Shown here: piece after piece, positions 1 to 64,000 of the stretch
Numbering within the stretch: position 1 is the first letter of the stretch
Layout of the letters: each line of letters begins with the position of its first letter
Assembly: GCA_030919125.1 (NCBI GenBank)
Contig: CP121470.1
Coordinates: 310,001-374,000 of the forward strand
Source of the DNA: Methanoregula sp. SKADARSKE-2
Lineage (GTDB): Archaea > Halobacteriota > Methanomicrobia > Methanomicrobiales > Methanospirillaceae
Length of the DNA stretch: 64,000 nt
Direction of reading: 5' to 3'
The notes under the pieces: generated by a model
Seen by the model: the letters and a program-made list of their open reading frames with translations, nothing else
Databases searched by the model: none
What the model was told of the DNA's origin: nothing
Translations under genes and position numbers: made by a program

Positions 1-377
1 ACCGCCCAGTGGAGCGACTCCTGGAGGGACATGATGCTCTGGATCGATTCGTCATCGAACGTGACCCCGCGGATGACCGCGGCTCCGAGGACCGGGCGGA
101 TCGCGGCGAGCATCGGATCGATGGTGAACGTGATGCCGGAAGGTTTTACCGGGTACACCGGCAGGCCGGTCTCGATCCCGAGGAAACCCCGCATAGCCCT
201 GGCTACACCTTCGGGTGAGAAGAGGTCGGGCCGGTCCGGGAAGAACTCAACATCGGCGTGATCCTCTTCCATCCGCTCGACATCGGAGCCGATCAGCGGG
301 ACCTTCTCGAGGATCGTCTTCCGGTCGGTCTTCGTCAGGCGCTCCAGATATTTGTAGGGAAGGGTGATGACCGCCAT
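1..377 (-). CDS. pheT: Phenylalanyl-tRNA synthetase beta subunit, N-terminal part
   Basis: Reading the minus strand from the ATG at 377 gives about 125 residues beginning [14 protein letters not shown], followed by a region containing [14 protein letters not shown]. This matches the start of archaeal-type PheT. PheT pairs with PheS to charge tRNA-Phe in the cytoplasm. The gene runs off the window edge, so the tRNA-binding and editing parts are not visible. Its start lies one base after the pheS stop, and the G-rich end of pheS can serve as ribosome binding site, so the two are almost certainly co-transcribed and translationally coupled. Confidence 0.9.
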
Positions 378-378
378 T

Positions 379-1821
379 TCAGAGCCCCCCCTTCGATTGG
401 CGCAGAGCGGGCGACTCGCGCAGGAACGCGACATCGCTGTGGTGGAGCTGCCGGAGATCCTTGAGGCCGAGCCGGAGCATAGCGATCCTGCTGACGCCGA
501 GTCCCCACGCGAGGACTGGGCACTGGATCCCGAGCGGAGCCGTGACCTCCTCGCGGAAGATGCCTGCTCCCCCCATCTCGATCCACCCGATGCCTTCCAC
601 GAAGACCTCCGCATCAAGACTCGGTTCCGTGTACGGGTAGTACGAGGGCTTGAACCGGACGCCTTCAAATCCCATCCGGTGGTAGAACACCCTGAGGATC
701 CCGAGGAGGTTGCCGAAGTTGACGTCCTTATCCATCACGATCCCTTCGAGCTGCTCGAACTCGGCGAGGTGAGTCGTGTCGATTGTCTCGCGCCGGTACA
801 CCCGGCCGATGCAGAACGCCTTGAGCGGGGGGTTCGGGTTGTTCGCCAGGTGCTGGATCGAGACGCTGGTCGTGTGGGTCCGGAGCACGCACTGCTCCGC
901 TCTCTCCTCCTTCCAGACCCCGCCCCAGCCGGTCGAGGACGTCTCCCCGCCGGACTGATGCATCGCCTTGACGCGTTTGTACCCGTCAGGGAGCGGGAGG
1001 GTCTCGTTGAGATAAAACGTATCCTGCATCTCCCGGGCCGGGTGGTCCTGCGGCTGGAAGAGGGCATCGAAGTTCCAGAACGACTGCTGGACGATCCCGC
1101 CGTAGAGCTCGGTGAACCCCATGTTGAGGAGGATCTCCCGCATCTCATCGATGATCCGCTGGTAGGGATGAGTCTTTCCCGGGTACGCCTTCTTCGGGAG
1201 TTTCCCGATATCGTACTTCCTGAGGTTGAGGTCCTTATAATTCCCGGAGAGGATCTGCTCCCGGGTGAGTGTCCCCTGCTCTTCGCGGAGGTCGAGCCCC
1301 TGCTGTACCGCAAGCATCCCTGCGGGCGAGATCGTGATCTGGTACCGGACCGTCTCGGTCTCCAAGACGAGGCCACGCTTGATGAGATCCTTCACCCTCT
1401 CTCCACCTTTATGCGGATTCTTGAGGGCGATCTCATCCTCGCTCGTGGATCTGCCGGCGACGGTTGACACGTTCCCGTCCGTGACCGTGACAAGCCCTTT
1501 CTTCCGGAGCTGGCCGAAGCCGATCCGGAACGCCTCGTGTTTCTGGAGATTGGCGAGCGTCGTGCCGGTGCCAATGAGTGCCATGAGCTGGGTCTCGGGA
1601 AGACCGTGCTCTGCATAGGTTCTCCCCTCTTCGGTATAGACAAAATCTTTTTCAACGATCCGGTCCACCTTTGCAAGCCTGTTCTCCATGGCAAGGTATG
1701 CCCACTGGACGACCGCATCAGCGGTCGCATCCAGGTGTTGGGCAAGGTTCAGCGCATCGGTGCATCCTTCCCGTGCAAGCACCGTGAGCAGCCGTTTCTC
1801 GTTCTGGGTCAGTTCCGCCAT
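379..1821 (-). CDS. pheS: Phenylalanyl-tRNA synthetase alpha subunit
   Basis: This 480-residue protein is the catalytic subunit of the class II enzyme that attaches phenylalanine to tRNA-Phe. The N-terminal 150 residues look like the winged-helix tRNA-binding part of archaeal/eukaryotic PheS. The C-terminal half has class II motif 2 ([13 protein letters not shown]) and motif 3 ([13 protein letters not shown]). The length is normal for archaea. It sits one base downstream of trpS and one base upstream of pheT, forming a compact synthetase operon. No lesion was seen. Confidence 0.96.
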
Positions 1822-1822
1822 T

Positions 1823-3079
1823 TCACGCCTCGATCTTCTCCTCTGCCGCGTCCATCTTCTCCCGGAAATCCTTCAGGAACTGGACAACCCGCTCCGCCGT
1901 ATCCTTCTTGCACTGGCCGCAGGTGATCTCGCCTGCCGTGCACTTCCTGCGGATCTCCGCGAGCACTTTATCGTCGATCACCATGTGGAAGAGGTTGAGG
2001 AGGTAGAGGGAGCACTTCTCCGGCTCACCGCCGAGCCGCTTCTGCTCTTCGAGCGTCATCCTGCCGCCGGTGATCCCACTCATCACCTTCTTCCGGACAA
2101 CCGCCTCGGTCTCGTAGAAGGAGATGATGCTCTCGGGAATGGAACTCGACATCTTCCCTCCGGTCAGGCCTGGCATGAAGATGTGGTAGGTGGACGAAGG
2201 GGTGTAAAACCCGTACCCCCCGTGCGCACGCTCGATAGAACGGACCTTCGCGCTCACCTCCGCGTAACCGGTCCCCCTGATGTCCACGTGCCCCTCGTAT
2301 TTTTTCACGTGGGGGAACACCTGCTTCACCGCATCGAGCGCTCTCTCCGGTGCGTTCTTCGACCTGACGCTGATGTACCCGTCCCGCTCCTCGACCGTGA
2401 ACATCCGGAGCTTGTGGGCTACTCCCCGGGTGAGCCGGATGTGGGGGTCCTGGTCGATCCCGACCGGGACGAGCGTGGGCGCCGGCTCCCGGTCGATCTG
2501 CGGGTACAGGATATCGGCGACCTGCGTGATCACGCTCTCCGCATGGGCGAGATCGGTCTCGGGGCCGAAACCGTAGATCGCTGTCAGCTCCGAGAGGTTG
2601 ACTTTTGTAGCAGCCTCAAAGGCCAGGTCCTTGAGCCGGTCGTTTTTACTCTGAAAATAGGTCTGCCCCTCAAAACCGAGCGCGTAGAGGCAGGCGAGGT
2701 ACTCGCGCCCATACACTCTGCACTTCTCCCATGGCATCCCCCGGACCGCATGGGCCTCGCGGTCGGCGATGGTGATGTACCCGTTGCCTCCCTGCTGGAC
2801 GTGCCAGATGACCTCCTTCATCACCATCAGGTGGCCGAGGTGCGGGTGACCGCTCGGCATGAAACCGGTGAGGATGTGGAAGGGGGTCTTGTTCCGGATC
2901 GCACCTGCGATCGCGGGATAGTCGCGGTGGCCGAGAACGATCTTCCGGCGCATGAAGTCCGGGACCTCGGGAAGTTCCTGAAGGACCGGGGCTATCGGAT
3001 CGATCCCGAAATCACCAAAGGTCTTCTCTATATCTCCTGACGGGGTGCTTGACCAGGGGTTGATCTGCGGTTCCTGCAT
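1823..3079 (-). CDS. trpS: Tryptophanyl-tRNA synthetase
   Basis: This 418-residue class I aminoacyl-tRNA synthetase charges tRNA-Trp. The Rossmann fold carries the HIGH-like signature PSGHPHLGH at about residue 76 and the GGKMSSS loop in the second half. The longer archaeal/eukaryotic form is indicated by the N-terminal extension and by length. It is the gene before pheS in the same minus-strand run and starts 7 bases after the endA stop, so endA-trpS-pheS-pheT probably form one transcript for tRNA maturation and charging. Confidence 0.96.
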   Translation of the reverse strand: MQEPQINPWSSTPSGDIEKTFGDFGIDPIAPVLQELPEVPDFMRRKIVLGHRDYPAIAGAIRNKTPFHILTGFMPSGHPHLGHLMVMKEVIWHVQQGGNGYITIADREAHAVRGMPWEKCRVYGREYLACLYALGFEGQTYFQSKNDRLKDLAFEAATKVNLSELTAIYGFGPETDLAHAESVITQVADILYPQIDREPAPTLVPVGIDQDPHIRLTRGVAHKLRMFTVEERDGYISVRSKNAPERALDAVKQVFPHVKKYEGHVDIRGTGYAEVSAKVRSIERAHGGYGFYTPSSTYHIFMPGLTGGKMSSSIPESIISFYETEAVVRKKVMSGITGGRMTLEEQKRLGGEPEKCSLYLLNLFHMVIDDKVLAEIRRKCTAGEITCGQCKKDTAERVVQFLKDFREKMDAAEEKIEA

Positions 3080-3086
3080 GATCTCC

Positions 3087-4097
3087 TCACAGCTTTATTC
3101 GTGCAAACTCGACGAACTGAATGCCGGAGGAATGTACGCATCCAAACAACATCTTCTTTTTGACGCTGTGCGCCATCCGAACAGACCTCGAGATGAGACT
3201 CATAGGAAGGGCGGTCTCTTTCTCCACCGCGTGGACGAGCATCTCGGAGTGGACGTTCTTCCCGCTGTAGACCCGGAAGTGGTGGCCGAACTTGTACCCC
3301 GTCCGCGGTGTAAAGTCGTGGGACCGGAGTTCGGTGTACACCTTCTCCTTTCCGGTGAGTTCGTTGTCCGCCTCGCCCGCAAATGCCTGGTATTCCGGCA
3401 GGCCGAGACTCCTGCCCCCCCTCTCAAGGTTGAGGAGATCTCTTGCCATGAGGTAGAGGAGTTCAACCGGTGAGAGCATCAGCCGTTCGTCATCAAGCCT
3501 CTTACCGAACCCGGCCGCCTCGAGATCGGAGCCGGGTTCTGCCCGGACCATCGCGGAGTTTCCGATGAGCAGGGCGGTGTGCCGGGAGATCCCGTCCCCC
3601 GTCCCGCAGGAGTCAGCAAGCTTCTGGAGCTTGATCTCGTAGAAGGTCAGTTCCTCTTCGTCGTCGACAACGGCGAGGACGTACATTTTGCGCATGTTGC
3701 GGGAGGCGACGACCTCCTCGATGAGCTTCTCGAACCGGATGGGGTCGCGTTCCGAAAGAACCCGGACAAGATAGAGCGACTCTCCCGTTCCGGGCTTCTC
3801 ACCCCGCCGGAAGACCCGGAAATCGTGCGGTCCGGTCTGGACCGCGTACCCCCGCTCCCGGAGGTCGCGGTACACAAGAAAACTCCGCAGGAAATTTGGC
3901 TTATCCCCAAATTCCGAGAAGAGCGCGTCAAAGCTGTACTCGTCCACTTGGATCTTCTGCCGGTGGAGGAGGTACAGCGCTTCCTGGGGGGCGAGCCGGA
4001 TCCCGCCTCCTTCGGGCCGGCCATACCCGCTCTGTTCGTAGAGTGTGCGGCCGTCCCTGCCCAGCCTTACTGTGGTCCCATCGAATGTTGCCTTCAC
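3087..4097 (-). CDS. endA: tRNA-splicing endonuclease
   Basis: This 336-residue enzyme cuts introns from precursor tRNAs at the bulge-helix-bulge. The C-terminal catalytic part has the tyrosine in TGYKFGHHFRVYSG, the histidine in KNVHSEMLVHA and a later lysine in MAHSVKKKM, consistent with the Tyr/His/Lys triad of the family. The length is about double the small 180-residue subunits, which fits the alpha2 homodimer form made of two fused repeats, of which only one is catalytic. It heads the operon with trpS and pheST. Confidence 0.92.
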   Translation of the reverse strand: MKATFDGTTVRLGRDGRTLYEQSGYGRPEGGGIRLAPQEALYLLHRQKIQVDEYSFDALFSEFGDKPNFLRSFLVYRDLRERGYAVQTGPHDFRVFRRGEKPGTGESLYLVRVLSERDPIRFEKLIEEVVASRNMRKMYVLAVVDDEEELTFYEIKLQKLADSCGTGDGISRHTALLIGNSAMVRAEPGSDLEAAGFGKRLDDERLMLSPVELLYLMARDLLNLERGGRSLGLPEYQAFAGEADNELTGKEKVYTELRSHDFTPRTGYKFGHHFRVYSGKNVHSEMLVHAVEKETALPMSLISRSVRMAHSVKKKMLFGCVHSSGIQFVEFARIKL

Positions 4098-4210
4098 TGC
4101 CGGATCTATTGGGAGTGGGGGATAATAAGGGCGCGGGAGAGATCCCCGGAAATCCGGTCTAATTTTTCTGCCACCGGGGATATCTGCATTTTGAGCGATC
4201 TGAAATTACA

Positions 4211-5213
4211 TGTGATATCCCGAATTGATTTTACACATATAACCATTTCTGCGCATATTTCAGAATCCTCTCCTGGGGTAGACGGTACCAGAATGCGTTA
4301 TAAGGCTCATCGAAATCGAGACTCACTCATGTGAGGTTTGATGACATTGTGCCAGTGAAGAATTTTATCGACAGAACCGAACTTCGCGATCCTTCGTTCG
4401 ACTTCTCTGAAGAACCGTTCAATTTTGCCGTTCGTTTGAGGGTGTTTTATCCTGGTTGGGATGTGTTTTATGTTGTGATGAACAAGAAACTCTCCGAATT
4501 TATGATGGGCCTGTTCACGGTTCCGAGCTGAAACGAATTGTGTACTGTTGTCAGTGAGGATCTCGCGGGGCGTACCGTACATCTGGAATCCCTGATTCAG
4601 CACCGTGAGAGTGTTCTCGGTAGTTGGAGAATCGAATACCCCGTAGCAGGTGATGAGGCGGGATGAATCATCCATGAATGCGATCAGCCATTTCTTCGAT
4701 CCTTTAAGTTCGAACTCTTTCCAGTCTCCCTGCCCCATCGACATGGAATGAGTACGTTCATACCGAACATATTTCCGCTGTTGCCGTTTTTTCATGTTGA
4801 TCTCCACCAGACCGTGGTTCAACAATACCCGATAGATTCGATTATGCGGGATATGGATCCCGTGTGTTTCCTCAATCTTCTTCTCCAGATGGATTGGACC
4901 AATGTTGTTGGATTGATAGGTTGCGAGGATCAACTCTTCTGCTCGATCATCGATGGCTTGGGGCTTTCTTCCAGATTGCCTGAGTACCGGATATTCTCCC
5001 GATTCTCTGAACGGGTTGATGAACTGATACACTCGTTGACGGGTAATCTGGAAATACCGGGCAATCTCAACAACGGGTTTATCATTGACGCATTGCTGAA
5101 TGATCCTCTGGATAGCCCCATTCGATAAGTTGCTCAAATCGGTATTTACATCTGATGTCAAATGATTTCGGGATGGGACAGGCAATATGAATTTACAAAA
5201 ATTAAGTATTACA
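4211..5213. mobile_element. Candidate extent of an IS481-like insertion sequence
   Basis: The transposase reading region is bounded on the left by TGTGATATCC at 4211 and on the right by a partly matching end (TGTAATACTT on the minus strand, 5204-5213). Only 6 of 10 terminal bases match and no target duplication was recognised, so the ends are tentative. The element lies between endA and hsp20 and ends about 37 bases before the hsp20 start. Confidence 0.35.
4231..5185 (-). pseudogene. IS481-like transposase, inactivated by a 4-base duplication
   Basis: Reading from a TTG at 5185 gives an N-terminal helix-turn-helix (residues about 20-90) and an rve-type DDE integrase core, with FMDDSSRLI (first Asp), ILTDNSTQF (second Asp) and PQTNGKIERFF (Glu). 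The open frame stops early at 4307 after HMSESRFR. Removing one copy of the tandem ACTCACTC at 4321-4328 restores HMSLDFDEPYNAFW and continues to a stop at 4231 through YRLPQERILKYAQKW, the expected C-terminus of this family. The catalytic residues precede the shift, but the product lacks its normal end. Confidence 0.85.
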
Positions 5214-5250
5214 TCAGCATAACCAGAAGTTAGGCATAGGAGGAATGCCT

Positions 5251-5784
5251 ATGGACCGTGAAAAACCTGAGAGAAAAACAGCGGATGTAATTCCCATCAC
5301 TCCGGGTTCTTCGATGACAACCCGGAGAATGCCAAGCCTGCTTGAACACGACTTCGACAGCATCTTCGATGATTTCCGGCGATCCTTTGATCTCATGATG
5401 CGCCCATACTTCCCTATGGAGACCAGGATGCGGGAGCTCGGCATGTTGCCCGTCAGGTATGCACCGCTTGATTTTATTGACGAGGGTGATCATTACAGTG
5501 TCCATGCAGAGCTCCCGGGATTTATGAAGGAGAATGTCGATGTTACTATCGATAAGGATGGAATGAGCATTCGGGCAATGAAAGAGACCGAGAAGGAGGA
5601 CAAGAAGAAAAATTACCTTTATCGGGAGAGGGTGCGCTCGGCGTTCGAACGATCAGTTTCCTTCCCGGAGGAGGTTGATCCTGCAAAGGCCGAGGGCAAG
5701 ATGAACAATGGTGTCCTTGAAATGAAGATACCCAAGAAAGAACCTAAGCCAGAAACAACACCCCGAAAGATCGATTTAAAGTGA
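5251..5784 (+). CDS. Small heat shock protein, Hsp20/alpha-crystallin family
   Basis: The protein is about 177 residues. It is an ATP-independent holdase that binds unfolding proteins. The N-terminal 65 residues are a variable arm. The alpha-crystallin domain follows (HYSVHAELPGF, then VSFPEEVDPAKAEGKMNNG with the typical A-x-x-x-N-G-V-L ending) and the tail is charged. Two in-frame ATGs occur. 5251 is preferred because GGAGG at 5239-5243 is 7 bases away, while the ATG at 5245 is only one base away. It starts just downstream of the IS remnant, and groES-groEL lie about 1.2 kb further on, so this is a stress-protein locus. Confidence 0.92.
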   Translation: MDREKPERKTADVIPITPGSSMTTRRMPSLLEHDFDSIFDDFRRSFDLMMRPYFPMETRMRELGMLPVRYAPLDFIDEGDHYSVHAELPGFMKENVDVTIDKDGMSIRAMKETEKEDKKKNYLYRERVRSAFERSVSFPEEVDPAKAEGKMNNGVLEMKIPKKEPKPETTPRKIDLK

Positions 5785-5868
5785 TTTATTCTGCCATCTC
5801 ACTTTTTTCAGAAATTAAGTGTTCTGGACTCCTTTCATCTCATTAATGACGTGTATTAAACATGCGGC

Positions 5869-6353
5869 TTATAGAGGGTTCTTACGATATTTATCCACAG
5901 TTCTTCGCATCTCAGTCATAAAACCCTCCCTTGCATCAGTTTCGATCTCCGTTTTCCGGATCGCACCATACCGAAGCAGGAACAGAAGCGCGATGAACAG
6001 GAACGAGATCCCGATGATTTTGAAGGGATCGATCTCCAAAACGCCATACAGGATAATTTCCCTCAGTGCCGAAACAATCCCCTCTTCGATCATAACATCG
6101 ACAGCAACCCGGTGTTCTCTCAGGTAAATGATGAGGAGGCGGTAAATCTCTATCAGCACAAGGATGTAGATCAGTTCTGCGGCAATGGTCCGAAACTCAT
6201 ACGGCTGGAAAAGATTGAGCAGGAGTCCTGTTATCGTTTTGAGCATCAAGATGAACAGGACAACACAGATGCTTATGATGAAATATCCTGAATACTCTCC
6301 AAGGCACGACGGAATACATCATGGATTTTGGTGTACAGGACTTCTACACTCAT
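5869..6353 (-). pseudogene. PsiE-like membrane protein, frameshifted near its start
   Basis: The frame ending at 5869 encodes an integral membrane protein with a PsiE-type signature (EIYRLLIIYLREHRV, then EGIVSALREIILYG). Read from its own ATG at 6249 it would lack most of its first membrane helix. That helix (YFIISICVVLFILMLKT) is present upstream in frame but has no start codon. A start with a purine-rich leader exists at 6353 in another frame (MSVEVLYTKIHDVFRR) and stops after about 26 codons. One small indel near 6280-6290 would join the two. The family is phosphate-starvation-inducible in bacteria; its role in archaea is not established. Confidence 0.65.
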
Positions 6354-6462
6354 CGTTCATTCCTCTCTCTTGTGTTGTGATGTTCACAATCCCCGTGGTG
6401 CCCAGGTTCCTCTCTAAATTGAGATTTTCTGTGTCCTTGTTTTTCTTTTGGCTGATTTGTGA

Positions 6463-6870
6463 TTATCGGTTTCCGAGGCCATATGCCTCGTCGATCTCCG
6501 CTGCGGCCAGCTCAAGGTCGTCAAGGATCCGAAGGGTGTCTTTTCGGATTTCCTGTACCATGGAGCGGAGACTGCTGCCCCTGATATAGATCTTCTGCTT
6601 GTGCCGGTACACGAGCCCGGTATCGATAAGGTTCCGGATATGGTGGTTCACCCGGGGGCTGGAGGCAACGAGGTCTTCAGCGATCTGTTCCACCGGGATC
6701 CCCCGGGTAGCAGGCAGATTCTCCAGAAGCGAGAGTATGACCCTTGTGGCGATATGGTGCACGTCCCTCCCATTATCAACGCCAAGGCTGTCACAGAACC
6801 AGTAAAGATCCTCATCTTTCTGGATCCGGGCCGGGCGTTCGATCTGTCTGAGGATAATCTGTCGCTGCAT
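6463..6870 (-). CDS. HTH transcriptional regulator, divergent from groES
   Basis: The protein is about 135 residues. The middle contains an ArsR-like winged helix (IPVEQIAEDLVASSPRVNHH followed by IRNLIDTGLVYRHK) and the end has a helical tail. The ATG at 6870 is chosen because GGGAG lies about 10 bases upstream; a TTG six codons earlier is also possible. It reads away from groES-groEL across an AT-rich interval with a palindrome, so it is a good candidate for a local regulator of the chaperonin genes or of itself. No ligand can be deduced. Confidence 0.82.
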   Translation of the reverse strand: MQRQIILRQIERPARIQKDEDLYWFCDSLGVDNGRDVHHIATRVILSLLENLPATRGIPVEQIAEDLVASSPRVNHHIRNLIDTGLVYRHKQKIYIRGSSLRSMVQEIRKDTLRILDDLELAAAEIDEAYGLGNR

Positions 6871-6928
6871 TCCGGACACTCCCAACAATAGTAATAAGGT
6901 ATTAATTTAGTTTAAATTTTTTGCATAA

Positions 6929-6947
6929 TGTTGAAATAAAATCAACA
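6929..6947. promoter_or_regulatory. Palindrome TGTTGA-N7-TCAACA in the groES/regulator intergenic region
   Basis: The two six-base arms are perfect and are separated by AATAAAA. A related half site, ATAATGTTG, occurs both here (6925-6931 region) and again near 6980, and CAACAATAG lies beside the regulator start at about 6889. The site is upstream of an AT-rich TATA-like stretch (TTTTAAATATTTT near 6958-6970) that could drive groES. Placement between divergent genes suggests an operator; the binding protein is unknown. Confidence 0.5.
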
Positions 6948-7022
6948 ATTTAGAAAAATTTTAAATATTTTTCCGGCAGATAATGTTGCACACTAAAACA
7001 GAACAGGAGGCTTCGATAGCAA

Positions 7023-8920
<1,898 letters not shown>

Positions 8921-9276
8921 TCGGGGGTCTGGGAGCTGGTATGGTAGCATGAAGGCAGAAGCACGGTTAAAGGGCGGTGAGGGGGTTGTTGTCATTATCA
9001 ATAAACCCCTGAGGCCGGTTATCAGATGCCAGAACCGCCGCATACGCCGTCATGAAGGCCGACCAACACCAAGTACCTGTTTTATTTTTCACAAGAGTAT
9101 GATTATCAAACAGGATGATGATCCAGACTGAAAGGCATAGTTACTCCACATATATCCCTATGGGGTAACTTTCATCGTCTGCCGCAAAACATTTTGCTAG
9201 CTCTATCTGCCAGATATAGATTTCGGGTAATGTACTATTTTAGCCCCTAAATCCAAGAAGAATTTTCAGAGGAAAA
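8921..9276. other. Intergenic, no gene recognised
   Basis: No convincing coding region was seen here. The stretch follows groEL and is AT-rich toward its right end, just before the transposase remnant. Confidence 0.6.
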
Positions 9277-9448
9277 ATGGCGAAAATTGCATGCCCAAAA
9301 TGCACTTTTAAAAAAGGGATACAAAATGAGCAGCGGGAAGAGGCGCTGTTCAGAATGCAACTATGACTTCGTACCTCACCAGCTGCTGTTGAGACTATCG
9401 AGGATGAAGTGGAAAAAATCATCCGAGATAGCTAATAACTCGGCTTAA
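9277..9448 (+). pseudogene. Remnant of an IS1595/ISXO2-like transposase N-terminus
   Basis: The frame from the ATG at 9277 gives a zinc-ribbon start (MAKIACPKCTFKKG). After a frame change the sequence continues MSSGKRRCSECNYDFVPHQL and then RLSRMKWKK before a stop at 9448. A CxxC...CxxC ribbon followed by YDFVPHQL is characteristic of the N-terminal domain of IS1595-group transposases. At least one frameshift is present and the catalytic domain is absent, so this is a decayed fragment. Confidence 0.6.
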
Positions 9449-9687
9449 TTTTTATCTTAGTAATCCGAATAAAAGGTATGAGCGATTTTAGCGACTATAA
9501 TAAACCTTATGGGGTTTTTCCCAAAAGGATCTTAAAAACAGTGGACCCGTCGTGCTTCGAACACGAGAACGTCCTATTCCATGGATGTAACTGAAGAATG
9601 GGGGCAGATTTCTTTTTGATGAGAAAGATCAGCACCAGCATCCTCCTTGAAACTCTCGCGAAAAATTCCCCATAGTACCCGGATACA

Positions 9688-11298
9688 TTATTCAGGCCGG
9701 GGCAATATCAGCAAACCCTCCTCCGGGTCACCGATTGCCTCGTAAAGACCTGCAAGGTAAAATAGACCGGTGACTGCGTTGGTAAGAGCATCGATCTCGT
9801 CATGAGTGACGGTTTTCCTGATGGTATGCGGGGTGATTCCCAGGGTGATGAGATCGATTGAGAGTTCTGTAAGATGTACCCGCTTCCGGGGAAAAACGAG
9901 AATGTCCTGTGTAGCCCCCGGATAACTTTCGATCACCGTAAATCCCAAAGCCCGCAAAATTTTGGCAAGCCGGATCCCCCGCTTGGTGAGCTGCTGCAGA
10001 GAGGGGATCAGAGTCGGGTACACATTGACCCCCCGCCGTTTCAGTTCCCGCTCGCATTCACGCATGATCCCGTACTTCCGGCAATCGCAGCTCTCCTCTG
10101 TGCAGCACCTCCCCTTCGGGAGACCGAGCGAGGCATCGATCGCAATAACGTCCGGATTGGCATGCCGGACGGTATCAATGATCTCGTTATCGGTATGAAG
10201 CAGATCCAGGAAGGCGTTGTCTCCTTTGAGGGTACAGATACCGGAAGCACGTTCACCAGATCCTGTCAGATCGATCCCAACACTGACCACCCCTCTGCCC
10301 GGTATCGGGGCGTACTGGGATGTGATTCTGTCAAGAAGCCGAAAAACCGTAATTCCCGGTCGCGAAATTTTACCGGGACTGACGGAAAGAAGCGGCTCGT
10401 CATTTTGGAAAACCTGCAACTCACGACCAGAACGGATGACGGAGATCTCGTTTTTCCTACCCTTGCTACCAGGATCCAAAAAGAAGAGCCCGGGCGACCC
10501 CCACTCTTCAGGGCCGGGAAGTGCCATACGGGTGTTTTCCCGATCCAGATGGGGAAGGATCTCCTGTTCTATCTTCTTAACATAACAGAGATCCATCAGG
10601 CTTCGGAGGTTGATTGTATCGGTGATGTTATACAGGATGAGAGCCCGCAGGGCAGTATCATCTCCCCGGACGAACCGGTTCCAGAGAACGACCGCATATC
10701 TGCCATCAATACCCTGTATCTGAGTGTCCCGCACGATGCCGAGATCCTGTTCGATCTTCTTGAGGGGACCTGAGTATCCGATACTCCTCAGTAAAAACCG
10801 GAGATCGATATGGACAGGAGGAAGGGCAATCTCCGGAAAAAATTTCCTCATAAACGGGAGATCAAATAATTTCCCGTTAAAGGTTACGATAACCGGGAAT
10901 TGTGCGAGGTATTTGCAGATATCGTCCAGATTCACATCTCTCATGAAAATTTTTGTTCCCGAACCATCGTGAGTTCCTATGACCGTGATGGTATCGTAGT
11001 AGGGTGAGAGCCCGGTAGTCTCGATATCAAGAAAGACAGTTTTTTCACGGAATTTCCTGTACAGTCTCCAGTGTTCGGCGGGAGGGAGATACCGGGCAAA
11101 AAATTCACCATCGTAGTGCGCAAGGGCTTCTCCAGCCTTGCAAAGATGATCGCGAATCTGCTGCTGCTTCTTCTCATCGCGATATAATTCAGGAAGGGAC
11201 TGCCGGAGGTCTTCCCAGGTAAAAATCTCCTTTTTCCAGAGGGCGGTCTCGGTCTTTTTCCCGAATTTCGGGATAAACTGAAACGTATTGCTGATCAT
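9688..11298 (-). CDS. RNase H-like exonuclease domain fused to DUF429
   Basis: The protein has 536 residues. Residues about 85-240 form a DEDD-type ribonuclease H-like exonuclease domain of the YprB/RNase_H_2 kind: FLDIETTGLS carries the first Asp and Glu, TFNGKLFDLPFMRKF follows, and YNITDTINL is the late acidic motif. The C-terminal 190 residues are a second RNase H-fold domain of the DUF429 type (VSVGIDLTGSG, VIAIDASLGLPKGRC, DEIDALTNAVTG). The exact substrate is unknown; a role in nucleic acid turnover or repair is inferred from the fold. The frame is intact although the neighbourhood is decayed. Confidence 0.78.
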   Translation of the reverse strand: MISNTFQFIPKFGKKTETALWKKEIFTWEDLRQSLPELYRDEKKQQQIRDHLCKAGEALAHYDGEFFARYLPPAEHWRLYRKFREKTVFLDIETTGLSPYYDTITVIGTHDGSGTKIFMRDVNLDDICKYLAQFPVIVTFNGKLFDLPFMRKFFPEIALPPVHIDLRFLLRSIGYSGPLKKIEQDLGIVRDTQIQGIDGRYAVVLWNRFVRGDDTALRALILYNITDTINLRSLMDLCYVKKIEQEILPHLDRENTRMALPGPEEWGSPGLFFLDPGSKGRKNEISVIRSGRELQVFQNDEPLLSVSPGKISRPGITVFRLLDRITSQYAPIPGRGVVSVGIDLTGSGERASGICTLKGDNAFLDLLHTDNEIIDTVRHANPDVIAIDASLGLPKGRCCTEESCDCRKYGIMRECERELKRRGVNVYPTLIPSLQQLTKRGIRLAKILRALGFTVIESYPGATQDILVFPRKRVHLTELSIDLITLGITPHTIRKTVTHDEIDALTNAVTGLFYLAGLYEAIGDPEEGLLILPRPE

Positions 11299-11407
11299 TT
11301 ACCACCCACTCAAAAACCCAGGAAGTACACCAAAGGGAGTGCTGTCTGATTTTTCATAAAAAATCCCATTCATGTCATATTCAATATTGGGAAGAACAAT
11401 TCTGAAA

Positions 11408-12180
11408 TCAAAGGCCCAGTACTTTCTGGATCCTGCCAAAAAAGGAACGTTTTGGCCGCCGGCAATACGGGAGACCTCCTCTCTTTAGATGGACCGCTTC
11501 GCATTCATCACAATTGGTGTACCGCCTGCAACTTTTCTTAAGGCAGGGGCAGTCTTCGCGAATTACCGGCATGGTATTGTTAGATCTATTTTCCTGTGTG
11601 GTTATGTATCCTTGTAATGTACCGGTTTTTTCAGGCACAGGCATTATTTCCACATCTCCGGCCCTCATCTGCAGTTCCTTCCATCGTATTATCCAGCGCA
11701 AAACCTGGAACGCGGAGTTTACATACACATGCCGTTTCTTCGGGATTTCCCCGGGCTGCAACGACCCTTCCGACAAAGACCGTATGATCTCCGGTGATGA
11801 ACTCATATATTACGACACATTCGAGAGAGACGACCACATCATCGAGAGTAGGTGCCTTCACTTTCTCAGAAGCAATAAACGATAAGCCGGAGGTTCGTAT
11901 CTTGCCGGAGTCCCGCCCCGAGGTAGTACGGTAGGACCCATGCATCTTTCTGTTGGAGTGCGCTTCGACAATTTATGTCAAACTCACCGTTTTTCTTCTT
12001 ACCGCCATGCGAGTACCGGCGATGATCGATGGATAAGCATCAGGAGCGGGTCAAACGAAGTCCTCATCACCCACGATACCTCCCGTGCGTTTGGGCCTGC
12101 CCTTTTCATCAAGAGATCTTATAATGGTTGCGATAAACCGTGCACCGGCATCAACTACCGGAGTTGAGCAGATACAATAT
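11408..12180 (-). pseudogene. Flavin reductase-like protein with Cys-rich C-terminus, multiply frameshifted
   Basis: Pieces of a flavin reductase-domain protein lie in different frames of the minus strand. One frame gives SEKVKAPTLDDVVVSLEC, then EFITGDHTVFVGRVVAARGN (ending near 11710). The next frame continues KKRHVYVNSAFQVLRW, then a C-terminus with DCPCLKKSCRRYTNCDEC. Further upstream, traces such as SLDEKGRP and MRTSFDPLL match the family N-terminus. In the intact family these proteins bind FMN and mediate flavin or iron-flavoprotein redox reactions. This copy cannot make a normal protein. Confidence 0.65.
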
Positions 12181-12799
12181 TCCGGGTTTGTCCCATATTC
12201 GGGGCATTAAAAGCCATGGGCTCCAGTGGAAGTGAAGGGGTATAAAAGGATTCTGCGATCGCCGGATTGCAGGAACGGACGAAAAAAATTCAGAGAGATC
12301 ACAACGCTCAAATTTTACCGGAGGGTTGCACGCACCAGAAGCCTCCGTCCATGAGGAGAACACTTCAGAGTTCGATCGGATCGCTTGATCTCGGATTTAT
12401 GGGACCGTTCACCCTAACCCACGAACGTGAAACTATCACGGATAATCCGATAGATCCATGCGTGGACTTCCCGAAGGGGAACCGGGTTATCTGGAGGGCA
12501 GGACAGGTCGCCCGGTATCAGACAACGACAACAAAAAATGCCATTAAACCACCGGTGAGTTCAGAAAATGCTCCACAAGGGATCCGGTGAGAACAAAACG
12601 CGGACCTGATTCCCGGGTCAACAAGCAGGAATAACGATCTCTGATATGTCTGGATCTTCGTTGATACGATATTTAATCCGGCAATTTCCAGGTGAATTGC
12701 AGTTTGTTCGGGCGGGTATAATGCTGTTAATGGGTCAGATGCAGTAAAGTCTGGCTTTTTCGTAGGCCTCTGAGTATCTCCTTTGAGGGGAAGGAGACA
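12181..12799. other. No gene recognised
   Basis: Several short open frames exist on both strands but none shows a family motif or a good ribosome binding site. Given the decayed genes on both sides, this may be further eroded coding sequence. Confidence 0.5.
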
Positions 12800-13069
12800 T
12801 CAGGGGAATCCTTTCTTCTTCCTGATAACTTCAATGACAAAATTCCCGACATCAGTCTGAACCTGAGAATCCTCCCCGAAATTCTGGATAAAACCCCGAT
12901 ATTTTCCCTTCTCCTCCGCAATCCGGTTCAGGATTTCCCAGCCGGTCACGCCCCGTTGAACGGGTCTGTTCGCAAGGAACTAGCGATAGATCTCCTCCTG
13001 TTCCCGGGTTCCCAGAGAGTCATCAAGAATTTTGTTGATTACAATTTTTTTATGGGGAGAGAGTGTCAT
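12800..13069 (-). pseudogene. Short conserved-looking protein with an internal TAG stop
   Basis: From the ATG at 13069 the frame reads MTLSPHKKIVINKILDD and on to EEIYR, meets TAG at 12980-12982, then continues in the same frame as FLANRPVQRGVTGWEILNRI through to a stop at 12800, about 89 codons in all. A TATA-like AAATATATAATG lies roughly 20-30 bases upstream. The smooth continuation after the stop suggests a nonsense mutation in a once-functional small gene. I do not recognise the family. Readthrough by pyrrolysine is unlikely, because no pyl genes or Pyl-type context are seen here. Confidence 0.5.
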
Positions 13070-13280
13070 GGACAGGGATCATTAAGTTACATTATATATT
13101 TTTGGTCTGGATCTGACCAAACGGCAGATTTTTTGGATGACTGAAACGTAATACGAAGACTATTTCAGGGTAGTCTCTCCCCGTCTCCGGTAATCAACCG
13201 AAACTCTTCTCCGAGAGATCTCCCCAAAAAGGAGATAGGGGGAGGCACGATTACCCGAAAAAAGATGCATATTCGATGAG

Positions 13281-13624
13281 ATGGCTGAATTTGCAGAACG
13301 GGCGCGGACGGACGAGATCCTGGAGGGGACTCTGATAAAAGTGTCCGCAAGGAGCAGAGATCTCCGTGTTGCACATCTCACTGACCGCTTCTACTGGACT
13401 GGCCTGCCCGCATCTTGACGGGGATCTCTCAGCAGGGGCCCTGAACGGCACCATTATCACCTGTCCCATGCAGCATTCCCGATTCAATCTTAAGGACGGC
13501 CACATAGTCCTCTGGAGGGATCTGACCGGCAGAGTCCTCACTGCTGCGATCGAGGAGCCCTCCTCATCCGCTCCGTACCTACCCGGTCCGTGTCGAGGGA
13601 GACAAAATTTTTGCTGCTCGGTAA
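13281..13624 (+). pseudogene. Rieske-type [2Fe-2S] ferredoxin, frameshifted
   Basis: The ATG at 13281 gives MAEFAERARTDEILEG and on to DRFYWTG, then runs into a stop. A shifted frame carries LACPHLDGDLSAG and ITCPMQHSRFNLKDGHI, the two cluster-binding segments of a Rieske domain. A third frame supplies the end YPVRVEGDKIFAAR and stops at 13624. At least two indels are needed to join them. In the second segment the residue two after CP, normally His, reads Gln. The intact family are small soluble electron carriers. Confidence 0.72.
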
Positions 13625-13711
13625 ATCATCAGGATACCACGGCGAAAAGATCGTCCCGCGAAGTCTCGGGAGCCCTTTTTACCCTGCGGATTCATAAACA
13701 AGAGAAGAGAG

Positions 13712-14074
13712 ATGAACGAACTTACTGTAGACGGGATTATCGAGATCCATACCAACGTCCTCTCCGCGGGAGAAGATGACCGGATCCTCTCAGAGACGAA
13801 CCTTCACCAGCTTGTCTTTCTGATAGCCCGGGAAGACGATCCGGTTTTGCGGGCATCGCTCGGAGCGTTTTATCCCGTTGCATATCCACTGTTCAGGGAA
13901 GGGAATGTCCGGACCGCCTGCAGGATGACACGGGGAATTCTTGAGGCCGACGGGTACCGGCTCAAAGGGGAAGAGAGGGACCTTTTTGCCCTGTTGCAGG
14001 GTGTCAAGGATCTCAACGCGGATATCGAAGATGTCAGAAACTGGATTGAGGGAAATATCTCAAAATACGGTTAG
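13712..14074 (+). CDS. Doc/Fic-like protein with a degenerate active site
   Basis: This 120-residue protein resembles the death-on-curing (Doc) branch of the Fic family, which transfers phosphate or AMP to target proteins and often acts as a toxin. It begins LTVDGIIEIHTNVLSAG, with LSETNLHQLVFLIA near residue 30, matching the Doc N-terminus. The Fic loop is recognisable as YPLFREGNVRTA at residues 58-69, but the catalytic histidine is absent. No antitoxin gene was seen next to it. It could be an inactive or repurposed Doc homologue. The frame is intact between two decayed neighbours. Confidence 0.6.
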   Translation: MNELTVDGIIEIHTNVLSAGEDDRILSETNLHQLVFLIAREDDPVLRASLGAFYPVAYPLFREGNVRTACRMTRGILEADGYRLKGEERDLFALLQGVKDLNADIEDVRNWIEGNISKYG

Positions 14075-14170
14075 ATGATAGGTTCTCCCGGGGTAGGCGA
14101 GGCAGTGGTCTGGATGGGAAGATCCACGATCTTCAGAATGGTTATAAGGTATACCGGAAAAACAGTGAAT

Positions 14171-14914
14171 ATGCATGATTCAACCCAAATTTCATCGCCC
14201 TTAACCAGGAACCCGTTCCGGATTATAACCGGCATCTTTTCAGGGATCGTCGCGGTTGCAGTTGCGCTCGCGCTTCTGATCCTTATCCTGCCGCAGCAGG
14301 CATTTCTTGCGATCAGCAATTATCTCCAGATTGTAACAGCGATCGGGGGAGCGCTCGTTCTCCTCCTCCTCTACTATCGCACAGCCAGGCCGGAGTACCT
14401 GCTCTATGCCTCAGCAGCCCTGGGACTCTGGGGCATTGCAACCATTGCCCGGGATGTCAATGTTCTGCTCGGCGGGAGGGCGGAAGTCTTCCCCGGCCTT
14501 ATTGATATGGGGATGATCGCCGCAATCCTTATCCTCGGTGTCGCGGTTCAGATGTCCTTCCCCCGGAGGCAGGTGCAGCCGCTTGCCCTCTTCGGGATCC
14601 TTGCACTGCTGCTTGTCACCCCGGTAATCATAATTCTCCTCCAGGGGATCACCTCTGCAACCCTTATCACCCTCCTCTTCTTTTTTGGATGTGCATCCCT
14701 GATCGTGACCGGGCTAAACCATTCCCTTCGGGATTACCCGCTTATCTTTACCGGAGTGCTTCTCTTTGCGATCGCGTTTATGGCTTACCCCATACGGGAG
14801 AGATTCTTCCCCACGAATTCCTTCCTGAATATCATCGGAACCCTGGTTATTGCGGGATTTGCCCTTATCGTCATCGGCTATATCAGGTCAGCGGATAAGT
14901 CAGGATCCGAATAA
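14171..14914 (+). CDS. Integral membrane protein, about eight helices
   Basis: The protein has 247 residues if started at the ATG at 14171 (MHDSTQISS); the frame is open about 96 bases further upstream. Eight hydrophobic segments are visible, including IVAVAVALALLILIL, LITLLFFFGCASLIVTGL and a last helix ending IVIGYI, followed by a short basic/acidic tail. No catalytic or transport motif was recognised. The even spacing of helices resembles multi-helix sensor or permease domains of unknown role. It is read in the same direction as the upstream Doc-like gene. Confidence 0.6.
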   Translation: MHDSTQISSPLTRNPFRIITGIFSGIVAVAVALALLILILPQQAFLAISNYLQIVTAIGGALVLLLLYYRTARPEYLLYASAALGLWGIATIARDVNVLLGGRAEVFPGLIDMGMIAAILILGVAVQMSFPRRQVQPLALFGILALLLVTPVIIILLQGITSATLITLLFFFGCASLIVTGLNHSLRDYPLIFTGVLLFAIAFMAYPIRERFFPTNSFLNIIGTLVIAGFALIVIGYIRSADKSGSE

Positions 14915-14966
14915 AACCATTTTTTTCCGTGGGTACCCCTTCACTCTCAGATCTTCCTTTCCTGAA

Positions 14967-15650
14967 TCAGAAATGTACTCCCGACGAGAGGTAGCGCCAC
15001 CTCCAGCAGAAGAGGAGCAACAGATCGACAGAGAACAACGTTTCGACAGAGAAAAACAACTGAAAAAAGGAATCACCCGGTACGTGCGGAGAAACAGTGC
15101 TGACCGGCGGAGGCTTACCTTCGGCTTTTCGGGAGGGCAAAGCCCAGATGCCGTGCACGCTCAACTGACGCGCGAAATGCCGGTTCGCGGACTTCAAGAG
15201 CCGGCCTGACCTTGAGATATTTAGCGCCGGGTCTGAAGTGGCCCCGGACTTCTTTGAAGAACCGAATCTGGTCCGCACTTCGTATACCATCCAGAAGGAG
15301 AGAATAAGATCAGCCTGTTCAGTAAGAAGGGAATCGGGAAAATTCCGGTAAAACGTTATCCGGGAAGTAAGACCCCGATTTTCACTCTTTTTCCGCACAA
15401 GAACGAGCATCTTTTGCTGGACATCGACGGCGATAACCTTTCCTGATGGCCCGATCATCCTCGCCAGGGGAATCGAAAACATCCCCGGAAGCGCATCCGA
15501 ATCCATTCCCGCCATTCCTTCCCGGACATACCGGCAAGGATCTTCTCCGGATTCTGGAGAAAACTCCGGAGCCGGTTGTCCAGCGGGTACGCGGTCAACA
15601 GGGAGAACCAGGAGGGGTTTTTGATCCCTCCTTTTCCCATGAAAATTCAT
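14967..15650 (-). pseudogene. SAM-dependent methyltransferase, degraded
   Basis: Part of a class I methyltransferase is readable: MFSIPLARMIGPSGKVIAVD, then KMLVLVRKKSENRGLTSRI, then ADLILSFWMVYEV. The upstream helix RLRSFLQNPEKIL is in a different frame, the usual glycine motif DLGCGPG is corrupted to DSDALPG, and the region after YEV shows the remaining family sequence scrambled by frame changes. The protein cannot bind SAM normally. The original substrate cannot be deduced. Confidence 0.65.
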
Positions 15651-15710
15651 AGATTAATAATTTCCCGTTTTTTCTGATTACCATCAGGCCATTTTAAAAA
15701 ACGGGAGGTT

Positions 15711-16456
15711 TTATGCGGTGCAGATCCTGTCATAGAAGAATACGGCAAGCACCGCCCCGGCGACGGGACCGAGGATGTAGATCGGGAAGTATACCCAGAG
15801 GTTTGGTCAGCCGAGGAGCAGATCCATGATATACGGGCCGAAGGTCCGCGCGGTGTTGAGGGAGGCACCGGTGATATTGCCGGTTGTCGTGATGATCCCG
15901 CCAACAGTGAGACCAATAACAAGGCCTGCAAAGCTCTGCGGCGCCTGCTTGTCAACAGCTACACCCATGATGACAAGCATCAGGACAAAGGTACCGATCA
16001 CCTCGACAAGGATTGCCTGACAGTACCCGATCACCGGAAAAGGGGCGGTAGCCCCAAGCCCGCCAATCGTCACGGTGTTCATTCCCGCTGAAACCGCAAA
16101 GAGAAAACTTCCGATCGCAGCCCCGATCAACTGGGCGATTATATAGGTGACCATCTCATCTCCCGGGAAGCGTCTCGTTGCCCAGAGTGCAAGGGAGACT
16201 GCCGGGTTGAGATGCGCACCAAAAACGCGACCGAGTGCGTAGATCATTGCCGCAATGATGAGAGCAAACGCTATACCAATTGCAAACCAGTCTCCGAGAC
16301 CGCAAAGCGCTCCGATACCGATGTTGAAACTGTTGGGCGTTGGCGAACCTTTTGCGACATAAGGGTGATCGCTGCCGCCCCCGCCCCAAAGTAGACGAGG
16401 AGCCCCGTTCCGAGAGCTTCTGCAACGCATCGTGCGGGAAGCGGTGCCTGCGCCAC
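15711..16456 (-). pseudogene. Aquaporin (AqpM-like), frameshift plus internal TGA
   Basis: The start MAQAPLPARCVAEALGTG lies in one frame from 16456. After an indel near 16330-16360 a second frame gives FNIGIGALCGLGDWFAIGIA, the first NPA motif in HLNPAVSLALW and the second region GASLNTARTFGPYI. That frame hits TGA at 15807-15809, after which the same frame continues PNLWVYFPIYILGPVAG to a TAA at 15711. In the second pore motif NPA has become NTA. Intact AqpM channels pass water and small neutral solutes. Confidence 0.8.
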
Positions 16457-16466
16457 CTCACTCCCC

Positions 16467-17120
16467 TCAGTACAAAGTGCAATCAGGGCAGAGCATCCGG
16501 ATCTCTTTTTTCACCGCATCGGCAGGGGTCGCCCCATCCTCAACCGCGTGAGCAAAAGCACCCCCTTCCCCGTACGAGGTATTCATGATCCACGACTCTG
16601 CCGGAAGGATCCTCTGTTTGTGGTCGAGGGGAATGTCGATGGTTTTGAGAATCGGGTTTACAATGTTGCTGCCTCATTGCGGGATCCCTGTAAAATCGAC
16701 GGCACATCTCGGACCGTAGAATCCGGCGTACCGCCGGGCCGATTCCTTCCCGATCAGGGCCTCGGATTTTGCCACACCCCTGATGAATAGGTCAACGCCC
16801 TTCCGGAACCCCGGATCTTCATCATAGAGGATCTCCATGACCACCAGTGCATGGTAGTGCCCGACGAATGGATCGTCTTCGGGCCGGATTGACCCTCTCA
16901 CGCCCCTCAAAATTGTATATTCGGCGCTGACCGACTCCTTCTGTAGGCAAAAGACCGCTTTTGATTGCCTGCCTCTGGGTTTCATCCCCTTTGCCCCGTC
17001 AGCACATGCAGGGGTGTCACCGACGTCAAAATCCTGCGCGCATCCTCTCTTTCCTTGCTGTACATCGGCTCGCCGGGCGGCCATTGCTTCGGTCATCTTC
17101 TTACCGATTGTTTCCTGCAT
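16467..17120 (-). pseudogene. Unknown protein with an internal TGA stop
   Basis: From MQETIGKKMTEAMAARR (17120; the frame is open to 17174) the sequence runs through GHYHALVVMEILYDEDP and ESARRYAGFYGP to TGA at 16674-16676. It then continues in the same frame with GSNIVNPILKTIDIPLDHKQ and ends IRMLCPDCTLY at 16467. There are four or more cysteines, two of them in a terminal CPDC. The seamless continuation implies a single nonsense change; TGA here could derive from an arginine CGA or glycine GGA codon. I do not recognise the family. It lies immediately upstream of the aquaporin remnant, 10 bases apart. Confidence 0.6.
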
Positions 17121-17360
17121 AAGAATCGCTCCCGGATCATGGAACGTGATCCCATGCGGGAGCAATAGGCGCATCTTGTTCTAATATTTCACCAGAAGTG
17201 AACGAAACAAATGAAGAGGAGAAGCGAACGGAGATTTTAAAAAAAAAAGGGAAGGGGTCACCGATCTCTGCATCATTGTAAGGAGAAAAAAGACGGCTTC
17301 CGTAAAAGATTCCCGGGAGAGATGAGTGATGAAAGGGATAAGAAAAAGAATTTTTTTTGG

Positions 17361-18047
17361 TTATGATCTCGGCACATACCGTGCTACACAGAGCCCGCCG
17401 ATCGCAATTGCAGATGCTGTAACCTCGAATGGGAGCGGGGACTGGGTGGCCTGGGGAAGAGCGGCCTGGCTTGCAGCGGTCGCGACTACCTTCCCAGCGG
17501 GGGCGGTTGCAGGGTCCATGAGCTGGAAGGACAGCTTGGTGTAGACATCATCATTGCCCTGCTTGTTGATTGCATCAGATAACTGTTGTGCAGCTGCTGC
17601 GTCGTGAACGCTCCCGGTACCGGTGAAGTTGAAGATCAGGTTGCCGGTCGCGGTGTTTATGACCTGTCCGGTATAGGCTCCTGAAGTCTGGAGACCCCCC
17701 CCGAACTTACCATCAGGCCCCGGGCACTGGACAACGACAAAGTAGGTTGCCGGGGGATATCCGGTGGTGTTGTAGGTCTTCGAAAACTTTTCGTCAGCAT
17801 TGACCGGGACGGTCTGGACATTGACGTACTCCCCGGCAAAGATCCAGATCTGGACGCCCGCTGAGACGTTTCCACCCGTCTCAACCCCACTGATGGTTAC
17901 CGGCTGTCCGACAACCGATGCCAGGGATGTAACGGTGGCACTGATGAATGGTTTTTCCGCAGCGACTGCCCCCGTTGGAGCAGGCGTCGAGAGGATTGCA
18001 GGTGCTGCTGCCGAACTCCCAACAGAGACTTCGGCGCAAGCCGGCAA
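17361..18047 (-). CDS. Secreted or surface-anchored protein
   Basis: The mature part is rich in Thr, Ala, Gly and Val, with a beta-sandwich-like segment (KPFISATVTSLASVVGQ, VQIWIFAGEYVNV, GYPPATYFVVVQCPG) and a C-terminal hydrophobic anchor preceded by QATQSPLPFEVTA. This layout is typical of exported proteins of Methanomicrobiales. No ATG opens the frame: the TTG at 18047 is inside the signal peptide, and an upstream in-frame stretch (SILSPERAVLVLILIAIIAV) looks like the true signal sequence, so the start codon may be lost or unusual. The function is unknown; it is probably part of the cell envelope. Confidence 0.6.
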   Translation of the reverse strand: MPACAEVSVGSSAAAPAILSTPAPTGAVAAEKPFISATVTSLASVVGQPVTISGVETGGNVSAGVQIWIFAGEYVNVQTVPVNADEKFSKTYNTTGYPPATYFVVVQCPGPDGKFGGGLQTSGAYTGQVINTATGNLIFNFTGTGSVHDAAAAQQLSDAINKQGNDDVYTKLSFQLMDPATAPAGKVVATAASQAALPQATQSPLPFEVTASAIAIGGLCVARYVPRS

Positions 18048-18137
18048 AACTGCGATAATCGCAATTAGTATGAGAACGAGGACTGCACGTTCAGGTGAAA
18101 GAATGCTCGCTGTAAGGAATTTTTTTGCGGGGAATGG

Positions 18138-18874
18138 TAATAGAGTTATGTTTTTATTCCGGTACCCCCGCTGCTATGCACCTGACCAGTACCCGGGAAT
18201 ATTTGGGGGAGAAATCCTTCCCTTAAAGATTAACTCCCGAACACCGTTCCGAACTTCGCCTCACCAAGAGGGGGATCGGTGAGCACCCGGTCGATTGAAG
18301 CCCGGTCAGCGGCCTGCTGGGGACAGGGCGGATAGTAACCCCCCTCGAACCGCGGCTCGGATCACCCTGCTCTGAGCCCTCTGCAATAACTTTGGCATTT
18401 GGCTGGTTCCTGGAAAGCACGCGTGACTCCGGGGGGATATTATAAGTAAATGTCGGGCGAGCAGCAGGATCTCCAAGAATCAGGACCAGACTCTTTGTCG
18501 CCACCGGGATTCTCCCATGAGACCTCGGGTGATTCAGAAGTACCGGCACATCTGCAGAGACACGGCAGGGTAACATCCGGTTTGTGAGATCCGCAAACAC
18601 GCAGGCTGAACATACCGGACCCCATTAAGACTGGCATTCCGCGACCTGGCCTATCGGAGCTGCGGGAGTGATCGGGTTTCCGCTACCCGGAGAGGGTGTC
18701 GTGCATCCCGCTGCAGTTATTAAAGCAAGTTCCACCTCATGTGCAGAGCGGGAAGTGGGTGCCGCCGGATACGAAGCATGGCCCCAGACCAAGTTTCCTG
18801 TATACCTATCGGCAGGAAGACCTCCCTTTTGGGATGTGGAACCTATATTACATTTCGGAATCCATTAACCAATA
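18138..18874. other. No gene recognised
   Basis: Short frames on both strands show no family motif. The interval separates the surface protein start from corA and may include their promoters. An AT-rich segment lies at 18106-18170. Confidence 0.5.
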
Positions 18875-20000
18875 ATGACCCCCGGGAAAAACCCGGCCTC
18901 CGGGATGAAGAGCATGAAGATGCAGAGCACACCCCAGCCTCCAGCTACCGGATCAACCCTCGCAAATAGCAGCCCCTTAAGTTTCTGCATTATCGAGTAC
19001 AAGGAGGGGAGGATCGAGCGGTTTGTGGATCGCCCATTCGATGAGTACATGGCAGCCATCTGCGATGCAAGCCTTGCCTGGATCGATTACAGCACCAAAG
19101 ACGATACTATAGAGATTGAGCAGCTCGCCCAGAAGGCGGGATTTTCCAAATTGCCCGTCCCGAAACTGAGCACCGGGTTCTACTCCGCCTACGAGGATTA
19201 CGACACCGAGCTTGGGATCATGCTCCCTTCAGCAACGGTCAGGAGCGACAGCATGAAAGTTCACCCGCTCTTCGTCCTTATACGGGAGAATCTCATCCTC
19301 ACCGTGCACAACGAAGAGATTAACCGGCTTCTCCGGTTCTCCCGGTACGCACCACCCTTCTTCAAGAGAATCGCGGGCGAGACGCGAGTTGATAAGATAA
19401 CCCTCATGCTCGAACGGATTATCGATGAGAACAATGACCGGAACTTTGAGTACCTCCGCGAGATCGAGATGCATGGCGATGCCATCAGCAAGTCGCTCAT
19501 TGAAGAGAACCTGGCAAAAAAGAAGATCGCCCATGACATTTACCGGATGATGCACGTCCTTATCAATTACCTGAATGTCCTCTGGGCGACCAAAGACGTC
19601 GTCGATTCGCTCCGGTACGGGGACGCGGACCTGATAACAAACGACGAAAAACTCCTTGGGAGGATCGGCATCCTCTCGGACAACATCGACCGGCACATCG
19701 AACTCTCGGAACAGATGTCCGATGTCCTTGCCTCCGGGCTTGAAGTCATGCAGAGCATCTACAACAACCAGCTCCAGAGCCTGAACAACCGGTTCGCGCT
19801 CGTTACCGCGTACCCTCACGGTTCTTGGCACAGCGTTCCTCGTCCCGAACACCATTGCAACCATCGCGGGAAGCGGGCTTATGGCCGGGCAGATGGCGGC
19901 ACAGTGGTGGTACCTGCCACTCCTCATCGTTTCGACCGTTGTCGCGACCCTGACCTCGTTCCTGTGGGTGCTTCACTTCTGGAAGATGAAGGAGGAGTGA
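18875..20000 (+). pseudogene. CorA-like divalent metal transporter, single-base frameshift
   Basis: The N-terminal cytoplasmic funnel reads well: CDASLAWIDYSTKD, VHPLFVLIRENLILTVH, and long helices to LEVMQSIYNNQLQSLNNRF. At 19813-19815 a run of three C shifts the frame before the membrane part. Removing one C gives ALVTAYLTVLGTAFLVPNTI, then a second helix QWWYLPLLIVSTVVATLTSF ending KMKEE at 20000. The usual GMN loop is replaced by a variant sequence. The open frame otherwise runs on as nonsense to 20527. Intact relatives move Mg2+ or related ions. Confidence 0.8.
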
Positions 20001-20655
20001 CGGGAACCGGGACGATCCGCTCGGGAATAGCGGGTACCTTTTCCGGGCTGCGTGCCGGTTTTCGGGCAGGTTTTGGTAACATCCGGCTGCCGGCTTCTTT
20101 TTTCCGCCGGGTTTTTTTGGCCGGCTCAGCGTTCCGGTCATTGTGCCGGAGCTCGTGCAGTTCCGGCTCGAACCATTTCCAGATGCACTGGCTGACCACA
20201 CCAAAACCTGCATCGCTGTCGAGGAATATTGCACCGGTGAGGGCTTCGAGCGTGTCAGCAAGGATGGTATCTTCGCCGCTGTCGATCAGACCCTGGGCCC
20301 CCCGGCCGAGCCGGATGAACGTCCGGATCTTCAGCCGCCTGCCCACCCGTGCGAGTTCGGCATTACTCTCAAGCGCCTCTTTTGTCCGAGTGATCTCCGA
20401 GGCCGTCTGCATCCCCTTTTCCATCAGGAAGAGGATCAGGCCGGTCTTTAAAACCGCGTCACCGAGCGTACTGTACGCCTCCTGGTTCATGCACAGCCTG
20501 TTCTGCTGGAGCAGCTCATGGGCATAAGCGGGGTGAGTGAGGGCACGCCGCAGGTGCTCGCGTTCAAAGAAGTGGTAACCGAGAATCCTTTCAATCTGGT
20601 CAAGATCGACTTCATCCGACAGTTCTGGTTCCTTTGAAGGGCGTTTACCGGTCAT
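19924..20655 (-). CDS. RNase III-domain protein with basic tail
   Basis: The protein has 243 residues. Residues 18-150 match the RNase III catalytic fold: ERILGYHFFEREHLRRALTH, the signature region AYSTLGDAVLKTG and the second acidic motif ADTLEALTGAIFLD. One acidic position of the usual NERLEFLGD signature reads Ser here. No double-stranded RNA-binding domain follows; instead the last 75 residues are rich in Lys, Arg, Pro and Ser. The final 25 codons run antisense to the end of corA, so the natural stop may have been lost. A role in RNA processing is likely but not shown. Confidence 0.75.
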   Translation of the reverse strand: MTGKRPSKEPELSDEVDLDQIERILGYHFFEREHLRRALTHPAYAHELLQQNRLCMNQEAYSTLGDAVLKTGLILFLMEKGMQTASEITRTKEALESNAELARVGRRLKIRTFIRLGRGAQGLIDSGEDTILADTLEALTGAIFLDSDAGFGVVSQCIWKWFEPELHELRHNDRNAEPAKKTRRKKEAGSRMLPKPARKPARSPEKVPAIPERIVPVPVTPPSSSRSEAPTGTRSGSRQRSKR

Positions 20656-20750
20656 CGTGTACGAGGAGATGGGAATCGTGGCCGTAAAAGGGTTTTCCGG
20701 CAGCGGTTGTTATCAGCGGGGGTTTTCGCCTGTTACAGGCCGGGAAGAGA

Positions 20751-21311
20751 TCAGCCCGGCAGGAGCCCGACAAGGATACTGATACCAATCAGGATCAGAA
20801 TGATCCCGCCGGCGATCTCGATCCGGTTGCCGAGGATCTTCTCAAGCTGTTCACCTGCGAGAACGCCCGCAAAGGAGAGGAGGAAAGCGACAAGACCGAT
20901 GATGAGAGCCGGGATGAGGAGATCAGCCCCGAGCACGCCAAAAGTGACACCGACTGCAAGGGCATCGATGCTTGTCGCAATCGAGAGGAGAATAAGTGGA
21001 ATGAACCTGATGTCCTCGACGCAATTATTCTCATCATCGTCCCTGAACCCGTCCCGGATCATTTTGACCCCGACAACTGCGAGGAGGAGAAACGCGATCC
21101 AGGGGCCGTACCCTTGGGTCAGCCCGATGACCGATGAACCAGCGATCCCGCCGATGATCGTCATCTCGGCCTGGGAGAGGCCAAAACAGAGCGCGACGAG
21201 TACGCCTGCGTACAGGAGCCGGACCTTTGTCGTTGTTCCGATACAGAGCGAGACCGCAAAACAATCCATCGATAGACCGATCCCGATGAGGGCAGGGGTA
21301 GGGATATCCAT
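20751..21311 (-). CDS. mntP: MntP-like manganese efflux pump
   Basis: This 186-residue, six-helix membrane protein of the MntP (DUF204) family exports Mn2+ in bacteria. It is a two-fold repeat: GIGLSMDCFAVSLCIG in the first half and SIATSIDALAVGVTFG in the second, each with the conserved Asp in the membrane. The ATG at 21311 (MDIPTPALIG) is preferred over an upstream in-frame start that would add 15 polar residues. The frame is complete. No riboswitch-like leader was recognised. Confidence 0.88.
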   Translation of the reverse strand: MDIPTPALIGIGLSMDCFAVSLCIGTTTKVRLLYAGVLVALCFGLSQAEMTIIGGIAGSSVIGLTQGYGPWIAFLLLAVVGVKMIRDGFRDDDENNCVEDIRFIPLILLSIATSIDALAVGVTFGVLGADLLIPALIIGLVAFLLSFAGVLAGEQLEKILGNRIEIAGGIILILIGISILVGLLPG

Positions 21312-21587
21312 TGTGCTGCATTCTCTTCGATGCCGTAAGGGATAAGATCGCGCCATCCGCGAGGAAGAAGGAAAAACCCAAAACCCGGCAAAACCGGATT
21401 CATCGTCAGAAGTGCGCAGAACAGTCCCGGCCGGGAGCCTTTACCCGATCAGTCTCCCTTGAAGGCCTTCTCCGGTACCCCGCATCGCCAGTACGGCGAA
21501 CAGCGGTGATTACTGGCGCAAAATTAGATGAAGAACACAGAAGAGAGGAGGGAAGGAGATCTGAAAAAGAGGAGAAGGAGCCAGAAT

Positions 21588-22055
21588 TTAGGGAACCTTC
21601 TCAAGATTCAAGGCTGCTGAATTCATGCAGTACCGTTTACCGGTGGGGGGCGGCCCGTCATCGAAGAGATGCCCGAGATGAGCCCCGCACCGGGCGCATT
21701 TCACCTCGGTTCGGGTCATGCCGAACGACCGGTCCGTAACCAGCCTCAGGTTCAATTCGGAGACCGGGGCAAAGAAACTCGGCCAGCCAGTACCGGACTC
21801 GAACTTGGTCGCAGAATCGAAGAGATCGGTCCCGCAGCACACACAATGATAGACGCCATGTTCTTCCGAATCGTGATATCTCCCGGTAAACGCCCGTTCA
21901 GTCCCCAGTTTGCGGGCAATAGCATACTGTTCCTGGGTGAGTATGGCTTTCCATTCCGCATCCGTTTTTATGACCGGTGCGAGGTGCTCGATCTTTCCTG
22001 TTTTTACTACAAAGATCGGAATCGGTTGTGCCTGCCTTCGCTGCTGTTCCTGCAT
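21588..22055 (-). CDS. msrB: Peptide-methionine (R)-S-oxide reductase
   Basis: This 155-residue repair enzyme reduces methionine-R-sulfoxide in proteins. It has the Zn-binding pairs HCVCCGT and CARCGAHLGH, the motif SGTGWPSFFAPV, and the catalytic Cys in GKRYCMNSAAL near the end. GGGAG lies 6 bases before the ATG at 22055. The frame is intact in a region of decayed genes, suggesting selection for oxidative repair in this anaerobe. Confidence 0.94.
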   Translation of the reverse strand: MQEQQRRQAQPIPIFVVKTGKIEHLAPVIKTDAEWKAILTQEQYAIARKLGTERAFTGRYHDSEEHGVYHCVCCGTDLFDSATKFESGTGWPSFFAPVSELNLRLVTDRSFGMTRTEVKCARCGAHLGHLFDDGPPPTGKRYCMNSAALNLEKVP

Positions 22056-22289
22056 AGGGTACTCCCGGATGACTGAGGGCAGACCAGCTAAAAAGAGTTA
22101 TTGGTTGTCCCGGATCCTTCCTACCAAAGAATCCGAGTATCCGGCGTTTTGCATCTTTATGGAAGTTTCCTGCTCCTTCCTTGATGTTCCGGACATCTTC
22201 ACTGGGGTACAGGATATAAGGGTATTCGTTCGAGCGTGTCCCAAGGAGCCGGGACAGTTCTGCCCGGGGAAGAAACATGAAAATGATGC

Positions 22290-22690
22290 TTACTGAGGTG
22301 GCAAAACTTTCGGTACCTCGAGCCGGGCGATGCCATACCCCATGTTGGCAAGTTCAGCAACGAGCGGCTGGGTATCTCCCGGGGTGATGAGCCGGACAAT
22401 CAGATACCCTATGGAGATTAACCGCTCGATTGCCATACCGAGCAAAGTCCCGATACCGTAACCCCGCAGGGTATGCAAAGATATTCCAGTAATCGGTAAG
22501 ATTGGTCAGGACAAGACCGGTCGAAAGAAGTCAGATACCGGTCCTGATAATTCCCATCACCGAGGCAGGATTTGTATGCTTGCGTGCGATATAAACCGTC
22601 CGGATGGTCTCAAAGTCTCCTCTCGAAGATCCGTGCTATCAGGATAACGTGCGGGATTGCTGCCGCTTACACGTACCAGTGCTATACTCC
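22290..22690 (-). pseudogene. UPF0316/DUF5698-like membrane protein remnant
   Basis: The C-terminal part reads GIGTLLGMAIERLISIGYLI, then DTQPLVAELANMGYGIARLE, stopping at 22290. Upstream, in a shifted frame, lie FETIRTVYIARKHTNPASV and MGIIRTGI, an in-frame TGA at 22531-22533 where related proteins have Trp, then LLSTGLVLTNLTDYWNIFAY. Another shift near 22625 separates this from the first helix (IPHVILIARIFER). At least two indels and one nonsense change are present. The family is small membrane proteins of unknown function. Confidence 0.65.
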
Positions 22691-23212
22691 ACTACTCCTG
22701 ACAAGAGATATCGATTCAACTCGGTTGAGTATCTTACGGGGACAATAGGGCAGAAATGGCATTTTTCGGGGTGTGCCCATGTTTTTTTTTTGCTCCGGAT
22801 TTTAGATGATCCGGATAAAATTTCTGTTGTCGGAACTTCCCGTTTCGATCCCCTTTATCTCCGGATTTTTTTGGAAAATTCTGATTTTTATCCGAGACGG
22901 GGACGGTATTTTGTCCCTGCCCCGAGATTGCGTATAAACTGCCGGCACATTTACATTAATTGGACAGGGCAAGCGGATATCTCTACACTCAGGAGGTCAG
23001 GAGCGCCTCCGGGATCGGGAGAGCAGGAGATCAATCTCCGGGATCCGGCAGGTCGGGGGCTGCTCACAAAAAGACGGGGGGTCCCCTTCCGGGCTGGATC
23101 CGGAAAACCTGCTTTCCCTTTGGAGAATTGATCGGGAAAAAGCAAATTTTGAAAATGGGGGTGCCTGAGAATTTAAAAATAAAAAAGATTTTGGGCCGCC
23201 CACCCATCGGCT
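22691..23212. other. No gene recognised
   Basis: Long open stretches occur but none has recognisable protein motifs. An AT-rich segment near 22760-22880 has runs of T. The right end lies just downstream of the aks operon, where its transcript must terminate. Confidence 0.5.
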
Positions 23213-24184
23213 CTAAAGACAAAGCGCGGTCAGTACCACCTCACCAAATTCCCGGGTGCCGGTCGATCCCCCAAGATCCCGGGTCAGGATCCCGGCCGAG
23301 AGCACGGTTTGGATGGCATTTTCGATCCGGAGAGACCCCTCCGGATCCCCAAGATGATCCAGGAGCATCGCCGCACTCCGTAAGGCTGCGATCGGATTTG
23401 CTACGTTCTTCCCGGCGATATCCGGGGCACTGCCATGCACAGGTTCGAAAAGGGCGTGCTCGTCACCAATGTTTGCACTCGGGACCAGCCCGAGGCCGCC
23501 AACAAGATACGACGCGACATCCGAGAGAATGTCACCGAACATATTCGTTGTCACAACAACACTGTAGTTCTTCGGGTGCTGGAGGAGATCGAGCGAAAGA
23601 GCATCGATGAACTTGTCATTGTACGATACTCCTGCCGATTCTGCTTCGGCGATGCAGATATCGCGGAAGAAGACATCCGACTTGAGAACATTTGCTTTGT
23701 GCCCGATCGTAAGGAGGCCGTTGCGCTGCCGTGCGAGGGCAATCGCAGCTTTTACGATCCGTTCGGTCCCCGTCCGGGTCACGAGTCTCAGGGTTGTCGC
23801 CCGGTCATCGGTGCGCTCTTCTATCCCTGAGTAGAGTCCCTCGGTATTCTCCCGGACGATCAGGATCTCAAAGCCATCACCTCTGACCGGGCGGAGATTT
23901 GCGTAGAGATCAAGGGCTTTTCTTATCCGGAGCATCACGCTCTGGTAATCCTTCATCGGGGGAGTGGTGATCGCCCCGAAGAGGACGGCATCGGCACTCT
24001 TCAGCAAGGCGATATCCCGGTCAGCACAGGGGCAACCGGTCCTCTCCCACCTGCCATATCCTACATCCACAGGAAAAAACTCGTAATCCGGATGAAGCCT
24101 GGCAAGAACGGCTTCCGCCACCGGAATGACTTCACGGCCGATACCGTCACCTTCGACTATCGCTATACGACGTCTGCTCGTCAT
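23213..24184 (-). CDS. aksF: Homoisocitrate dehydrogenase-type enzyme of coenzyme B synthesis
   Basis: The protein has 323 residues from the ATG at 24184. It belongs to the isocitrate/isopropylmalate dehydrogenase family: IVEGDGIGREVIPVAEAV at the start, substrate-binding YANLRPVRG and VRENTEGLYSG, metal-binding DALSLDLLQHP, and NAD-binding FEPVHGSAPDIAGK. In methanogens AksF oxidatively decarboxylates the homologous 3-hydroxy acids, extending 2-oxoglutarate toward 2-oxosuberate. Its ATG overlaps the TGA of the upstream gene. Position at the end of the aks run favours this role over LeuB or Icd. Confidence 0.85.
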   Translation of the reverse strand: MTSRRRIAIVEGDGIGREVIPVAEAVLARLHPDYEFFPVDVGYGRWERTGCPCADRDIALLKSADAVLFGAITTPPMKDYQSVMLRIRKALDLYANLRPVRGDGFEILIVRENTEGLYSGIEERTDDRATTLRLVTRTGTERIVKAAIALARQRNGLLTIGHKANVLKSDVFFRDICIAEAESAGVSYNDKFIDALSLDLLQHPKNYSVVVTTNMFGDILSDVASYLVGGLGLVPSANIGDEHALFEPVHGSAPDIAGKNVANPIAALRSAAMLLDHLGDPEGSLRIENAIQTVLSAGILTRDLGGSTGTREFGEVVLTALCL

Positions 24185-24996
24185 CTGTTCCTCCACATAC
24201 TGACCACTTCCTTGACCCTGCGGGCAATCTGGTCGGGGTTTGCTCCCCAGTGAACGACCGCCCCGAACTTCCCGTTCCAGATTCCGATCCCCTCCCGCTC
24301 GGAACGGCAACACCGTGCGATAAACGGCTCTTCTTGGATCTGGTCAAGAGGGCAGATGTTCTCAAGCTCGAATTTCTCTCCGTAACATTCCGTCAAAAAT
24401 TGTCTTGCCGTCAGGCAGCCGGCCACCCGTTCCCCACCAAACATCGGATCGGCATCGAGCGTACGATCGAACCCTGATGCCCGACAGGGAAAGACATCTG
24501 CCTTGATCCTTGAAATATCGTTGATGTGATGGCAGAAGTCTACCGAAAGTTCACCGAAGAGGCCAGCTCTTTCGAGCTCGGTTATGCAGGCCGAGAGGCT
24601 TGGCCGGGGCGGGCTTGCATCATAGACGTGAAGGTTCAGGAACTCCGAGAGATCCGGGTCGAGTACAAAGGTCATGTGCTCGTCAAGTCCGGTGAAAACG
24701 GTGCACCGGAACCCGGTGCCAAGAGCGAGTTTCACCAGGAGGGTCCGGTTATGGATCTGGACTTTCTCCGGATACCGACAGACCTCTCCTGCCTTTGCCA
24801 GTACTTTTGTCGATATGATATTTCGCATCACTCCCTTTTCCTCAGGATCGGGGACTACTTCGAGGAGTTCAAGACCGGTTCCGCTGGAGAGGAAGCCTAG
24901 GTCATGGATAAGGTACCGGCTCAGGAACCAGACTTTTTCATCGCAGGGTTTGGTCGTTGCGAGCCCTACGCACTTGAAGCGCTCGGGAAAGATCAC
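24181..24996 (-). CDS. Uncharacterised protein in the coenzyme B operon
   Basis: This 271-residue soluble protein is not a family I can assign. It starts MIFPERFKCVGLATTKPCDE. Scattered Cys and His could bind metal: DFCHHINDISRIK at about 150, ENICPLDQI and ARCCRSERE near 210-230. The region GIWNGKFGAVVHWGANPDQI resembles a ligand-binding end. No membrane segment or signal is present. It is translationally coupled on both sides (4-base overlaps) with aksE and aksF, so a role in the same pathway, or as a partner of the aconitase-like pair, is a reasonable inference. Confidence 0.75.
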   Translation of the reverse strand: MIFPERFKCVGLATTKPCDEKVWFLSRYLIHDLGFLSSGTGLELLEVVPDPEEKGVMRNIISTKVLAKAGEVCRYPEKVQIHNRTLLVKLALGTGFRCTVFTGLDEHMTFVLDPDLSEFLNLHVYDASPPRPSLSACITELERAGLFGELSVDFCHHINDISRIKADVFPCRASGFDRTLDADPMFGGERVAGCLTARQFLTECYGEKFELENICPLDQIQEEPFIARCCRSEREGIGIWNGKFGAVVHWGANPDQIARRVKEVVSMWRNR

Positions 24997-25463
24997 CGAT
25001 GCTTCCTCCAGTACTCCACAAGACCACCGGCTGCAAGGATCTCCTGCATCCGGGGTGATAGGGGCGGGACCGGGATACGCTCTCCTGCTCCTTCGACCCA
25101 GCCGGCTTTGAGATCAAACCGGATCGTCTCTCCCTCGGTGCAGGGAAGATCGCATTCGATGAGCGGGAGGCCGATGTTGATGGCGTTCCGGAAAAAGATC
25201 CGGGCAAATGACGGGGCAATAACCGCCCTTACTCCCGCCTTCCGGATCGCGATTGCCGCTTGTTCCCGGGAAGAGCCGCATCCGAAGTTCTTTCCTGCGA
25301 CAATGACTGCACCCTTGAGGCGGGGGGCAAGGGCAGGGTCGAGATCTTCGAATACATGCTCCGCCCAGATGCTCCGGTCTTTAGTCCGGAGGTAACGCCC
25401 TGCGATTACGAGATCGGTATCGATGTCAGGGCCAAGGCAGACGCTCTGCCCTTCACTGATCAT
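24993..25463 (-). CDS. aksE: Homoaconitase small subunit
   Basis: This 156-residue LeuD/aconitase swivel-domain protein has GPDIDTDLVIAGRYLRT at the start, GCGSSREQA in the middle and PPLSPRMQEIL at the end. The loop reads YLRT, with Arg at residue 26; in the characterised methanogen pair this loop distinguishes homoaconitase from isopropylmalate isomerase (YLVY-like). With AksD it isomerises homocitrate-type acids. Both ends overlap the adjacent genes by 4 bases. Confidence 0.88.
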   Translation of the reverse strand: MISEGQSVCLGPDIDTDLVIAGRYLRTKDRSIWAEHVFEDLDPALAPRLKGAVIVAGKNFGCGSSREQAAIAIRKAGVRAVIAPSFARIFFRNAINIGLPLIECDLPCTEGETIRFDLKAGWVEGAGERIPVPPLSPRMQEILAAGGLVEYWRKHR

Positions 25464-26677
25464 GCCATCGCCTCCGGTTCGGTGATTTCACCTTCAAGAG
25501 CGCTTGCTGCGGCTGTGGCCACCGAAGAGAGGTAGATCTCGCCACCTACACCCATCCGGTTCCGGAAGTTGCGGTTGGCGGTCGAGAGGCAGACCTCGCC
25601 TTCACCAAGGACACCCATGTGGGCGCCGAGGCAGGGGCCACATCCGGGCGTGCCGATAGTCACCCCGGCCTCAATCAGGGTTGCAAGAATACCCCTCCGT
25701 ATGGCCTTATCCAGTACTTCGCGGGAAGCGGGTACGATAATGGTACGCACCGCGACTTTCTTCCCTCTCACGATCTTCGCGAACCGTTCGAGGTCCGAGT
25801 ACCGGCCGTTGGTGCAGGTTCCAACGAAAACCTGATCGAGCGGAAGGCCTGCGAGATCACAGGCCGGTCTTACCGTATCCACCCGGTGCGGGACTGCCAC
25901 AAGGGGAACGATATCCCCAAGATCGATAGCGATTTCCTGAAGATAGGTACAGTCAGGGTCCTCTCTCCGGTGTGCAGCCTTCTTGCCCAGCTCGGCAAGG
26001 TACTTCACCGTTGTATTATCCGAATAAAACATACCCGCCTTAGCCCCCGTCTCGACTGCCATGTTGCAGAGCACGAGACGGTCATCCATCGTGAGAGTTC
26101 CTGCACCCTGCCCGACAAATTCGAGAGCTTTGTACGTTCCTCCGTCCGTGCCAAGCCTCCCCACGTACGTAAGGGCAATATCCTTTGCCTCAGCCGCCCC
26201 GCGAAGCGCACCATTGAGATAAACCCCGATCGACTCCGGGACCCGGAACCATGTCTCACCGGTCAGCCAGATCGCGGCCATGTCGGTGGCGCCGACACCA
26301 GTTGCAAACGCCCCGAATGCACCGAGTGTGCAGGTGTGGGAGTCTGCCCCTACGACAACTTCGCCGGGAAGGACGACGCCCTCACTCATCAGCTGGTGGC
26401 AGATCCCCCCCCCTATGTCGGAGAAGTTCAAAAAAGAGGTCCGAGCAAAGTCCCGCAGCTCGTGCTGGAGGGTCGCGGTCGTGCTGTTGTTCGCTGGGAC
26501 GATGTGATCGAAGAGGATAGAGATCCGGGATGCATCGCAAAGACGATCGGTCCCGATACTCTTCCACGCTTCAAGAGTAAGTACCCCCGTCCCGTCATGG
26601 ACATAGGCCCGGTTCACCGCCCGGTCAACGTACTCACCCGCGGGTTTACCGAGGATATGCTCAGAGAGTGTCCCCAT
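25460..26677 (-). CDS. aksD: Homoaconitase large subunit
   Basis: This 405-residue LeuC/aconitase-family subunit carries the [4Fe-4S] cluster. Cluster ligands are visible in GTCTNGRYSDL and in GTPGCGPCLGAH. Other family blocks are FDHIVPANNSTT, GVVLPGEVVVGADSHT and a late STANRNFRNRMG. It forms the enzyme with AksE and dehydrates/rehydrates homocitrate and its longer homologues during chain elongation for coenzyme B. Its ATG overlaps the final base of aksA. Confidence 0.9.
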   Translation of the reverse strand: MGTLSEHILGKPAGEYVDRAVNRAYVHDGTGVLTLEAWKSIGTDRLCDASRISILFDHIVPANNSTTATLQHELRDFARTSFLNFSDIGGGICHQLMSEGVVLPGEVVVGADSHTCTLGAFGAFATGVGATDMAAIWLTGETWFRVPESIGVYLNGALRGAAEAKDIALTYVGRLGTDGGTYKALEFVGQGAGTLTMDDRLVLCNMAVETGAKAGMFYSDNTTVKYLAELGKKAAHRREDPDCTYLQEIAIDLGDIVPLVAVPHRVDTVRPACDLAGLPLDQVFVGTCTNGRYSDLERFAKIVRGKKVAVRTIIVPASREVLDKAIRRGILATLIEAGVTIGTPGCGPCLGAHMGVLGEGEVCLSTANRNFRNRMGVGGEIYLSSVATAAASALEGEITEPEAMA

Positions 26678-27801
26678 CAGTGGTCCTCCTTAACTTTTCT
26701 GATGAGTTTTTTCAGAACTTCCGGGGTGATGTTGCACTTGTGCTCGGAATGATCCTTGACAAGATCGAGCACCCTGCAGACCTGCTTGTCGGAGAGCTCG
26801 CAACCAAGCGATGCGACAACATGTTCGAGTGCTTTTTTCCCGGTGTGTTTCCCGAGAATGAAATGGCGTTTCCCGCCGACAAGGTCGGGGGGGAAATATT
26901 CGTAAGACTCGGGATCTTCGAGGATTGCTGCGATGTGGATGCCACTTTCGTGGGAGAATGCAAGTTCCCCGGTTACGGGCTTGTTCCTTGGGAGTTTGAT
27001 ACCGGAAAATCTCTCGACTTTATGCGAAAGTCCGGTCAGGAGAGAGAGATCGTACCGGTCGACTCCCCCATTCATCCTGAGGGCTACAAGGAGCTCTTCA
27101 AGGGAAGCATTCCCTGAGCGTTCGCCGATCCCGTTGATGGTGGTGTGGAGCTGGAATGCACCTGCTTCTGCCGCCGTCAGCGTGTTTGCAACAGCACAGC
27201 CCATGTCATTATGGCAGTGAGCGCAGAATGGCTGGTCGACCGATGAGACAAGTTCGGTCATGATGCGCTGCATCTCATTCGGGATGAGGCAGCCCACGGT
27301 ATCGGCAAAACTCAGAAGGACTGCCCCGTGCTCTGCTGCACTGCGATAGACCTGTTTTAAGAACGGGAGATCCGTTCGCGATGCGTCCTCGGCGGCAAAC
27401 CTGACTGCAACACCGTGATCGCGGGCGTAATCGATCATCTTTAGGGCATCTTCCAGCACCTCTTCTCGAGGCTTTCTGAACTTGAGTTTCACATGAAGTT
27501 CCGAAGTGGGAATAAAGATACTCACCATATCGACATCGCAATCGATAGCCGCCTGGATATCGGATTCGCGGGACCGGGCAAAACCACAAATGCGGGCGTC
27601 GAGACCGAGATTGGCGATGGTTTTTACGCAGAGCGCTTCGTTCTGCGAAACCGCCGGAAAACCAGCTTCGATCACTTCTATTCCAATGGCATCGAGTCCC
27701 TGTGCAATCTCTGTCTTTTCTTCGCAGGAGAAGGAGACCCCGGAGGTCTGTTCGCCGTCTCTCAACGTTACATCACAGATTTCAATATTCCACGGTTTCA
27801 T
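26677..27801 (-). CDS. aksA: Homocitrate synthase-type enzyme of coenzyme B synthesis
   Basis: This 374-residue TIM-barrel enzyme of the isopropylmalate/homocitrate synthase family condenses acetyl-CoA with 2-oxoglutarate, 2-oxoadipate and 2-oxopimelate. It has the catalytic entry DVTLRDGEQTSGVSFS, the metal-binding HCHNDMGCAVANTL and the gating segment HESGIHIAAILEDPESY. It is too short for a LeuA regulatory domain, consistent with AksA or NifV-like enzymes. The aksD and aksE neighbours make AksA the best call. Its start overlaps the end of the upstream TPP enzyme gene by 20 bases. Confidence 0.88.
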   Translation of the reverse strand: MKPWNIEICDVTLRDGEQTSGVSFSCEEKTEIAQGLDAIGIEVIEAGFPAVSQNEALCVKTIANLGLDARICGFARSRESDIQAAIDCDVDMVSIFIPTSELHVKLKFRKPREEVLEDALKMIDYARDHGVAVRFAAEDASRTDLPFLKQVYRSAAEHGAVLLSFADTVGCLIPNEMQRIMTELVSSVDQPFCAHCHNDMGCAVANTLTAAEAGAFQLHTTINGIGERSGNASLEELLVALRMNGGVDRYDLSLLTGLSHKVERFSGIKLPRNKPVTGELAFSHESGIHIAAILEDPESYEYFPPDLVGGKRHFILGKHTGKKALEHVVASLGCELSDKQVCRVLDLVKDHSEHKCNITPEVLKKLIRKVKEDH

Positions 27802-29053
27802 GGCTGCATCCCTCCGGACAGGAACCGGTTACAATAAGCGTCCTGGGTAAATCCGTTACGACAAGTTCCTTTCTCATCGTCTCTTCATCATCCCAGCTGC
27901 AGATGACGGGGTTTGCCCACGCAAGATAAGGTACAGGGTCGTAGGTCGACTGTTTACCGGTCATCGCAGTACATTCATTTTTCATCACGATACAGAGAAA
28001 CGGAAGTCTCTTTTCGTAAACATCGATGAGGGCATTCAGACCGGAATGAAGGAGGGCATAATCGCCGATCAGGGCAACCTTCGTGCTCCGTGATGCGACA
28101 GCAACGCTCGCCCCCATCCCGTAACTTGCTATCCCCACCTCGTACAGTGGCGTCATTCCCAAGACGGAACAACCGGCATCGCAGATCAGTTGCAGGCCCG
28201 TATCCCGGATGGTATTCATAAGGACCCGAAATGGGCAGGCTGCACAGAAGGTCCGGTAGAACCCCCGGTCTTCCATCGATTGCGGTCTCTTCTTGGGCGT
28301 CGGGGGCTTGAGGCAACGATGGTCCCGCACAAACGATCTTCCGAACTCATGGATCTCCCGGAGGGTGGAAGCACGGCCCGGAAGAGGGTGGACGGTCACA
28401 ATGCGGGTACTCCCGGACTCAGCCCCTGTCCCGGCCGGTTCCCCGTTCCACCGGTTGAGGGGGGAGGTGTCTGCCCACGAGAACATTTCCCGGTACAGCT
28501 CTTCTGCCGCAGTCATTCGTCCGTTCATGGTCAGGGTTCGTTTGGAAAGACGACCCTTCCGGTCTTTCCGCATCACCGGCTTACCCTGTACATCGGTGTG
28601 GAGAATGTGGAGCGTGATCCTGAGCATCGCGACCCGGGAGAATCGCTCGGAAGCGGCAAATGCAGCTTCGACCCCGGAGTAACAGGTCCGTATATCGGGT
28701 TCGATGACGGGAATCTCTGCAAGTTCGCCATAATACCGTGAATCCTGGGAAGTCTGGGAGCCCTCAGCCTCGGGATCATCGCCCGCAACGATGACTACTC
28801 CCCTGATAAGACCCTGGGCTGTAGCCTGCAGGAGGGGATCGGCGCAGGCATTAACCCCAACATTCTTGACAATGACCGCCGCACGGAGCCCGGAGAGCGA
28901 GTCCCCAAGAGCATATTCAAGCGCAGTCTTCTCATTGATCACCATCTCCGCGTTCGTCAGTTCGCCCAGCCGGGTTATGGGAAATCCCGGAACGGTATAA
29001 ATCCGGTCCGACTGGGTGAGCAACGCCTTTGCGAGCGCATCGAGGCCTCTCAT
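27782..29053 (-). CDS. Short TPP-dependent enzyme related to indolepyruvate oxidoreductase alpha (IorA)
   Basis: The protein has 423 residues. The N-terminal pyrimidine-binding domain has VINEKTALEYALGDSLSGL with the conserved Glu. The C-terminal pyrophosphate domain has GDYALLHSG at 330 and the Asn about 28 residues later in CIVMKNECTAMTGKQ, the GD-x27-N thiamine motif. IorA landmarks FCAACPF and CDAGCSVLG are present. Unlike true IorA it lacks the C-terminal ferredoxin domain and there is no iorB here. This suggests non-oxidative 2-oxo acid decarboxylation or another carboligase-type reaction. Its place between a radical SAM gene and aksA points to coenzyme B synthesis. Confidence 0.75.
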   Translation of the reverse strand: MRGLDALAKALLTQSDRIYTVPGFPITRLGELTNAEMVINEKTALEYALGDSLSGLRAAVIVKNVGVNACADPLLQATAQGLIRGVVIVAGDDPEAEGSQTSQDSRYYGELAEIPVIEPDIRTCYSGVEAAFAASERFSRVAMLRITLHILHTDVQGKPVMRKDRKGRLSKRTLTMNGRMTAAEELYREMFSWADTSPLNRWNGEPAGTGAESGSTRIVTVHPLPGRASTLREIHEFGRSFVRDHRCLKPPTPKKRPQSMEDRGFYRTFCAACPFRVLMNTIRDTGLQLICDAGCSVLGMTPLYEVGIASYGMGASVAVASRSTKVALIGDYALLHSGLNALIDVYEKRLPFLCIVMKNECTAMTGKQSTYDPVPYLAWANPVICSWDDEETMRKELVVTDLPRTLIVTGSCPEGCSHETVEY

Positions 29054-30021
29054 TCATCCCTCCCGGGTACAAGGTCGCAGCCGCAGCAGTTCGTACACAT
29101 GGTCAGGGCTTTTCTGGGATCGAGATCTGCGGCAATAAGAGCCTGCGAATGCAGGGAGAAGATCTTTTGTATCCTCTCTGCGGACGGACGGGGAGTTGCG
29201 GTCATTTCTGCCACCGGGTTGAGCGGACGCAGGACGGGGATAATGCCCCGGGATGCCAGTTTGTCGATACATGCTTTCATCTCCTCATCCGACTCGCCAA
29301 GGCCGATGATAACATTGGAGAAAACCCGGTTTCTACCGAAGAGCCGGACGGACCGGTCCAGCACCCTCCAGAGGATATCGTAATCAAGGCCGGGGCACAT
29401 CGTCTCAAAGAGTACCGGCGTTGCAGCCTCGAGATTAAACTTCACTTCGGCAACGCCAAGGGCTCTGAGCCGATCGGGGGTTTCTTCGGTAGGGTAAATT
29501 GCCACACCGATAGGAAGACCAAAACGGGTGAGCTTTCGGATAACGTCCATGACATAGGATTCCTCCTCCTCCACCGATGATTGGACGCCGCTGGTAATAG
29601 AGATCGCACTTATTCGATCCTTAACCGATTCGACCATCCGGATAATCTCAGGAATGCTTTTGCGCTGCCGGGAGAGGCGCGGAACATTGCAATACCGGCA
29701 TTTGAATATGCAGCTGCCGGTGACGGTGATAAACGCCTGGTCCGGGCAATGGAATCCCGATTCGAGGAGGTTTCCGCGTACGTGAAGACCCTCAAAAAGC
29801 AGATCGGCAGCACCATTTCCGTAGTGGACAATTTCGATGGGGCTCGCAGGATTTATGGAAAGCTTAACTCGGTGTGCCCCTGATGCAAAGAAGACTGCTC
29901 CGCGCCCGCCCGCCCCTGGCCCTGCGGCCGAGTGGGCAAGGTAGTTTTCTGCGGATTTCCCCCAGGTAAGTTTGGCAGATCCATGCGAGAGGAGCCTTGC
30001 CTTCAGTTCTCTCCACAGCAT
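29050..30021 (-). CDS. Radical SAM protein, BioB/HydE-like
   Basis: This 323-residue enzyme of the radical SAM superfamily has the cluster motif CIFKCRYC (CX3CX2C) at about residue 104-111, followed by a TIM-barrel with ISAISITSGVQSS and VFSNVIIGLGESDEEM. The C-terminus has an extra Cys set, MCTNCCGCD, that may bind another cluster or metal. The overall layout recalls biotin-synthase-like proteins, some of which insert sulfur. It overlaps the TPP enzyme gene by 4 bases and the upstream gene by 19, so it belongs to the coenzyme B operon. The reaction is unknown. Confidence 0.75.
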   Translation of the reverse strand: MLWRELKARLLSHGSAKLTWGKSAENYLAHSAAGPGAGGRGAVFFASGAHRVKLSINPASPIEIVHYGNGAADLLFEGLHVRGNLLESGFHCPDQAFITVTGSCIFKCRYCNVPRLSRQRKSIPEIIRMVESVKDRISAISITSGVQSSVEEEESYVMDVIRKLTRFGLPIGVAIYPTEETPDRLRALGVAEVKFNLEAATPVLFETMCPGLDYDILWRVLDRSVRLFGRNRVFSNVIIGLGESDEEMKACIDKLASRGIIPVLRPLNPVAEMTATPRPSAERIQKIFSLHSQALIAADLDPRKALTMCTNCCGCDLVPGRDE

Positions 30022-30899
30022 AATTCCAGGGCCTCCTCGTACCGGGTAAAGAAGGGGAGCGCTCCAACCGCCCCGGTAATTCCCCTGCCGTTCATGACAA
30101 TGCGGAGCTTCTCGTCCTTGAGCGCTGCCAGTGTTTCCGGCCTGACTTCGCCCCGTTTTACTGCCCGTCCAAATGCATACAGCTGGGCCGACGGTGAAAA
30201 ACCGAAGTACACCGCCATTCCGGTCTTCTCCGAAAGAGTATACTTCTTGAGGAGTTGGTGGAACCGGTCGATCAAGCCATCCGGATCACTCGTGGCAAAC
30301 TCGGCGACGAGGCCAACGCAGTTCTTCGTCCGGTAGGGAACCGGGAAGAGCTGGACAATGGTGTGGGAAAGGTACGTCGAACTATCGTCTTCAACAGCCC
30401 TTGCTATATTATGGACAAGCGTCCATGTCGCTCCTTCGCTCGGGGTATCGGTATCATCAACACCGATGAGGATACGTTGCTTCCGGGGCAGCCAGATAGT
30501 TGCGCCTGCGACTTTTCCTCCCCCTGCAGGATCACTCCTGTCCCGCAGGACTCCTCTCGCATCGGACCTGCACGCAGCCGCTCCTACCCCGCCACCTCCC
30601 ATGCCGATGTAGGTGATGACAATTTCATTGCTGTCGAGCTCACAGGAAGATATCCCTGCGGGGAATCGCGAACCCTCAAGGCTCAGGTCAACGGTTTTTG
30701 GCTCCAGCAGGTACCTCATCGTTGCCCCGATGCACCGTACATCTTTTACAACAGGGCTCTGGGCATAGTGATGCTTCGACCACATCGCTCCACCGACGCA
30801 GTCAAAAAATTCGATGAGCTCAACATGCTTTCCGCTTTCGTCAGCGACTGCAACGATCTGAGGGTAATGAATGACGTAAGGTTCAGAGATGTTCGCCAT
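30003..30899 (-). CDS. Methanogenesis marker protein 11-like, DDTD family
   Basis: This 298-residue protein has IGVDDTDTPSEGATW at about residue 155, the acidic signature of the TiaS/DUF1743 group, with a preceding domain starting PYVIHYPQIVAVADESG and a glycine-rich segment GMGGGGVGAAAC. It looks like methanogenesis marker protein 11, found in methanogens but with no proven function. A TiaS-like fold suggests ATP-dependent nucleotide or small-molecule modification. It overlaps the radical SAM gene by 19 bases. A paralogue lies directly upstream. Confidence 0.7.
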   Translation of the reverse strand: MANISEPYVIHYPQIVAVADESGKHVELIEFFDCVGGAMWSKHHYAQSPVVKDVRCIGATMRYLLEPKTVDLSLEGSRFPAGISSCELDSNEIVITYIGMGGGGVGAAACRSDARGVLRDRSDPAGGGKVAGATIWLPRKQRILIGVDDTDTPSEGATWTLVHNIARAVEDDSSTYLSHTIVQLFPVPYRTKNCVGLVAEFATSDPDGLIDRFHQLLKKYTLSEKTGMAVYFGFSPSAQLYAFGRAVKRGEVRPETLAALKDEKLRIVMNGRGITGAVGALPFFTRYEEALELCCGEN

Positions 30900-30914
30900 A
30901 GAGTCCTGCCGCCT

Positions 30915-31841
30915 CTATCCCCCAGTTACCCCAGAGGACCGCACCCAGTGCCCCGATCCTGCCTTTTCTCCCGTTTGTATCGAGATACTCTCAATACCGA
31001 GTCTCCCCGCTTCCCGTTCCGCCTGTTCACGGGTCATGATCTCGGTTTTCACTTCCCGGAAGGCCGGGGAATCTGCTGAAAAGCCGATCCCCCGGTAAAA
31101 GGCGATGCTGGTATCCTTGGAAAACGTCTCCCTGCTGACAAAGTCGCAGACATAATTCTTCAGTTCCTCAACCTTGTCCGGCCGGACTGCAAAGTTGAGT
31201 GCCGATCCCACGCAATTGGTCGTCTTATCCGGGACTTTTGGATTCAGCTGAACCAGACGCATGCTGAGGAATTCTACCCCATCAATCCTGCACCCCTCAG
31301 CACATTTGAGGGCCATAACCCATGTGGCTCCTTCAGTCTTCGTATCGGTGTCATCAATCCCGAAACAGACCATTTCATACCTCGGCGTTATGATTCTGAC
31401 CCGGTTCGTTCGGGCTCCCCCGATTTTGAGATCGTCCTCGGTTGGATACTCAGCCCTGATCACACCGGGGGCCTGGGGAAGACAGGCTGCAATACCTACA
31501 CCGGCCCCCGTAATCCCTGACCACGTAGTGATTACTTCATCACCGGCGACTTCAACAGATTCCAGAGCCTGACCCCCGATCTCTTTGGAGGCTGGACCAA
31601 AATTTACCGGGAAGGTTCCGAGATTCGCATCGATGGTCATGGTTGTGCCTTCGACCCGGCAACAGGAAACTACTTCCCCAGCCCTTCGGCGATTCATGGC
31701 ATTCCACTCGATAGTCCCCCGTGCCCGGCATTGTTCGAGGATCTCCGCTCTTCGGGCCCGCTCATCCACCATGACCAGAAATTTCTGGGCAAAAAGTGAC
31801 CCGAACCGTTTCTTCACGTCGTCTGGTTTAAGAACAATCAT
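30915..31841 (-). CDS. DDTD-motif paralogue of the marker 11-like protein
   Basis: The protein is about 308 residues. It shares FGIDDTDTKTEGATWVMAL, the DKTTNCVGSAL segment (compare RTKNCVGLVAEF next door) and the late AFYRGIGFSADS region with the downstream protein, so the two are paralogues. The ATG at 31841 is preferred: the other in-frame ATG at 31886 sits inside a TATA-like ATTATTTATATGG that probably is the operon promoter, and GGCGAT precedes 31841 by a few bases. It is probably the first gene of the aks-containing operon. The function is unknown. Confidence 0.68.
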   Translation of the reverse strand: MIVLKPDDVKKRFGSLFAQKFLVMVDERARRAEILEQCRARGTIEWNAMNRRRAGEVVSCCRVEGTTMTIDANLGTFPVNFGPASKEIGGQALESVEVAGDEVITTWSGITGAGVGIAACLPQAPGVIRAEYPTEDDLKIGGARTNRVRIITPRYEMVCFGIDDTDTKTEGATWVMALKCAEGCRIDGVEFLSMRLVQLNPKVPDKTTNCVGSALNFAVRPDKVEELKNYVCDFVSRETFSKDTSIAFYRGIGFSADSPAFREVKTEIMTREQAEREAGRLGIESISIQTGEKAGSGHWVRSSGVTGG

Positions 31842-31953
31842 TTTATCGCCGAAAATTTCGTTATCAAAAGATTCAGCAATGTCCATATAAATAATAATCG
31901 GTAACGGAAGGAAAATTTCAGTGATGATAAAAAAAAGAGGTGAGAGAAAGATC

Positions 31954-32838
31954 TCAGAGTACCTTGTGCAGGTCGATTTTGAACGGCCCGAGGGTACCGC
32001 CGAAGTTGCCTGCGGAGATGAACTGGATACCCGGAACCATCACGGCTGCCTTGATCCCCGCTGCCATCGCTGCCGAGACAGACTTCTCATCGATGCCGTC
32101 GATGACGATCTCGTAGACGGCTTTGACACCGGCGGGGATCTTGCTGTCAGCTACCTTTTCCCTGAGGGTGGGGCAGTATTTCTCGTTGGTCGATGCGGGC
32201 ATGAATTTGTATTTGAGGCTGCCAACCTTCGAACCACTTGCCACGATACCACCGGGGAAACTGGTAATTGTACCTGCAACGCCATCAATTGCCTCGACAG
32301 CTGCCTGAGCTCCAAGGAGCGCTGCCATCTGGTTCTCACCCATCACAAAGAAGTTGCCACCTGCAACACCCTTAACAATCCCGAATTCCTCCTCCCCGAC
32401 ATATTCTCCTTCCATGATCGGGATTGCCCAGCATTGTCTGCCGCCAACTTCCTTCTTGTACTCGTACCCATCGCCAAAGAAGTGGAGTTTGACCGGGATC
32501 TTCTCTTCAGCTTCGGTGATACCGTTGAAGACAGCCGTTGTGGGTGCAGTCAGGACGCACTCCGCAAGCCGCTCTACAACTTGCTCCTTGAGCTTCTTCT
32601 TGCTCGCACAGATCAGGATTGCAACACCGGGCCTCCCATCAGGAGTCTGGCTTGCGGAGATATCCGCCTCAATACCTGCTTCACAGGGACATCCGATAGC
32701 CGATGTTGCAAAGCCGGTTGCCTCTATCGCAGCTTTCCTTGCCCATTCCTTCGTGACCGCAGTGATGATGACACGGCAGACCCAGGTTGGGAATGCCTCT
32801 GCGTACGTATCGTCAATAGTAACGCCGTTGATTTGCAT
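31954..32838 (-). CDS. ftr: Formylmethanofuran-tetrahydromethanopterin formyltransferase
   Basis: The protein is about 294 residues. It transfers the formyl group from formylmethanofuran to tetrahydromethanopterin, the second step of methanogenesis from CO2. Typical segments are MQINGVTIDDTYAEAFPTW, ATGFATSAIGCPCEAG and FFVMGENQMAALLGAQAAVE. The ATG at 32838 is preceded by GGAGG about 8 bases away, so the longer frame from 32868 is not used. It is divergent from the fwd-hdr operon and upstream of the aks run on the same strand. Confidence 0.96.
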   Translation of the reverse strand: MQINGVTIDDTYAEAFPTWVCRVIITAVTKEWARKAAIEATGFATSAIGCPCEAGIEADISASQTPDGRPGVAILICASKKKLKEQVVERLAECVLTAPTTAVFNGITEAEEKIPVKLHFFGDGYEYKKEVGGRQCWAIPIMEGEYVGEEEFGIVKGVAGGNFFVMGENQMAALLGAQAAVEAIDGVAGTITSFPGGIVASGSKVGSLKYKFMPASTNEKYCPTLREKVADSKIPAGVKAVYEIVIDGIDEKSVSAAMAAGIKAAVMVPGIQFISAGNFGGTLGPFKIDLHKVL

Positions 32839-33113
32839 ATAATAACCTCCGGTAGGAGTGGTGTACAATGATATTTGCTGAATAAATTTTCTAATTTGAT
32901 CGGTCCACGCGAAGGCCCAAGAGAGCGCATATAAAAAGCGGATAAAAGTTAATTTGATCTACTAAATCTATTTAAATAATTTATAAATAAAAATTAAAAA
33001 TCTCCAGAATTTTGTCCGTTTTCCTCTGGTGATTTCAGAACATTTATCTACATTCTTCTACAACTTTTTGGCAGTCGATTTTAAAATCGATCATAGCTGG
33101 TGCGTGAAAAAAT
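32839..33113. promoter_or_regulatory. Divergent promoter region of ftr and fwdG
   Basis: An AT-rich 275-base interval separates the two starts. On the minus strand a TATA-like TTTTTATATG lies near 32928-32938, upstream of ftr. On the plus strand TTTAAATAATTTATAAATAA near 32970-32992 is a candidate TATA region for fwdG. A perfect palindrome lies close to the fwdG start and is listed separately. Shared control of the first two pathway steps is plausible. Confidence 0.55.
33075..33090. promoter_or_regulatory. Perfect 16-base palindrome before fwdG
   Basis: TCGATTTTAAAATCGA reads the same on both strands and lies 23 bases upstream of the fwdG ATG. Its AT core could be a TATA-like element and its outer TCGA arms a protein-binding site. 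A repressor bound here could block transcription start. Confidence 0.5.
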
Positions 33114-33380
33114 ATGGCATTTGCAGTGCACATAAACATGGAAGATTGTACCGGCTGTAACAATTGTGTGGTCGCGTGCCCCGTTGACGCGCTGGAGCTT
33201 CACACCGTAGATCCTGCCACGAAGGACAAGATCTACAAAGTCAAGGATGGTAAGTCCATAGTTCTCGACTTCAAGAGTGAACTCTGCGCCGGATGCGGTG
33301 TTTGCGTTGAGGCATGCCCGCACGATGTTATCAAGCTGGCAGGGCCCTGGGAATCCAGAGCACAGGCAAAGGTACAATAA
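33114..33380 (+). CDS. fwdG: Formylmethanofuran dehydrogenase ferredoxin subunit
   Basis: This 88-residue protein with two [4Fe-4S] motifs (CTGCNNCVVACP and CAGCGVCVEACP) fits FwdG, which passes low-potential electrons to the tungsten or molybdenum enzyme. It opens the operon that continues with the polyferredoxin. It could also be a free ferredoxin, but position beside fwdF and length support the call. The ATG at 33114 has only a weak leader. Confidence 0.82.
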   Translation: MAFAVHINMEDCTGCNNCVVACPVDALELHTVDPATKDKIYKVKDGKSIVLDFKSELCAGCGVCVEACPHDVIKLAGPWESRAQAKVQ

Positions 33381-33403
33381 AGGAACTGCGTGAGGGTAAA
33401 TTC

Positions 33404-34582
33404 ATGGCATTGTTTCCCAAGTTTTCCAAGAAACGAGAGGGTGTAAACGTTGTGATGGAGCAGAAGCTCCTCCAGAACGTCAACAACCTTATTTTGAATT
33501 CAGAGACCTGTACAGGATGTGGTGTCTGTGTCGAGTCTTGCCCGGAGGATGCAATCGTCATCGGGCTCGTCGGTGCATCCCGGCGTGGAGCTATCAATTA
33601 TGCAGCTCCCGTCGATGTCGACGAACAAAAATGCTCGTACTGTGGCGTCTGCGTCATCATGTGCCCATTCAATGCATTGACTCTGAAGGTTGATGGACAG
33701 GAACGGCTTCCGATCCTTGAGAAGGAAGGATTCCCGCAATATGATATGAAAGCGGAGATTAACGAGGAGAAGTGTGTGCGGTGCACGATCTGTGAAGAGG
33801 TCTGCCCCCGCGATGCTATCGATCGCAATGTCCCCGCCTTCGAGGGAACCTACAAAGGACCGGTGGCTGGAGCAAAGGCCAGACAGACAGCGATTATGTC
33901 TGAAACCAAATTCACCGTTGACAAAGAGAAATGCACTCTTTGTGGTATCTGCGGTGCGCTCTGCCCGGCAATCAATGTGAAACACAGAGCGTTCACAGCT
34001 GAAACCGGTAAAGTCGAGGGCGATGTCCTCTGGGATCAGGACAAATGCGATGTCTGCAAGGTGTGTGTCGAAGCGTGTCCCGAGGAGTGCATCACCATCG
34101 AACGGAACGTCATTTCCGACAAGATTGCCGGCAAGGTTGATATTATAGAGGACAACTGCTGCACCTGTACATGGTGCTCGCGGAATTGCCCGACCGAAGC
34201 GATCACGGTTGAGAAGGTATTTGAAGGCAACATTGAGTTCAACGCGGACAAGTGCCCCGGCGGCTGTTCAACCTGCGCAGAGATATGCCCTGCAAATGCG
34301 ATCTACCTCCCGTCCGCAAAGCCAGCGGCTGAGATGAAGCACGAGATCGAACCGACCATCGCTGTCAACAAGGATTACTGCATTCTTTGCGGTGCCTGTG
34401 TCAATGCATGCCCCGGTGAGGATATCATTGTTCTCTCCAGAACCGGTATCAGGATGAAAGGACCCGAGACTGACCTTTTCAAGAGAATTAAGGCGAAACT
34501 TTTCACTCCCCGAACCTCGAAAGTAAAGGAGTCAACATCCGGCCAGGTCGAACTTAAGGGTACAGTAATGGGGAAGGCGTAA
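33404..34582 (+). CDS. fwdF: Formylmethanofuran dehydrogenase polyferredoxin subunit
   Basis: The protein has 392 residues from the ATG at 33404 (MALFPKFSKKREG). Eight CxxCxxCxxxCP-type clusters are readable, for example CTGCGVCVESCP, CSYCGVCVIMCP, CVRCTICEEVCP, CTLCGICGALCP and CILCGACVNACP. Such polyferredoxins wire several [4Fe-4S] clusters between heterodisulfide reductase and the FwdB active site. Its place directly before hdrC fits an electron bridge between the two complexes. Confidence 0.88.
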   Translation: MALFPKFSKKREGVNVVMEQKLLQNVNNLILNSETCTGCGVCVESCPEDAIVIGLVGASRRGAINYAAPVDVDEQKCSYCGVCVIMCPFNALTLKVDGQERLPILEKEGFPQYDMKAEINEEKCVRCTICEEVCPRDAIDRNVPAFEGTYKGPVAGAKARQTAIMSETKFTVDKEKCTLCGICGALCPAINVKHRAFTAETGKVEGDVLWDQDKCDVCKVCVEACPEECITIERNVISDKIAGKVDIIEDNCCTCTWCSRNCPTEAITVEKVFEGNIEFNADKCPGGCSTCAEICPANAIYLPSAKPAAEMKHEIEPTIAVNKDYCILCGACVNACPGEDIIVLSRTGIRMKGPETDLFKRIKAKLFTPRTSKVKESTSGQVELKGTVMGKA

Positions 34583-34585
34583 ACC

Positions 34586-35167
34586 ATGGCACGTTCAAAA
34601 GGCTACCCGGAAGCTCTGGAGAAAAAACTCCACGATCAGCGCTATTTTGCTGATGAATCAAATCCTGCTTTCACAAAGGATGTAAAGACAATCTCACGCA
34701 CCATCCCGCAGATGTGTTATCAGTGCGGTACCTGCACCGGTTCATGCCCATCTGCACCCCGCAGTACCTACCGGATCCGTAAATTCATGCGGCGGGCGGT
34801 TCTCGGGCTCGAGAACGAATCGCTCACCGATCCGGATCTCTGGCTCTGTACAACCTGCTACAGCTGCTCGGACCGGTGCCCGCGGGACATCCTCCCCACC
34901 GATACCATCATGGCGATGAGAAACCTCGCGTTCAAGAAGGATATCGTCCCGGTCAACTTCTTGAAGACCGTACAGGCAATCTACAGCTCTGGACACGGCG
35001 TCCCGAACAACGACGTCAACCGGGCCGCCCGCGAGAAGATTGGGCTTACCCGTGACCCGCCGACCACTCATATGTATCCGGAATATATTCCTGCAATCCG
35101 CAAGATCCTTGACCACTACAAGCTCAAGGCAAACGCAGACCGGATCGTCAAGGAAAGGGAGGGGTAA
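34586..35167 (+). CDS. hdrC: Heterodisulfide reductase subunit C
   Basis: This 193-residue iron-sulfur protein carries two [4Fe-4S] motifs (CYQCGTCTGSCP and CTTCYSCSDRCP). It passes electrons from HdrA to HdrB in the soluble HdrABC complex. The gene starts 3 bases after the fwdF stop and is followed 6 bases later by hdrB. Confidence 0.94.
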   Translation: MARSKGYPEALEKKLHDQRYFADESNPAFTKDVKTISRTIPQMCYQCGTCTGSCPSAPRSTYRIRKFMRRAVLGLENESLTDPDLWLCTTCYSCSDRCPRDILPTDTIMAMRNLAFKKDIVPVNFLKTVQAIYSSGHGVPNNDVNRAAREKIGLTRDPPTTHMYPEYIPAIRKILDHYKLKANADRIVKEREG

Positions 35168-35173
35168 GTTACC

Positions 35174-36091
35174 ATGTCAGAATCAAAACACAAGTTCGCA
35201 TTCTATCTTGGATGCATTGCCCCCAACCGTTACCCTGGTGTTGAATCTGCCTCCATCAAGGCGATGAAGAAGCTCGGAGTCGAGCTCGTTCCCCTCAAGG
35301 GTGCAAGCTGCTGCCCCGCACCGGGTGCATTCGGATCGATCGATCTCAATGTGTTCTATGCCATGGCAGCAAGGAACATCGTCCTCGCAGAGCAGATGAA
35401 GATGGACATTGCCCTTGTCTGCAACGGCTGTTACAAGTCCATCTGGGAAGTCAACCACAAGCTCAAGCACAACAAGGACCTCCGCGACAATGTCAACGAA
35501 GTGCTCAAGGAAGTCGACATGGAGTACAAGGGTACTATCAATGTCTACCACACCGCAGAGCTCCTCTACAACGACAAATTCATTGGCGTTGATAAAGTCC
35601 GTGACAGCGTAACCAACCCGCTCACCGGTGCACGCATTGCGGTCCACTACGGCTGCCACCTCGTCAAGCCCCACAAGGACCGGGAGTTTGAACAGGAAGC
35701 TATGCTCAATACCGAGCACCCAACCTGGATGGAAGAGCTTGTTGCTGCACTCGGTGCAACCCCGGTCGAGTACCGGAACAAGATGCAGTGCTGTGGTGCC
35801 GGAGGCGGTGTCCGTGGGTACGATATTGTTCACGCGCTTGATATCGCAAACGAGAAATTGATCAACCTGAAGGAAGTTCAGGTCGACGCTCTCACCGATA
35901 TCTGCCCCTTCTGCCAGCTCCAGTTCGACCGTGGTCAGATCGAGATCAAGGAAAAATTCGGTGTCTCGTATGATCTGCCAGTACTCCACTTTGCCGAACT
36001 TCTCGGACTCGCACAGGGAATGAGCCCGCAGGATCTCGGGCTTGATCTCCATGGGATCAGCTGCGAACCGTTCCTGCAGAAGGTCCTCTGA
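35174..36091 (+). CDS. hdrB: Heterodisulfide reductase subunit B
   Basis: This 305-residue catalytic subunit reduces CoM-S-S-CoB using two non-cubane [4Fe-4S] clusters held by two CCG domains. Cysteine motifs are GASCCPAPGAFG with CNGCYKS in the first half and HYGCHLVKP, MQCCGAGGGVRGYD and CPFCQLQFD in the second. Length and order are normal for the family. Confidence 0.95.
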   Translation: MSESKHKFAFYLGCIAPNRYPGVESASIKAMKKLGVELVPLKGASCCPAPGAFGSIDLNVFYAMAARNIVLAEQMKMDIALVCNGCYKSIWEVNHKLKHNKDLRDNVNEVLKEVDMEYKGTINVYHTAELLYNDKFIGVDKVRDSVTNPLTGARIAVHYGCHLVKPHKDREFEQEAMLNTEHPTWMEELVAALGATPVEYRNKMQCCGAGGGVRGYDIVHALDIANEKLINLKEVQVDALTDICPFCQLQFDRGQIEIKEKFGVSYDLPVLHFAELLGLAQGMSPQDLGLDLHGISCEPFLQKVL

Positions 36092-36101
36092 GGTGGTAGA
36101 A

Positions 36102-38261
36102 ATGGCTGAGAAGAAAGCAACCACCAAGAAGACCGAGACCAAAAAGGACACTAAGAAGGTAGCTCCCGTGAAAGATGATGTCAAGAAGCAGGCGCCCGCA
36201 CCTGCAGCAAAGCCAAAGGCAGCAGCTGCACCGGCACAGGTCGGCAGCACCATAAAGCAGGAACCCCGCATCGGTGTCTTTGTCTGTCACTGCGGTACCA
36301 ACATCGCCGGATCGATGGACATTCCTGCAGTGCAGGAGTACGCAAGCACACTCCCCGGAGTCGAATACGTCGACAACTACCAGTACATGTGCTCCACGCC
36401 AGGCCAGTCCAAGATTGACAAGGCGATCCACGACCACAAACTGACCGGTATCGTCGTCGCAGCATGTTCACCCCGCCTCCATGAGCCGACATTCAGGACT
36501 GCCACAAAGGAAGGCGGCCTGAACCCGTTCCGGTTCGAGATGGCAAACATCCGTGAGCAGAACTCATGGGTGCACATGCACGACCGCGAAGGCTCGACCG
36601 ACAAGGCGAAGGACGCCGTCAGGATTGCCGTAGCAAAGGCAAAACTCCTTCAGGATCTTTACCCGAAGACCGTCCCCGTCGAGAAGTCGGCAATGGTCGT
36701 TGGCGCAGGTGTCGCAGGTATGCAGGCGGCCCTTGACCTGGCAGCAGCCGGTATCAAGACCTACCTCGTTGAAGCAGACACGAGCATCGGCGGACGCATG
36801 TCCCAGCTCGACAAGACCTTCCCGACTCTCGACTGCTCGCAGTGCATCCTGACACCAAAGATGGTGGATGTCGGGCGTGACCAGAACATTGAGCTCTACA
36901 CCTGGTCGGAGATCGAGGCTGTTGAGGGATACATCGGAAACTTCGATGTAACCATCCGCAAGAAGGCACGCGGTGTCCTCACCCCGAAAGAGGCCGCAGC
37001 TCGCGGCATTGTCGGCGGCGGCTGTAACGGCTGCGGTGACTGCGATGCAGTCTGTCCGGTTGTCAAGCCCAACGACTTCGAAGTCGGCATGAAGCCAAGG
37101 AAAGCGATCTACATCAACCACCCACAGGTCGTTCCCCTTATCTACACCATCGACTTCAACTCGTGCATCAAGTGCGGCCTTTGTGTAACCGCCTGCGGAT
37201 CCGAGAAGAGAGCAATCGACCTCGAATCCAAGGATGAGTTTATCAAGGTCAAGGTCGGAACAGCAATCCTCGCCACCGGGTACGACATCTTCCCCATCGA
37301 GAAGAAAGAAGAATGGGGATACAAGAAGTACGAGAACGTCATCACGAGCCTCGAATTCGAGCGGCTTATCTGTGCATCCGGCCCAACCGGCGGTCACCTT
37401 GTCCGCCCAAGCGATGGCCAGACCCCGAAGAAGGTCGCCTTTGTGCTCTGTGCAGGTTCCCGTGACAACACCGGTACCGGCAAGCCCTACTGTTCGCGGT
37501 TCTGCTGCATGTACTCGCTGAAGCACGCTCACCAGATCATTGAGAAGATCCCGGGATGCGTTCCCTACCTCTTCTACATGGATATCCGTTCATTCGGTAA
37601 GATGTACGAAGAGTTCTACTACCGCATCCAAGACGAGGGTGCCAAATTTATCCGCGGCCGGGTAGCAAACATCCTCGAGGATCCCAAGACCAAGAACCTT
37701 CATGTCCACGCTGATGACACGCTCCTTGACCGCCCGATCGACCTCGATGTCGACCTTGTCGTGCTCGCAGCTGCAATCCAGCCAAAAGCGGACACCAACA
37801 GGACACGCAAGCTCTTCGGAGTCTCGTGTTCCATGGACGGCTGGCTGCTCGAAGCACACCCGAAGCTGAACCCGTGCGGTACTACAACTGCCGGCGTCTT
37901 CCTCGCAGGTGTCTGCCAGGCCCCGAAAGATATTCCCGACACTGTAGCATCCGCTGAAGGTGCGGCATCTGCGGCAAGTATCCCGATCCACAAGGGAGAG
38001 GTCGAACTTGAACCGTACTTCGCGAGCTGTATCGAAGAGAGATGTGCGGGCTGCGGTATGTGCGTCAACCTCTGCCCCTACAGCGCCCTCTCGCTCGTCG
38101 AGAAAGAAGGGCGTAAGGTTATGCAGGTTACCGAAGCAAAGTGTAAAGGCTGCGGAACATGCGGTGGATTCTGCCCTGGTGGTGCAATCTGGATGAACCA
38201 CTTCACTACGCCTCAGATCGTTGCACAGATCGATGCCTTCCTGCTCGGAGGTGAGCAGTAA
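36102..38261 (+). CDS. hdrA: Heterodisulfide reductase subunit A with basic N-terminal extension
   Basis: The protein has 719 residues from the ATG at 36102. HdrA holds the bifurcating FAD. It has VCHCGTNIAGSM near residue 62, the FAD-binding VGAGVAGMQAALDLAAAG, then cluster motifs CNGCGDCDAVCP and CIKCGLCVTAC, and C-terminal ferredoxin motifs CAGCGMCVNLCP and CKGCGTCGGFCP. No selenocysteine is used. An unusual Lys/Ala/Pro-rich tail precedes the conserved part (residues 1 to about 54). HdrA splits electrons between the heterodisulfide and ferredoxin. Confidence 0.95.
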   Translation: MAEKKATTKKTETKKDTKKVAPVKDDVKKQAPAPAAKPKAAAAPAQVGSTIKQEPRIGVFVCHCGTNIAGSMDIPAVQEYASTLPGVEYVDNYQYMCSTPGQSKIDKAIHDHKLTGIVVAACSPRLHEPTFRTATKEGGLNPFRFEMANIREQNSWVHMHDREGSTDKAKDAVRIAVAKAKLLQDLYPKTVPVEKSAMVVGAGVAGMQAALDLAAAGIKTYLVEADTSIGGRMSQLDKTFPTLDCSQCILTPKMVDVGRDQNIELYTWSEIEAVEGYIGNFDVTIRKKARGVLTPKEAAARGIVGGGCNGCGDCDAVCPVVKPNDFEVGMKPRKAIYINHPQVVPLIYTIDFNSCIKCGLCVTACGSEKRAIDLESKDEFIKVKVGTAILATGYDIFPIEKKEEWGYKKYENVITSLEFERLICASGPTGGHLVRPSDGQTPKKVAFVLCAGSRDNTGTGKPYCSRFCCMYSLKHAHQIIEKIPGCVPYLFYMDIRSFGKMYEEFYYRIQDEGAKFIRGRVANILEDPKTKNLHVHADDTLLDRPIDLDVDLVVLAAAIQPKADTNRTRKLFGVSCSMDGWLLEAHPKLNPCGTTTAGVFLAGVCQAPKDIPDTVASAEGAASAASIPIHKGEVELEPYFASCIEERCAGCGMCVNLCPYSALSLVEKEGRKVMQVTEAKCKGCGTCGGFCPGGAIWMNHFTTPQIVAQIDAFLLGGEQ

Positions 38262-38720
38262 ATGTCAGCTCCAGGAAATTTTGCAATACCCGAACGCGGC
38301 CCCGGTATCTGGCAGCCCAAGATTCAGGGGATCGTCTGCAACTGGTGTTCCTATGCAGGCGCTGACCTCGCCGGTGGCGGTCGTATCCAGTACCCGCCGG
38401 ACATCCGGATTGTCCGTGTTATGTGCACGGGACGTATCGATGCCCTCTTCGTACTCAAGGCATTTGCTGACGGTGCTGACGGTGTGCTCGTCTCAGGCTG
38501 TCACTTCGGTGACTGCCACTACCTTGAAGGCAACTACAAGGCAGCAAAAAGGATGTTCATGGTCAAGCGCCTGATGAAGAGCATCGGTCTCGATGACCGC
38601 CGCTTCAGGATGACCTTCGTATCCGCATCGGAAGGCGCGAAATGGGGTGCTGTCGTCACGGATGTCGTCAATGTCGTCCGCGAGCTCGGGCCAAGCCCCA
38701 TAACGGAATTCAACAAATAA
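38262..38720 (+). CDS. mvhD: MvhD, electron-transfer subunit linking HdrA to hydrogenase or formate dehydrogenase
   Basis: This 152-residue [2Fe-2S] protein contains CNWCSYAGAD, VMCTGRID and SGCHFGDCHYLEGNY, diagnostic of MvhD. It starts immediately after the hdrA TAA. In methanogens MvhD docks the hydrogenase MvhAG, or formate dehydrogenase, onto HdrA. No mvhA or mvhG gene is present in the window, so the electron donor must be encoded elsewhere or be FdhAB. Confidence 0.93.
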   Translation: MSAPGNFAIPERGPGIWQPKIQGIVCNWCSYAGADLAGGGRIQYPPDIRIVRVMCTGRIDALFVLKAFADGADGVLVSGCHFGDCHYLEGNYKAAKRMFMVKRLMKSIGLDDRRFRMTFVSASEGAKWGAVVTDVVNVVRELGPSPITEFNK

Positions 38721-38860
38721 AAAATTGCGTGATGCAATGAATATACCCTCACAAAAATTTTTTCAACGGGAAAATCCACACCGGTGTATACCGACGGGAG
38801 TTGAAAACCTGAAGGGTTCCATTGTCTCACCGACCATTACAATTACAGGAGGAATATATC

Positions 38861-39265
38861 GTGGCAACGATAAACGTGAACCTGATCTCGGGGCGAAGCA
38901 TCCAGCAGGGCGTAGCGATCGAAGGAGGAAAGGAAAAGCCTCTTTACCGCACAGCCTGCGGGATTATCGAGCTCGACCCTTCAGACTTGAAAGAACTTGG
39001 CGCGTGGAAGAACACGAACGTCAGGGTGACGAGCGAATTTGGCAGTGTAGTCGTCAAGGCAATTGAAACAACCCAGGGACCACACCCGGGAATAGGTTTC
39101 ATCCCCATGGGCCCATGGGCGAATAAGATCATCAACCCGAACACGTACTCGACAGGCATGCCTACCTTCAAAGGGACCCCTGTGAGGGTTGAGGTTGCAG
39201 TCGATCAGCAGGTGCTCCTCGGGATCGAACTGGTCCAGAAGGCGTGCAGGGGTGAGACCGTATGA
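38861..39265 (+). CDS. fwdD: Formylmethanofuran dehydrogenase subunit D
   Basis: The protein is about 134 residues and starts at the GTG at 38861, which follows a good AGGAGG (38847-38852 region). It is a molybdopterin dinucleotide-binding beta-barrel domain with GPHPGIGFIPMGPWAN and VRVEVAVDQQVLLG. In some methanogens this domain is the C-terminal part of the catalytic protein; here it is separate and overlaps fwdB by 4 bases. About 140 bases separate it from mvhD, including a small stem TTGC-GTGAT-GCAA, so an internal promoter is possible. Confidence 0.88.
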   Translation: MATINVNLISGRSIQQGVAIEGGKEKPLYRTACGIIELDPSDLKELGAWKNTNVRVTSEFGSVVVKAIETTQGPHPGIGFIPMGPWANKIINPNTYSTGMPTFKGTPVRVEVAVDQQVLLGIELVQKACRGETV

Positions 39266-40578
39266 CGAAAATTGTCACCGATGTCATCTGCCCGTTCTGC
39301 GGGACACTCTGCGATGATCTTGAAGTCGCAGCCACCGATGACGGCAAGAAGATCATCGAGGTTTACAACGCCTGTGTGATCGGTACCGAGAAGTTCCTGC
39401 ACTCGCAGGCATCCGACCGGGTCACCCGGCCGCGCCTCATGCAGGCTGACGGCTCCTACAAGGAGATCAGCTATGATGAGGCAGCGGAGTATACGGCACA
39501 GATGATGGCAAAGGCAAAGAAGCCGCTCATGTACGGCTGGAGCTCCACGAACTGTGAAGCCCAGAGTATGGGACACGAGATTGCCGAGCTCGCAAAAGCC
39601 TGTGTCGATAACACAGCCGCAGTCTGCCACGGCACTACGTTGATTGCCGTTCAGGATATCGGCCTCCCGACATGTACCCTTGGTGAAGTCAAGAACCGTG
39701 CAGATCGCATTGTCTTCTGGGGATGCAACCCGGCTCACGCCCACCCCCGCCACATGTCACGGTACTCGATCTTCCCCCGTGGATTTTTCACCGGTAAGGG
39801 GCACAAGAACCGTAAACTCGTTGTAGTGGATCCCCGTCCGACGGACACCGCGAAGATGGCAGATATCCACCTTCAGGTCACCCAGGGACAGGACTATGAA
39901 CTGCTCAATGCGTTCAGGGTTGCCCTGAAAGGCGAATGGCTCCCAGACGTGGTTGCCGGTATCCCAAAAGAGAAGATCTACGAAGCAGCAGATATCCTCA
40001 AGAGCGGACGGTTCGGTATTATCTTCTTCGGAATGGGTGTCACCCAGAGCCTCGGGAAGAACCACAATATCGACGAAGCGATCGCGGTAACAAAGGATCT
40101 CAACGACTACACCAAGTTCTCGATCATGCCGATGAGAGGCCACTACAACGTCACCGGTTCCGGGGAAGTCATGGCCTGGCAGTTCGGATACCCGTATTCA
40201 GTAGACCTGACCCGGGGATTCGCGCGGTATAACCCGGGCGACACGAGCTCGATCGATCTGCTCTCCCGTGGGGATGTAGATGCAATGTTTACCATTGGTA
40301 GCGACCCCGGTGCACACTTCCCGTTCAATTGCGTGAAGAAGATCTCGGAGCTGCCCTCAGTATGCATCGATCCTCACCTCACGCCAACGAGCGGGGTATC
40401 AAAACTCCATGTCCCGGTTGCATTTAACGGCGTGGAAGCCGGTGGAAGCTGCTATCGTATGGACAATGTCCCGATCGACTGTCGCAAAGTTGTCGAACCT
40501 CCAGAGGGCATGCTCACCGATGAGCAGTTCCTTATCATGGTCCGCGACCGGCTCAAGAAGATGAAGGGGGTTGCATAA
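39262..40578 (+). CDS. fwdB: Formylmethanofuran dehydrogenase catalytic subunit B
   Basis: The protein has 438 residues. It carries a [4Fe-4S] cluster (CPFCGTLC at residues 10-17 plus a later Cys at 38) and the pterin-bound metal whose ligand is probably Cys122 in AAVCHGTTL. This position is selenocysteine in some species but a normal Cys codon here. It reduces CO2 to formate, which is passed to FwdA for fixation on methanofuran. The W or Mo preference cannot be read from the sequence. Confidence 0.93.
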   Translation: MTKIVTDVICPFCGTLCDDLEVAATDDGKKIIEVYNACVIGTEKFLHSQASDRVTRPRLMQADGSYKEISYDEAAEYTAQMMAKAKKPLMYGWSSTNCEAQSMGHEIAELAKACVDNTAAVCHGTTLIAVQDIGLPTCTLGEVKNRADRIVFWGCNPAHAHPRHMSRYSIFPRGFFTGKGHKNRKLVVVDPRPTDTAKMADIHLQVTQGQDYELLNAFRVALKGEWLPDVVAGIPKEKIYEAADILKSGRFGIIFFGMGVTQSLGKNHNIDEAIAVTKDLNDYTKFSIMPMRGHYNVTGSGEVMAWQFGYPYSVDLTRGFARYNPGDTSSIDLLSRGDVDAMFTIGSDPGAHFPFNCVKKISELPSVCIDPHLTPTSGVSKLHVPVAFNGVEAGGSCYRMDNVPIDCRKVVEPPEGMLTDEQFLIMVRDRLKKMKGVA

Positions 40579-40580
40579 CC

Positions 40581-42287
40581 ATGTCAGAATACGTCATCAA
40601 GAACGGCCACGTCTTTGACCCTGTCCAGGGAATAAAAGGCGACAAGGCAGAGGTTGCAATCAAGGACGGGAAGATTGTCGAAAAGGCAGGTTCCGGTGCA
40701 AAGGTCATCGATGCAAAAGGCATGACCGTCATGGCAGGAGCGGTCGAGATCCACGCCCATATTGCTGGACCAAAGGTCAACCTCGGCAGGATTTACCGGC
40801 CTGAAGACAAGCTCTTCACCTGCACACCCACAAAGGGGATGGAGCGGATGGGGAGCGGTAACTCGATTCCCTCTACATTCAAGACCGGCTACGAATACGC
40901 AAAGATGGGGTACACCACCTGCATGGAAGCAGCAATGCCCCCGATGTTCTCCCGCCACGTCCACGAAGAGATCCGTGACACCCCCATCATCGATGAGGGC
41001 GCATTCCCGGTCTTCGGGAACAACTGGTTCGTGATGGAATACCTCAAGAACCACGAGGTCGAGAACACCGCAGCGTATATCGCCTGGATGCTCCGTGCAA
41101 CCAAGGGATACGCAGTTAAGGTCGTCAACCCCGGTGGCACCGAGGCATGGGCATGGGGCCTGAACTGTCTCACCGTCAACGACCCGGTCCCGTACTTCGA
41201 CATCACCCCTGCCGAGATCGTCAAGGGACTCATCGAGGCAAACGAGTACCTCGGTCTCCCCCACTCAATGCACATCCACCCCAATAACCTCGGGAACCCC
41301 GGATGCTACGAGACGACTCTCGACACCCTGAAGCTCGCAGAGGGCATGAAGGCCAACAACAAGTTCGGCCGGGAATCGGTCATGCACCTCACCCACACGC
41401 AGTTCCACTCCTATGGCGGGACGAACTGGGGCGACTTCGAATCGAAGGCGAAGGAGGTCACGGACTACGTCAACAAGAACAGGAATATCACCATTGATAC
41501 CGGTAACGTAACCCTCGATGAGACAACCACGATGACCGCAGATGGTCCGTTCGAGCACCACCTCACGGGGCTCAACCACCTGAAGTGGGCAAACGTCGAC
41601 GTCGAACTCGAAACCGCAGCCGGTGTCGTGCCGTACATTTACAGCCCGAACATCTCCGTTTGCGCCATCCAGTGGGCAATCGGCCTTGAGATCCCCCTCA
41701 TGATGAAGGATCCGATGCGCTGTTACATCACCACCGATCACCCGAATGCTGGACCGTTCACCCGGTACCCCCGGGTCTTCAAGTGGCTGATGTCAACCAA
41801 GGCCCGCGAGGAGCAGATCAACGCTTTTAAGCACAAGGACAAGGTCCTTACCCAGACCAGCATCGGCAGTCTCGACCGCGAGATCTCGCTCTACGAGCTC
41901 GCCCAGATGACCCGCGCCGGCCCTGCCAAGTCTCTTGGTCTTGGCAACATGTGCGGCGGCCTGAAACCCGGCATGGATGCAGACGTCGCCATCTATAACT
42001 TCAACCCCGAGAAGCCGGTCGCCAACCCTGACGATATTGAGAAGGCATTCACACGGTGCGCCTTCACGTTCAAGAGCGGCGTGGAAGTTGTCAGGAATGG
42101 TGAGATCGTCAGCACCGGACACAAACGCACGCTCTGGGTCAATGCAAAGATCAAGGACAACCCGCAGGTTGTTCGCGATATCAACGAGAAGTTCCTGAAA
42201 TACTACAGTATGACTCAGGCAAACTATGAGTCGCTCGGACACCACTTTGTCCCGAACCCATTCGCCATAGAGGTGGATGCAACCTGA
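40581..42287 (+). CDS. fwdA: Formylmethanofuran dehydrogenase subunit A
   Basis: This 568-residue amidohydrolase-superfamily subunit has a binuclear zinc site: AGAVEIHAHIAG carries the HxH, and further His lie in MHIHPNN and LTHTQFHSYGG. It condenses formate, delivered through an internal tunnel from FwdB, with methanofuran to give formylmethanofuran. The gene follows fwdB after 2 bases. Confidence 0.95.
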   Translation: MSEYVIKNGHVFDPVQGIKGDKAEVAIKDGKIVEKAGSGAKVIDAKGMTVMAGAVEIHAHIAGPKVNLGRIYRPEDKLFTCTPTKGMERMGSGNSIPSTFKTGYEYAKMGYTTCMEAAMPPMFSRHVHEEIRDTPIIDEGAFPVFGNNWFVMEYLKNHEVENTAAYIAWMLRATKGYAVKVVNPGGTEAWAWGLNCLTVNDPVPYFDITPAEIVKGLIEANEYLGLPHSMHIHPNNLGNPGCYETTLDTLKLAEGMKANNKFGRESVMHLTHTQFHSYGGTNWGDFESKAKEVTDYVNKNRNITIDTGNVTLDETTTMTADGPFEHHLTGLNHLKWANVDVELETAAGVVPYIYSPNISVCAIQWAIGLEIPLMMKDPMRCYITTDHPNAGPFTRYPRVFKWLMSTKAREEQINAFKHKDKVLTQTSIGSLDREISLYELAQMTRAGPAKSLGLGNMCGGLKPGMDADVAIYNFNPEKPVANPDDIEKAFTRCAFTFKSGVEVVRNGEIVSTGHKRTLWVNAKIKDNPQVVRDINEKFLKYYSMTQANYESLGHHFVPNPFAIEVDAT

Positions 42288-42302
42288 ATAATGAGGTGAA
42301 CC

Positions 42303-43103
42303 ATGGAAACCATAACCATTACCATGAAGAACCAGCCCGCACTCTATCTTGAGGCAGACTGTGTTTCACCCGATGCATTTGCCGGAATGACTGCGGCCCA
42401 GATTGCCGAACTCAGCGTCTACGAGGGGAATGTAACAGGCACCCTCGGAAAATATTTTGATGTAACCGGCAGTGCGGGTACAACTGCAGCAGACACGAAA
42501 ATCATTGTCAGAGGCGATGTTAAGAAGGTAAAATATCTCGGTATGAAGATGAGTGCCGGGGAGATGGTTATCGAAGGCGATGCCGACATGTATGTAGGGG
42601 CCTGGATGACCGGTGGCAAAATCCTTGCGAAAGGGAGCGTCGATGCCTTTGCGGCAACCGCGATGAAAGGCGGAGAACTTACCATCGAAGGAAATGCCGG
42701 GAACTATCTTGGCGCTGCATACCGCGGTGACTGGAGAGGGATGTCAGGAGGTAAGATCTCTGTGAAGGGCAATGCCGGAAGCGATATCGGCATGTATATG
42801 CTCGGGGGAGAGATTGTCATCAACGGCAACATCGACGTCCATGTTGCAACCCATGCAGAGGGTGGCAAAGTGGTGATAAAAGGCGATGCAAAGAGCAAAG
42901 TCGGCGGCCAGATGGTCGAAGGTGACATCTACATCTTCGGGTCCATAGATATCATGATGCCCGGCTTCAAACCCGCAGGTGAAGTCGAGCTCGAGGTCGA
43001 AGGAACCAAAGGTAAATTTGCTCATTTCATCGGTGATATGGGCGAACGCCACAAGAAAAAGAAGGGACAGGTCATTTACGCTAACCTGTACAAGAAAATC
43101 TGA
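42303..43103 (+). CDS. fwdC: Formylmethanofuran dehydrogenase subunit C
   Basis: This 266-residue beta-helix protein is related to the glutamate synthase C-terminal domain. Repeats of the form GG-x-I-x-I-x-G-N/D-A are obvious from residue 70 to 210, for example GGELTIEGNAGNYLGAAYRG and GGEIVINGN. FwdC is the structural scaffold of the complex. It is the last gene of the operon. The AGGTG leader lies in the 15-base gap after fwdA. Confidence 0.94.
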   Translation: METITITMKNQPALYLEADCVSPDAFAGMTAAQIAELSVYEGNVTGTLGKYFDVTGSAGTTAADTKIIVRGDVKKVKYLGMKMSAGEMVIEGDADMYVGAWMTGGKILAKGSVDAFAATAMKGGELTIEGNAGNYLGAAYRGDWRGMSGGKISVKGNAGSDIGMYMLGGEIVINGNIDVHVATHAEGGKVVIKGDAKSKVGGQMVEGDIYIFGSIDIMMPGFKPAGEVELEVEGTKGKFAHFIGDMGERHKKKKGQVIYANLYKKI

Positions 43104-43530
43104 AATTCTTTAGACGAGAGCACTGCAAAAGCGAACCGGTGGGAAATCCGGGTGCAAAATCGCATCCGGTTTACGCCAAAACCGTATAATTTTTATAAGA
43201 GCGCATAAAAGAATCGGGTTTTCTGATTTATCTCATAACAATTTGTGTTAAGAACTTTCTAAATTGTAATACTGCGTAAAACATTGAAATGTAAAATATA
43301 TGTAGTATTTGAACATTGCTGCATTTTTTTAGAGTGTTTTTTTCTTTATTATATCCGAGAATTTCGGCTAAAAATCGGAAAACTTATATGGCGAAATTGG
43401 GAATTATTCAATGTCCCAATAGGGGACGTGCAATAGTGACTTCCAACGATCTTCAGTGTTCTTATTAGTACCTATCAGTGTTCAGTGACCGTATTGAAAA
43501 GCGCTTAAATATCAATTTGGAGGAATTTAC
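43104..43530 (+). promoter_or_regulatory. mcr promoter and leader region
   Basis: This is an AT-rich 427-base interval. A TATA-like AAAACTTATATGG lies at about 43379-43391, giving an expected leader of more than 100 bases. Within it are a perfect hairpin (GTCCC at 43413-43417, GGGAC at 43423-43427) and two direct copies of TCAGTGTTC (43453-43461 and 43475-43483), 22 bases apart, plus a partial third TCAGTG. GGAGG lies just before the mcrB ATG. The upstream part may contain the fwd terminator and other promoter elements (TATAATTTTTATAAGAG near 43187). Confidence 0.6.
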
Positions 43531-44844
43531 ATGGCAAAATATAAGGATTCAATCGATCTTTACGACGATGAGGGCAAGCTCTTGAAGAGCGGCGTCACCA
43601 TCGAAAGGATCAGCCCGGTAGTCAACAAGGGTGCACTTCAGGTCATCGACCTCACCAAGAGGACAGTGGCAGTCAACCTTGCCGGTATCGAGGATGCCTT
43701 AAAGACCGGAAAGGTCGGCGGCAAGTCGAACCAGATTCTCGGCCGCAGCATGAGCTGCAGCTGTGTCAAAGACTGTGACGCAATCGCGGCCAAGATCAAG
43801 GACATGGTCCAGGTCGCTGACGGTGACAACACCAAGATCACCAAGGTCGGCGGCGGCAAGATGCTCCTCGTCGAGTGCCCAACCGCACGTATGGACGCAG
43901 CAGCAACCTACGATGTCGCATCGACCGTTGTTGCAGCAGCAACCACCTACGCGCTCATTGACCAGTACAAGGTCGGCATGTTCGACGGGTCCTACATCAA
44001 GGCAGCAGTCTGGGGTACCTACCCGCAGACAATGGACATGCAGGGCGGCAACGTCATCTCGATCCTCTCCATCCCCCAGAACAACGAAGGTCTCGGCTAC
44101 GCACTCCGTAACGTTCCGGCAAACCACGCGGTCATGATGACCCACCGGAATGCAATGCAGGGTGCAGCACTCTCTGCAACCTTCGAACAGGCAGGTATGT
44201 TCGAGATGGGTAACGCAGTCGGCCCATTCGAGAGAGCACAGCTCCTCCTCTTCGCATACCAGGGACTCAATGCAAACAACATCGTCTACGACCTCGTCAA
44301 GGCGAACGGCAAGACCGGAACCATCGGTACCGTTGTTCAGAGCCTCGTCGAGCGTGCACTTGAGGACAAGGTCATCAAGGCAGGCAAGAAGGGCAAGAGC
44401 GGCTACGTCTTCTACGAGACCAAGGACCCCATGCTCTGGAATGCATATGCATCTGCAGGAACCCTCGCAGCAACCATGGTCAACTGCGGTGCCGGACGTT
44501 TCGCCCAGGCAGTCTCAGCAACCCTGCTGTACTTCAACGACCTGCTCGAGCATGAGACCGGCCTCCCTGGCGCAGACTTCGGTCGTGCAATGGGTGTCGC
44601 AGTCGGTTTCTCGTTCTTCAGCCACTCCATCTACGGTGGCGGCGGCCCCGGTATCTTCAACGGTAACCACGTCGTAACCAGGCATGCAGCCGGAGTCGGT
44701 ATGCCCTGTATCGTTGCAGCCTGTGCGCTTGATGCAGGTACCCAGATGTTCGGCCCCGAACACACGTCCAAGGTTTACCAGGACACGTTCGGTCAGCTCG
44801 ATGCATTCAAGAAGCCAATCCAGGCAATTGCAAAGGGCATTTAA
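43531..44844 (+). CDS. mcrB: Methyl-coenzyme M reductase subunit beta
   Basis: This 437-residue subunit of the alpha2beta2gamma2 enzyme forms methane from methyl-CoM and CoB. Family segments include MSCSCVKDCDAIAAKIK, AQLLLFAYQGLNANN and HSIYGGGGPGIFNGNHVVT. Length is typical. The first gene of the mcrBDCGA operon, it shows strong codon bias (many GTC, CTC, AAG, GCA), as do the other highly expressed genes here. Confidence 0.97.
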   Translation: MAKYKDSIDLYDDEGKLLKSGVTIERISPVVNKGALQVIDLTKRTVAVNLAGIEDALKTGKVGGKSNQILGRSMSCSCVKDCDAIAAKIKDMVQVADGDNTKITKVGGGKMLLVECPTARMDAAATYDVASTVVAAATTYALIDQYKVGMFDGSYIKAAVWGTYPQTMDMQGGNVISILSIPQNNEGLGYALRNVPANHAVMMTHRNAMQGAALSATFEQAGMFEMGNAVGPFERAQLLLFAYQGLNANNIVYDLVKANGKTGTIGTVVQSLVERALEDKVIKAGKKGKSGYVFYETKDPMLWNAYASAGTLAATMVNCGAGRFAQAVSATLLYFNDLLEHETGLPGADFGRAMGVAVGFSFFSHSIYGGGGPGIFNGNHVVTRHAAGVGMPCIVAACALDAGTQMFGPEHTSKVYQDTFGQLDAFKKPIQAIAKGI

Positions 44845-44862
44845 GCCCCCAGATCGATACGA

Positions 44863-45333
44863 ATGACAGAAGCCACGTTCCCCCAGTGCAGGATAATAAC
44901 CGAGCGGCTGCTCAACCCCGAGACTACGGAAAAACTGCTCAACAGGCTTGTACTCATCCCCGGTATCCGGCGCATGATCCTCAACGGGCCCCGTCTTCCC
45001 GTAACCGTCCCGTACGGCCCTGCGAAAGGCTGCCCCAACCCTCACCCTATGAGGAAGGTAATCTGCATCGGCGACCAGTCGATCGAGCTCCAGACCCATG
45101 TTGGCACGATCCTTCTCGAGCTCGAGAGCCGGGAGATTATCCCCGCACTGCCATCCGCATGCGAAGAGGTCTTCACCAGTTTCTCCTTCCGCATCCAGGA
45201 AGGAAGATACATGAAGACCGAACCGTCACTGGTCGATTATGCCAAGTACGGCCCTCATGCGGACAAGACGATCATCGGAATGGTAGATCCAAAGAGCCAT
45301 TCCGGGCCCGTAATTCTCCAGGGAATAAAATAA
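44863..45333 (+). CDS. mcrD: Methyl-coenzyme M reductase operon protein D
   Basis: This 156-residue conserved protein lies between mcrB and mcrC. It starts with TFPQCRIITERLLNPET and contains GPRLPVTVPYGPAKGC. McrD is not a subunit of the mature enzyme; it is thought to help assembly or activation. The frame is intact. Confidence 0.93.
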   Translation: MTEATFPQCRIITERLLNPETTEKLLNRLVLIPGIRRMILNGPRLPVTVPYGPAKGCPNPHPMRKVICIGDQSIELQTHVGTILLELESREIIPALPSACEEVFTSFSFRIQEGRYMKTEPSLVDYAKYGPHADKTIIGMVDPKSHSGPVILQGIK

Positions 45334-45335
45334 AT

Positions 45336-45971
45336 ATGCCGATAGGACGAGTAACCCAGGTTGTCGATTGCCGCGAGGCAATGGGAATGGGAAAAGGGGG
45401 TGGAATCGCCCAGCGTGGCACCATCTCAGAGACCCGGTTTCCCGATGTCATTGTGGTCGGGATGTCTCCCGGACGCCGCCATGTGACAAAGCCGGTCTGT
45501 GATATCACCTCCGGCCTGCGACAACAGGGTATCGAGTACAGCATCAGCACGCTCGTGTTGAATGCCGGCAGCGGCGTGCCGCCGGATGCACCGAAAATCG
45601 GTGGCTCCGTACTCGGTGCCTATTTCGGGCTTACCCAGAAAGAGGTTGTGCAGATCGAGAGACACAAAGTCGCCATTCTTCACCACGGGAATGTCCGTTC
45701 CCATGTCGTGCATAAGGTCAGGTTTATCCTCCAGGCATGTGATGTGAAGGCAATTGTCGTTTCCCAATCCCCTGTCGATTACGAGGATTTCGCAAAAGAG
45801 GGAGTGAAGACCTCGGTTGTTATGCCGCCCGCTGATAAGATCCTTACAAAAGGTACAGTGATGGCCATCGTGAGCGGCGTAACCCGAGGTCAGACCCCCA
45901 CCCGCGAAAAAATGGCGGAAGTCATTTCGTCAGTTACGAGAATCTTGAAAACGAAGGAAACATTGGAGTGA
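45336..45971 (+). CDS. mcrC: Methyl-coenzyme M reductase operon protein C
   Basis: The protein has 211 residues from the ATG at 45336, 2 bases after the mcrD stop. The frame is open further upstream but overlaps mcrD. Typical segments are AMGMGKGGGIAQRGTI, VLNAGSGVPPDAP and KVAILHHGNVRSHV. McrC associates with the ATP-dependent activation complex that reduces the Ni of cofactor F430. Confidence 0.93.
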   Translation: MPIGRVTQVVDCREAMGMGKGGGIAQRGTISETRFPDVIVVGMSPGRRHVTKPVCDITSGLRQQGIEYSISTLVLNAGSGVPPDAPKIGGSVLGAYFGLTQKEVVQIERHKVAILHHGNVRSHVVHKVRFILQACDVKAIVVSQSPVDYEDFAKEGVKTSVVMPPADKILTKGTVMAIVSGVTRGQTPTREKMAEVISSVTRILKTKETLE

Positions 45972-45978
45972 TATAACA

Positions 45979-46743
45979 ATGGCATACAAACCCCAATATT
46001 GTCCCGGTCAGACTATTGTCGCCGACAACAGGCGCAAGCAGCTCAACCCGGACCACAAGCTGGAAAAGATTCGCGATGTCACGGACAAGGATGTTGTCCT
46101 GATCATGGGACACCGCGCACCCGGCTCAGCATACAAGAGTGCACACCCGCCGCTCTCTGAGCAGCAGGAACCAGAATGCCCGATCCGCAAGCTCGTGACG
46201 CCGACCGACGGCGCAAAGGCCGGCGACCGCGTCCGCTACATCCAGTTCGCTGACTCGATGTACAATGCACCCTGCCAGCCCTACATGAGGTCCTACCTCG
46301 AAGCATACCGCTTCCGCGGCATCGACCCAGGTACCCTTTCCGGCCGTCAGATCATCGAGTGCCGTGAGAGAGATCTCGAGAAGTACGCAAAGGAACTCGT
46401 CAACACTGAGCTCTTCGACCCCGCACTTACCGGTGCCCGTGGTGCGACTGTGCACGGTCACTCACTCCGTCTCGACGAGAACGGCATGATGTTCGACATG
46501 CTCCAGCGCTGTGTCCTCGACAAGAAGGCAGGCGTTGTCAAGTACGTCAAGAACCAGATCGGTGAGCCCCTCGACACTGAAGTCAAGGTGGGAAAGCCCA
46601 TGGACAACAAGTGGCTCAAGGCCCACACGACCATCTACCACTCGCTCGTGGGAACCGCATACCGCGACGATGCTGAACTCATCGAATACATCCAGCGCAT
46701 CCACTCGCTGAGGGTAAAATACGGCTTCATGCCAAAGGAGTGA
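45979..46743 (+). CDS. mcrG: Methyl-coenzyme M reductase subunit gamma
   Basis: The protein has 254 residues. It starts AYKPQYCPGQTIVADNR and contains IMGHRAPGSAYKSAHPPLSE, PYMRSYLEAYRFRGIDPG and ARGATVHGHSLRLDENG. It contributes to the F430 pocket and CoB channel. Spacing is tight: 7 bases after mcrC and 6 before mcrA. Confidence 0.97.
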   Translation: MAYKPQYCPGQTIVADNRRKQLNPDHKLEKIRDVTDKDVVLIMGHRAPGSAYKSAHPPLSEQQEPECPIRKLVTPTDGAKAGDRVRYIQFADSMYNAPCQPYMRSYLEAYRFRGIDPGTLSGRQIIECRERDLEKYAKELVNTELFDPALTGARGATVHGHSLRLDENGMMFDMLQRCVLDKKAGVVKYVKNQIGEPLDTEVKVGKPMDNKWLKAHTTIYHSLVGTAYRDDAELIEYIQRIHSLRVKYGFMPKE

Positions 46744-46749
46744 TAAGAC

Positions 46750-48438
46750 ATGGCAAAAGCAGCAAAAATCGAGAGAACCCAGAAGCTCTTCCTGAAGGCA
46801 ATGAAGGAGAAGTTCGCAGAGGACCCCCAGGCAACCTCGACCGTCTTCGGACGCGAAGGTCTTGAGCAGTCCCCCCGTAAAGTCGAGTTCATGAAGGCCG
46901 CAAAGAAGGTTGAGATGGAACGCGGCATCATCGGCTACGACCCCAAGCGCTGCCACCTCGGTGGTATCCCGCTCGGTCAGCGCCAGCTGATGACCTACGA
47001 AGTTTCCGGAACCGGTGTCTTTGTAGAAGGCGACGACCTCCACTTCGTCAACAACGCAGCAATGCAGCAGATGTGGGACGATATCCGCAGGACGATCATC
47101 GTCGGCCTCGACCTCGCCCACAACACCCTCCAGAAGCGGCTCGGCAAGGAAGTTACTCCTGAAACCATCAACGAGTACCTCCACGTTCTGAACCATGCAA
47201 TGCCAGGTGGCGCAGTCGTTCAGGAACACATGGTCGAGACCCACCCGTCACTTGTCGACGACTGTTACGTTAAGATCTTTACGGGCGACGACGAGATGGC
47301 AGACGACATCGAGCCCCAGTTCCTCCTCAACCTCGACAAGCTCTTCCCGGCAAAGTCGGCAGCAGCCCTGAAGGCAGCAGTCGGCAAGTCGATGTACCAG
47401 GCAGTGCACATCCCCACAACCGTCAGCAGGACCTGCGACGGTGGAACCACCTCCCGGTGGTCCGCAATGCAGATCGGTATGTCCTTCATCGGTGCGTATC
47501 ACATGTGCGCCGGTGAGGCAGCAGTCGCTGACCTCGCATTCGCAGCAAAGCACGCCGGTGTTATCCAGATGGCAGACATCCTGCCCGCCCGCCGTGCACG
47601 TGGCCCGAACGAGCCAGGTGGCATCAAGTTCGGTCACTTCGCCGATATGATCCAGGCAGACCGCACCTACCCCAACGACCCCGTCAAGGCATCCCTTGAA
47701 GTCGTCGGTGCAGGTACCATGCTCTTCGACCAGATCTGGCTCGGATCCTACATGTCCGGTGGTGTCGGATTCACCCAGTATGCAACCGCTGCATACACCG
47801 ACAACATCCTCGATGACTACTGCTACTACGGTCTTGACTACATCAAGTCCAAGCACGGTGGCATCGGCAAGGCAAAGCAGACCCAGGAAGTCGTCAACGA
47901 CATCGCAACGGAAGTCACTCTCTACGGTATGGAACAGTACGAACAGTTCCCGACCACCCTCGAGAGCCACTTCGGCGGTTCACAGCGTGCATCCGTCCTT
48001 GCAGCAGCATCGGGTATCACCACGTCACTCGCTACGGCAAACTCCAACGCCGGTCTGAACGGATGGTACATGTCCATGCTCGCCCACAAGGAAGGCTGGT
48101 CACGTCTCGGCTTCTTCGGCTACGACCTGCAGGACCAGTGCGGTTCATCCAACTCAATGTCGATCAGGCCCGACGAAGGCTGTATCGGCGAGCTCCGTGG
48201 ACCAAACTACCCCAACTATGCAATGAACGTCGGTCACCAGGGAGAGTACGCCGCTATCGCCGCAGCCGCTCACTACGGACGCCAGGATGCATGGACCCTA
48301 TCCCCGTTGATCAAGATCTGTTTCGCAGACCCGTCGCTCAAGTTTAACTTTGCTGAGCCCCGCCGCGAGTTTGCAAAGGGTGCAATCCGCGAGTTCATGC
48401 CCGCGGGCGAGCGCTCACTGATCATCCCCGCAAGGTAG
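46750..48438 (+). CDS. mcrA: Methyl-coenzyme M reductase subunit alpha
   Basis: The protein has 562 residues. This subunit holds most of the active site. The region carrying post-translational modifications is intact: methyl-His in [14 protein letters not shown], methyl-Arg near [15 protein letters not shown], and the thioglycine and S-methyl-Cys segment [18 protein letters not shown]. The diagnostic [16 protein letters not shown] used in mcrA surveys is present. It is the last gene of the operon, followed by a terminator-like hairpin and T runs. Confidence 0.98.
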
Positions 48439-48451
48439 ATCAGTTCAATCA

Positions 48452-48482
48452 TTTTTTTTTAGGGATCGCCCTAAGTTTTTTT
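48452..48482 (+). terminator. Candidate mcr terminator
   Basis: A run of nine T (48452-48460) is followed by the perfect hairpin AGGG-ATCG-CCCT (48461-48472) and a second T run (48476-48482). T-rich tracts are known archaeal termination signals. The site lies 13-44 bases after the mcrA stop. Confidence 0.65.
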
Positions 48483-48600
48483 ATTGTCGGTTTCATTCCA
48501 GGTTTATCCGGTCTTACTCCGGTTTTTGGAAATTCTCCTCTCCCATGCCAGCTGTTGATCCCGGCAGATGAAAATGCTTTTACCCTGATGAGCGGAAAAA

Positions 48601-49767
48601 ATGCTAATGAAAAACCCCTTCCACGTGATGCTCATCCCGACACTGGGGTGCCCCGGCAGGTGCAAATACTGCTGGAGTTCGGAGGAAGGGTCCCCGGTTA
48701 TGACCATCGATACCGTGAGAGCCACCGTCGAATGGCTCAAGGGATTCCGGTCCGACCGGGTCACCTTCACCTTCCACGGGGGGGAACCGCTTCTTGCCGG
48801 CGCTGATTTCTACATGCAGGCGCTTCCGCTCCTTTCGGAGGGCCTCAGAGAGCTCAACCCCGAGTTTGCGATGCAGACCAATCTCTGGCGAATGACTCCG
48901 GGGATTGCGGAGATCCTGGCGGAGTACCACATCCCTCTCGGGTCGAGCATCGATGGTCCCGAAGATATTACCGATTCACAACGGGGCGACGGGTATTTTG
49001 AAAAGACGATGAAAGGATACGAGATCGCAAAGACTCACGGTCTTCTGGTCCGTTTCATCTGCACGTTCACGAATAAATCCATGAAGCACCGGAAAGAGAT
49101 CTTCGAGTTCTTCAAGGATCAGGGATTCGATCTGAAACTTCACCCGGCACTTCCATCGCTTCGCTCCGAAAACCCGAGGGAGTGGGCGCTCGAACCCGAA
49201 GAATACGGCGAGCTGCTGGTCTACCTCCTCGACAAATCGTTGGACAATATCGGCAGGATGGAGGTCATGAACATCAGCGACCTCTGCCGGTGCGTCTTTA
49301 CCCGGAGGGGAAGCGTCTGCACATTCGTTAACTGTATGGGCAATACGTTTGCTGTTGGCCCGGATGGGAGCATCTATCCCTGCTACCGGTTCGTCGGCAT
49401 GCCGGAATGGGTGATGGGGCATCTGCGGGATAAACCGTCGATGGAGACCCTGATGCAGTCCGAGCCAGGCTGGCTTATGAGGGCATTCTCCGAATACGTG
49501 GATAGGGCCTGCAAAGACTGTTCCCATATCCGGTACTGCCGTGGAGGCTGCCCGTACAACGCGATCGCCCCGACCGGAGGGAAGATCGAGAGTGTGGATC
49601 CTCATTGCACCGCGTACAGACGGATCTTCACCGAGATCAACGACAGGCTCAACCGGGAGTTGTTCGATTCGCCCGGAATGGATATGGGTGGATTCGGTAT
49701 GTCAGGGTCCAAAAAACAGGCAAAACCCGGTATCATGGCGCTGATGCGGGCGATCGTGGAGAGATAG
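48601..49767 (+). CDS. Radical SAM/SPASM enzyme downstream of mcrA
   Basis: The protein has 388 residues. The N-terminal radical SAM motif is CPGRCKYCW (CX3CX2C), followed by FTFHGGEPLLAGADFY and SSIDGPEDITDSQRG, as in anaerobic sulfatase-maturase-like enzymes. The C-terminal SPASM part binds auxiliary clusters through NCMGNTF, GSIYPCYRF and CKDCSHIRYCRGGCPYNA. It resembles the methanogen group annotated as putative peptide-modifying radical SAM. No small precursor peptide was seen nearby; the mcr operon directly upstream makes modification of McrA a candidate role. An alternative start is at 48607. Confidence 0.85.
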   Translation: MLMKNPFHVMLIPTLGCPGRCKYCWSSEEGSPVMTIDTVRATVEWLKGFRSDRVTFTFHGGEPLLAGADFYMQALPLLSEGLRELNPEFAMQTNLWRMTPGIAEILAEYHIPLGSSIDGPEDITDSQRGDGYFEKTMKGYEIAKTHGLLVRFICTFTNKSMKHRKEIFEFFKDQGFDLKLHPALPSLRSENPREWALEPEEYGELLVYLLDKSLDNIGRMEVMNISDLCRCVFTRRGSVCTFVNCMGNTFAVGPDGSIYPCYRFVGMPEWVMGHLRDKPSMETLMQSEPGWLMRAFSEYVDRACKDCSHIRYCRGGCPYNAIAPTGGKIESVDPHCTAYRRIFTEINDRLNRELFDSPGMDMGGFGMSGSKKQAKPGIMALMRAIVER

Positions 49768-49851
49768 GCCGCGCGTCGCCACTTCACTTTGAAAGAGCAC
49801 TGATTTGCCTGATCCTATCTGATAACCTTTTGCCTCCTGAATATTTTTCAT

Positions 49852-50363
49852 ATGCTTGCAGAGCTGATAGGGGAATATGCGGGACTGCTCAGCATGAGAT
49901 CAGTATCTTTCTACAAAACTGAACTCGGGGAAATCGGGATCGTTGAAGAGAATGGCATGGAAACAAATATCCTCTTTGCGGGGGCGGACGTTCCCGAAGA
50001 GGCTGTTGTAAGGGAGACTCCGTGGATCCAGGAAACCTCCGGGCAGTTCCGGAGATACTTTGCGGGAAAACTGCATACGTTCAATATTCCCCACTCCCCA
50101 TCAGGCACGGAGTTCCTGCTCCGGGTCTGGAAGGAATTGCAGGCTATTCCCTATGGCGAGTCAGGGGCCTACCGGCAGGTCGCAGAGCATGCAGGGAAGG
50201 CCCGGGCTTCGAGAGCCGAGATGCCTGCAACCGTAACCCAATCCCACTACTCATCCCCTGTCACCGGGTTGTAGGATGGGATGGGACACTGACCGGCTAC
50301 CGGGGCGGGCTTGAGAGAAAGGGGCGTCTCCTTGACCGGGAAAGACGATTTGCACATCTTTAG
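49852..50363 (+). pseudogene. O6-alkylguanine-DNA alkyltransferase (Ogt/MGMT), frameshifted
   Basis: The N-terminal domain and start of the catalytic domain are in one frame ([16 protein letters not shown], then [18 protein letters not shown]). The frame then goes out of register near 50215. The catalytic segment is intact in another frame: [20 protein letters not shown], with the alkyl-accepting Cys in PCHRV, followed by [16 protein letters not shown] to a stop at 50363. One indel would reunite the two. Intact Ogt removes alkyl groups from guanine. The shifted end overlaps the next gene. Confidence 0.82.
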
Positions 50364-50952
50364 GTACGGCGAGATCGAGCTCGATCACCTGCGAAAGCGG
50401 GAGGCCAAACTCGGACGGGCTATTGAGGATATCGGGTTGATCAAACGCGAAGTCATCCCCGACCTCTTTACCGCACTCGTTGCGAGCATCGTGAGCCAGC
50501 AGATCTCGGCAAAAGCCGCAACAACGGTATGGAACCGGCTGCTGGACCGGTTCGGGTCGGTTACCCCGGAGACTCTCGGGACTGCTTCCCCAGGAGAGAT
50601 CCAGCAATGCGGGGTGTCGATGCGAAAGGCAGGGTATATCAAAAATATCGGGGTGGCGGTTGCGACCGGTGAGCTCGAGCTTGCAGGACTCCGCAATCTT
50701 TCTGATGCTGAGGTTGTCACCCGCCTGCAGGAATTCGAAGGTATCGGAGTCTGGACGGCCGAGATGCTCCTGATCTTCTCGATGGAACGGCCGGATGTGC
50801 TGAGCTGGAACGATCTTGCGATCCGGAGGGGGATGATGATCCTGTATGGTAAAACGATGCTGGAGAAGGTACAGTTCGAGAGGTTGCGGAAACGTTATTC
50901 TCCCTATGGCTCGGTTGCTTCCCTGTATCTTTGGGAAATATCCCATAGGTAA
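50332..50952 (+). CDS. DNA-3-methyladenine glycosylase II-like protein
   Basis: The protein is about 206 residues and starts at the TTG at 50332 after AAAGGGGCG; an in-frame TTG at 50311 is also possible. It is an HhH-GPD superfamily base-excision enzyme: [19 protein letters not shown], the helix-hairpin-helix [16 protein letters not shown] and the catalytic Asp in [14 protein letters not shown], as in AlkA. It excises alkylated purines. It overlaps the broken ogt gene, so the two were probably an alkylation-repair operon, of which only this part still reads through. Confidence 0.82.
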
Positions 50953-51654
50953 AGTGCGGGAGCCGTAATGCGCAAGGGGTGTCGTAAATTCCCGGAACAG
51001 GAGGGATACCAAAAATCGAAGAGATTATAAATATCCGTGCGGCGGGGAGCAATCTTTGATCCCGAGATCGGGTTGAGAGATCTCTGCGTCTTCTGGTAAA
51101 TAAGTACGGTTAACAAAAAGCGGCATCCCTCATCACTTCAGCTAAGGAGATCGGGAATGCTTATCAGCAGTAACCTGATCTGCTCCAGGAGTATCCAACA
51201 ATTCAGCCTGGCGGGTCCTGCGGCGGAGTCACCTGCATCGGAAAGGTCATACTCTCTTGGGAGCAATCGGGAGCTGCGAAGTTCCTGCATGGTCTCCTGG
51301 GACGTTTGGCCGAACCTCCATTCATAAAAGCCTCCGCTTTATTGAGCAGTGCATTGGTAAAAGACCTCCAAAGACCTTCTCCCATCATATCGATCAGTAC
51401 CCACCCCCGAGATAAAAAAAAAACTACCACAATTGACCTCCTTGTCCAAAAAGTGAGGAGAACACCCAAATCTCCGGGAATTAGACATGACTGAGTACCC
51501 CTTCTCAGGTTGGATACCTCCGGGACTGATCTTCGGTGAAGATCCCAGAGTAACCTGAGTCCAACTAAACTTTTTTTGCACTAACACAAATTCACATGAG
51601 TGAATACTCCCAGAATGACGTCAGTTTTAAAAACAGGCCGTAAAAACGCGCGAA
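50953..51654. other. Intergenic region upstream of mtr, no gene recognised
   Basis: No supported coding region or RNA gene was found. Short frames lack motifs. The stretch becomes AT-rich toward the mtr promoter. Confidence 0.55.
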
Positions 51655-51674
51655 TTCGAAAATTTGATTTCGAA
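51655..51674. promoter_or_regulatory. Inverted repeat TTCGAAA-N6-TTTCGAA before the mtr operon
   Basis: Two perfect seven-base arms are separated by ATTTGA. Immediately downstream is CCTTTTAATTGAG, a plausible TATA region. The repeat could be an operator or activator site for the mtr genes. Its TCGA-containing arms recall the palindrome before fwdG. Confidence 0.55.
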
Positions 51675-51759
51675 ACCTTTTAATTGAGATCTCACCAAAT
51701 TTACACTTACCACAAAGAGTATGAACTCGATGTGCGTGGCATTGCATTTTGAATACTCT

Positions 51760-51773
51760 CGTGCATTTGCACG
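51760..51773 (+). promoter_or_regulatory. Leader hairpin before mtrE
   Basis: CGTGC-ATTT-GCACG forms a five-base-pair stem with a four-base loop. It ends only a few bases before the strong ribosome binding site GGAGGAGG (51777-51784 region) of mtrE, so it could influence translation of this highly expressed operon. Confidence 0.45.
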
Positions 51774-51788
51774 CAGGGAGGAGGCTAA

Positions 51789-52688
51789 ATGGTAGATATT
51801 GTATTTGGCATTGGAATTACTGCATTGACAGGAGCTCTTGCCACCATAGCCGGTGCTGCGGAAGACACTGAATCCAACATCGGGTCGCAGGGAGACCCGA
51901 ACTCACAGGTTCAGCTCGCACCGCAGATGGGATTCATGCACCGCATTTTCAACAAGGCGGTTGCAGGTGAACCCCCGGCATACGGACTTTGGTGCGCACT
52001 CGGCGCAGGTCTGGCATGGGCATTCATGGCGATGTATCCAAACCCGGTTCTTGCAATCGTACTCGGCTCAGTACTCGCAGTCATTGTACAGGGCGTTTAC
52101 GCAACAACCGCATACCTCGGCAGGACAGCAAGTCTTGCCAAGTTCGGTCAGCCCGTCTACGTGGACATCCTGAAGTCCATGACGACGGTTACGATGGCAC
52201 ATGCATTTATTGCGATCTTTGGGACAGTAGCACTCTGTCAGCTGATCAACGGCGCACTCGAACACCCGTTCCCGCTGCCGCTGCTCGGTCTTATCTGGGG
52301 TGTCACTCTCGGTGCAGCAGGATCCGCAACCGGCAACCCGTACTATGGAAAGGAGAGGCAGTACCAGAACCAGAAGTTTGGTGCCGGTGTCCCGATATCA
52401 GCATCAGGGAACATCGTACGCTACGCCGAAGCAGGCGAGCGCAACTCACTCGACAATGGCTGGTTCACCGCAAAGATTGGCGGTGCAGCATCCGGTCTCT
52501 GTTTTGGTCTGATTGTTTTTCTCGAACTCTGGCGCACGATCCTCTTCGAGAAGAGCTTTGACGGCTGGGGCGCAGTCATCGTAGGTATCCTCGTTATCCT
52601 GATCTTCACGATCATTGACCGCTACATAGAGGTCTGGGCACGGAAGAACTACGGACCCTACTCGGAAATCAAGGAGGCATCCTCATGA
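51789..52688 (+). CDS. mtrE: Methyl-H4MPT:CoM methyltransferase subunit E
   Basis: This 299-residue, multi-helix subunit belongs to the membrane core of the Na+-translocating methyltransferase. It starts VDIVFGIGITALTGALATIA and contains NPYYGKERQYQNQKFGAGVP. It forms the MtrCDE ion-conducting part. It is the first gene of the operon, and the next gene overlaps it by 4 bases. Confidence 0.96.
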   Translation: MVDIVFGIGITALTGALATIAGAAEDTESNIGSQGDPNSQVQLAPQMGFMHRIFNKAVAGEPPAYGLWCALGAGLAWAFMAMYPNPVLAIVLGSVLAVIVQGVYATTAYLGRTASLAKFGQPVYVDILKSMTTVTMAHAFIAIFGTVALCQLINGALEHPFPLPLLGLIWGVTLGAAGSATGNPYYGKERQYQNQKFGAGVPISASGNIVRYAEAGERNSLDNGWFTAKIGGAASGLCFGLIVFLELWRTILFEKSFDGWGAVIVGILVILIFTIIDRYIEVWARKNYGPYSEIKEASS

Positions 52689-53518
52689 GCGCAGTAGCAG
52701 CAAAACCACAGGCTGGCGGCGCGATTAACCCCGGCGCAATGGCAGTCGGGATTGTTCTCCTCATCATCCTGCTCGGGATAGCATACGTTGTCTCACCTGG
52801 CATCGGCCTTATGGCACTCATCGGTGTTATTATCGGGGGTGTCCTGATCGGTTTCGGTGTCCACTTCGTCCCGGTCGGCGGTGCACCCGCAGCAATGGGA
52901 CAGGCACCCGGTATCGCGACTGGTGTCGCGATGCTCGCAGCGGGTGCAGGTCTCGCCGGACTCTTTGGCGGGGCATGGGCAGCTGAACAGGGATTAGAGA
53001 TGGCAGTCGTGACCGGCGCAATCGGCGGCGGTATGATGATGGCCATCACCTGTATGATGGTTAACTTCGTCTACGTCTTCGGCATGGGTATTCCCGCTGC
53101 ATCAGGTAAGGTCGCAAAGGACCCCATCACCGGTGACACGCAGGCAGAATACAAGTCCCAGGGTACTGAGGGACACGGCCTACCGTTCGTCTCGTTCGTC
53201 GGCGGTGTCATCGGAGGTATTCTCGGTGGTGCCGGTGGTACGCTCATCTACATCGAGCTCCTCGAACTCTACAAGACGACGCTCCCCGGTGTAATGAAGG
53301 TAACATCAGCACAGGCCGAGCCAATCGCCGTCTCGGTCGCTGGTATTTTTGCCATCGCCCTCTTCCTGGTGAATGCAGTTCTAACTGCATACAACATCAC
53401 GGGAACCATCGAAGGACCCCACGACCCGAAGTTCAAACGCTGGCCACGGGCAATCGTCGCATCTGCAGTTGCATCGGCACTCTGCGGACTTGTGGCGATC
53501 CTGATCGTTGTAATGTGA
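52685..53518 (+). CDS. mtrD: Methyl-H4MPT:CoM methyltransferase subunit D
   Basis: This 277-residue membrane subunit is very rich in Gly, Ala, Val and Ile. Signature stretches are HFVPVGGAPAAMGQAPG and the cytoplasmic loop DPITGDTQAEYKSQGTEGHG. It is part of the sodium-translocating core with MtrC and MtrE. Confidence 0.95.
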   Translation: MSAVAAKPQAGGAINPGAMAVGIVLLIILLGIAYVVSPGIGLMALIGVIIGGVLIGFGVHFVPVGGAPAAMGQAPGIATGVAMLAAGAGLAGLFGGAWAAEQGLEMAVVTGAIGGGMMMAITCMMVNFVYVFGMGIPAASGKVAKDPITGDTQAEYKSQGTEGHGLPFVSFVGGVIGGILGGAGGTLIYIELLELYKTTLPGVMKVTSAQAEPIAVSVAGIFAIALFLVNAVLTAYNITGTIEGPHDPKFKRWPRAIVASAVASALCGLVAILIVVM

Positions 53519-53529
53519 GGTTGTTGAAG

Positions 53530-54366
53530 ATGTCAGTAAAAGTTGAAGTTATTGAAGGAGGCGTCCCGCACAGCAAGATCCTTATCGCGGGATTTGTCGG
53601 CACACTCGTCTGCCTCTACCTGACGTATCTCAATGTACTCACCACCCACACCGGAATGTTCGCATTCTTCGGTGGATTGGCTGCGGTCATTGCCCTGATC
53701 TGGGGATCCCACACCATCAAGGTACTGTGCAGTTACGGTATCGGGACCGGTGTTCCCTCGGCAGGTATGATTGCGTTTGGTTCAGGTACTATCGCATTCC
53801 TGTTTGCAACCAAGTTCGGTGATGCTGCACCCATCGTTGCAGTCGTCCTTGCGGCAGTAGTCGGGTTCATCCTCGGCTGGGTATCAAATAACGTCCTGAA
53901 CATGAGAATCCCCGCGATGGTCCAGGCACTGACCGAGATGGCAGTTGTCGGAGCACTCACCCTTATGGGATTCGCGGCACTCATGACCGGCGGATTTACC
54001 TTTACAGGACTCACCAGTGTCTCAGTCGGGACGACCATGGGTACAAACACGTTCCTTGGCGGATGTCTCATTGCAGTAGCATTCCTCCTCGGGGCGATCG
54101 CGATCCAGCACCCGTTCAACGCGTGCCTCGGACCCGGCTGGAAACAGGACAGGATGCTCATGCTCACCGCAGAATGCGGGTTCCTCAGCATGATCGTCGC
54201 AGCCATCATGTCCTATGCCTTAGTCGACCACGTATCGGCGACAATCTCGCTGATCGTTGCGCTCGTTGGCTGGGTATACACATACAAAGAGTACATCGTC
54301 CTCTCGAGGCGTGACGCAGCAGCATGGCTCGACTCGAAACCGATTCCTGAAGTGGAGGGACACTAA
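53530..54366 (+). CDS. mtrC: Methyl-H4MPT:CoM methyltransferase subunit C
   Basis: The protein is about 278 residues and starts at the ATG at 53530 (MSVKVEVIEGGVPHSK); the frame extends a few codons upstream into mtrD. Repeated hydrophobic helices and the segment HPFNACLGPGWKQDRMLMLT are typical. It is the third member of the membrane core. Confidence 0.95.
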   Translation: MSVKVEVIEGGVPHSKILIAGFVGTLVCLYLTYLNVLTTHTGMFAFFGGLAAVIALIWGSHTIKVLCSYGIGTGVPSAGMIAFGSGTIAFLFATKFGDAAPIVAVVLAAVVGFILGWVSNNVLNMRIPAMVQALTEMAVVGALTLMGFAALMTGGFTFTGLTSVSVGTTMGTNTFLGGCLIAVAFLLGAIAIQHPFNACLGPGWKQDRMLMLTAECGFLSMIVAAIMSYALVDHVSATISLIVALVGWVYTYKEYIVLSRRDAAAWLDSKPIPEVEGH

Positions 54367-54663
54367 ATGGCATACATCCAGGTTCTCCCGGAATTCGGTC
54401 TCGTAGCCGACCCGATGGTTGGTCTCGTTACCTCGGCCGGAGAGTCACTCTCACCGGTCCTCGAGAAAGTCGCAATCCTTGAAGCAACGAGTGGTGACCT
54501 CATCAACATGCTCTCAGGGACTGGCAACCTCCTTGCATCCTTCCCGAACAGGGACAAGGGGCTTGCAATCGGCGGAGCCATCACCTCGTACTGGTACGGT
54601 CTCGCCGTAGGACTATTCATTGCAGGAATTATCGCATTCAAGATGATGACAGGGGGGCAGTAA
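54367..54663 (+). CDS. mtrB: Methyl-H4MPT:CoM methyltransferase subunit B
   Basis: This 98-residue subunit starts [20 protein letters not shown] and ends with a single membrane helix ([17 protein letters not shown]). It starts immediately after the mtrC stop and ends one base before mtrA. MtrB is one of the single-helix subunits around the core. Confidence 0.94.
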
Positions 54664-54664
54664 C

Positions 54665-55390
54665 ATGGCAGACAAGAAATCACCAGCAAGTGGCTGGCCG
54701 CTCGTCAAGGGCGACTTCCACTCAGGAGACGCAAACAGTCCCGTTGCTGTCGTCACCATGGGTTCACACCTCGATGAACAAGGCATCTGTGACGCGGGCG
54801 CAGCCCTCTGCGGTTCCTGTAAGACCGAGAATCTCGGTCTTGAGAAGGTCATCGCCAACATCATCTCCAACCCCAACATCAGGTTCGTACTGCTCTGCGG
54901 TACTGAAGTGAAGGGACATCTCTCAGGCCAGACCCTTTCCGCACTCCACAAGGGTGGAATCAAGGAAGGACGTGTCGTCGGCGCTGAAGGTGCAATCCCC
55001 TTCATCGAGAACCTCAACGATGCTGCGATCAAGCGCTTCCAGGAGCAGGTCGAGCTCGTCAACATCATGGAGTCCGAAGACCTCGGCGCGATCAAGGCGA
55101 AGATCAACGAACTCAAAGCCCGGGACCCGGGTGCGTTCGCTGCTGACCCGATTGTTGTCGAAGTCAAGGAAGCTGCAGGTGGCGCAGAAGAAGCGACCGG
55201 AGAAGCTCGTCCGCTCTCAGGAGAGATGGCACTTATAACGGCCCGCATGAAGACCATTGAAAAGATGGTCACCGACATCGGGTACCGGAATAAGTTTGCC
55301 GCCGGGGTATACTCAGGCAAGATCGAAGGATTGATGATCGGTCTGATCATCTCGTTTACCCTGTTTGCAATCCTGGTGTGGGGGGTGTAA
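54665..55390 (+). CDS. mtrA: Methyl-H4MPT:CoM methyltransferase corrinoid subunit A
   Basis: This 241-residue protein has a soluble corrinoid-binding domain (residues 1-172; [14 protein letters not shown] holds the likely cobalt-ligand His), a linker and a C-terminal membrane anchor ([16 protein letters not shown]). It accepts the methyl group from methyl-H4MPT via MtrH and hands it to CoM. Residues 1-173 are identical, apart from residue 9, to the second MtrA-like protein two genes downstream. Confidence 0.96.
54920..55152 (+). repeat. Copy 1 of a 233-base perfect repeat within mtrA
   Basis: These bases are identical to 55855-56087 in the mtrA-mtrG fusion, offset by 935. The first 255 bases of the two genes differ at many silent sites, so this tract looks recently homogenised. 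Confidence 0.9.
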
Positions 55391-55393
55391 GAG

Positions 55394-55594
55394 ATGGCAG
55401 AAGAAGCTAAAACAACAGGACCGATCCGGATGGTTGCGATCGACAACATGGTGGAGGACATCCGCTACAAGTCGCAGATCCTCGCCCGGACGAACAAGAT
55501 CGATTCGGCAGTTACCTCCATGGGACTTGTCGGGTTCGGTCTCGGACTGCTTACAGCACTGATCCTGATTGTGGTGCCCGTATTATTGAGGTGA
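55394..55594 (+). CDS. mtrF: Methyl-H4MPT:CoM methyltransferase subunit F
   Basis: This 66-residue protein begins with a polar part ([19 protein letters not shown]) and ends with one membrane helix ([19 protein letters not shown]). Related in sequence to the N-terminal part of some MtrA proteins, it is a single-helix subunit of the complex. It lies 3 bases after mtrA. Confidence 0.92.
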
Positions 55595-55599
55595 AGAAG

Positions 55600-56322
55600 A
55601 TGGCAGACAAGAAATCACCAGCAGGTGGATGGCCGCTCGTCAAGGGCGACTTCCACTCAGGAGACGCAAACAGCCCCGTCGCTGTTGTCACCATGGGTTC
55701 GCACCTCGATGAACAGGGTATCTGCGATGCAGGAGCGGCACTCTGCGGTTCCTGTAAGACCGAGAACCTCGGTCTTGAGAAAGTCATCGCCAACATCATC
55801 TCCAACCCCAACATCAGGTTCGTGCTGCTCTGCGGTACTGAAGTGAAGGGACACCTCTCAGGCCAGACCCTTTCCGCACTCCACAAGGGTGGAATCAAGG
55901 AAGGACGTGTCGTCGGCGCTGAAGGTGCAATCCCCTTCATCGAGAACCTCAACGATGCTGCGATCAAGCGCTTCCAGGAGCAGGTCGAGCTCGTCAACAT
56001 CATGGAGTCCGAAGACCTCGGCGCGATCAAGGCGAAGATCAACGAACTCAAAGCCCGGGACCCGGGTGCGTTCGCTGCTGACCCGATCGTTGTCGAAGTC
56101 AAGGAAGCTGCGGGCGGCCAGGAAGTGGGCACTGCAAGTGCAAACCCTCAGTTCCTCGAGATCGAAAAGCGCCTCGACAAGATCGAGAAGCAGATCGAGT
56201 TCGTCGATGCAGAGGTTGCACAGCGTGTTGGAAGAAAGATCGGGCGGGATATCGGTATTCTGTACGGCCTCGTTGCTGGGTTAACCGTAATATTGATGTT
56301 GCTGATCCTGGTCCGGAATTAA
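55600..56322 (+). CDS. Fusion of a second MtrA domain with MtrG
   Basis: The protein is about 240 residues and starts at the ATG at 55600; a GTG at 55591 overlaps the mtrF stop. Residues 1-173 are a full corrinoid-binding MtrA domain, including the His of [10 protein letters not shown]. After a short linker ([15 protein letters not shown]) the remainder is Mtr[21 protein letters not shown], then [20 protein letters not shown] with the membrane helix. No separate mtrG exists between mtrF and mtrH, where mtrG normally lies, so in this operon MtrG is made only in this fused form. The frame is clean across the join. Confidence 0.93.
55855..56087 (+). repeat. Copy 2 of the 233-base perfect repeat, in the mtrA-mtrG fusion
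   Basis: Identical to 54920-55152. The flanking mismatches at 55854 and 56088 are both silent changes. Confidence 0.9.
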
Positions 56323-56352
56323 TGGCAATGACGTAATGGAGGTGTAAAAGAA

Positions 56353-57390
56353 ATGTTCAGATTCGAGAAAGAACAGAGTGTCTGGGACTTTAACGGCACT
56401 AAGATCGGTGGACAGCCCGGCGAGTACCCGACGGTATTGGGAGCTTCGATATTCTACAACAAGCACGAGTGCGTGCTCGATGACCACACGGGTAAGATCG
56501 ACAAGGCAAAGGCAGAGGCTCTCTGGAACCGGTGTCAGGTCCTCTCCGACATGACCGGTGTCCCCCACTTCATCCAGATCATCGCAGAGTACGGGGAAGC
56601 GTTCGAGAGCTACTTCAGCTGGTTCGATTCCATCGACAACAAGACTGCATTCCTGATGGACTCCTCAGCACCAGCGGCACTCGCCCACGCGTGCAAGTAC
56701 GTCACCGATGTCGGTCTCGCTCACCGTGCGATCTACAACTCGATCAACGGTTCGATCCCACAGGAAAACATCGATGCCCTCAAGGCAAGCGATGTTGACG
56801 CGGCCATCGTCCTCGCATTCAACCCCGGCGACCCTTCGGTCGTTGGCCGTGAGAAAGTTCTTGTCGAGGGTGGCGTTGCAGGTCAGGCAAAGGGTATGCT
56901 CGCTATCGCAGAAGAGTGCGGTATCAAGCGCCCGATTCTCGACACCGCAGCAACCCCGCTCGGTCTCGGCTCCGGTGGCTCATACCGTGAGATCCTTGCC
57001 TGCAAGGCAATCCACGGCTACCCCACCGGTGGTGCATACCACAACATGACGGTCTCCTGGACCTGGCTCAAGCGCTGGAAGGGTTCAAAGAAGACCCCCT
57101 CGGTCATGGCAGAAGGATACAAGGGCAACGACGTCCTCCTCGAGCAGATGACCCACCACTACCTCGGCGGTATGGAAGGCATGAAGCAGGCAGCATGGTC
57201 GGCACCCGATATCGGATGCAACATGATTGCAAGCACCCTCGGTGCAGACCTCATCATGTACGGACCCATCGAGAACGTAGAAGCAATGATCACAGCACAG
57301 GCCTACACGGATATCACTGTCCTTGAGGCAACCCGCCAGCTCGGCATCGAGAGCAAATCAGACAGCCACCCAATCTTCAAACTCATCTAA
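56353..57390 (+). CDS. mtrH: Methyl-H4MPT:CoM methyltransferase subunit H
   Basis: This 345-residue soluble TIM-barrel subunit transfers the methyl group from methyl-H4MPT to the corrinoid of MtrA. It begins FEKEQSVWDFNGTKIGGQPG and contains MDSSAPAALAHACKYV and TAATPLGLGSGGSYRE. GGAGGTG lies about 10 bases before the ATG. It closes the operon and is followed by a run of eight T. Confidence 0.96.
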   Translation: MFRFEKEQSVWDFNGTKIGGQPGEYPTVLGASIFYNKHECVLDDHTGKIDKAKAEALWNRCQVLSDMTGVPHFIQIIAEYGEAFESYFSWFDSIDNKTAFLMDSSAPAALAHACKYVTDVGLAHRAIYNSINGSIPQENIDALKASDVDAAIVLAFNPGDPSVVGREKVLVEGGVAGQAKGMLAIAEECGIKRPILDTAATPLGLGSGGSYREILACKAIHGYPTGGAYHNMTVSWTWLKRWKGSKKTPSVMAEGYKGNDVLLEQMTHHYLGGMEGMKQAAWSAPDIGCNMIASTLGADLIMYGPIENVEAMITAQAYTDITVLEATRQLGIESKSDSHPIFKLI

Positions 57391-57400
57391 TTTTTTTTTA
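57391..57400 (+). terminator. T-run after mtrH
   Basis: A run of eight T (57392-57399) begins at the mtrH stop codon. Such tracts act as archaeal terminators. No strong stem precedes it. Confidence 0.5.
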
Positions 57401-57403
57401 GGA

Positions 57404-57975
57404 TTTTCCGCGAGAACTGCGGGCCTTTTATCCGAAATAAAAAACCGGATCCCTGATCTCTCCGAGTCAGCCACTCCGCCATTAAAACGTTATTGCCGTT
57501 GCGTATCGCACCGGTTGTATCCTGGCCCGACCGGTGCGTTGATCCCCGGATCACCTCGTCCGCTTCCTTCTGCGAGCCAGGATTCCGGAGGGCAATGGCT
57601 TTGTTGTACCGGACAAACGCGTTGATTGGGTTGAGAGCGAGAGCCTCATCGAAGTATCTGAGGACCTCTGTTATTTCTGCCGAGTTCGCGAAAGGGCGAT
57701 ACCCTTTGCCGTCATGGCTCACAGGTTGATCGGGCTTGTCTCGATGATCTTGTCAAAAACCACTGATCGCTTCCTCGTGCTCTCCCAGCTTAAGGAAGAG
57801 CCTTTATAGGCAAGAACAAAACTGAAGCCGGGAACGGGAGCAAGGGCCCGGCCATACGAGACGATAGCATCCTCATGCCTACCCAGAGAATAATATACTT
57901 TCCCCATGTTCTCAAGGGCCGAAACATTCTTCGGATCCAGCCGGGAACCTCATTATTCCGTACTATTCCCGAAAA
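57404..57975 (-). pseudogene. TPR-repeat protein remnant
   Basis: Tetratricopeptide repeats are spread over different frames: MGKVYYSLGRHEDAIVSYGR with FVLAYKGSSL in one, then VLRYFDEALALNPINAFVRY with NKAIALRN in another. Stops and frame changes interrupt them near 57720 and again near 57530 and 57930. The intact protein would be a helical scaffold of protein-protein interaction; its partner is unknown. Confidence 0.65.
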
Positions 57976-57994
57976 ATGGTGGTTTCCCAAGTAA

Positions 57995-58700
57995 TTAAGA
58001 GAAACGCCGGATTACTATCAGACGGGCGAGGAAGACGGCAACAATTGCAGGGGTTATGGGTAACATCCCGGCCTGAGTCGGAGTTGAAAACAGCGGAAGG
58101 GAAGTCGTTGTTACACTTGCCGTGATTGTCGCAACAGGTATCGGAGTCGACTGGTTCAGAGTCGGGGCTGGCGTTGCGATAATCATGGACGGTACCGCGG
58201 ATATGGACGAACTGTGTTTTTCCGGGTTTAATGTGTAGGTTCCGGGTTCGCTCGAGCCCTGGGAAATCCCTGCATCTTGGAGATATACGTTGAGGGTCTT
58301 GTACGTACTCCTTCCACCGAGATGGGAGAGATCGACTGCCTCCGTTGTGATATAGACGGTGTATGTCCCGGGATCGATGAGAGACAGGAGCCGGGCGGTG
58401 TTCCATTTGAACGACCATTCCTGGTTGGAATTGAGATCTACCGTGGTAAAACTCCTTGGTCCGCCCGCAGGCTGATCTCGGGGAGGGTTACGCCGTTTGC
58501 CGGAAGGTTCGGGCCGGTCATGAAGAGGAATACCTGGTGCCGGTATACGAGACCCCATGAAGATCGATTGTATCCCCAAGATAACCATCGTAATACGCGT
58601 CTGCTGCCGATGCGGAGCCGATCACCAGTCCCGATAGGAGGCAGACAATAAGGATCCATAGCCCGGTCCCAAACCGGGAAGAGCGATTAAAAGAGATCAT
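57995..58700 (-). pseudogene. DUF3821-like exported protein, frameshifted
   Basis: A good signal peptide opens the gene at 58700 (LWILIVCLLSGLVIGSASAA), followed by GDTIDLHGVSYTGT, after which the frame stops. Other frames carry QVFLFMTGPNLPANGVTLPE, then VDLNSNQEWSFKWNTARLLS, IDPGTYTVYITTEAVDLSHL and a Ser/Thr/Pro-rich stalk with a C-terminal hydrophobic anchor. This matches surface proteins of Methanomicrobiales with the DUF3821 domain. At least two indels are needed. Confidence 0.72.
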
Positions 58701-58745
58701 TTTGTGTCACGCAGATAAATAATAAACTGCCAGTAGGTTTATAGA

Positions 58746-59330
58746 CATCTACTTGCGATGAGGGCGAGCGCCCAAGGGAGAAAAAGGAATTTTACGGGAG
58801 GAGATGAGAACAACGCCGGATTTCCGTTGAACGTTCAGAAAAAGGATCAGTATAACCGGAAGATGAAGCCCATCCAGAGAGTGCTCGGTCCAATCGTAAT
58901 CGGTAAAGATCTCCGTCCGGTTACCAAACGCGGGCATCATCTTTTTAAGGTCTCCATTCCCCGGGAGTTATTGATAAGGGTCTTCATCTCATCGTTCACA
59001 AGGGGATCTCTTTTTGGGTTAGCCTACCGAGCACATCGGCAGGATACGGGTCGATATCCAAACAGGCAAAAAGCGTTTCAAGAGAGATAAGCCAGCGTTT
59101 CTCTCGATGGCAGGTTCCGCTCCAGTGTGCCTCGGAATTCAGAGGAATGCCTCGTCATTACCAGGGAAGAATGCTTTGAATGTGCACAGGGTGCCGGTGG
59201 ATTCACGGATAGAAACCGGATCGGCACAAAAAAATGAGCCGCCCAAGCATCCCTTCTTCTGTTCCATCACAATATCAAGCGACCTGTTCCATCCTGTCAT
59301 ACTTATCCCTCCGGATAGCGTCTCGATCAA
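58746..59330 (-). pseudogene. Possible decayed gene of unknown family
   Basis: Protein-like pieces follow one another in different frames of the minus strand: MEQKKGCLGGSFFCADPVSI (to about 59150), then HREKRWLISLETLFACLDID, then NDEMKTLINNSRGMETLKR, then FGNRTEIFTDYDWTEHSLDG with VILILFLNVQRKSG. They look like one soluble protein broken by three or more lesions, but I cannot name it. The rest of 58701-59424 holds nothing recognisable. Confidence 0.35.
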
Positions 59331-59424
59331 TCATCGGATGGAGGGGATAATAAGATCGAGATTTATTGCTCTGATCCACCCCATAACCGGGCAAGCGGAT
59401 ACACCGTTATCGTACAAAAAAGGA

Positions 59425-60030
59425 TCAGGAAATATTAAGGGCTTCAAACCCCTGTTTGAAGACTTTCCCGAACTGGACCCGGATCTTCGGATCAAGGGCA
59501 CAGACAGGACAGATATAATCATCGGGAAGATCCTCGAATTTTGTCCCTGCCTTTATGCCGCGATGAGGCTCTCCGCGTTTTTCATCGTAGACATACCCGC
59601 ATACGGAACAGATATACCGGGTGGCGTGCCATTCCTCAAATCCCCACTTCCCAATCCTCCCCTTGCCCTCATAACCGCAGATGGGGCATACGTAATCTTC
59701 GGGAAGGTCGTCAAATCCTGTCCCGGCAGGGATATTATTATGAGGCTCCCCCCTGAGAGGCGAGTACACGTACCCGCATAGTTTGCATCGGTACCGGGCT
59801 ATGGTTGCGGTTTTTTTCCCTGAAGCCTTGGGGACCTTTTTTGTTACGGGTTTTACCGGGGTCTTGCCTTTTTTCAGAGTCGTCACCGGTCCCTTCCCCG
59901 CAACTGCAAGCCTTCCTCTGGTCTTTTTTATAGGGGTCTTCGGGGCCTTTACCGATCGGGTCGTCTTGCCTGCGCCGGTCTTTTTCACAGGGGCAGTACT
60001 TTTCTCTCCGGGAGTCGCAGTTTTTACCAT
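59425..60030 (-). CDS. Double rubredoxin with a lysine-rich N-terminal tail
   Basis: The protein is about 201 residues and starts at the ATG at 60030 ([11 protein letters not shown]), preceded by GGTGA at a 7-base spacing; the frame is open to 60189. Residues 1 to about 80 are a Lys/Thr/Pro/Ala-rich tail. Two rubredoxin domains follow, with [10 protein letters not shown]...CPICGYEG and [10 protein letters not shown]...CPVCALD, each able to bind one iron. Rubredoxins shuttle electrons, often for oxygen or superoxide defence. The basic tail could bind acidic partners or nucleic acid; this is speculative. Confidence 0.8.
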
Positions 60031-60249
60031 AACACCGTCACCATTCTCCTCCTGTCCCAGGAATTCCTCCGGGAAGGCAGCTAAACAGGAAGTAATAGAG
60101 GGTTCCGGTTCATCAATGTTGTGGAAGAACGCCGGGTTGCTATTCCCCCATAAATCCATCTGAATCAAGTACTTGGTACAATCGCACAACTATTCCACGC
60201 AGGGAAAGGTAATGTGAACAACTCGTCAATACGAATGGGAGGGATCATA

Positions 60250-60928
60250 ATGCTTGCAGAATTGTCCTCCCCGCTGCAATCATTTTCACAAGGGGGCTTT
60301 TTTGCGGAGCACCCATAGAACTTTCTGCGGTCGAAGTTTGCAATTACCAGGGAAAACCACTCTCGGTCAGTAAAGATCTTCATGAAACTGCAAACAAAGA
60401 TCCGCAGCACGTAAGGATACCGGATTACTCTCTGATCCTCAGACCAACCGGACAATGACCTCCGTACGATGACGCAATTTCCCACCACCAGTCGTACACG
60501 AAACCCTCCACTGCGTCGAAGGGTTGGATGCAACCCTTCTCTGGCGGGGCGTCCTTCTCCGCGATCTGCTGAACGAAGCGGGGATATCACCCGGTGCAAA
60601 AACCGTGATAGTCCAAGCCCATGATGAATATACCAGCTCATTTACGGGGGAGTACTTTACCGTTGGGGACATTCTCATGGCCTACAGGCTGAACAATGTC
60701 ACCGCTGCCGCCAAACGAGGGTTTCCTTCGAACTGGTTGCCGGGAATAAAGGGATACAAGTGGATAAAAGGGGTTGAGCGGCTCGAGCTCGCGCCGGATG
60801 CCAACTATCACGGTACTGAGGATAAAGAGGCTATACCAATACCGGAAATCTCCCGGAGTTCTTTTTCGGGTAATATCCTGATTCCCAGAGGCCCGGATTC
60901 TGGAAATCTACCGGCAGTAACGATGTGA
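60250..60928 (+). pseudogene. Molybdopterin-binding oxidoreductase (sulfite oxidase-like fold), frameshifted
   Basis: The N-terminal part resembles a lipoprotein signal (LPAAIIFTRGLFCGAP) leading into VEVCNYQGKPLSVSKDLHET and HVRIPDYSLIL. It then loses frame near 60450; YDDAISHHQS and ETLHCVEGLDATLLW lie in different frames. The last part is clean: LLWRGVLLRDLLNEAGISPG, AHDEYTSSFTGEYF, GIKGYKWIKGVERLELAPD. At least two indels occur between 60245 and 60510. Intact relatives bind a molybdenum cofactor in the cell envelope. Confidence 0.68.
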
Positions 60929-61061
60929 TCCCATCCCTTCAGCGCATACCTTCTCCGGCGTTAAGGTGTTCTGCAATGGAAGGTCAGGAAGTTTCTGGTT
61001 TTCTCCTGGGTGAGACCCCCCCCATTTATCCGCAAGCTGCGCTTATATCTTAGCTCAGACT

Positions 61062-61655
61062 ATGGTGGACCTTCTTCCCGGGATTCTTTATTCGTTCGCG
61101 GCAATTTTTATCATTCTCGACCCGCTCCTATCGGTGCCGATTTTTGCTGCGATGGTCAAGGGCCAGACGGCAAAAGAGATACACAAGCAGGCATTCATTG
61201 CCGTATCTGTAGCAGGGGGACTGATGTACTTGTTCCTCTTTTTCAATACGACAATCTTTGATATCCTCGGTCTGAACCTGCCCAGTTTCCAGATCGCCGG
61301 CGGGATCCTGCTTTTTATTCTCGGTATCCAGGAGACTCTCGGCATCGATATCGGGACATGCAAGAACCATTCGGCAACCGCGGCCGGAGTCGTTATCGGG
61401 ACACCTCTCCTTTGCGGACCCGGCACGATCACAACGGTTATGCTCCTCTCCAGCACTTACGAGATCCTCGTACCGTTCGTGGCAATTACCGCTGCGCTCC
61501 TCGCAACCTGGCTTATCCTCTATTTCGCAGAGAAGATACAGGGTATCCTTGGGCCGGTCGTGACAGATATCATGGGAAAAGTGCTCGGTATGCTGGTCGC
61601 GGCGATTGCGGTCAAGATCATCGCATCCGGCATTATGGCACTTGCTATCCACTGA
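61062..61655 (+). CDS. MarC-family integral membrane protein
   Basis: This 197-residue, six-helix protein of the MarC (UPF0056) family has FAAIFIILDPLLSVPIFAAM at the start, GGILLFILGIQE in the middle and GTPLLCGPGTITTVMLLSS. Despite the name, the physiological role and substrate are unknown. The frame is intact and the length normal. Confidence 0.9.
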   Translation: MVDLLPGILYSFAAIFIILDPLLSVPIFAAMVKGQTAKEIHKQAFIAVSVAGGLMYLFLFFNTTIFDILGLNLPSFQIAGGILLFILGIQETLGIDIGTCKNHSATAAGVVIGTPLLCGPGTITTVMLLSSTYEILVPFVAITAALLATWLILYFAEKIQGILGPVVTDIMGKVLGMLVAAIAVKIIASGIMALAIH

Positions 61656-61904
61656 ACCCCCATTTTTCTCCGGGCGGGTATTTTCTGTCCCGAATCATTG
61701 ACCAGAGTCGAGATGACGTGACGTGGTTATCTCCACAGGTTACCATGAGACCCCTTCTGGATGAAAAACCCGGGTCCAATCCATGCGCAGGAGATGCTTC
61801 GAAGGACGAATCCGAAACGGGAGTGAGCGCCCCCGGATCACATCACACTCAGGGAGAAGTTTCAGTCAAGGATTGGGAGAAGGAGACGAGAAAAGGAGGG
61901 TTTC

Positions 61905-62831
61905 TTACCAGTTAGCAGGGGTTCTGCTGAGAGGTTTTTTTGCGGACCGTTGTACCGTATACACTTCCACCATCTGAACGGGATGATAACGCATTTTGGC
62001 TTCCCGAAGCCCGGCAAGACCCAGATCGCTCTCCCGGTTGATGAACGTGAAATCCTTCCGGAGAAGGTTTGCCGTCTCCATATTGATCTCCTTGTAGATC
62101 CCGTCGCAGTCCGGCATCCCTTTCTCGAAATGGACGAGGGCGGTATCAGCATTGATAGGTTCAAAGAGAGAGATAGCGCCGACCTTTCCATAAACCCGGA
62201 TAACCAACCCGGAGATCGCCAGTTTTTCAAAATTGTCGATGGCAAAAAACATTGCCTCCTTCTCGTGGGCGAGGACCGGATCTCCCTCGCAGCCTTTCCA
62301 TTCGCACCATTCGATGAGGAAGCGTTTAACCTCCTCGCGGTTGTTGTCAGTGACAGGCTCAACGGAATACCTGCAGTTTTTTCTGAATTTATTGACCTGG
62401 TGACGAATCGTAAGATACTTCTTTCCCGGAAGATCTGCCAGATCCGATGCCAAGTAGACGTATTCGAAGTGATTCCGGTCCGGAACAAGAATCAGGCCTG
62501 GACAGACTGTTCTCATCCATTCGGCAGTCGCAGGATCGATAAGAACGATCGGCTCATCGTCACTGACCTCAAAAGCAAGGAGGACCAGGGACTTGAGCAA
62601 TTCTGGATCCCTGGGACCGATAGGGGGTCGGAACCGGGTTATCCCATCAATCGTGCTGGCAAGGATCAGATTCCCGTTCACCAACGCATACTGGTAGTGG
62701 GCATAATGGTTCCAGCAGACCATGTTTGTGAAAGTATTATCGCTGTGAGTCTGGGGATATTTCTCAAAATGGCGGACAAAGAGATCCCGATCCTCAAGTT
62801 TCACCGGTCGAAAATCTTCCTGCTCAAGCAA
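61905..62831 (-). CDS. DUF2156 protein (GNAT-like acyl/aminoacyltransferase fold)
   Basis: This 308-residue protein matches the DUF2156 family, two GNAT-like folds related to the transferase domain of lysylphosphatidylglycerol synthases. Typical segments are NTFTNMVCWNHYAHYQYALV, KKYLTIRHQVNKFRKNCRY and NMETANLLRKDFTFINRESD. A role in modifying lipids or small molecules with acyl or aminoacyl groups is possible but unproven. It lies one base after the upstream GNAT gene, so the two are probably co-transcribed. Confidence 0.82.
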   Translation of the reverse strand: MLEQEDFRPVKLEDRDLFVRHFEKYPQTHSDNTFTNMVCWNHYAHYQYALVNGNLILASTIDGITRFRPPIGPRDPELLKSLVLLAFEVSDDEPIVLIDPATAEWMRTVCPGLILVPDRNHFEYVYLASDLADLPGKKYLTIRHQVNKFRKNCRYSVEPVTDNNREEVKRFLIEWCEWKGCEGDPVLAHEKEAMFFAIDNFEKLAISGLVIRVYGKVGAISLFEPINADTALVHFEKGMPDCDGIYKEINMETANLLRKDFTFINRESDLGLAGLREAKMRYHPVQMVEVYTVQRSAKKPLSRTPANW

Positions 62832-62832
62832 C

Positions 62833-63261
62833 CTACTCCCCTCCGCGGTAAATCAGAGGGATATGCCCTTTCATCACCTCAAAGCCCAGCGGAGTATAGA
62901 ACTGTGCCGTCCCCGGTTGGGCGATGAGACTTATCCAGGTAAGCCCGCACTCATTACACCTCTCAACGAGTGCTTCGACAATTCGGGATCCTATTCCCCT
63001 CTTCCTGAACGCGGGAAGAACGATAAGATCCTGAATATAACCGTCAGAAACCCCGTCAGAAAGGACCCTCCCCATCCCTACCGCAGCCCCGGTCTTCCGC
63101 TCACTTGCAACCGCGAAGGCAAAACTACCCCGGATAAGATGCCGGATATCCTCCACGCGATATTCTTCCTTCCACCAACCACCGGCGCGATAAAGACCGG
63201 CGATATCCTCTTCATCCCATGAATGGACCAGTTGGATCAGAACAGGATCTTCCACAAACAC
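62833..63261 (-). CDS. GNAT-family N-acetyltransferase
   Basis: This 142-residue protein has the acetyl-CoA-binding motif VLPAFRKRGIGSRIVEALVE (the RxxGxG/A type signature) and the typical end GTAQFYTPLGFEV. It transfers an acetyl group to an unknown amine substrate. It is coupled to the DUF2156 gene downstream. Confidence 0.88.
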   Translation of the reverse strand: MFVEDPVLIQLVHSWDEEDIAGLYRAGGWWKEEYRVEDIRHLIRGSFAFAVASERKTGAAVGMGRVLSDGVSDGYIQDLIVLPAFRKRGIGSRIVEALVERCNECGLTWISLIAQPGTAQFYTPLGFEVMKGHIPLIYRGGE

Positions 63262-63347
63262 TCACTCCGTGATTAGCGTATAAAAGTTCTCACAAGCTCA
63301 TGATCCGGAGCAATAAGTGGTTTCCGGAAAACCAAAAAATGACGGAA

Positions 63348-63890
63348 CTAACCTTTTGCGGGGTTGTTCATCTGTGCGATCGCGGTATCGACAATCGCTC
63401 CCAACCCTTCGACCGTCCAAAGCTCGGAGTTCAGTATGAGCTGGTAGATCGAGAGATCATTAATATCGATAGAGTAGTAGGACTTGTACCGGCCAGCCTC
63501 GCAGAGTTCTCGTCCGAGCGTTACCTGCGCTGCAGATTTTTCATCCGCGATCTGGTCCCGGAAGACTATCCGTTTTATCCTGCAGTCAATGGGTGCAAAA
63601 AGCCAGATCCGGAGATCGGCATTCGAGACCATCCACCCTGATAGACGGCCTTCTGCAATGATATTGTCGCTCCTTTCCGAGATCTCCTTCTGGCGCGCAT
63701 CGATCATCCTGTCGAACGAGGGATCTTCTTCCGCCAGACGGCCAAAGTCGGCAAGTTCCAGCTTATGCTCTTTTGCGAGCTGGCGAAAGACTTCCCCCGC
63801 AGAGATCATGGAAAAGCCATGGCGCTGGGCAAGATACCGTGAGAGTGAGGTTGTCCCGCTTCCGGGCAACCCGCTCACGGTGATGCGCAT
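63348..63890 (-). CDS. cmk: Cytidylate kinase, archaeal type
   Basis: The protein is about 180 residues from the ATG at 63890. The P-loop GLPGSGTTSLSRYLA opens the protein, followed by GEVFRQLAKEHKLELADFG, the substrate-binding NIIAEGRLSGWM and FRDQIADEKSAAQV. It phosphorylates CMP and dCMP. Its start overlaps the stop of the upstream membrane protein gene (TGATG). That pairing is common in the archaeal cluster with adenylate kinase and secY. Confidence 0.93.
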   Translation of the reverse strand: MRITVSGLPGSGTTSLSRYLAQRHGFSMISAGEVFRQLAKEHKLELADFGRLAEEDPSFDRMIDARQKEISERSDNIIAEGRLSGWMVSNADLRIWLFAPIDCRIKRIVFRDQIADEKSAAQVTLGRELCEAGRYKSYYSIDINDLSIYQLILNSELWTVEGLGAIVDTAIAQMNNPAKG

Positions 63891-64000
63891 CAAAGACCTC
63901 CGATATTGAGGGATTTCCGGATCACCTGACTGAGGGTGATCGAGCAGATAAAGTACCAAACCATCCACGCAGGAAGAATCCAGAGAGCCGGCTCAGTGAG
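63890..64000 (-). CDS. DUF106/EMC3-type membrane protein, C-terminal end
   Basis: Only the last 36 residues are in the window: LTEPALWILPAWMVWYFICS followed by ITLSQVIRKSLNIGGL and stop. This matches the end of the archaeal DUF106 (EMC3/TMCO1, YidC-related) family of membrane-protein insertases. It is the normal neighbour of cmk. Confidence 0.78.
   Translation of the reverse strand, partial: LTEPALWILPAWMVWYFICSITLSQVIRKSLNIGGL

Follow-up and report, generated by a model that had tools for sequence, protein, structure and literature searches.

The radical SAM/SPASM gene that follows mcrA in the window (the whole 64-kb stretch of DNA that was analysed) probably codes for the enzyme responsible for didehydroaspartate in McrA, and its family, TIGR04083, is probably required for that residue. 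Judging from sequence comparisons, we give this reading a probability of about 0.7. The enzyme probably desaturates an active-site aspartate of McrA, because the gene is present in organisms that carry the modification and is missing or broken in organisms that lack it.

MCR makes nearly all biological methane, and didehydroaspartate was reportedly described in 2016. The available excerpts of PMC7581889 and PMC8070964 list the enzyme responsible as unknown. A 2018 survey of mcr neighbourhoods for radical SAM genes names, in its accessible portion, mm10 and a cobalamin-dependent gene, and not TIGR04083 (PMC5943407). Our literature search, with subscription papers and preprints outside its scope, found no mention by name of TIGR04083 or of TIGR04165 (a family of small Cys-rich proteins considered below), and no enzyme assigned to didehydroaspartate. 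A single named gene with predictions of presence and absence would allow the didehydroaspartate question to be put to the test in a methanogen amenable to genetics, and TIGR04083 would be an extra candidate gene for the production of fully modified MCR in a host.

The gene is an intact 388-codon ORF on the + strand (48601-49767) that encodes a radical SAM/SPASM protein of 388 amino acids, as ORF analysis and profile searches agree, and the sequence-only reading had identified it correctly. Its match to TIGR04083 (rSAM_pep_methan) covers 375 of 376 positions and scores 690.4 bits, where the curated cut-off is 300 bits; this NCBIfam family is "peptide-modifying" by name only. The radical SAM domain is recognized by PF04055 (65.3 bits) and by a CxxxCxxC motif, and the SPASM domain by PF13186 (28.7 bits), TIGR04085 (60.2 bits) and eight invariant cysteines after residue 239. 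There is no second copy of the gene in its own genome, in which the next-best matches score 30.5 and 17.6 bits. Conservation was assessed in an alignment of 171 distinct orthologous sequences and in a diverse subset of these (n=71). The features of the gene are as follows.

48601..49767, + strand: radical SAM/SPASM gene, TIGR04083, 388 aa (ORF, profiles, AlphaFold2 model with pLDDT 89.6)
48649..48672, + strand: radical SAM motif C17-x3-C21-x2-C24, invariant in the n=71 set
49318..49608, + strand: SPASM region with Cys 240, 245, 261, 304, 307, 313, 317 and 336, invariant in the n=71 set
49381..49392, + strand: C261-Y262-R263-F264, from alignment to PDB 4k37; Tyr262 and Arg263 invariant (71/71)
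49615..49617, + strand: Tyr339 codon, an invariant Tyr (171 orthologues); the M. wolfeii match has TAG at this site

Upstream of this gene lies a set of mcr genes on the same strand.

43531..44844, + strand: mcrB (TIGR03257)
44863..45333, + strand: mcrD (PF02505)
45345..45971, + strand: mcrC, with the start estimated from the match (TIGR03264)
45979..46743, + strand: mcrG (TIGR03259)
46750..48438, + strand: mcrA, the proposed substrate (TIGR03256, 969.7 bits)
48118..48120, + strand: McrA Gly457, the thioglycine equivalent (alignment)
48133..48135, + strand: McrA Asp462, the proposed target, equivalent to M. acetivorans Asp470 (alignment)
48458..48475, + strand: terminator-like hairpin with a T run, in the gap between the mcrA and radical SAM genes (1 found against 0.7 expected in shuffles; z -1.93)

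The TIGR04083 gene starts 162 bp downstream of the end of mcrA (48438), close to the 160 bases given previously. The hairpin lies between the two genes, so a shared transcript is not necessary. On the far side of the TIGR04083 gene, an O6-methylguanine methyltransferase gene (49852-50363, + strand) looks frameshifted: 49852-50274 encodes its N-terminal part, and the active-site PCHRV is read in a different frame, at 50022-50363. Elsewhere in the window there is a GroEL gene of bacterial type, here in a methanogen (7292-8920, + strand; TIGR02348, 789 bits), which sits in a stretch of lower G+C content (about 0.47-0.49, 4 to 10 kb of the window).

Linkage of the enzyme gene to mcrA is not local to the window genome. 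When loci were viewed with 1.5-kb flanks, it was seen at only 3 of 45 and seemed merely local, a reading overturned by longer flanks and by gene places read from whole genomes. In 20-kb neighbourhoods (60 genomes and the window), mcrA is the commonest neighbour family, occurring at 15 of 61 loci. Both gene places were read in 155 archaeal genomes: the genes share a contig in 67, lie within 10 kb of each other in 32, and within 1.6 kb in 25. Such tight linkage concerns about 16% of these genomes, a minority. The 25 genomes belong to families f8 (10 genomes), f1 (8), f22 (4) and f3, f7 and f36 (1 each), the last being ANME-2c-like. The enzyme gene comes after mcrA on the same strand in 22 of these genomes, and in three, all of f22, the two genes are convergent. 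Linked members are spread across several branches of the enzyme tree; the genomes are related, so the 25 linkages are not independent events.

TIGR04083 scores over the cut-off in 96 of 100 sampled genomes of the window organism's order and in 88 of 294 genomes of its phylum. An mcrA match accompanies it in 86 of these 88, and the remaining two, G030 and G041, are draft assemblies from genera in which mcrA otherwise occurs. The family is also over the cut-off in 151 of 237 genomes of the class containing Methanosarcina and in 130 of 149 Methanobacteriales. In a separate sample of 38 genomes reached via named loci, the enzyme is present in all 16 Methanobacteriales and absent from four Methanococcales, one Methanopyri, five Methanimicrococcus-like and one Methanosalsum genome. 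Methanolobus is patchy (L195/G360 and L197/G362), with the enzyme in M. vulcani and none in M. bombayensis.

This pattern can be set against the known occurrence of didehydroaspartate, a residue located next to thioglycine in McrA according to the excerpts available. In the accessible part of PMC9081873 (Table 1), the organisms that carry it are M. marburgensis, M. barkeri and M. acetivorans, and those without it are M. kandleri, M. formicicus, M. wolfeii, M. thermolithotrophicus, M. shengliensis, ANME-1 and Ca. Ethanoperedens. A 2025 paper, as far as its text was available, reports the residue in ANME-2c and ANME-2d, and states that the modifications have not been seen to correlate with phylogeny (PMC12413448). 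Excerpts of PMC7058361 served as a further source on modification status.

Genomes were tied to the assayed organisms by MCR sequence identity, with the species behind PDB entries 5A8R and 5A8W taken from the available portion of PMC9118554. MrtA of the M. marburgensis match (G394) is identical to 5A8R at 358 of 358 positions, MrtA of the M. wolfeii match (G385) is identical to 5A8W (358/358), and McrA of the M. barkeri match (G629) is identical to 1E6Y (309/309). G541 is nearest to the ANME-2c entry 9QM5 (1202 bits), and G550 is nearest to 9QQT (1165 bits), whose assignment to ANME-2d we infer from the ANME paper together with the labelled ANME-2c entry. Family f10 is ANME-1-type as judged by one member (3SQG, 999 bits).

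The enzyme gene is intact in G394, G629, G550 and G541 and is present in the M. acetivorans control; the gene thus accompanies the residue in 5 of 5 organisms or lineages, ANME-2c and ANME-2d being represented by close relatives. On the other side, the gene is broken in the M. wolfeii match and lacking in relatives of further assayed species: no enzyme over the cut-off was found in M. jannaschii, in four Methanococcales genomes, in one Methanopyri genome, or in any of the 32 f10 genomes that gave an McrA match, which are ANME-1-type relatives. Family f35, which may be the Ca. Ethanoperedens group to judge by a low McrA similarity, has the enzyme over the cut-off in 0 of 6 genomes. For M. shengliensis McrA, there is no match above 77% identity among the 237 genomes of its class.

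Among the modifications in the accessible Table 1 of PMC9081873, only didehydroaspartate follows the enzyme pattern; the sequence-only reading had proposed to check for such a co-occurrence. A coevolving target residue was considered as additional support and rejected. The target Asp is conserved in each of the 198 McrA-like sequences examined, irrespective of gene presence, and so lends no support.

M. wolfeii provides the closest comparison, since its MCR modifications are those of M. marburgensis minus didehydroaspartate, according to the part of PMC9081873 available. In its matching genome, the gene is interrupted by one in-frame TAG at a codon that specifies Tyr in six other Methanothermobacter genomes. 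This site corresponds to Tyr339 of the window protein, which is invariant in the 171 orthologues, and the stop would remove the C-terminal helix (336-355 in the AlphaFold2 model). The gene keeps the other 61 positions that are invariant in the n=71 set, all Fe-S cysteines included, and shows no sign of relaxed selection, with dN/dS of 0.06-0.10 as in its relatives. The truncated protein might therefore be functional, or the stop might stem from a sequencing error. Internal stops were flagged in only 2 of the 130 Methanobacteriales rows over the cut-off, namely in this genome and in draft genome G485. In a different Methanothermobacter genome of 1,751,377 bp (G392; locus L310, C1:71711-72825), the gene lies in two frames owing to a single-base difference within a G run, which is either a real loss or a sequencing error. 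The joint reading, in which M. wolfeii is in addition a natural knockout, seems to us fairly likely.

The earlier idea that the enzyme may modify McrA thus gains support from distribution and linkage, with didehydroaspartate as the best fit, and other residues and other targets compete with it. One alternative is that the enzyme acts in the maturation of a small Cys-rich protein, namely TIGR04165 in Methanobacteriales and another peptide in other orders. Of the 130 Methanobacteriales genomes with the enzyme, 99 have a TIGR04165 gene on the same strand as the enzyme gene and 21-526 bp upstream of it, and in that order a small-protein substrate fits equally well. In the others of these 130, TIGR04165 is on the same contig but farther away (8), on another contig (22), or without a match over the cut-off (1). 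NCBIfam names both families as parts of a peptide system, and the enzyme has a fold common to the RiPP maturases ChlB and CteB.

The TIGR04165 protein, which NCBIfam calls a Cys-rich peptide, is 50-70 amino acids long and has four invariant cysteines in the arrangement CPxCG...CxxCG. It lacks a clear leader/core precursor form and looks like a zinc ribbon; its Pfam zinc-ribbon matches are weak, as is its AlphaFold2 model (pLDDT 68.8). In Methanosphaera-like genomes, the TIGR04165 and enzyme genes are far apart. A whole-genome profile search found no TIGR04165 match in the window genome, and there is none in the 64-kb window. Across the 100 genomes of the window's order none scores over the cut-off, 13 having matches of at most 28 bits, and the family was not found in 80 other Halobacteriota neighbourhoods, where the enzyme is common. 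A listing of small ORFs with at least four Cys in the vicinity of the enzyme gene contained too much noise to be informative.

No precursor gene had been noticed beside the enzyme from the sequence alone, and this holds for the window and for the 80 Halobacteriota loci, but not for Methanobacteriales, if the zinc-ribbon-like TIGR04165 protein is counted as one. The sequence-only reading had also held that orthologues consistently linked to a precursor peptide gene would speak against McrA as the target, and had proposed a genome search for small Cys-rich peptides. That linkage occurs in one order only, since TIGR04165 adjoins the enzyme gene in Methanobacteriales and not in other orders, and the search of the window genome, as far as TIGR04165 is concerned, returned nothing. 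The adjacency weakens the McrA reading without refuting McrA as the target. A small-protein substrate would leave both the mcrA linkage and the match with didehydroaspartate without explanation, and we regard it as unlikely. TIGR04165 may instead be a clade-specific partner of the enzyme in Methanobacteriales, where a role as substrate is possible.

Two further observations concern the surroundings of TIGR04165. In the M. marburgensis match (locus L304), a gene for a SagB-family peptide dehydrogenase (8008-8751, + strand; TIGR03605, 119.7 bits) is located roughly 1 kb from the TIGR04165 and enzyme genes. Methanothermobacter loci L303, L304 and L309 have a second, longer TIGR04165-like Cys-rich protein encoded ~5 kb off on the other strand.

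It is also conceivable that the enzyme modifies MCR at another, perhaps undiscovered residue, and that the match with didehydroaspartate reflects chance or shared ancestry. Linkage to mcrA points to MCR without naming a residue, and the tested organisms are few and related. However, the other known modifications are poor candidates: N1-methylhistidine occurs in all organisms of the accessible Table 1 of PMC9081873, 6-hydroxytryptophan is found in neither Methanosarcina nor M. marburgensis according to the same source, and genes are already known for methyl-Arg, methyl-Cys, methyl-Gln and thioglycine, as given in the available text of PMC11796369. A different MCR residue therefore appears rather improbable as the site of action.

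The anSME enzymes carry out a two-electron oxidation of a protein side chain (Ser or Cys), and their catalytic base is the Asp that follows the YPC cysteine. A structure search with the AlphaFold2 model found anSMEcpe as the closest structure (Z 35.0, rmsd 3.0, 349 residues aligned). The Asp of anSMEcpe (YPCDFY) is replaced by Tyr262 in 71 of 71 aligned sequences. That the enzyme is itself an anaerobic sulfatase maturase, or has some other housekeeping role to which the mcr neighbourhood is incidental, is very improbable: anSMEcpe is its closest solved structure and the sulfatase-maturase profile TIGR03942 gives 163.5 bits, but this is far under the cut-off of 349.45, the catalytic Asp is an invariant Tyr, and mcrA accompanies nearly every occurrence of the enzyme in the phylum.

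Under the preferred reading, with didehydroaspartate in McrA as the product, the anSME fold and the two-electron oxidation of a side chain make the proposed chemistry plausible by analogy. The enzyme would bind McrA, probably before MCR is assembled, and the McrA loop with Asp462 would enter its active site. A reduced 4Fe-4S cluster at C17, C21 and C24 would cleave SAM, and the resulting 5'-deoxyadenosyl radical would abstract a hydrogen from Asp462, probably from C-beta. An electron would then pass to the predicted SPASM clusters, a proton would be lost and the double bond would form. Such a reaction would be a two-electron oxidation like that of anSME on Ser or Cys, ending in desaturation. 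In Methanobacteriales, the TIGR04165 protein could act as an order-specific partner, either an adaptor or an electron carrier.

The enzyme resembles several known systems. With anSMEcpe (PDB 4k36-4k39) it shares the radical SAM and SPASM fold over its whole length, as reflected in the Z-score, but the two are only 24-25% identical, YPC-Asp is exchanged for YPC-Tyr-Arg, and TIGR04083 is found in methane-metabolising archaea and is mcr-linked. The SPASM peptide maturases CteB, ChlB, PapB and DynA are similar in profile, in fold and in the cysteines of their auxiliary clusters. These enzymes have their own precursor peptides, whereas the window genome has none and the candidate in Methanobacteriales is zinc-ribbon-like. 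Mmp10/MamA and MgmA are likewise radical SAM enzymes that act on McrA, and mmp10 adjoins mcr in many genomes, according to the accessible portion of PMC5943407. They methylate Arg and Gln with cobalamin, as described in the available parts of PMC11796369 and PMC9081873, whereas TIGR04083 contains a SPASM domain, gives no match to a cobalamin-binding Pfam family, and is proposed to desaturate its target. YcaO-TfuA, which makes thioglycine, and McmA, which makes S-methylcysteine, belong to other enzyme classes and modify other residues, but their targets in McrA are at most 5 residues from the site proposed here, and their genes can adjoin mcr, as TIGR04083 does.

Follow-up and report, generated by a model that had tools for sequence, protein, structure and literature searches.

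In Methanoregula sp. SKADARSKE-2, MtrG is encoded as the C-terminal part of a larger protein whose N-terminal part is a complete second MtrA corrinoid domain. This MtrA-MtrG fusion is real, was correctly described in the original prediction, and is already published: Wang et al. 2015 (PMC4632066) named the same gene mtrA-2b, an additional mtrA copy that lacks an anchor of its own and is fused to mtrG. The fusion is not peculiar to the window (the whole 64,000-nucleotide stretch of DNA analysed here), but is an order-wide trait, which the original prediction missed, and an ancient feature of the whole order Methanomicrobiales. The best explanation, and probably the correct one, is that the product is the Methanomicrobiales form of MtrG in the sodium-pumping methyl-H4MPT:coenzyme M methyltransferase (Mtr), which brings a second arm into the complex by way of the MtrG place.

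The fusion gene and its operon

The mtr operon of the window occupies positions 51789-57390 of the + strand, in the order mtrE, mtrD, mtrC, mtrB, mtrA, mtrF, fusion gene and mtrH. Apart from the fusion gene, which is located downstream of mtrA-1 and between mtrF and mtrH, it is an ordinary mtrEDCBAFGH operon. Its features are as follows.

51789-52688, +: mtrE, first in the operon, open reading frame (ORF) of 299 amino acids, named from position and sequence character
52685-53518, +: mtrD, ORF of 277 amino acids, named from its canonical operon position
53515-54366, +: mtrC, ORF of 283 amino acids, named from its canonical operon position; a downstream ATG is a possible start
54367-54663, +: mtrB (Pfam PF05440, E 4e-29)
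54665-55390, +: mtrA-1, corrinoid domain with its own C-terminal stalk/membrane helix (Pfam PF04208 at residues 4-173, E 2e-84; TIGR01111, 340 bits)
55394-55594, +: mtrF, free subunit (Pfam PF09472, E 3e-23)
55588-55594, +: GAGGTGA, likely ribosome-binding site of the fusion gene, read in the sequence
55600-56118, +: fusion gene, MtrA corrinoid domain, residues 1-173, axial His85 (Pfam); homogenised with mtrA-1
56107-56145, +: fusion gene, linker, residues 170-182, Ala/Gly-rich by composition over relatives and predicted to be disordered (AlphaFold2 pLDDT < 50)
56146-56322, +: fusion gene, MtrG part, residues 183-240 and stop, one long predicted helix from the conserved PQF (Pfam PF04210)
56353-57390, +: mtrH, methyltransferase (Pfam PF02007, E 7e-95)

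The fusion ORF is open on the + strand from the ATG at 55600, which is homologous to the start of mtrA-1, to the stop codon at 56320-56322, and encodes 240 amino acids. Slightly upstream in the same frame, a GTG at 55591 overlaps the stop codon of mtrF. Within this one protein, Pfam places MtrA at residues 4-173 (E 6e-84) and MtrG at residues 184-236 (E 9e-23), the latter with 80.4 bits against a curated cut-off of 27, and the mtrA and mtrG equivalogs of NCBIfam both score above their cut-offs. The axial His85 of the fusion, equivalent to His84 of M. marburgensis, is kept, and is also present in mtrA-1. Judged by its complete domain and ligand residues, the MtrA domain appears to be of the functional type and is predicted to bind a corrinoid.

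In a single-chain AlphaFold2 model, the MtrA fold superimposes on 5L8X chain A at 1.6 A over 170 columns, residues 170-182 are disordered (pLDDT < 50), and residues 183-239 form a single helix. The two parts are thus joined by a flexible linker of 13 residues; its composition over relatives is 39% Ala and 26% Gly. The MtrA part aligns to chains A of the solved Mtr complexes and the MtrG part to chains 9qtq_S and 8q3v_G, and a 15-residue MtrG core is retained in the fusions. The IPxVVVD stretch, which precedes the helix at the N-terminus of free MtrG (a common feature of free MtrG, and not a curated criterion), is absent from the fusions, where an Ala/Gly-rich linker ending in ANPQF is found instead. 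Consistent with this, the MtrG profile match begins at profile position 5-11 in the fusions, compared to 1-4 in the best free MtrG.

It had been claimed that a complete second corrinoid domain is joined in frame to MtrG, that the operon has no separate mtrG, and that the fusion replaces a free MtrG. All of this is borne out by a single ORF in which Pfam and NCBIfam find both parts, by the position of the fusion in the mtrG place between mtrF and mtrH, and by the conserved MtrG residues of its helix. A standalone mtrG elsewhere in the genome had been named as the finding that would overturn the claim. None was found in the single contig of 1,949,073 bp (1.95 Mb, about 95% complete): a profile search of the whole genome detects one MtrG, which is the fused one, and exactly two MtrA domains, both inside the mtr operon.

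A free MtrG might still be produced if the linker were cleaved, yielding an ordinary MtrG and a soluble MtrA carrier that would resemble the free MtrA homologue found in the cytoplasm of Methanothermus. The predicted disorder of residues 170-182 and the existence of soluble MtrA homologues would agree with this, but the linker length is tightly held (12-15 residues) and the ANPQF motif is conserved, and cleavage is regarded as very unlikely. Separate synthesis of MtrG is opposed by the lack of a conserved internal start at the join, where a GTG at Val176 is the only candidate in the window. The commonest in-frame ATG, encoding the Met of PMVVEV, was rejected as a start, being located about 20 codons before PQF and inside the homogenised domain; in the window this residue is Ile.

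Several other genes of the window deserve mention. Genes that by sequence character form an mcr operon (methyl-coenzyme M reductase) are found upstream of the mtr operon at 43531-48438, and the final two steps of methanogenesis are thus encoded side by side in this genome. The two operons are separated by a gene for a peptide-modifying radical SAM enzyme of the TIGR04083 family (48601-49767, 690 bits), beside which there is no obvious candidate for a small substrate peptide. A protein encoded at 59425-60189 on the - strand has two rubredoxin-like matches after a Lys/Thr/Pro-rich N-terminal stretch. Finally, the C-terminal anchor of mtrA-1 (55235-55372) gives a weak match to the MtrF profile (E about 2e-4), which suggests a shared origin of the MtrA anchor and MtrF.

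Distribution in the Methanomicrobiales

The 2015 survey located mtrA-2b between mtrF and mtrH in all eight Methanomicrobiales examined. A search for the same join in further members of the order, which had been proposed with the original prediction, recovered the complete fusion at 94 loci, drawn from two overlapping collections, and a free mtrG at no intact locus. An MtrG match is present in 179 of the 232 genomes of the order, one in each, and every intact MtrG locus has an open frame of about 240-320 amino acids. The MtrG helix begins with PQF at residue 177-185 in 93 of the 94 loci, and with PQY in the remaining one. Named carriers include Methanoregula, Methanolinea, Methanocalculus, Methanoculleus, Methanofollis, Methanomicrobium, Methanogenium, Methanocorpusculum and Methanospirillaceae; the nearest named relatives of the window's own genome are Methanoregula-like. 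Outside the order but within the same phylum, the MtrG genes among the matches listed are free, with frames of 73-143 amino acids and a profile match from position 1-4. In the rest of the phylum, MtrG is as a rule a free subunit.

Short frames were also encountered within the order. Twenty such cases were fetched as candidates for a standalone mtrG; 16 of them stop at a contig end, and the others are shifted frames or a collapsed repeat, leaving no clean free gene. Short-read assemblies are evidently broken at the fusion locus because the mtrA copies are near-identical. The genomes without an MtrG match are mostly fragmented assemblies, several of which also lack MtrA or MtrF.

Given that the repeat breaks or collapses some short-read assemblies (for example L108 in genome G146), the join could itself be an artefact of two collapsed or mis-joined repeats. 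However, the same join is present in single-contig genomes, in cultured species of many genera and in the complete genomes surveyed in 2015. Its recurrence refutes an assembly artefact, which retains practically no probability.

In Methanolinea sp. UBA275 (G146; loci L108 and L079), the mtrA-1 anchor and mtrF are absent and mtrB is followed directly by the fusion. Another assembly (G164, locus L047) also lacks the mtrA-1 anchor and mtrF. These gaps are most likely due to collapse of the near-identical mtrA repeat, or else to a deletion by recombination. A true loss of MtrA-1 and MtrF was considered for UBA275, but MtrF is found nowhere in that assembly, and therefore repeat collapse fits better than a viable deletion.

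Concerted evolution of the two MtrA domains

The two MtrA domains of the window share 96.0% DNA identity over the first 519 nucleotides, with 20 synonymous codon differences and 1 non-synonymous one; identity to the closest other species is below 89%. The similarity ends abruptly just upstream of the domain and past codon 173. The same pattern is seen across the order. Over 69 distinct pairs, mean DNA identity is 95.6% within genomes compared to 75.8% for orthologs; in 57 pairs the identity to the paralog exceeds that to the best ortholog, and in 59 the paralogs are sisters in a DNA tree. Amino-acid identity between paralogs exceeds 0.9 up to residue 170 and then falls to 0.42, 0.15 and 0.01 per ten-residue block. 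The axial His is present in all 69 copies of A1 and all 69 of A2 (138 domains).

This is in line with Wang et al. (PMC4632066), who reported that gene conversion keeps the MtrA domains of both copies alike; the mtrA case was recovered in a 2018 paper on concerted evolution (PMC6053082). The window locus shares with the published mtrA-2b its fusion, its place in the operon, the presence of two mtrA copies and the gene conversion of the MtrA domain. There is no essential difference, and the genome represents one more member of the group.

Lineages with diverged copies are a small addition to the published account. The within-genome pairs at L144/L145 (Methanomicrobium), L075/L076, L159, L088 and L083 are only 79-84% identical in DNA, and gene conversion has thus slowed or stopped in them; at L144/L145 and L075/L076, a copy is closer to its orthologs than to its paralog. 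Even these pairs retain the axial histidine. Such lineages would be useful natural tests for separate roles of the two arms.

The near-identity of the two domains, held in most genomes, would also agree with an effect of dosage or redundancy only. On this reading, the second domain would simply provide more corrinoid carrier, with no distinct kinetic role, and gene conversion would purge harmful mutations and keep both copies fitted to the same partners, as proposed in PMC4632066. We consider this unlikely, since the fusion to a stalk subunit is fixed at every intact locus read, and a fusion to MtrF arose independently in Methanococcales. Together, these two fusions suggest that position matters beyond amount. 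The MtrF fusion, named mtrA-2a and found in Methanococcales and Methanocella arvoryzae (PMC4632066), likewise has a second MtrA domain at the N-terminus of a stalk subunit, homogenised with mtrA-1, but it differs in its partner and, according to the same study, in its origin. According to work cited in PMC4632066 (Sarmiento et al. 2013), neither copy is dispensable in Methanococcus maripaludis. Our own literature search for essentiality data returned no paper.

A probable second corrinoid arm at the MtrG position

The solved Mtr complexes, PDB 8Q3V from M. marburgensis and 9QTQ from M. mazei, contain the same subunits as those encoded in the window operon, but MtrG is free and there is one MtrA per protomer. 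In the published cryo-EM structures, the N-termini of all four stalk helices face the cytosol, and MtrG forms the three-helix core in the membrane. Given that the MtrG N-terminus is cytosolic, an extra arm per protomer would be natural. In the M. mazei complex, each trimer is associated with three MtrH dimers, which amounts to two MtrH for every MtrA. If MtrG carries an MtrA domain at its N-terminus, this domain would be on the correct side, beside the MtrA-1 arm, and corrinoid domains and MtrH sites would then be present at a ratio of 2:2. The segments modelled in contact with MtrH or MtrCDE (A16-17, A33-35, A56, A79-84 and A111-115; PMC10998594) are invariant or nearly invariant columns in an alignment of 44 fusion proteins.

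These structures are consistent with doubled corrinoid arms at the MtrG position, the mechanism originally predicted, and this appears to be the best reading of the fusion. An ancient mtrA duplicate would have lost its own anchor and then been joined to mtrG, while gene conversion with mtrA-1 keeps both corrinoid domains nearly identical. The MtrG helix of the fusion would take the usual position of MtrG in the threefold stalk, and a second, functional and presumably corrinoid-loaded MtrA domain would be attached to its cytosolic N-terminus through a short flexible linker. With two equivalent methyl-carrying arms in every protomer (six in a trimer), the number of arms would equal that of the MtrH active sites. 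One arm might then be recharged at MtrH during delivery to MtrCDE by the other, and methyl shuttling from MtrH might change, as originally predicted. We put forward only tentatively this more detailed scheme, in which each arm serves one MtrH site, demethylation of methyl-H4MPT alternates with methylation of coenzyme M, and the N-terminal strand of MtrG has been given up for the linker. A doubled rate should not be assumed, since the distal MtrH site is thought to be difficult to reach in the M. mazei structure and there is one MtrCDE per protomer.

The exchange of IPxVVVD for a linker might also affect the neighbouring subunits. In the published structures, short sheets connect MtrB and MtrG, and the N-termini of MtrB, MtrF and MtrG form an extended sheet near the MtrH dock; this region may be rearranged in the fusions.

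The words 'fused' and 'fusion' are absent from the Mtr cryo-EM papers PMC10998594 and PMC12774963, and searches under alternative names for the fusion yielded nothing past the 2015 and 2018 papers. For Methanomicrobiales Mtr, no protein, stoichiometry or activity data were found in the literature.

Mtr is the sodium pump at the centre of energy conservation in methane formation. The structures now available are from species in which a protomer has a single corrinoid domain, while the genomes of a whole order, with widespread wetland and digester methanogens among its members, specify another such domain on the stalk. Methanococcales have independently arrived at a parallel arrangement through MtrF. 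Solving the complex from a member of either order would reveal directly if the pump works with one arm or with both.
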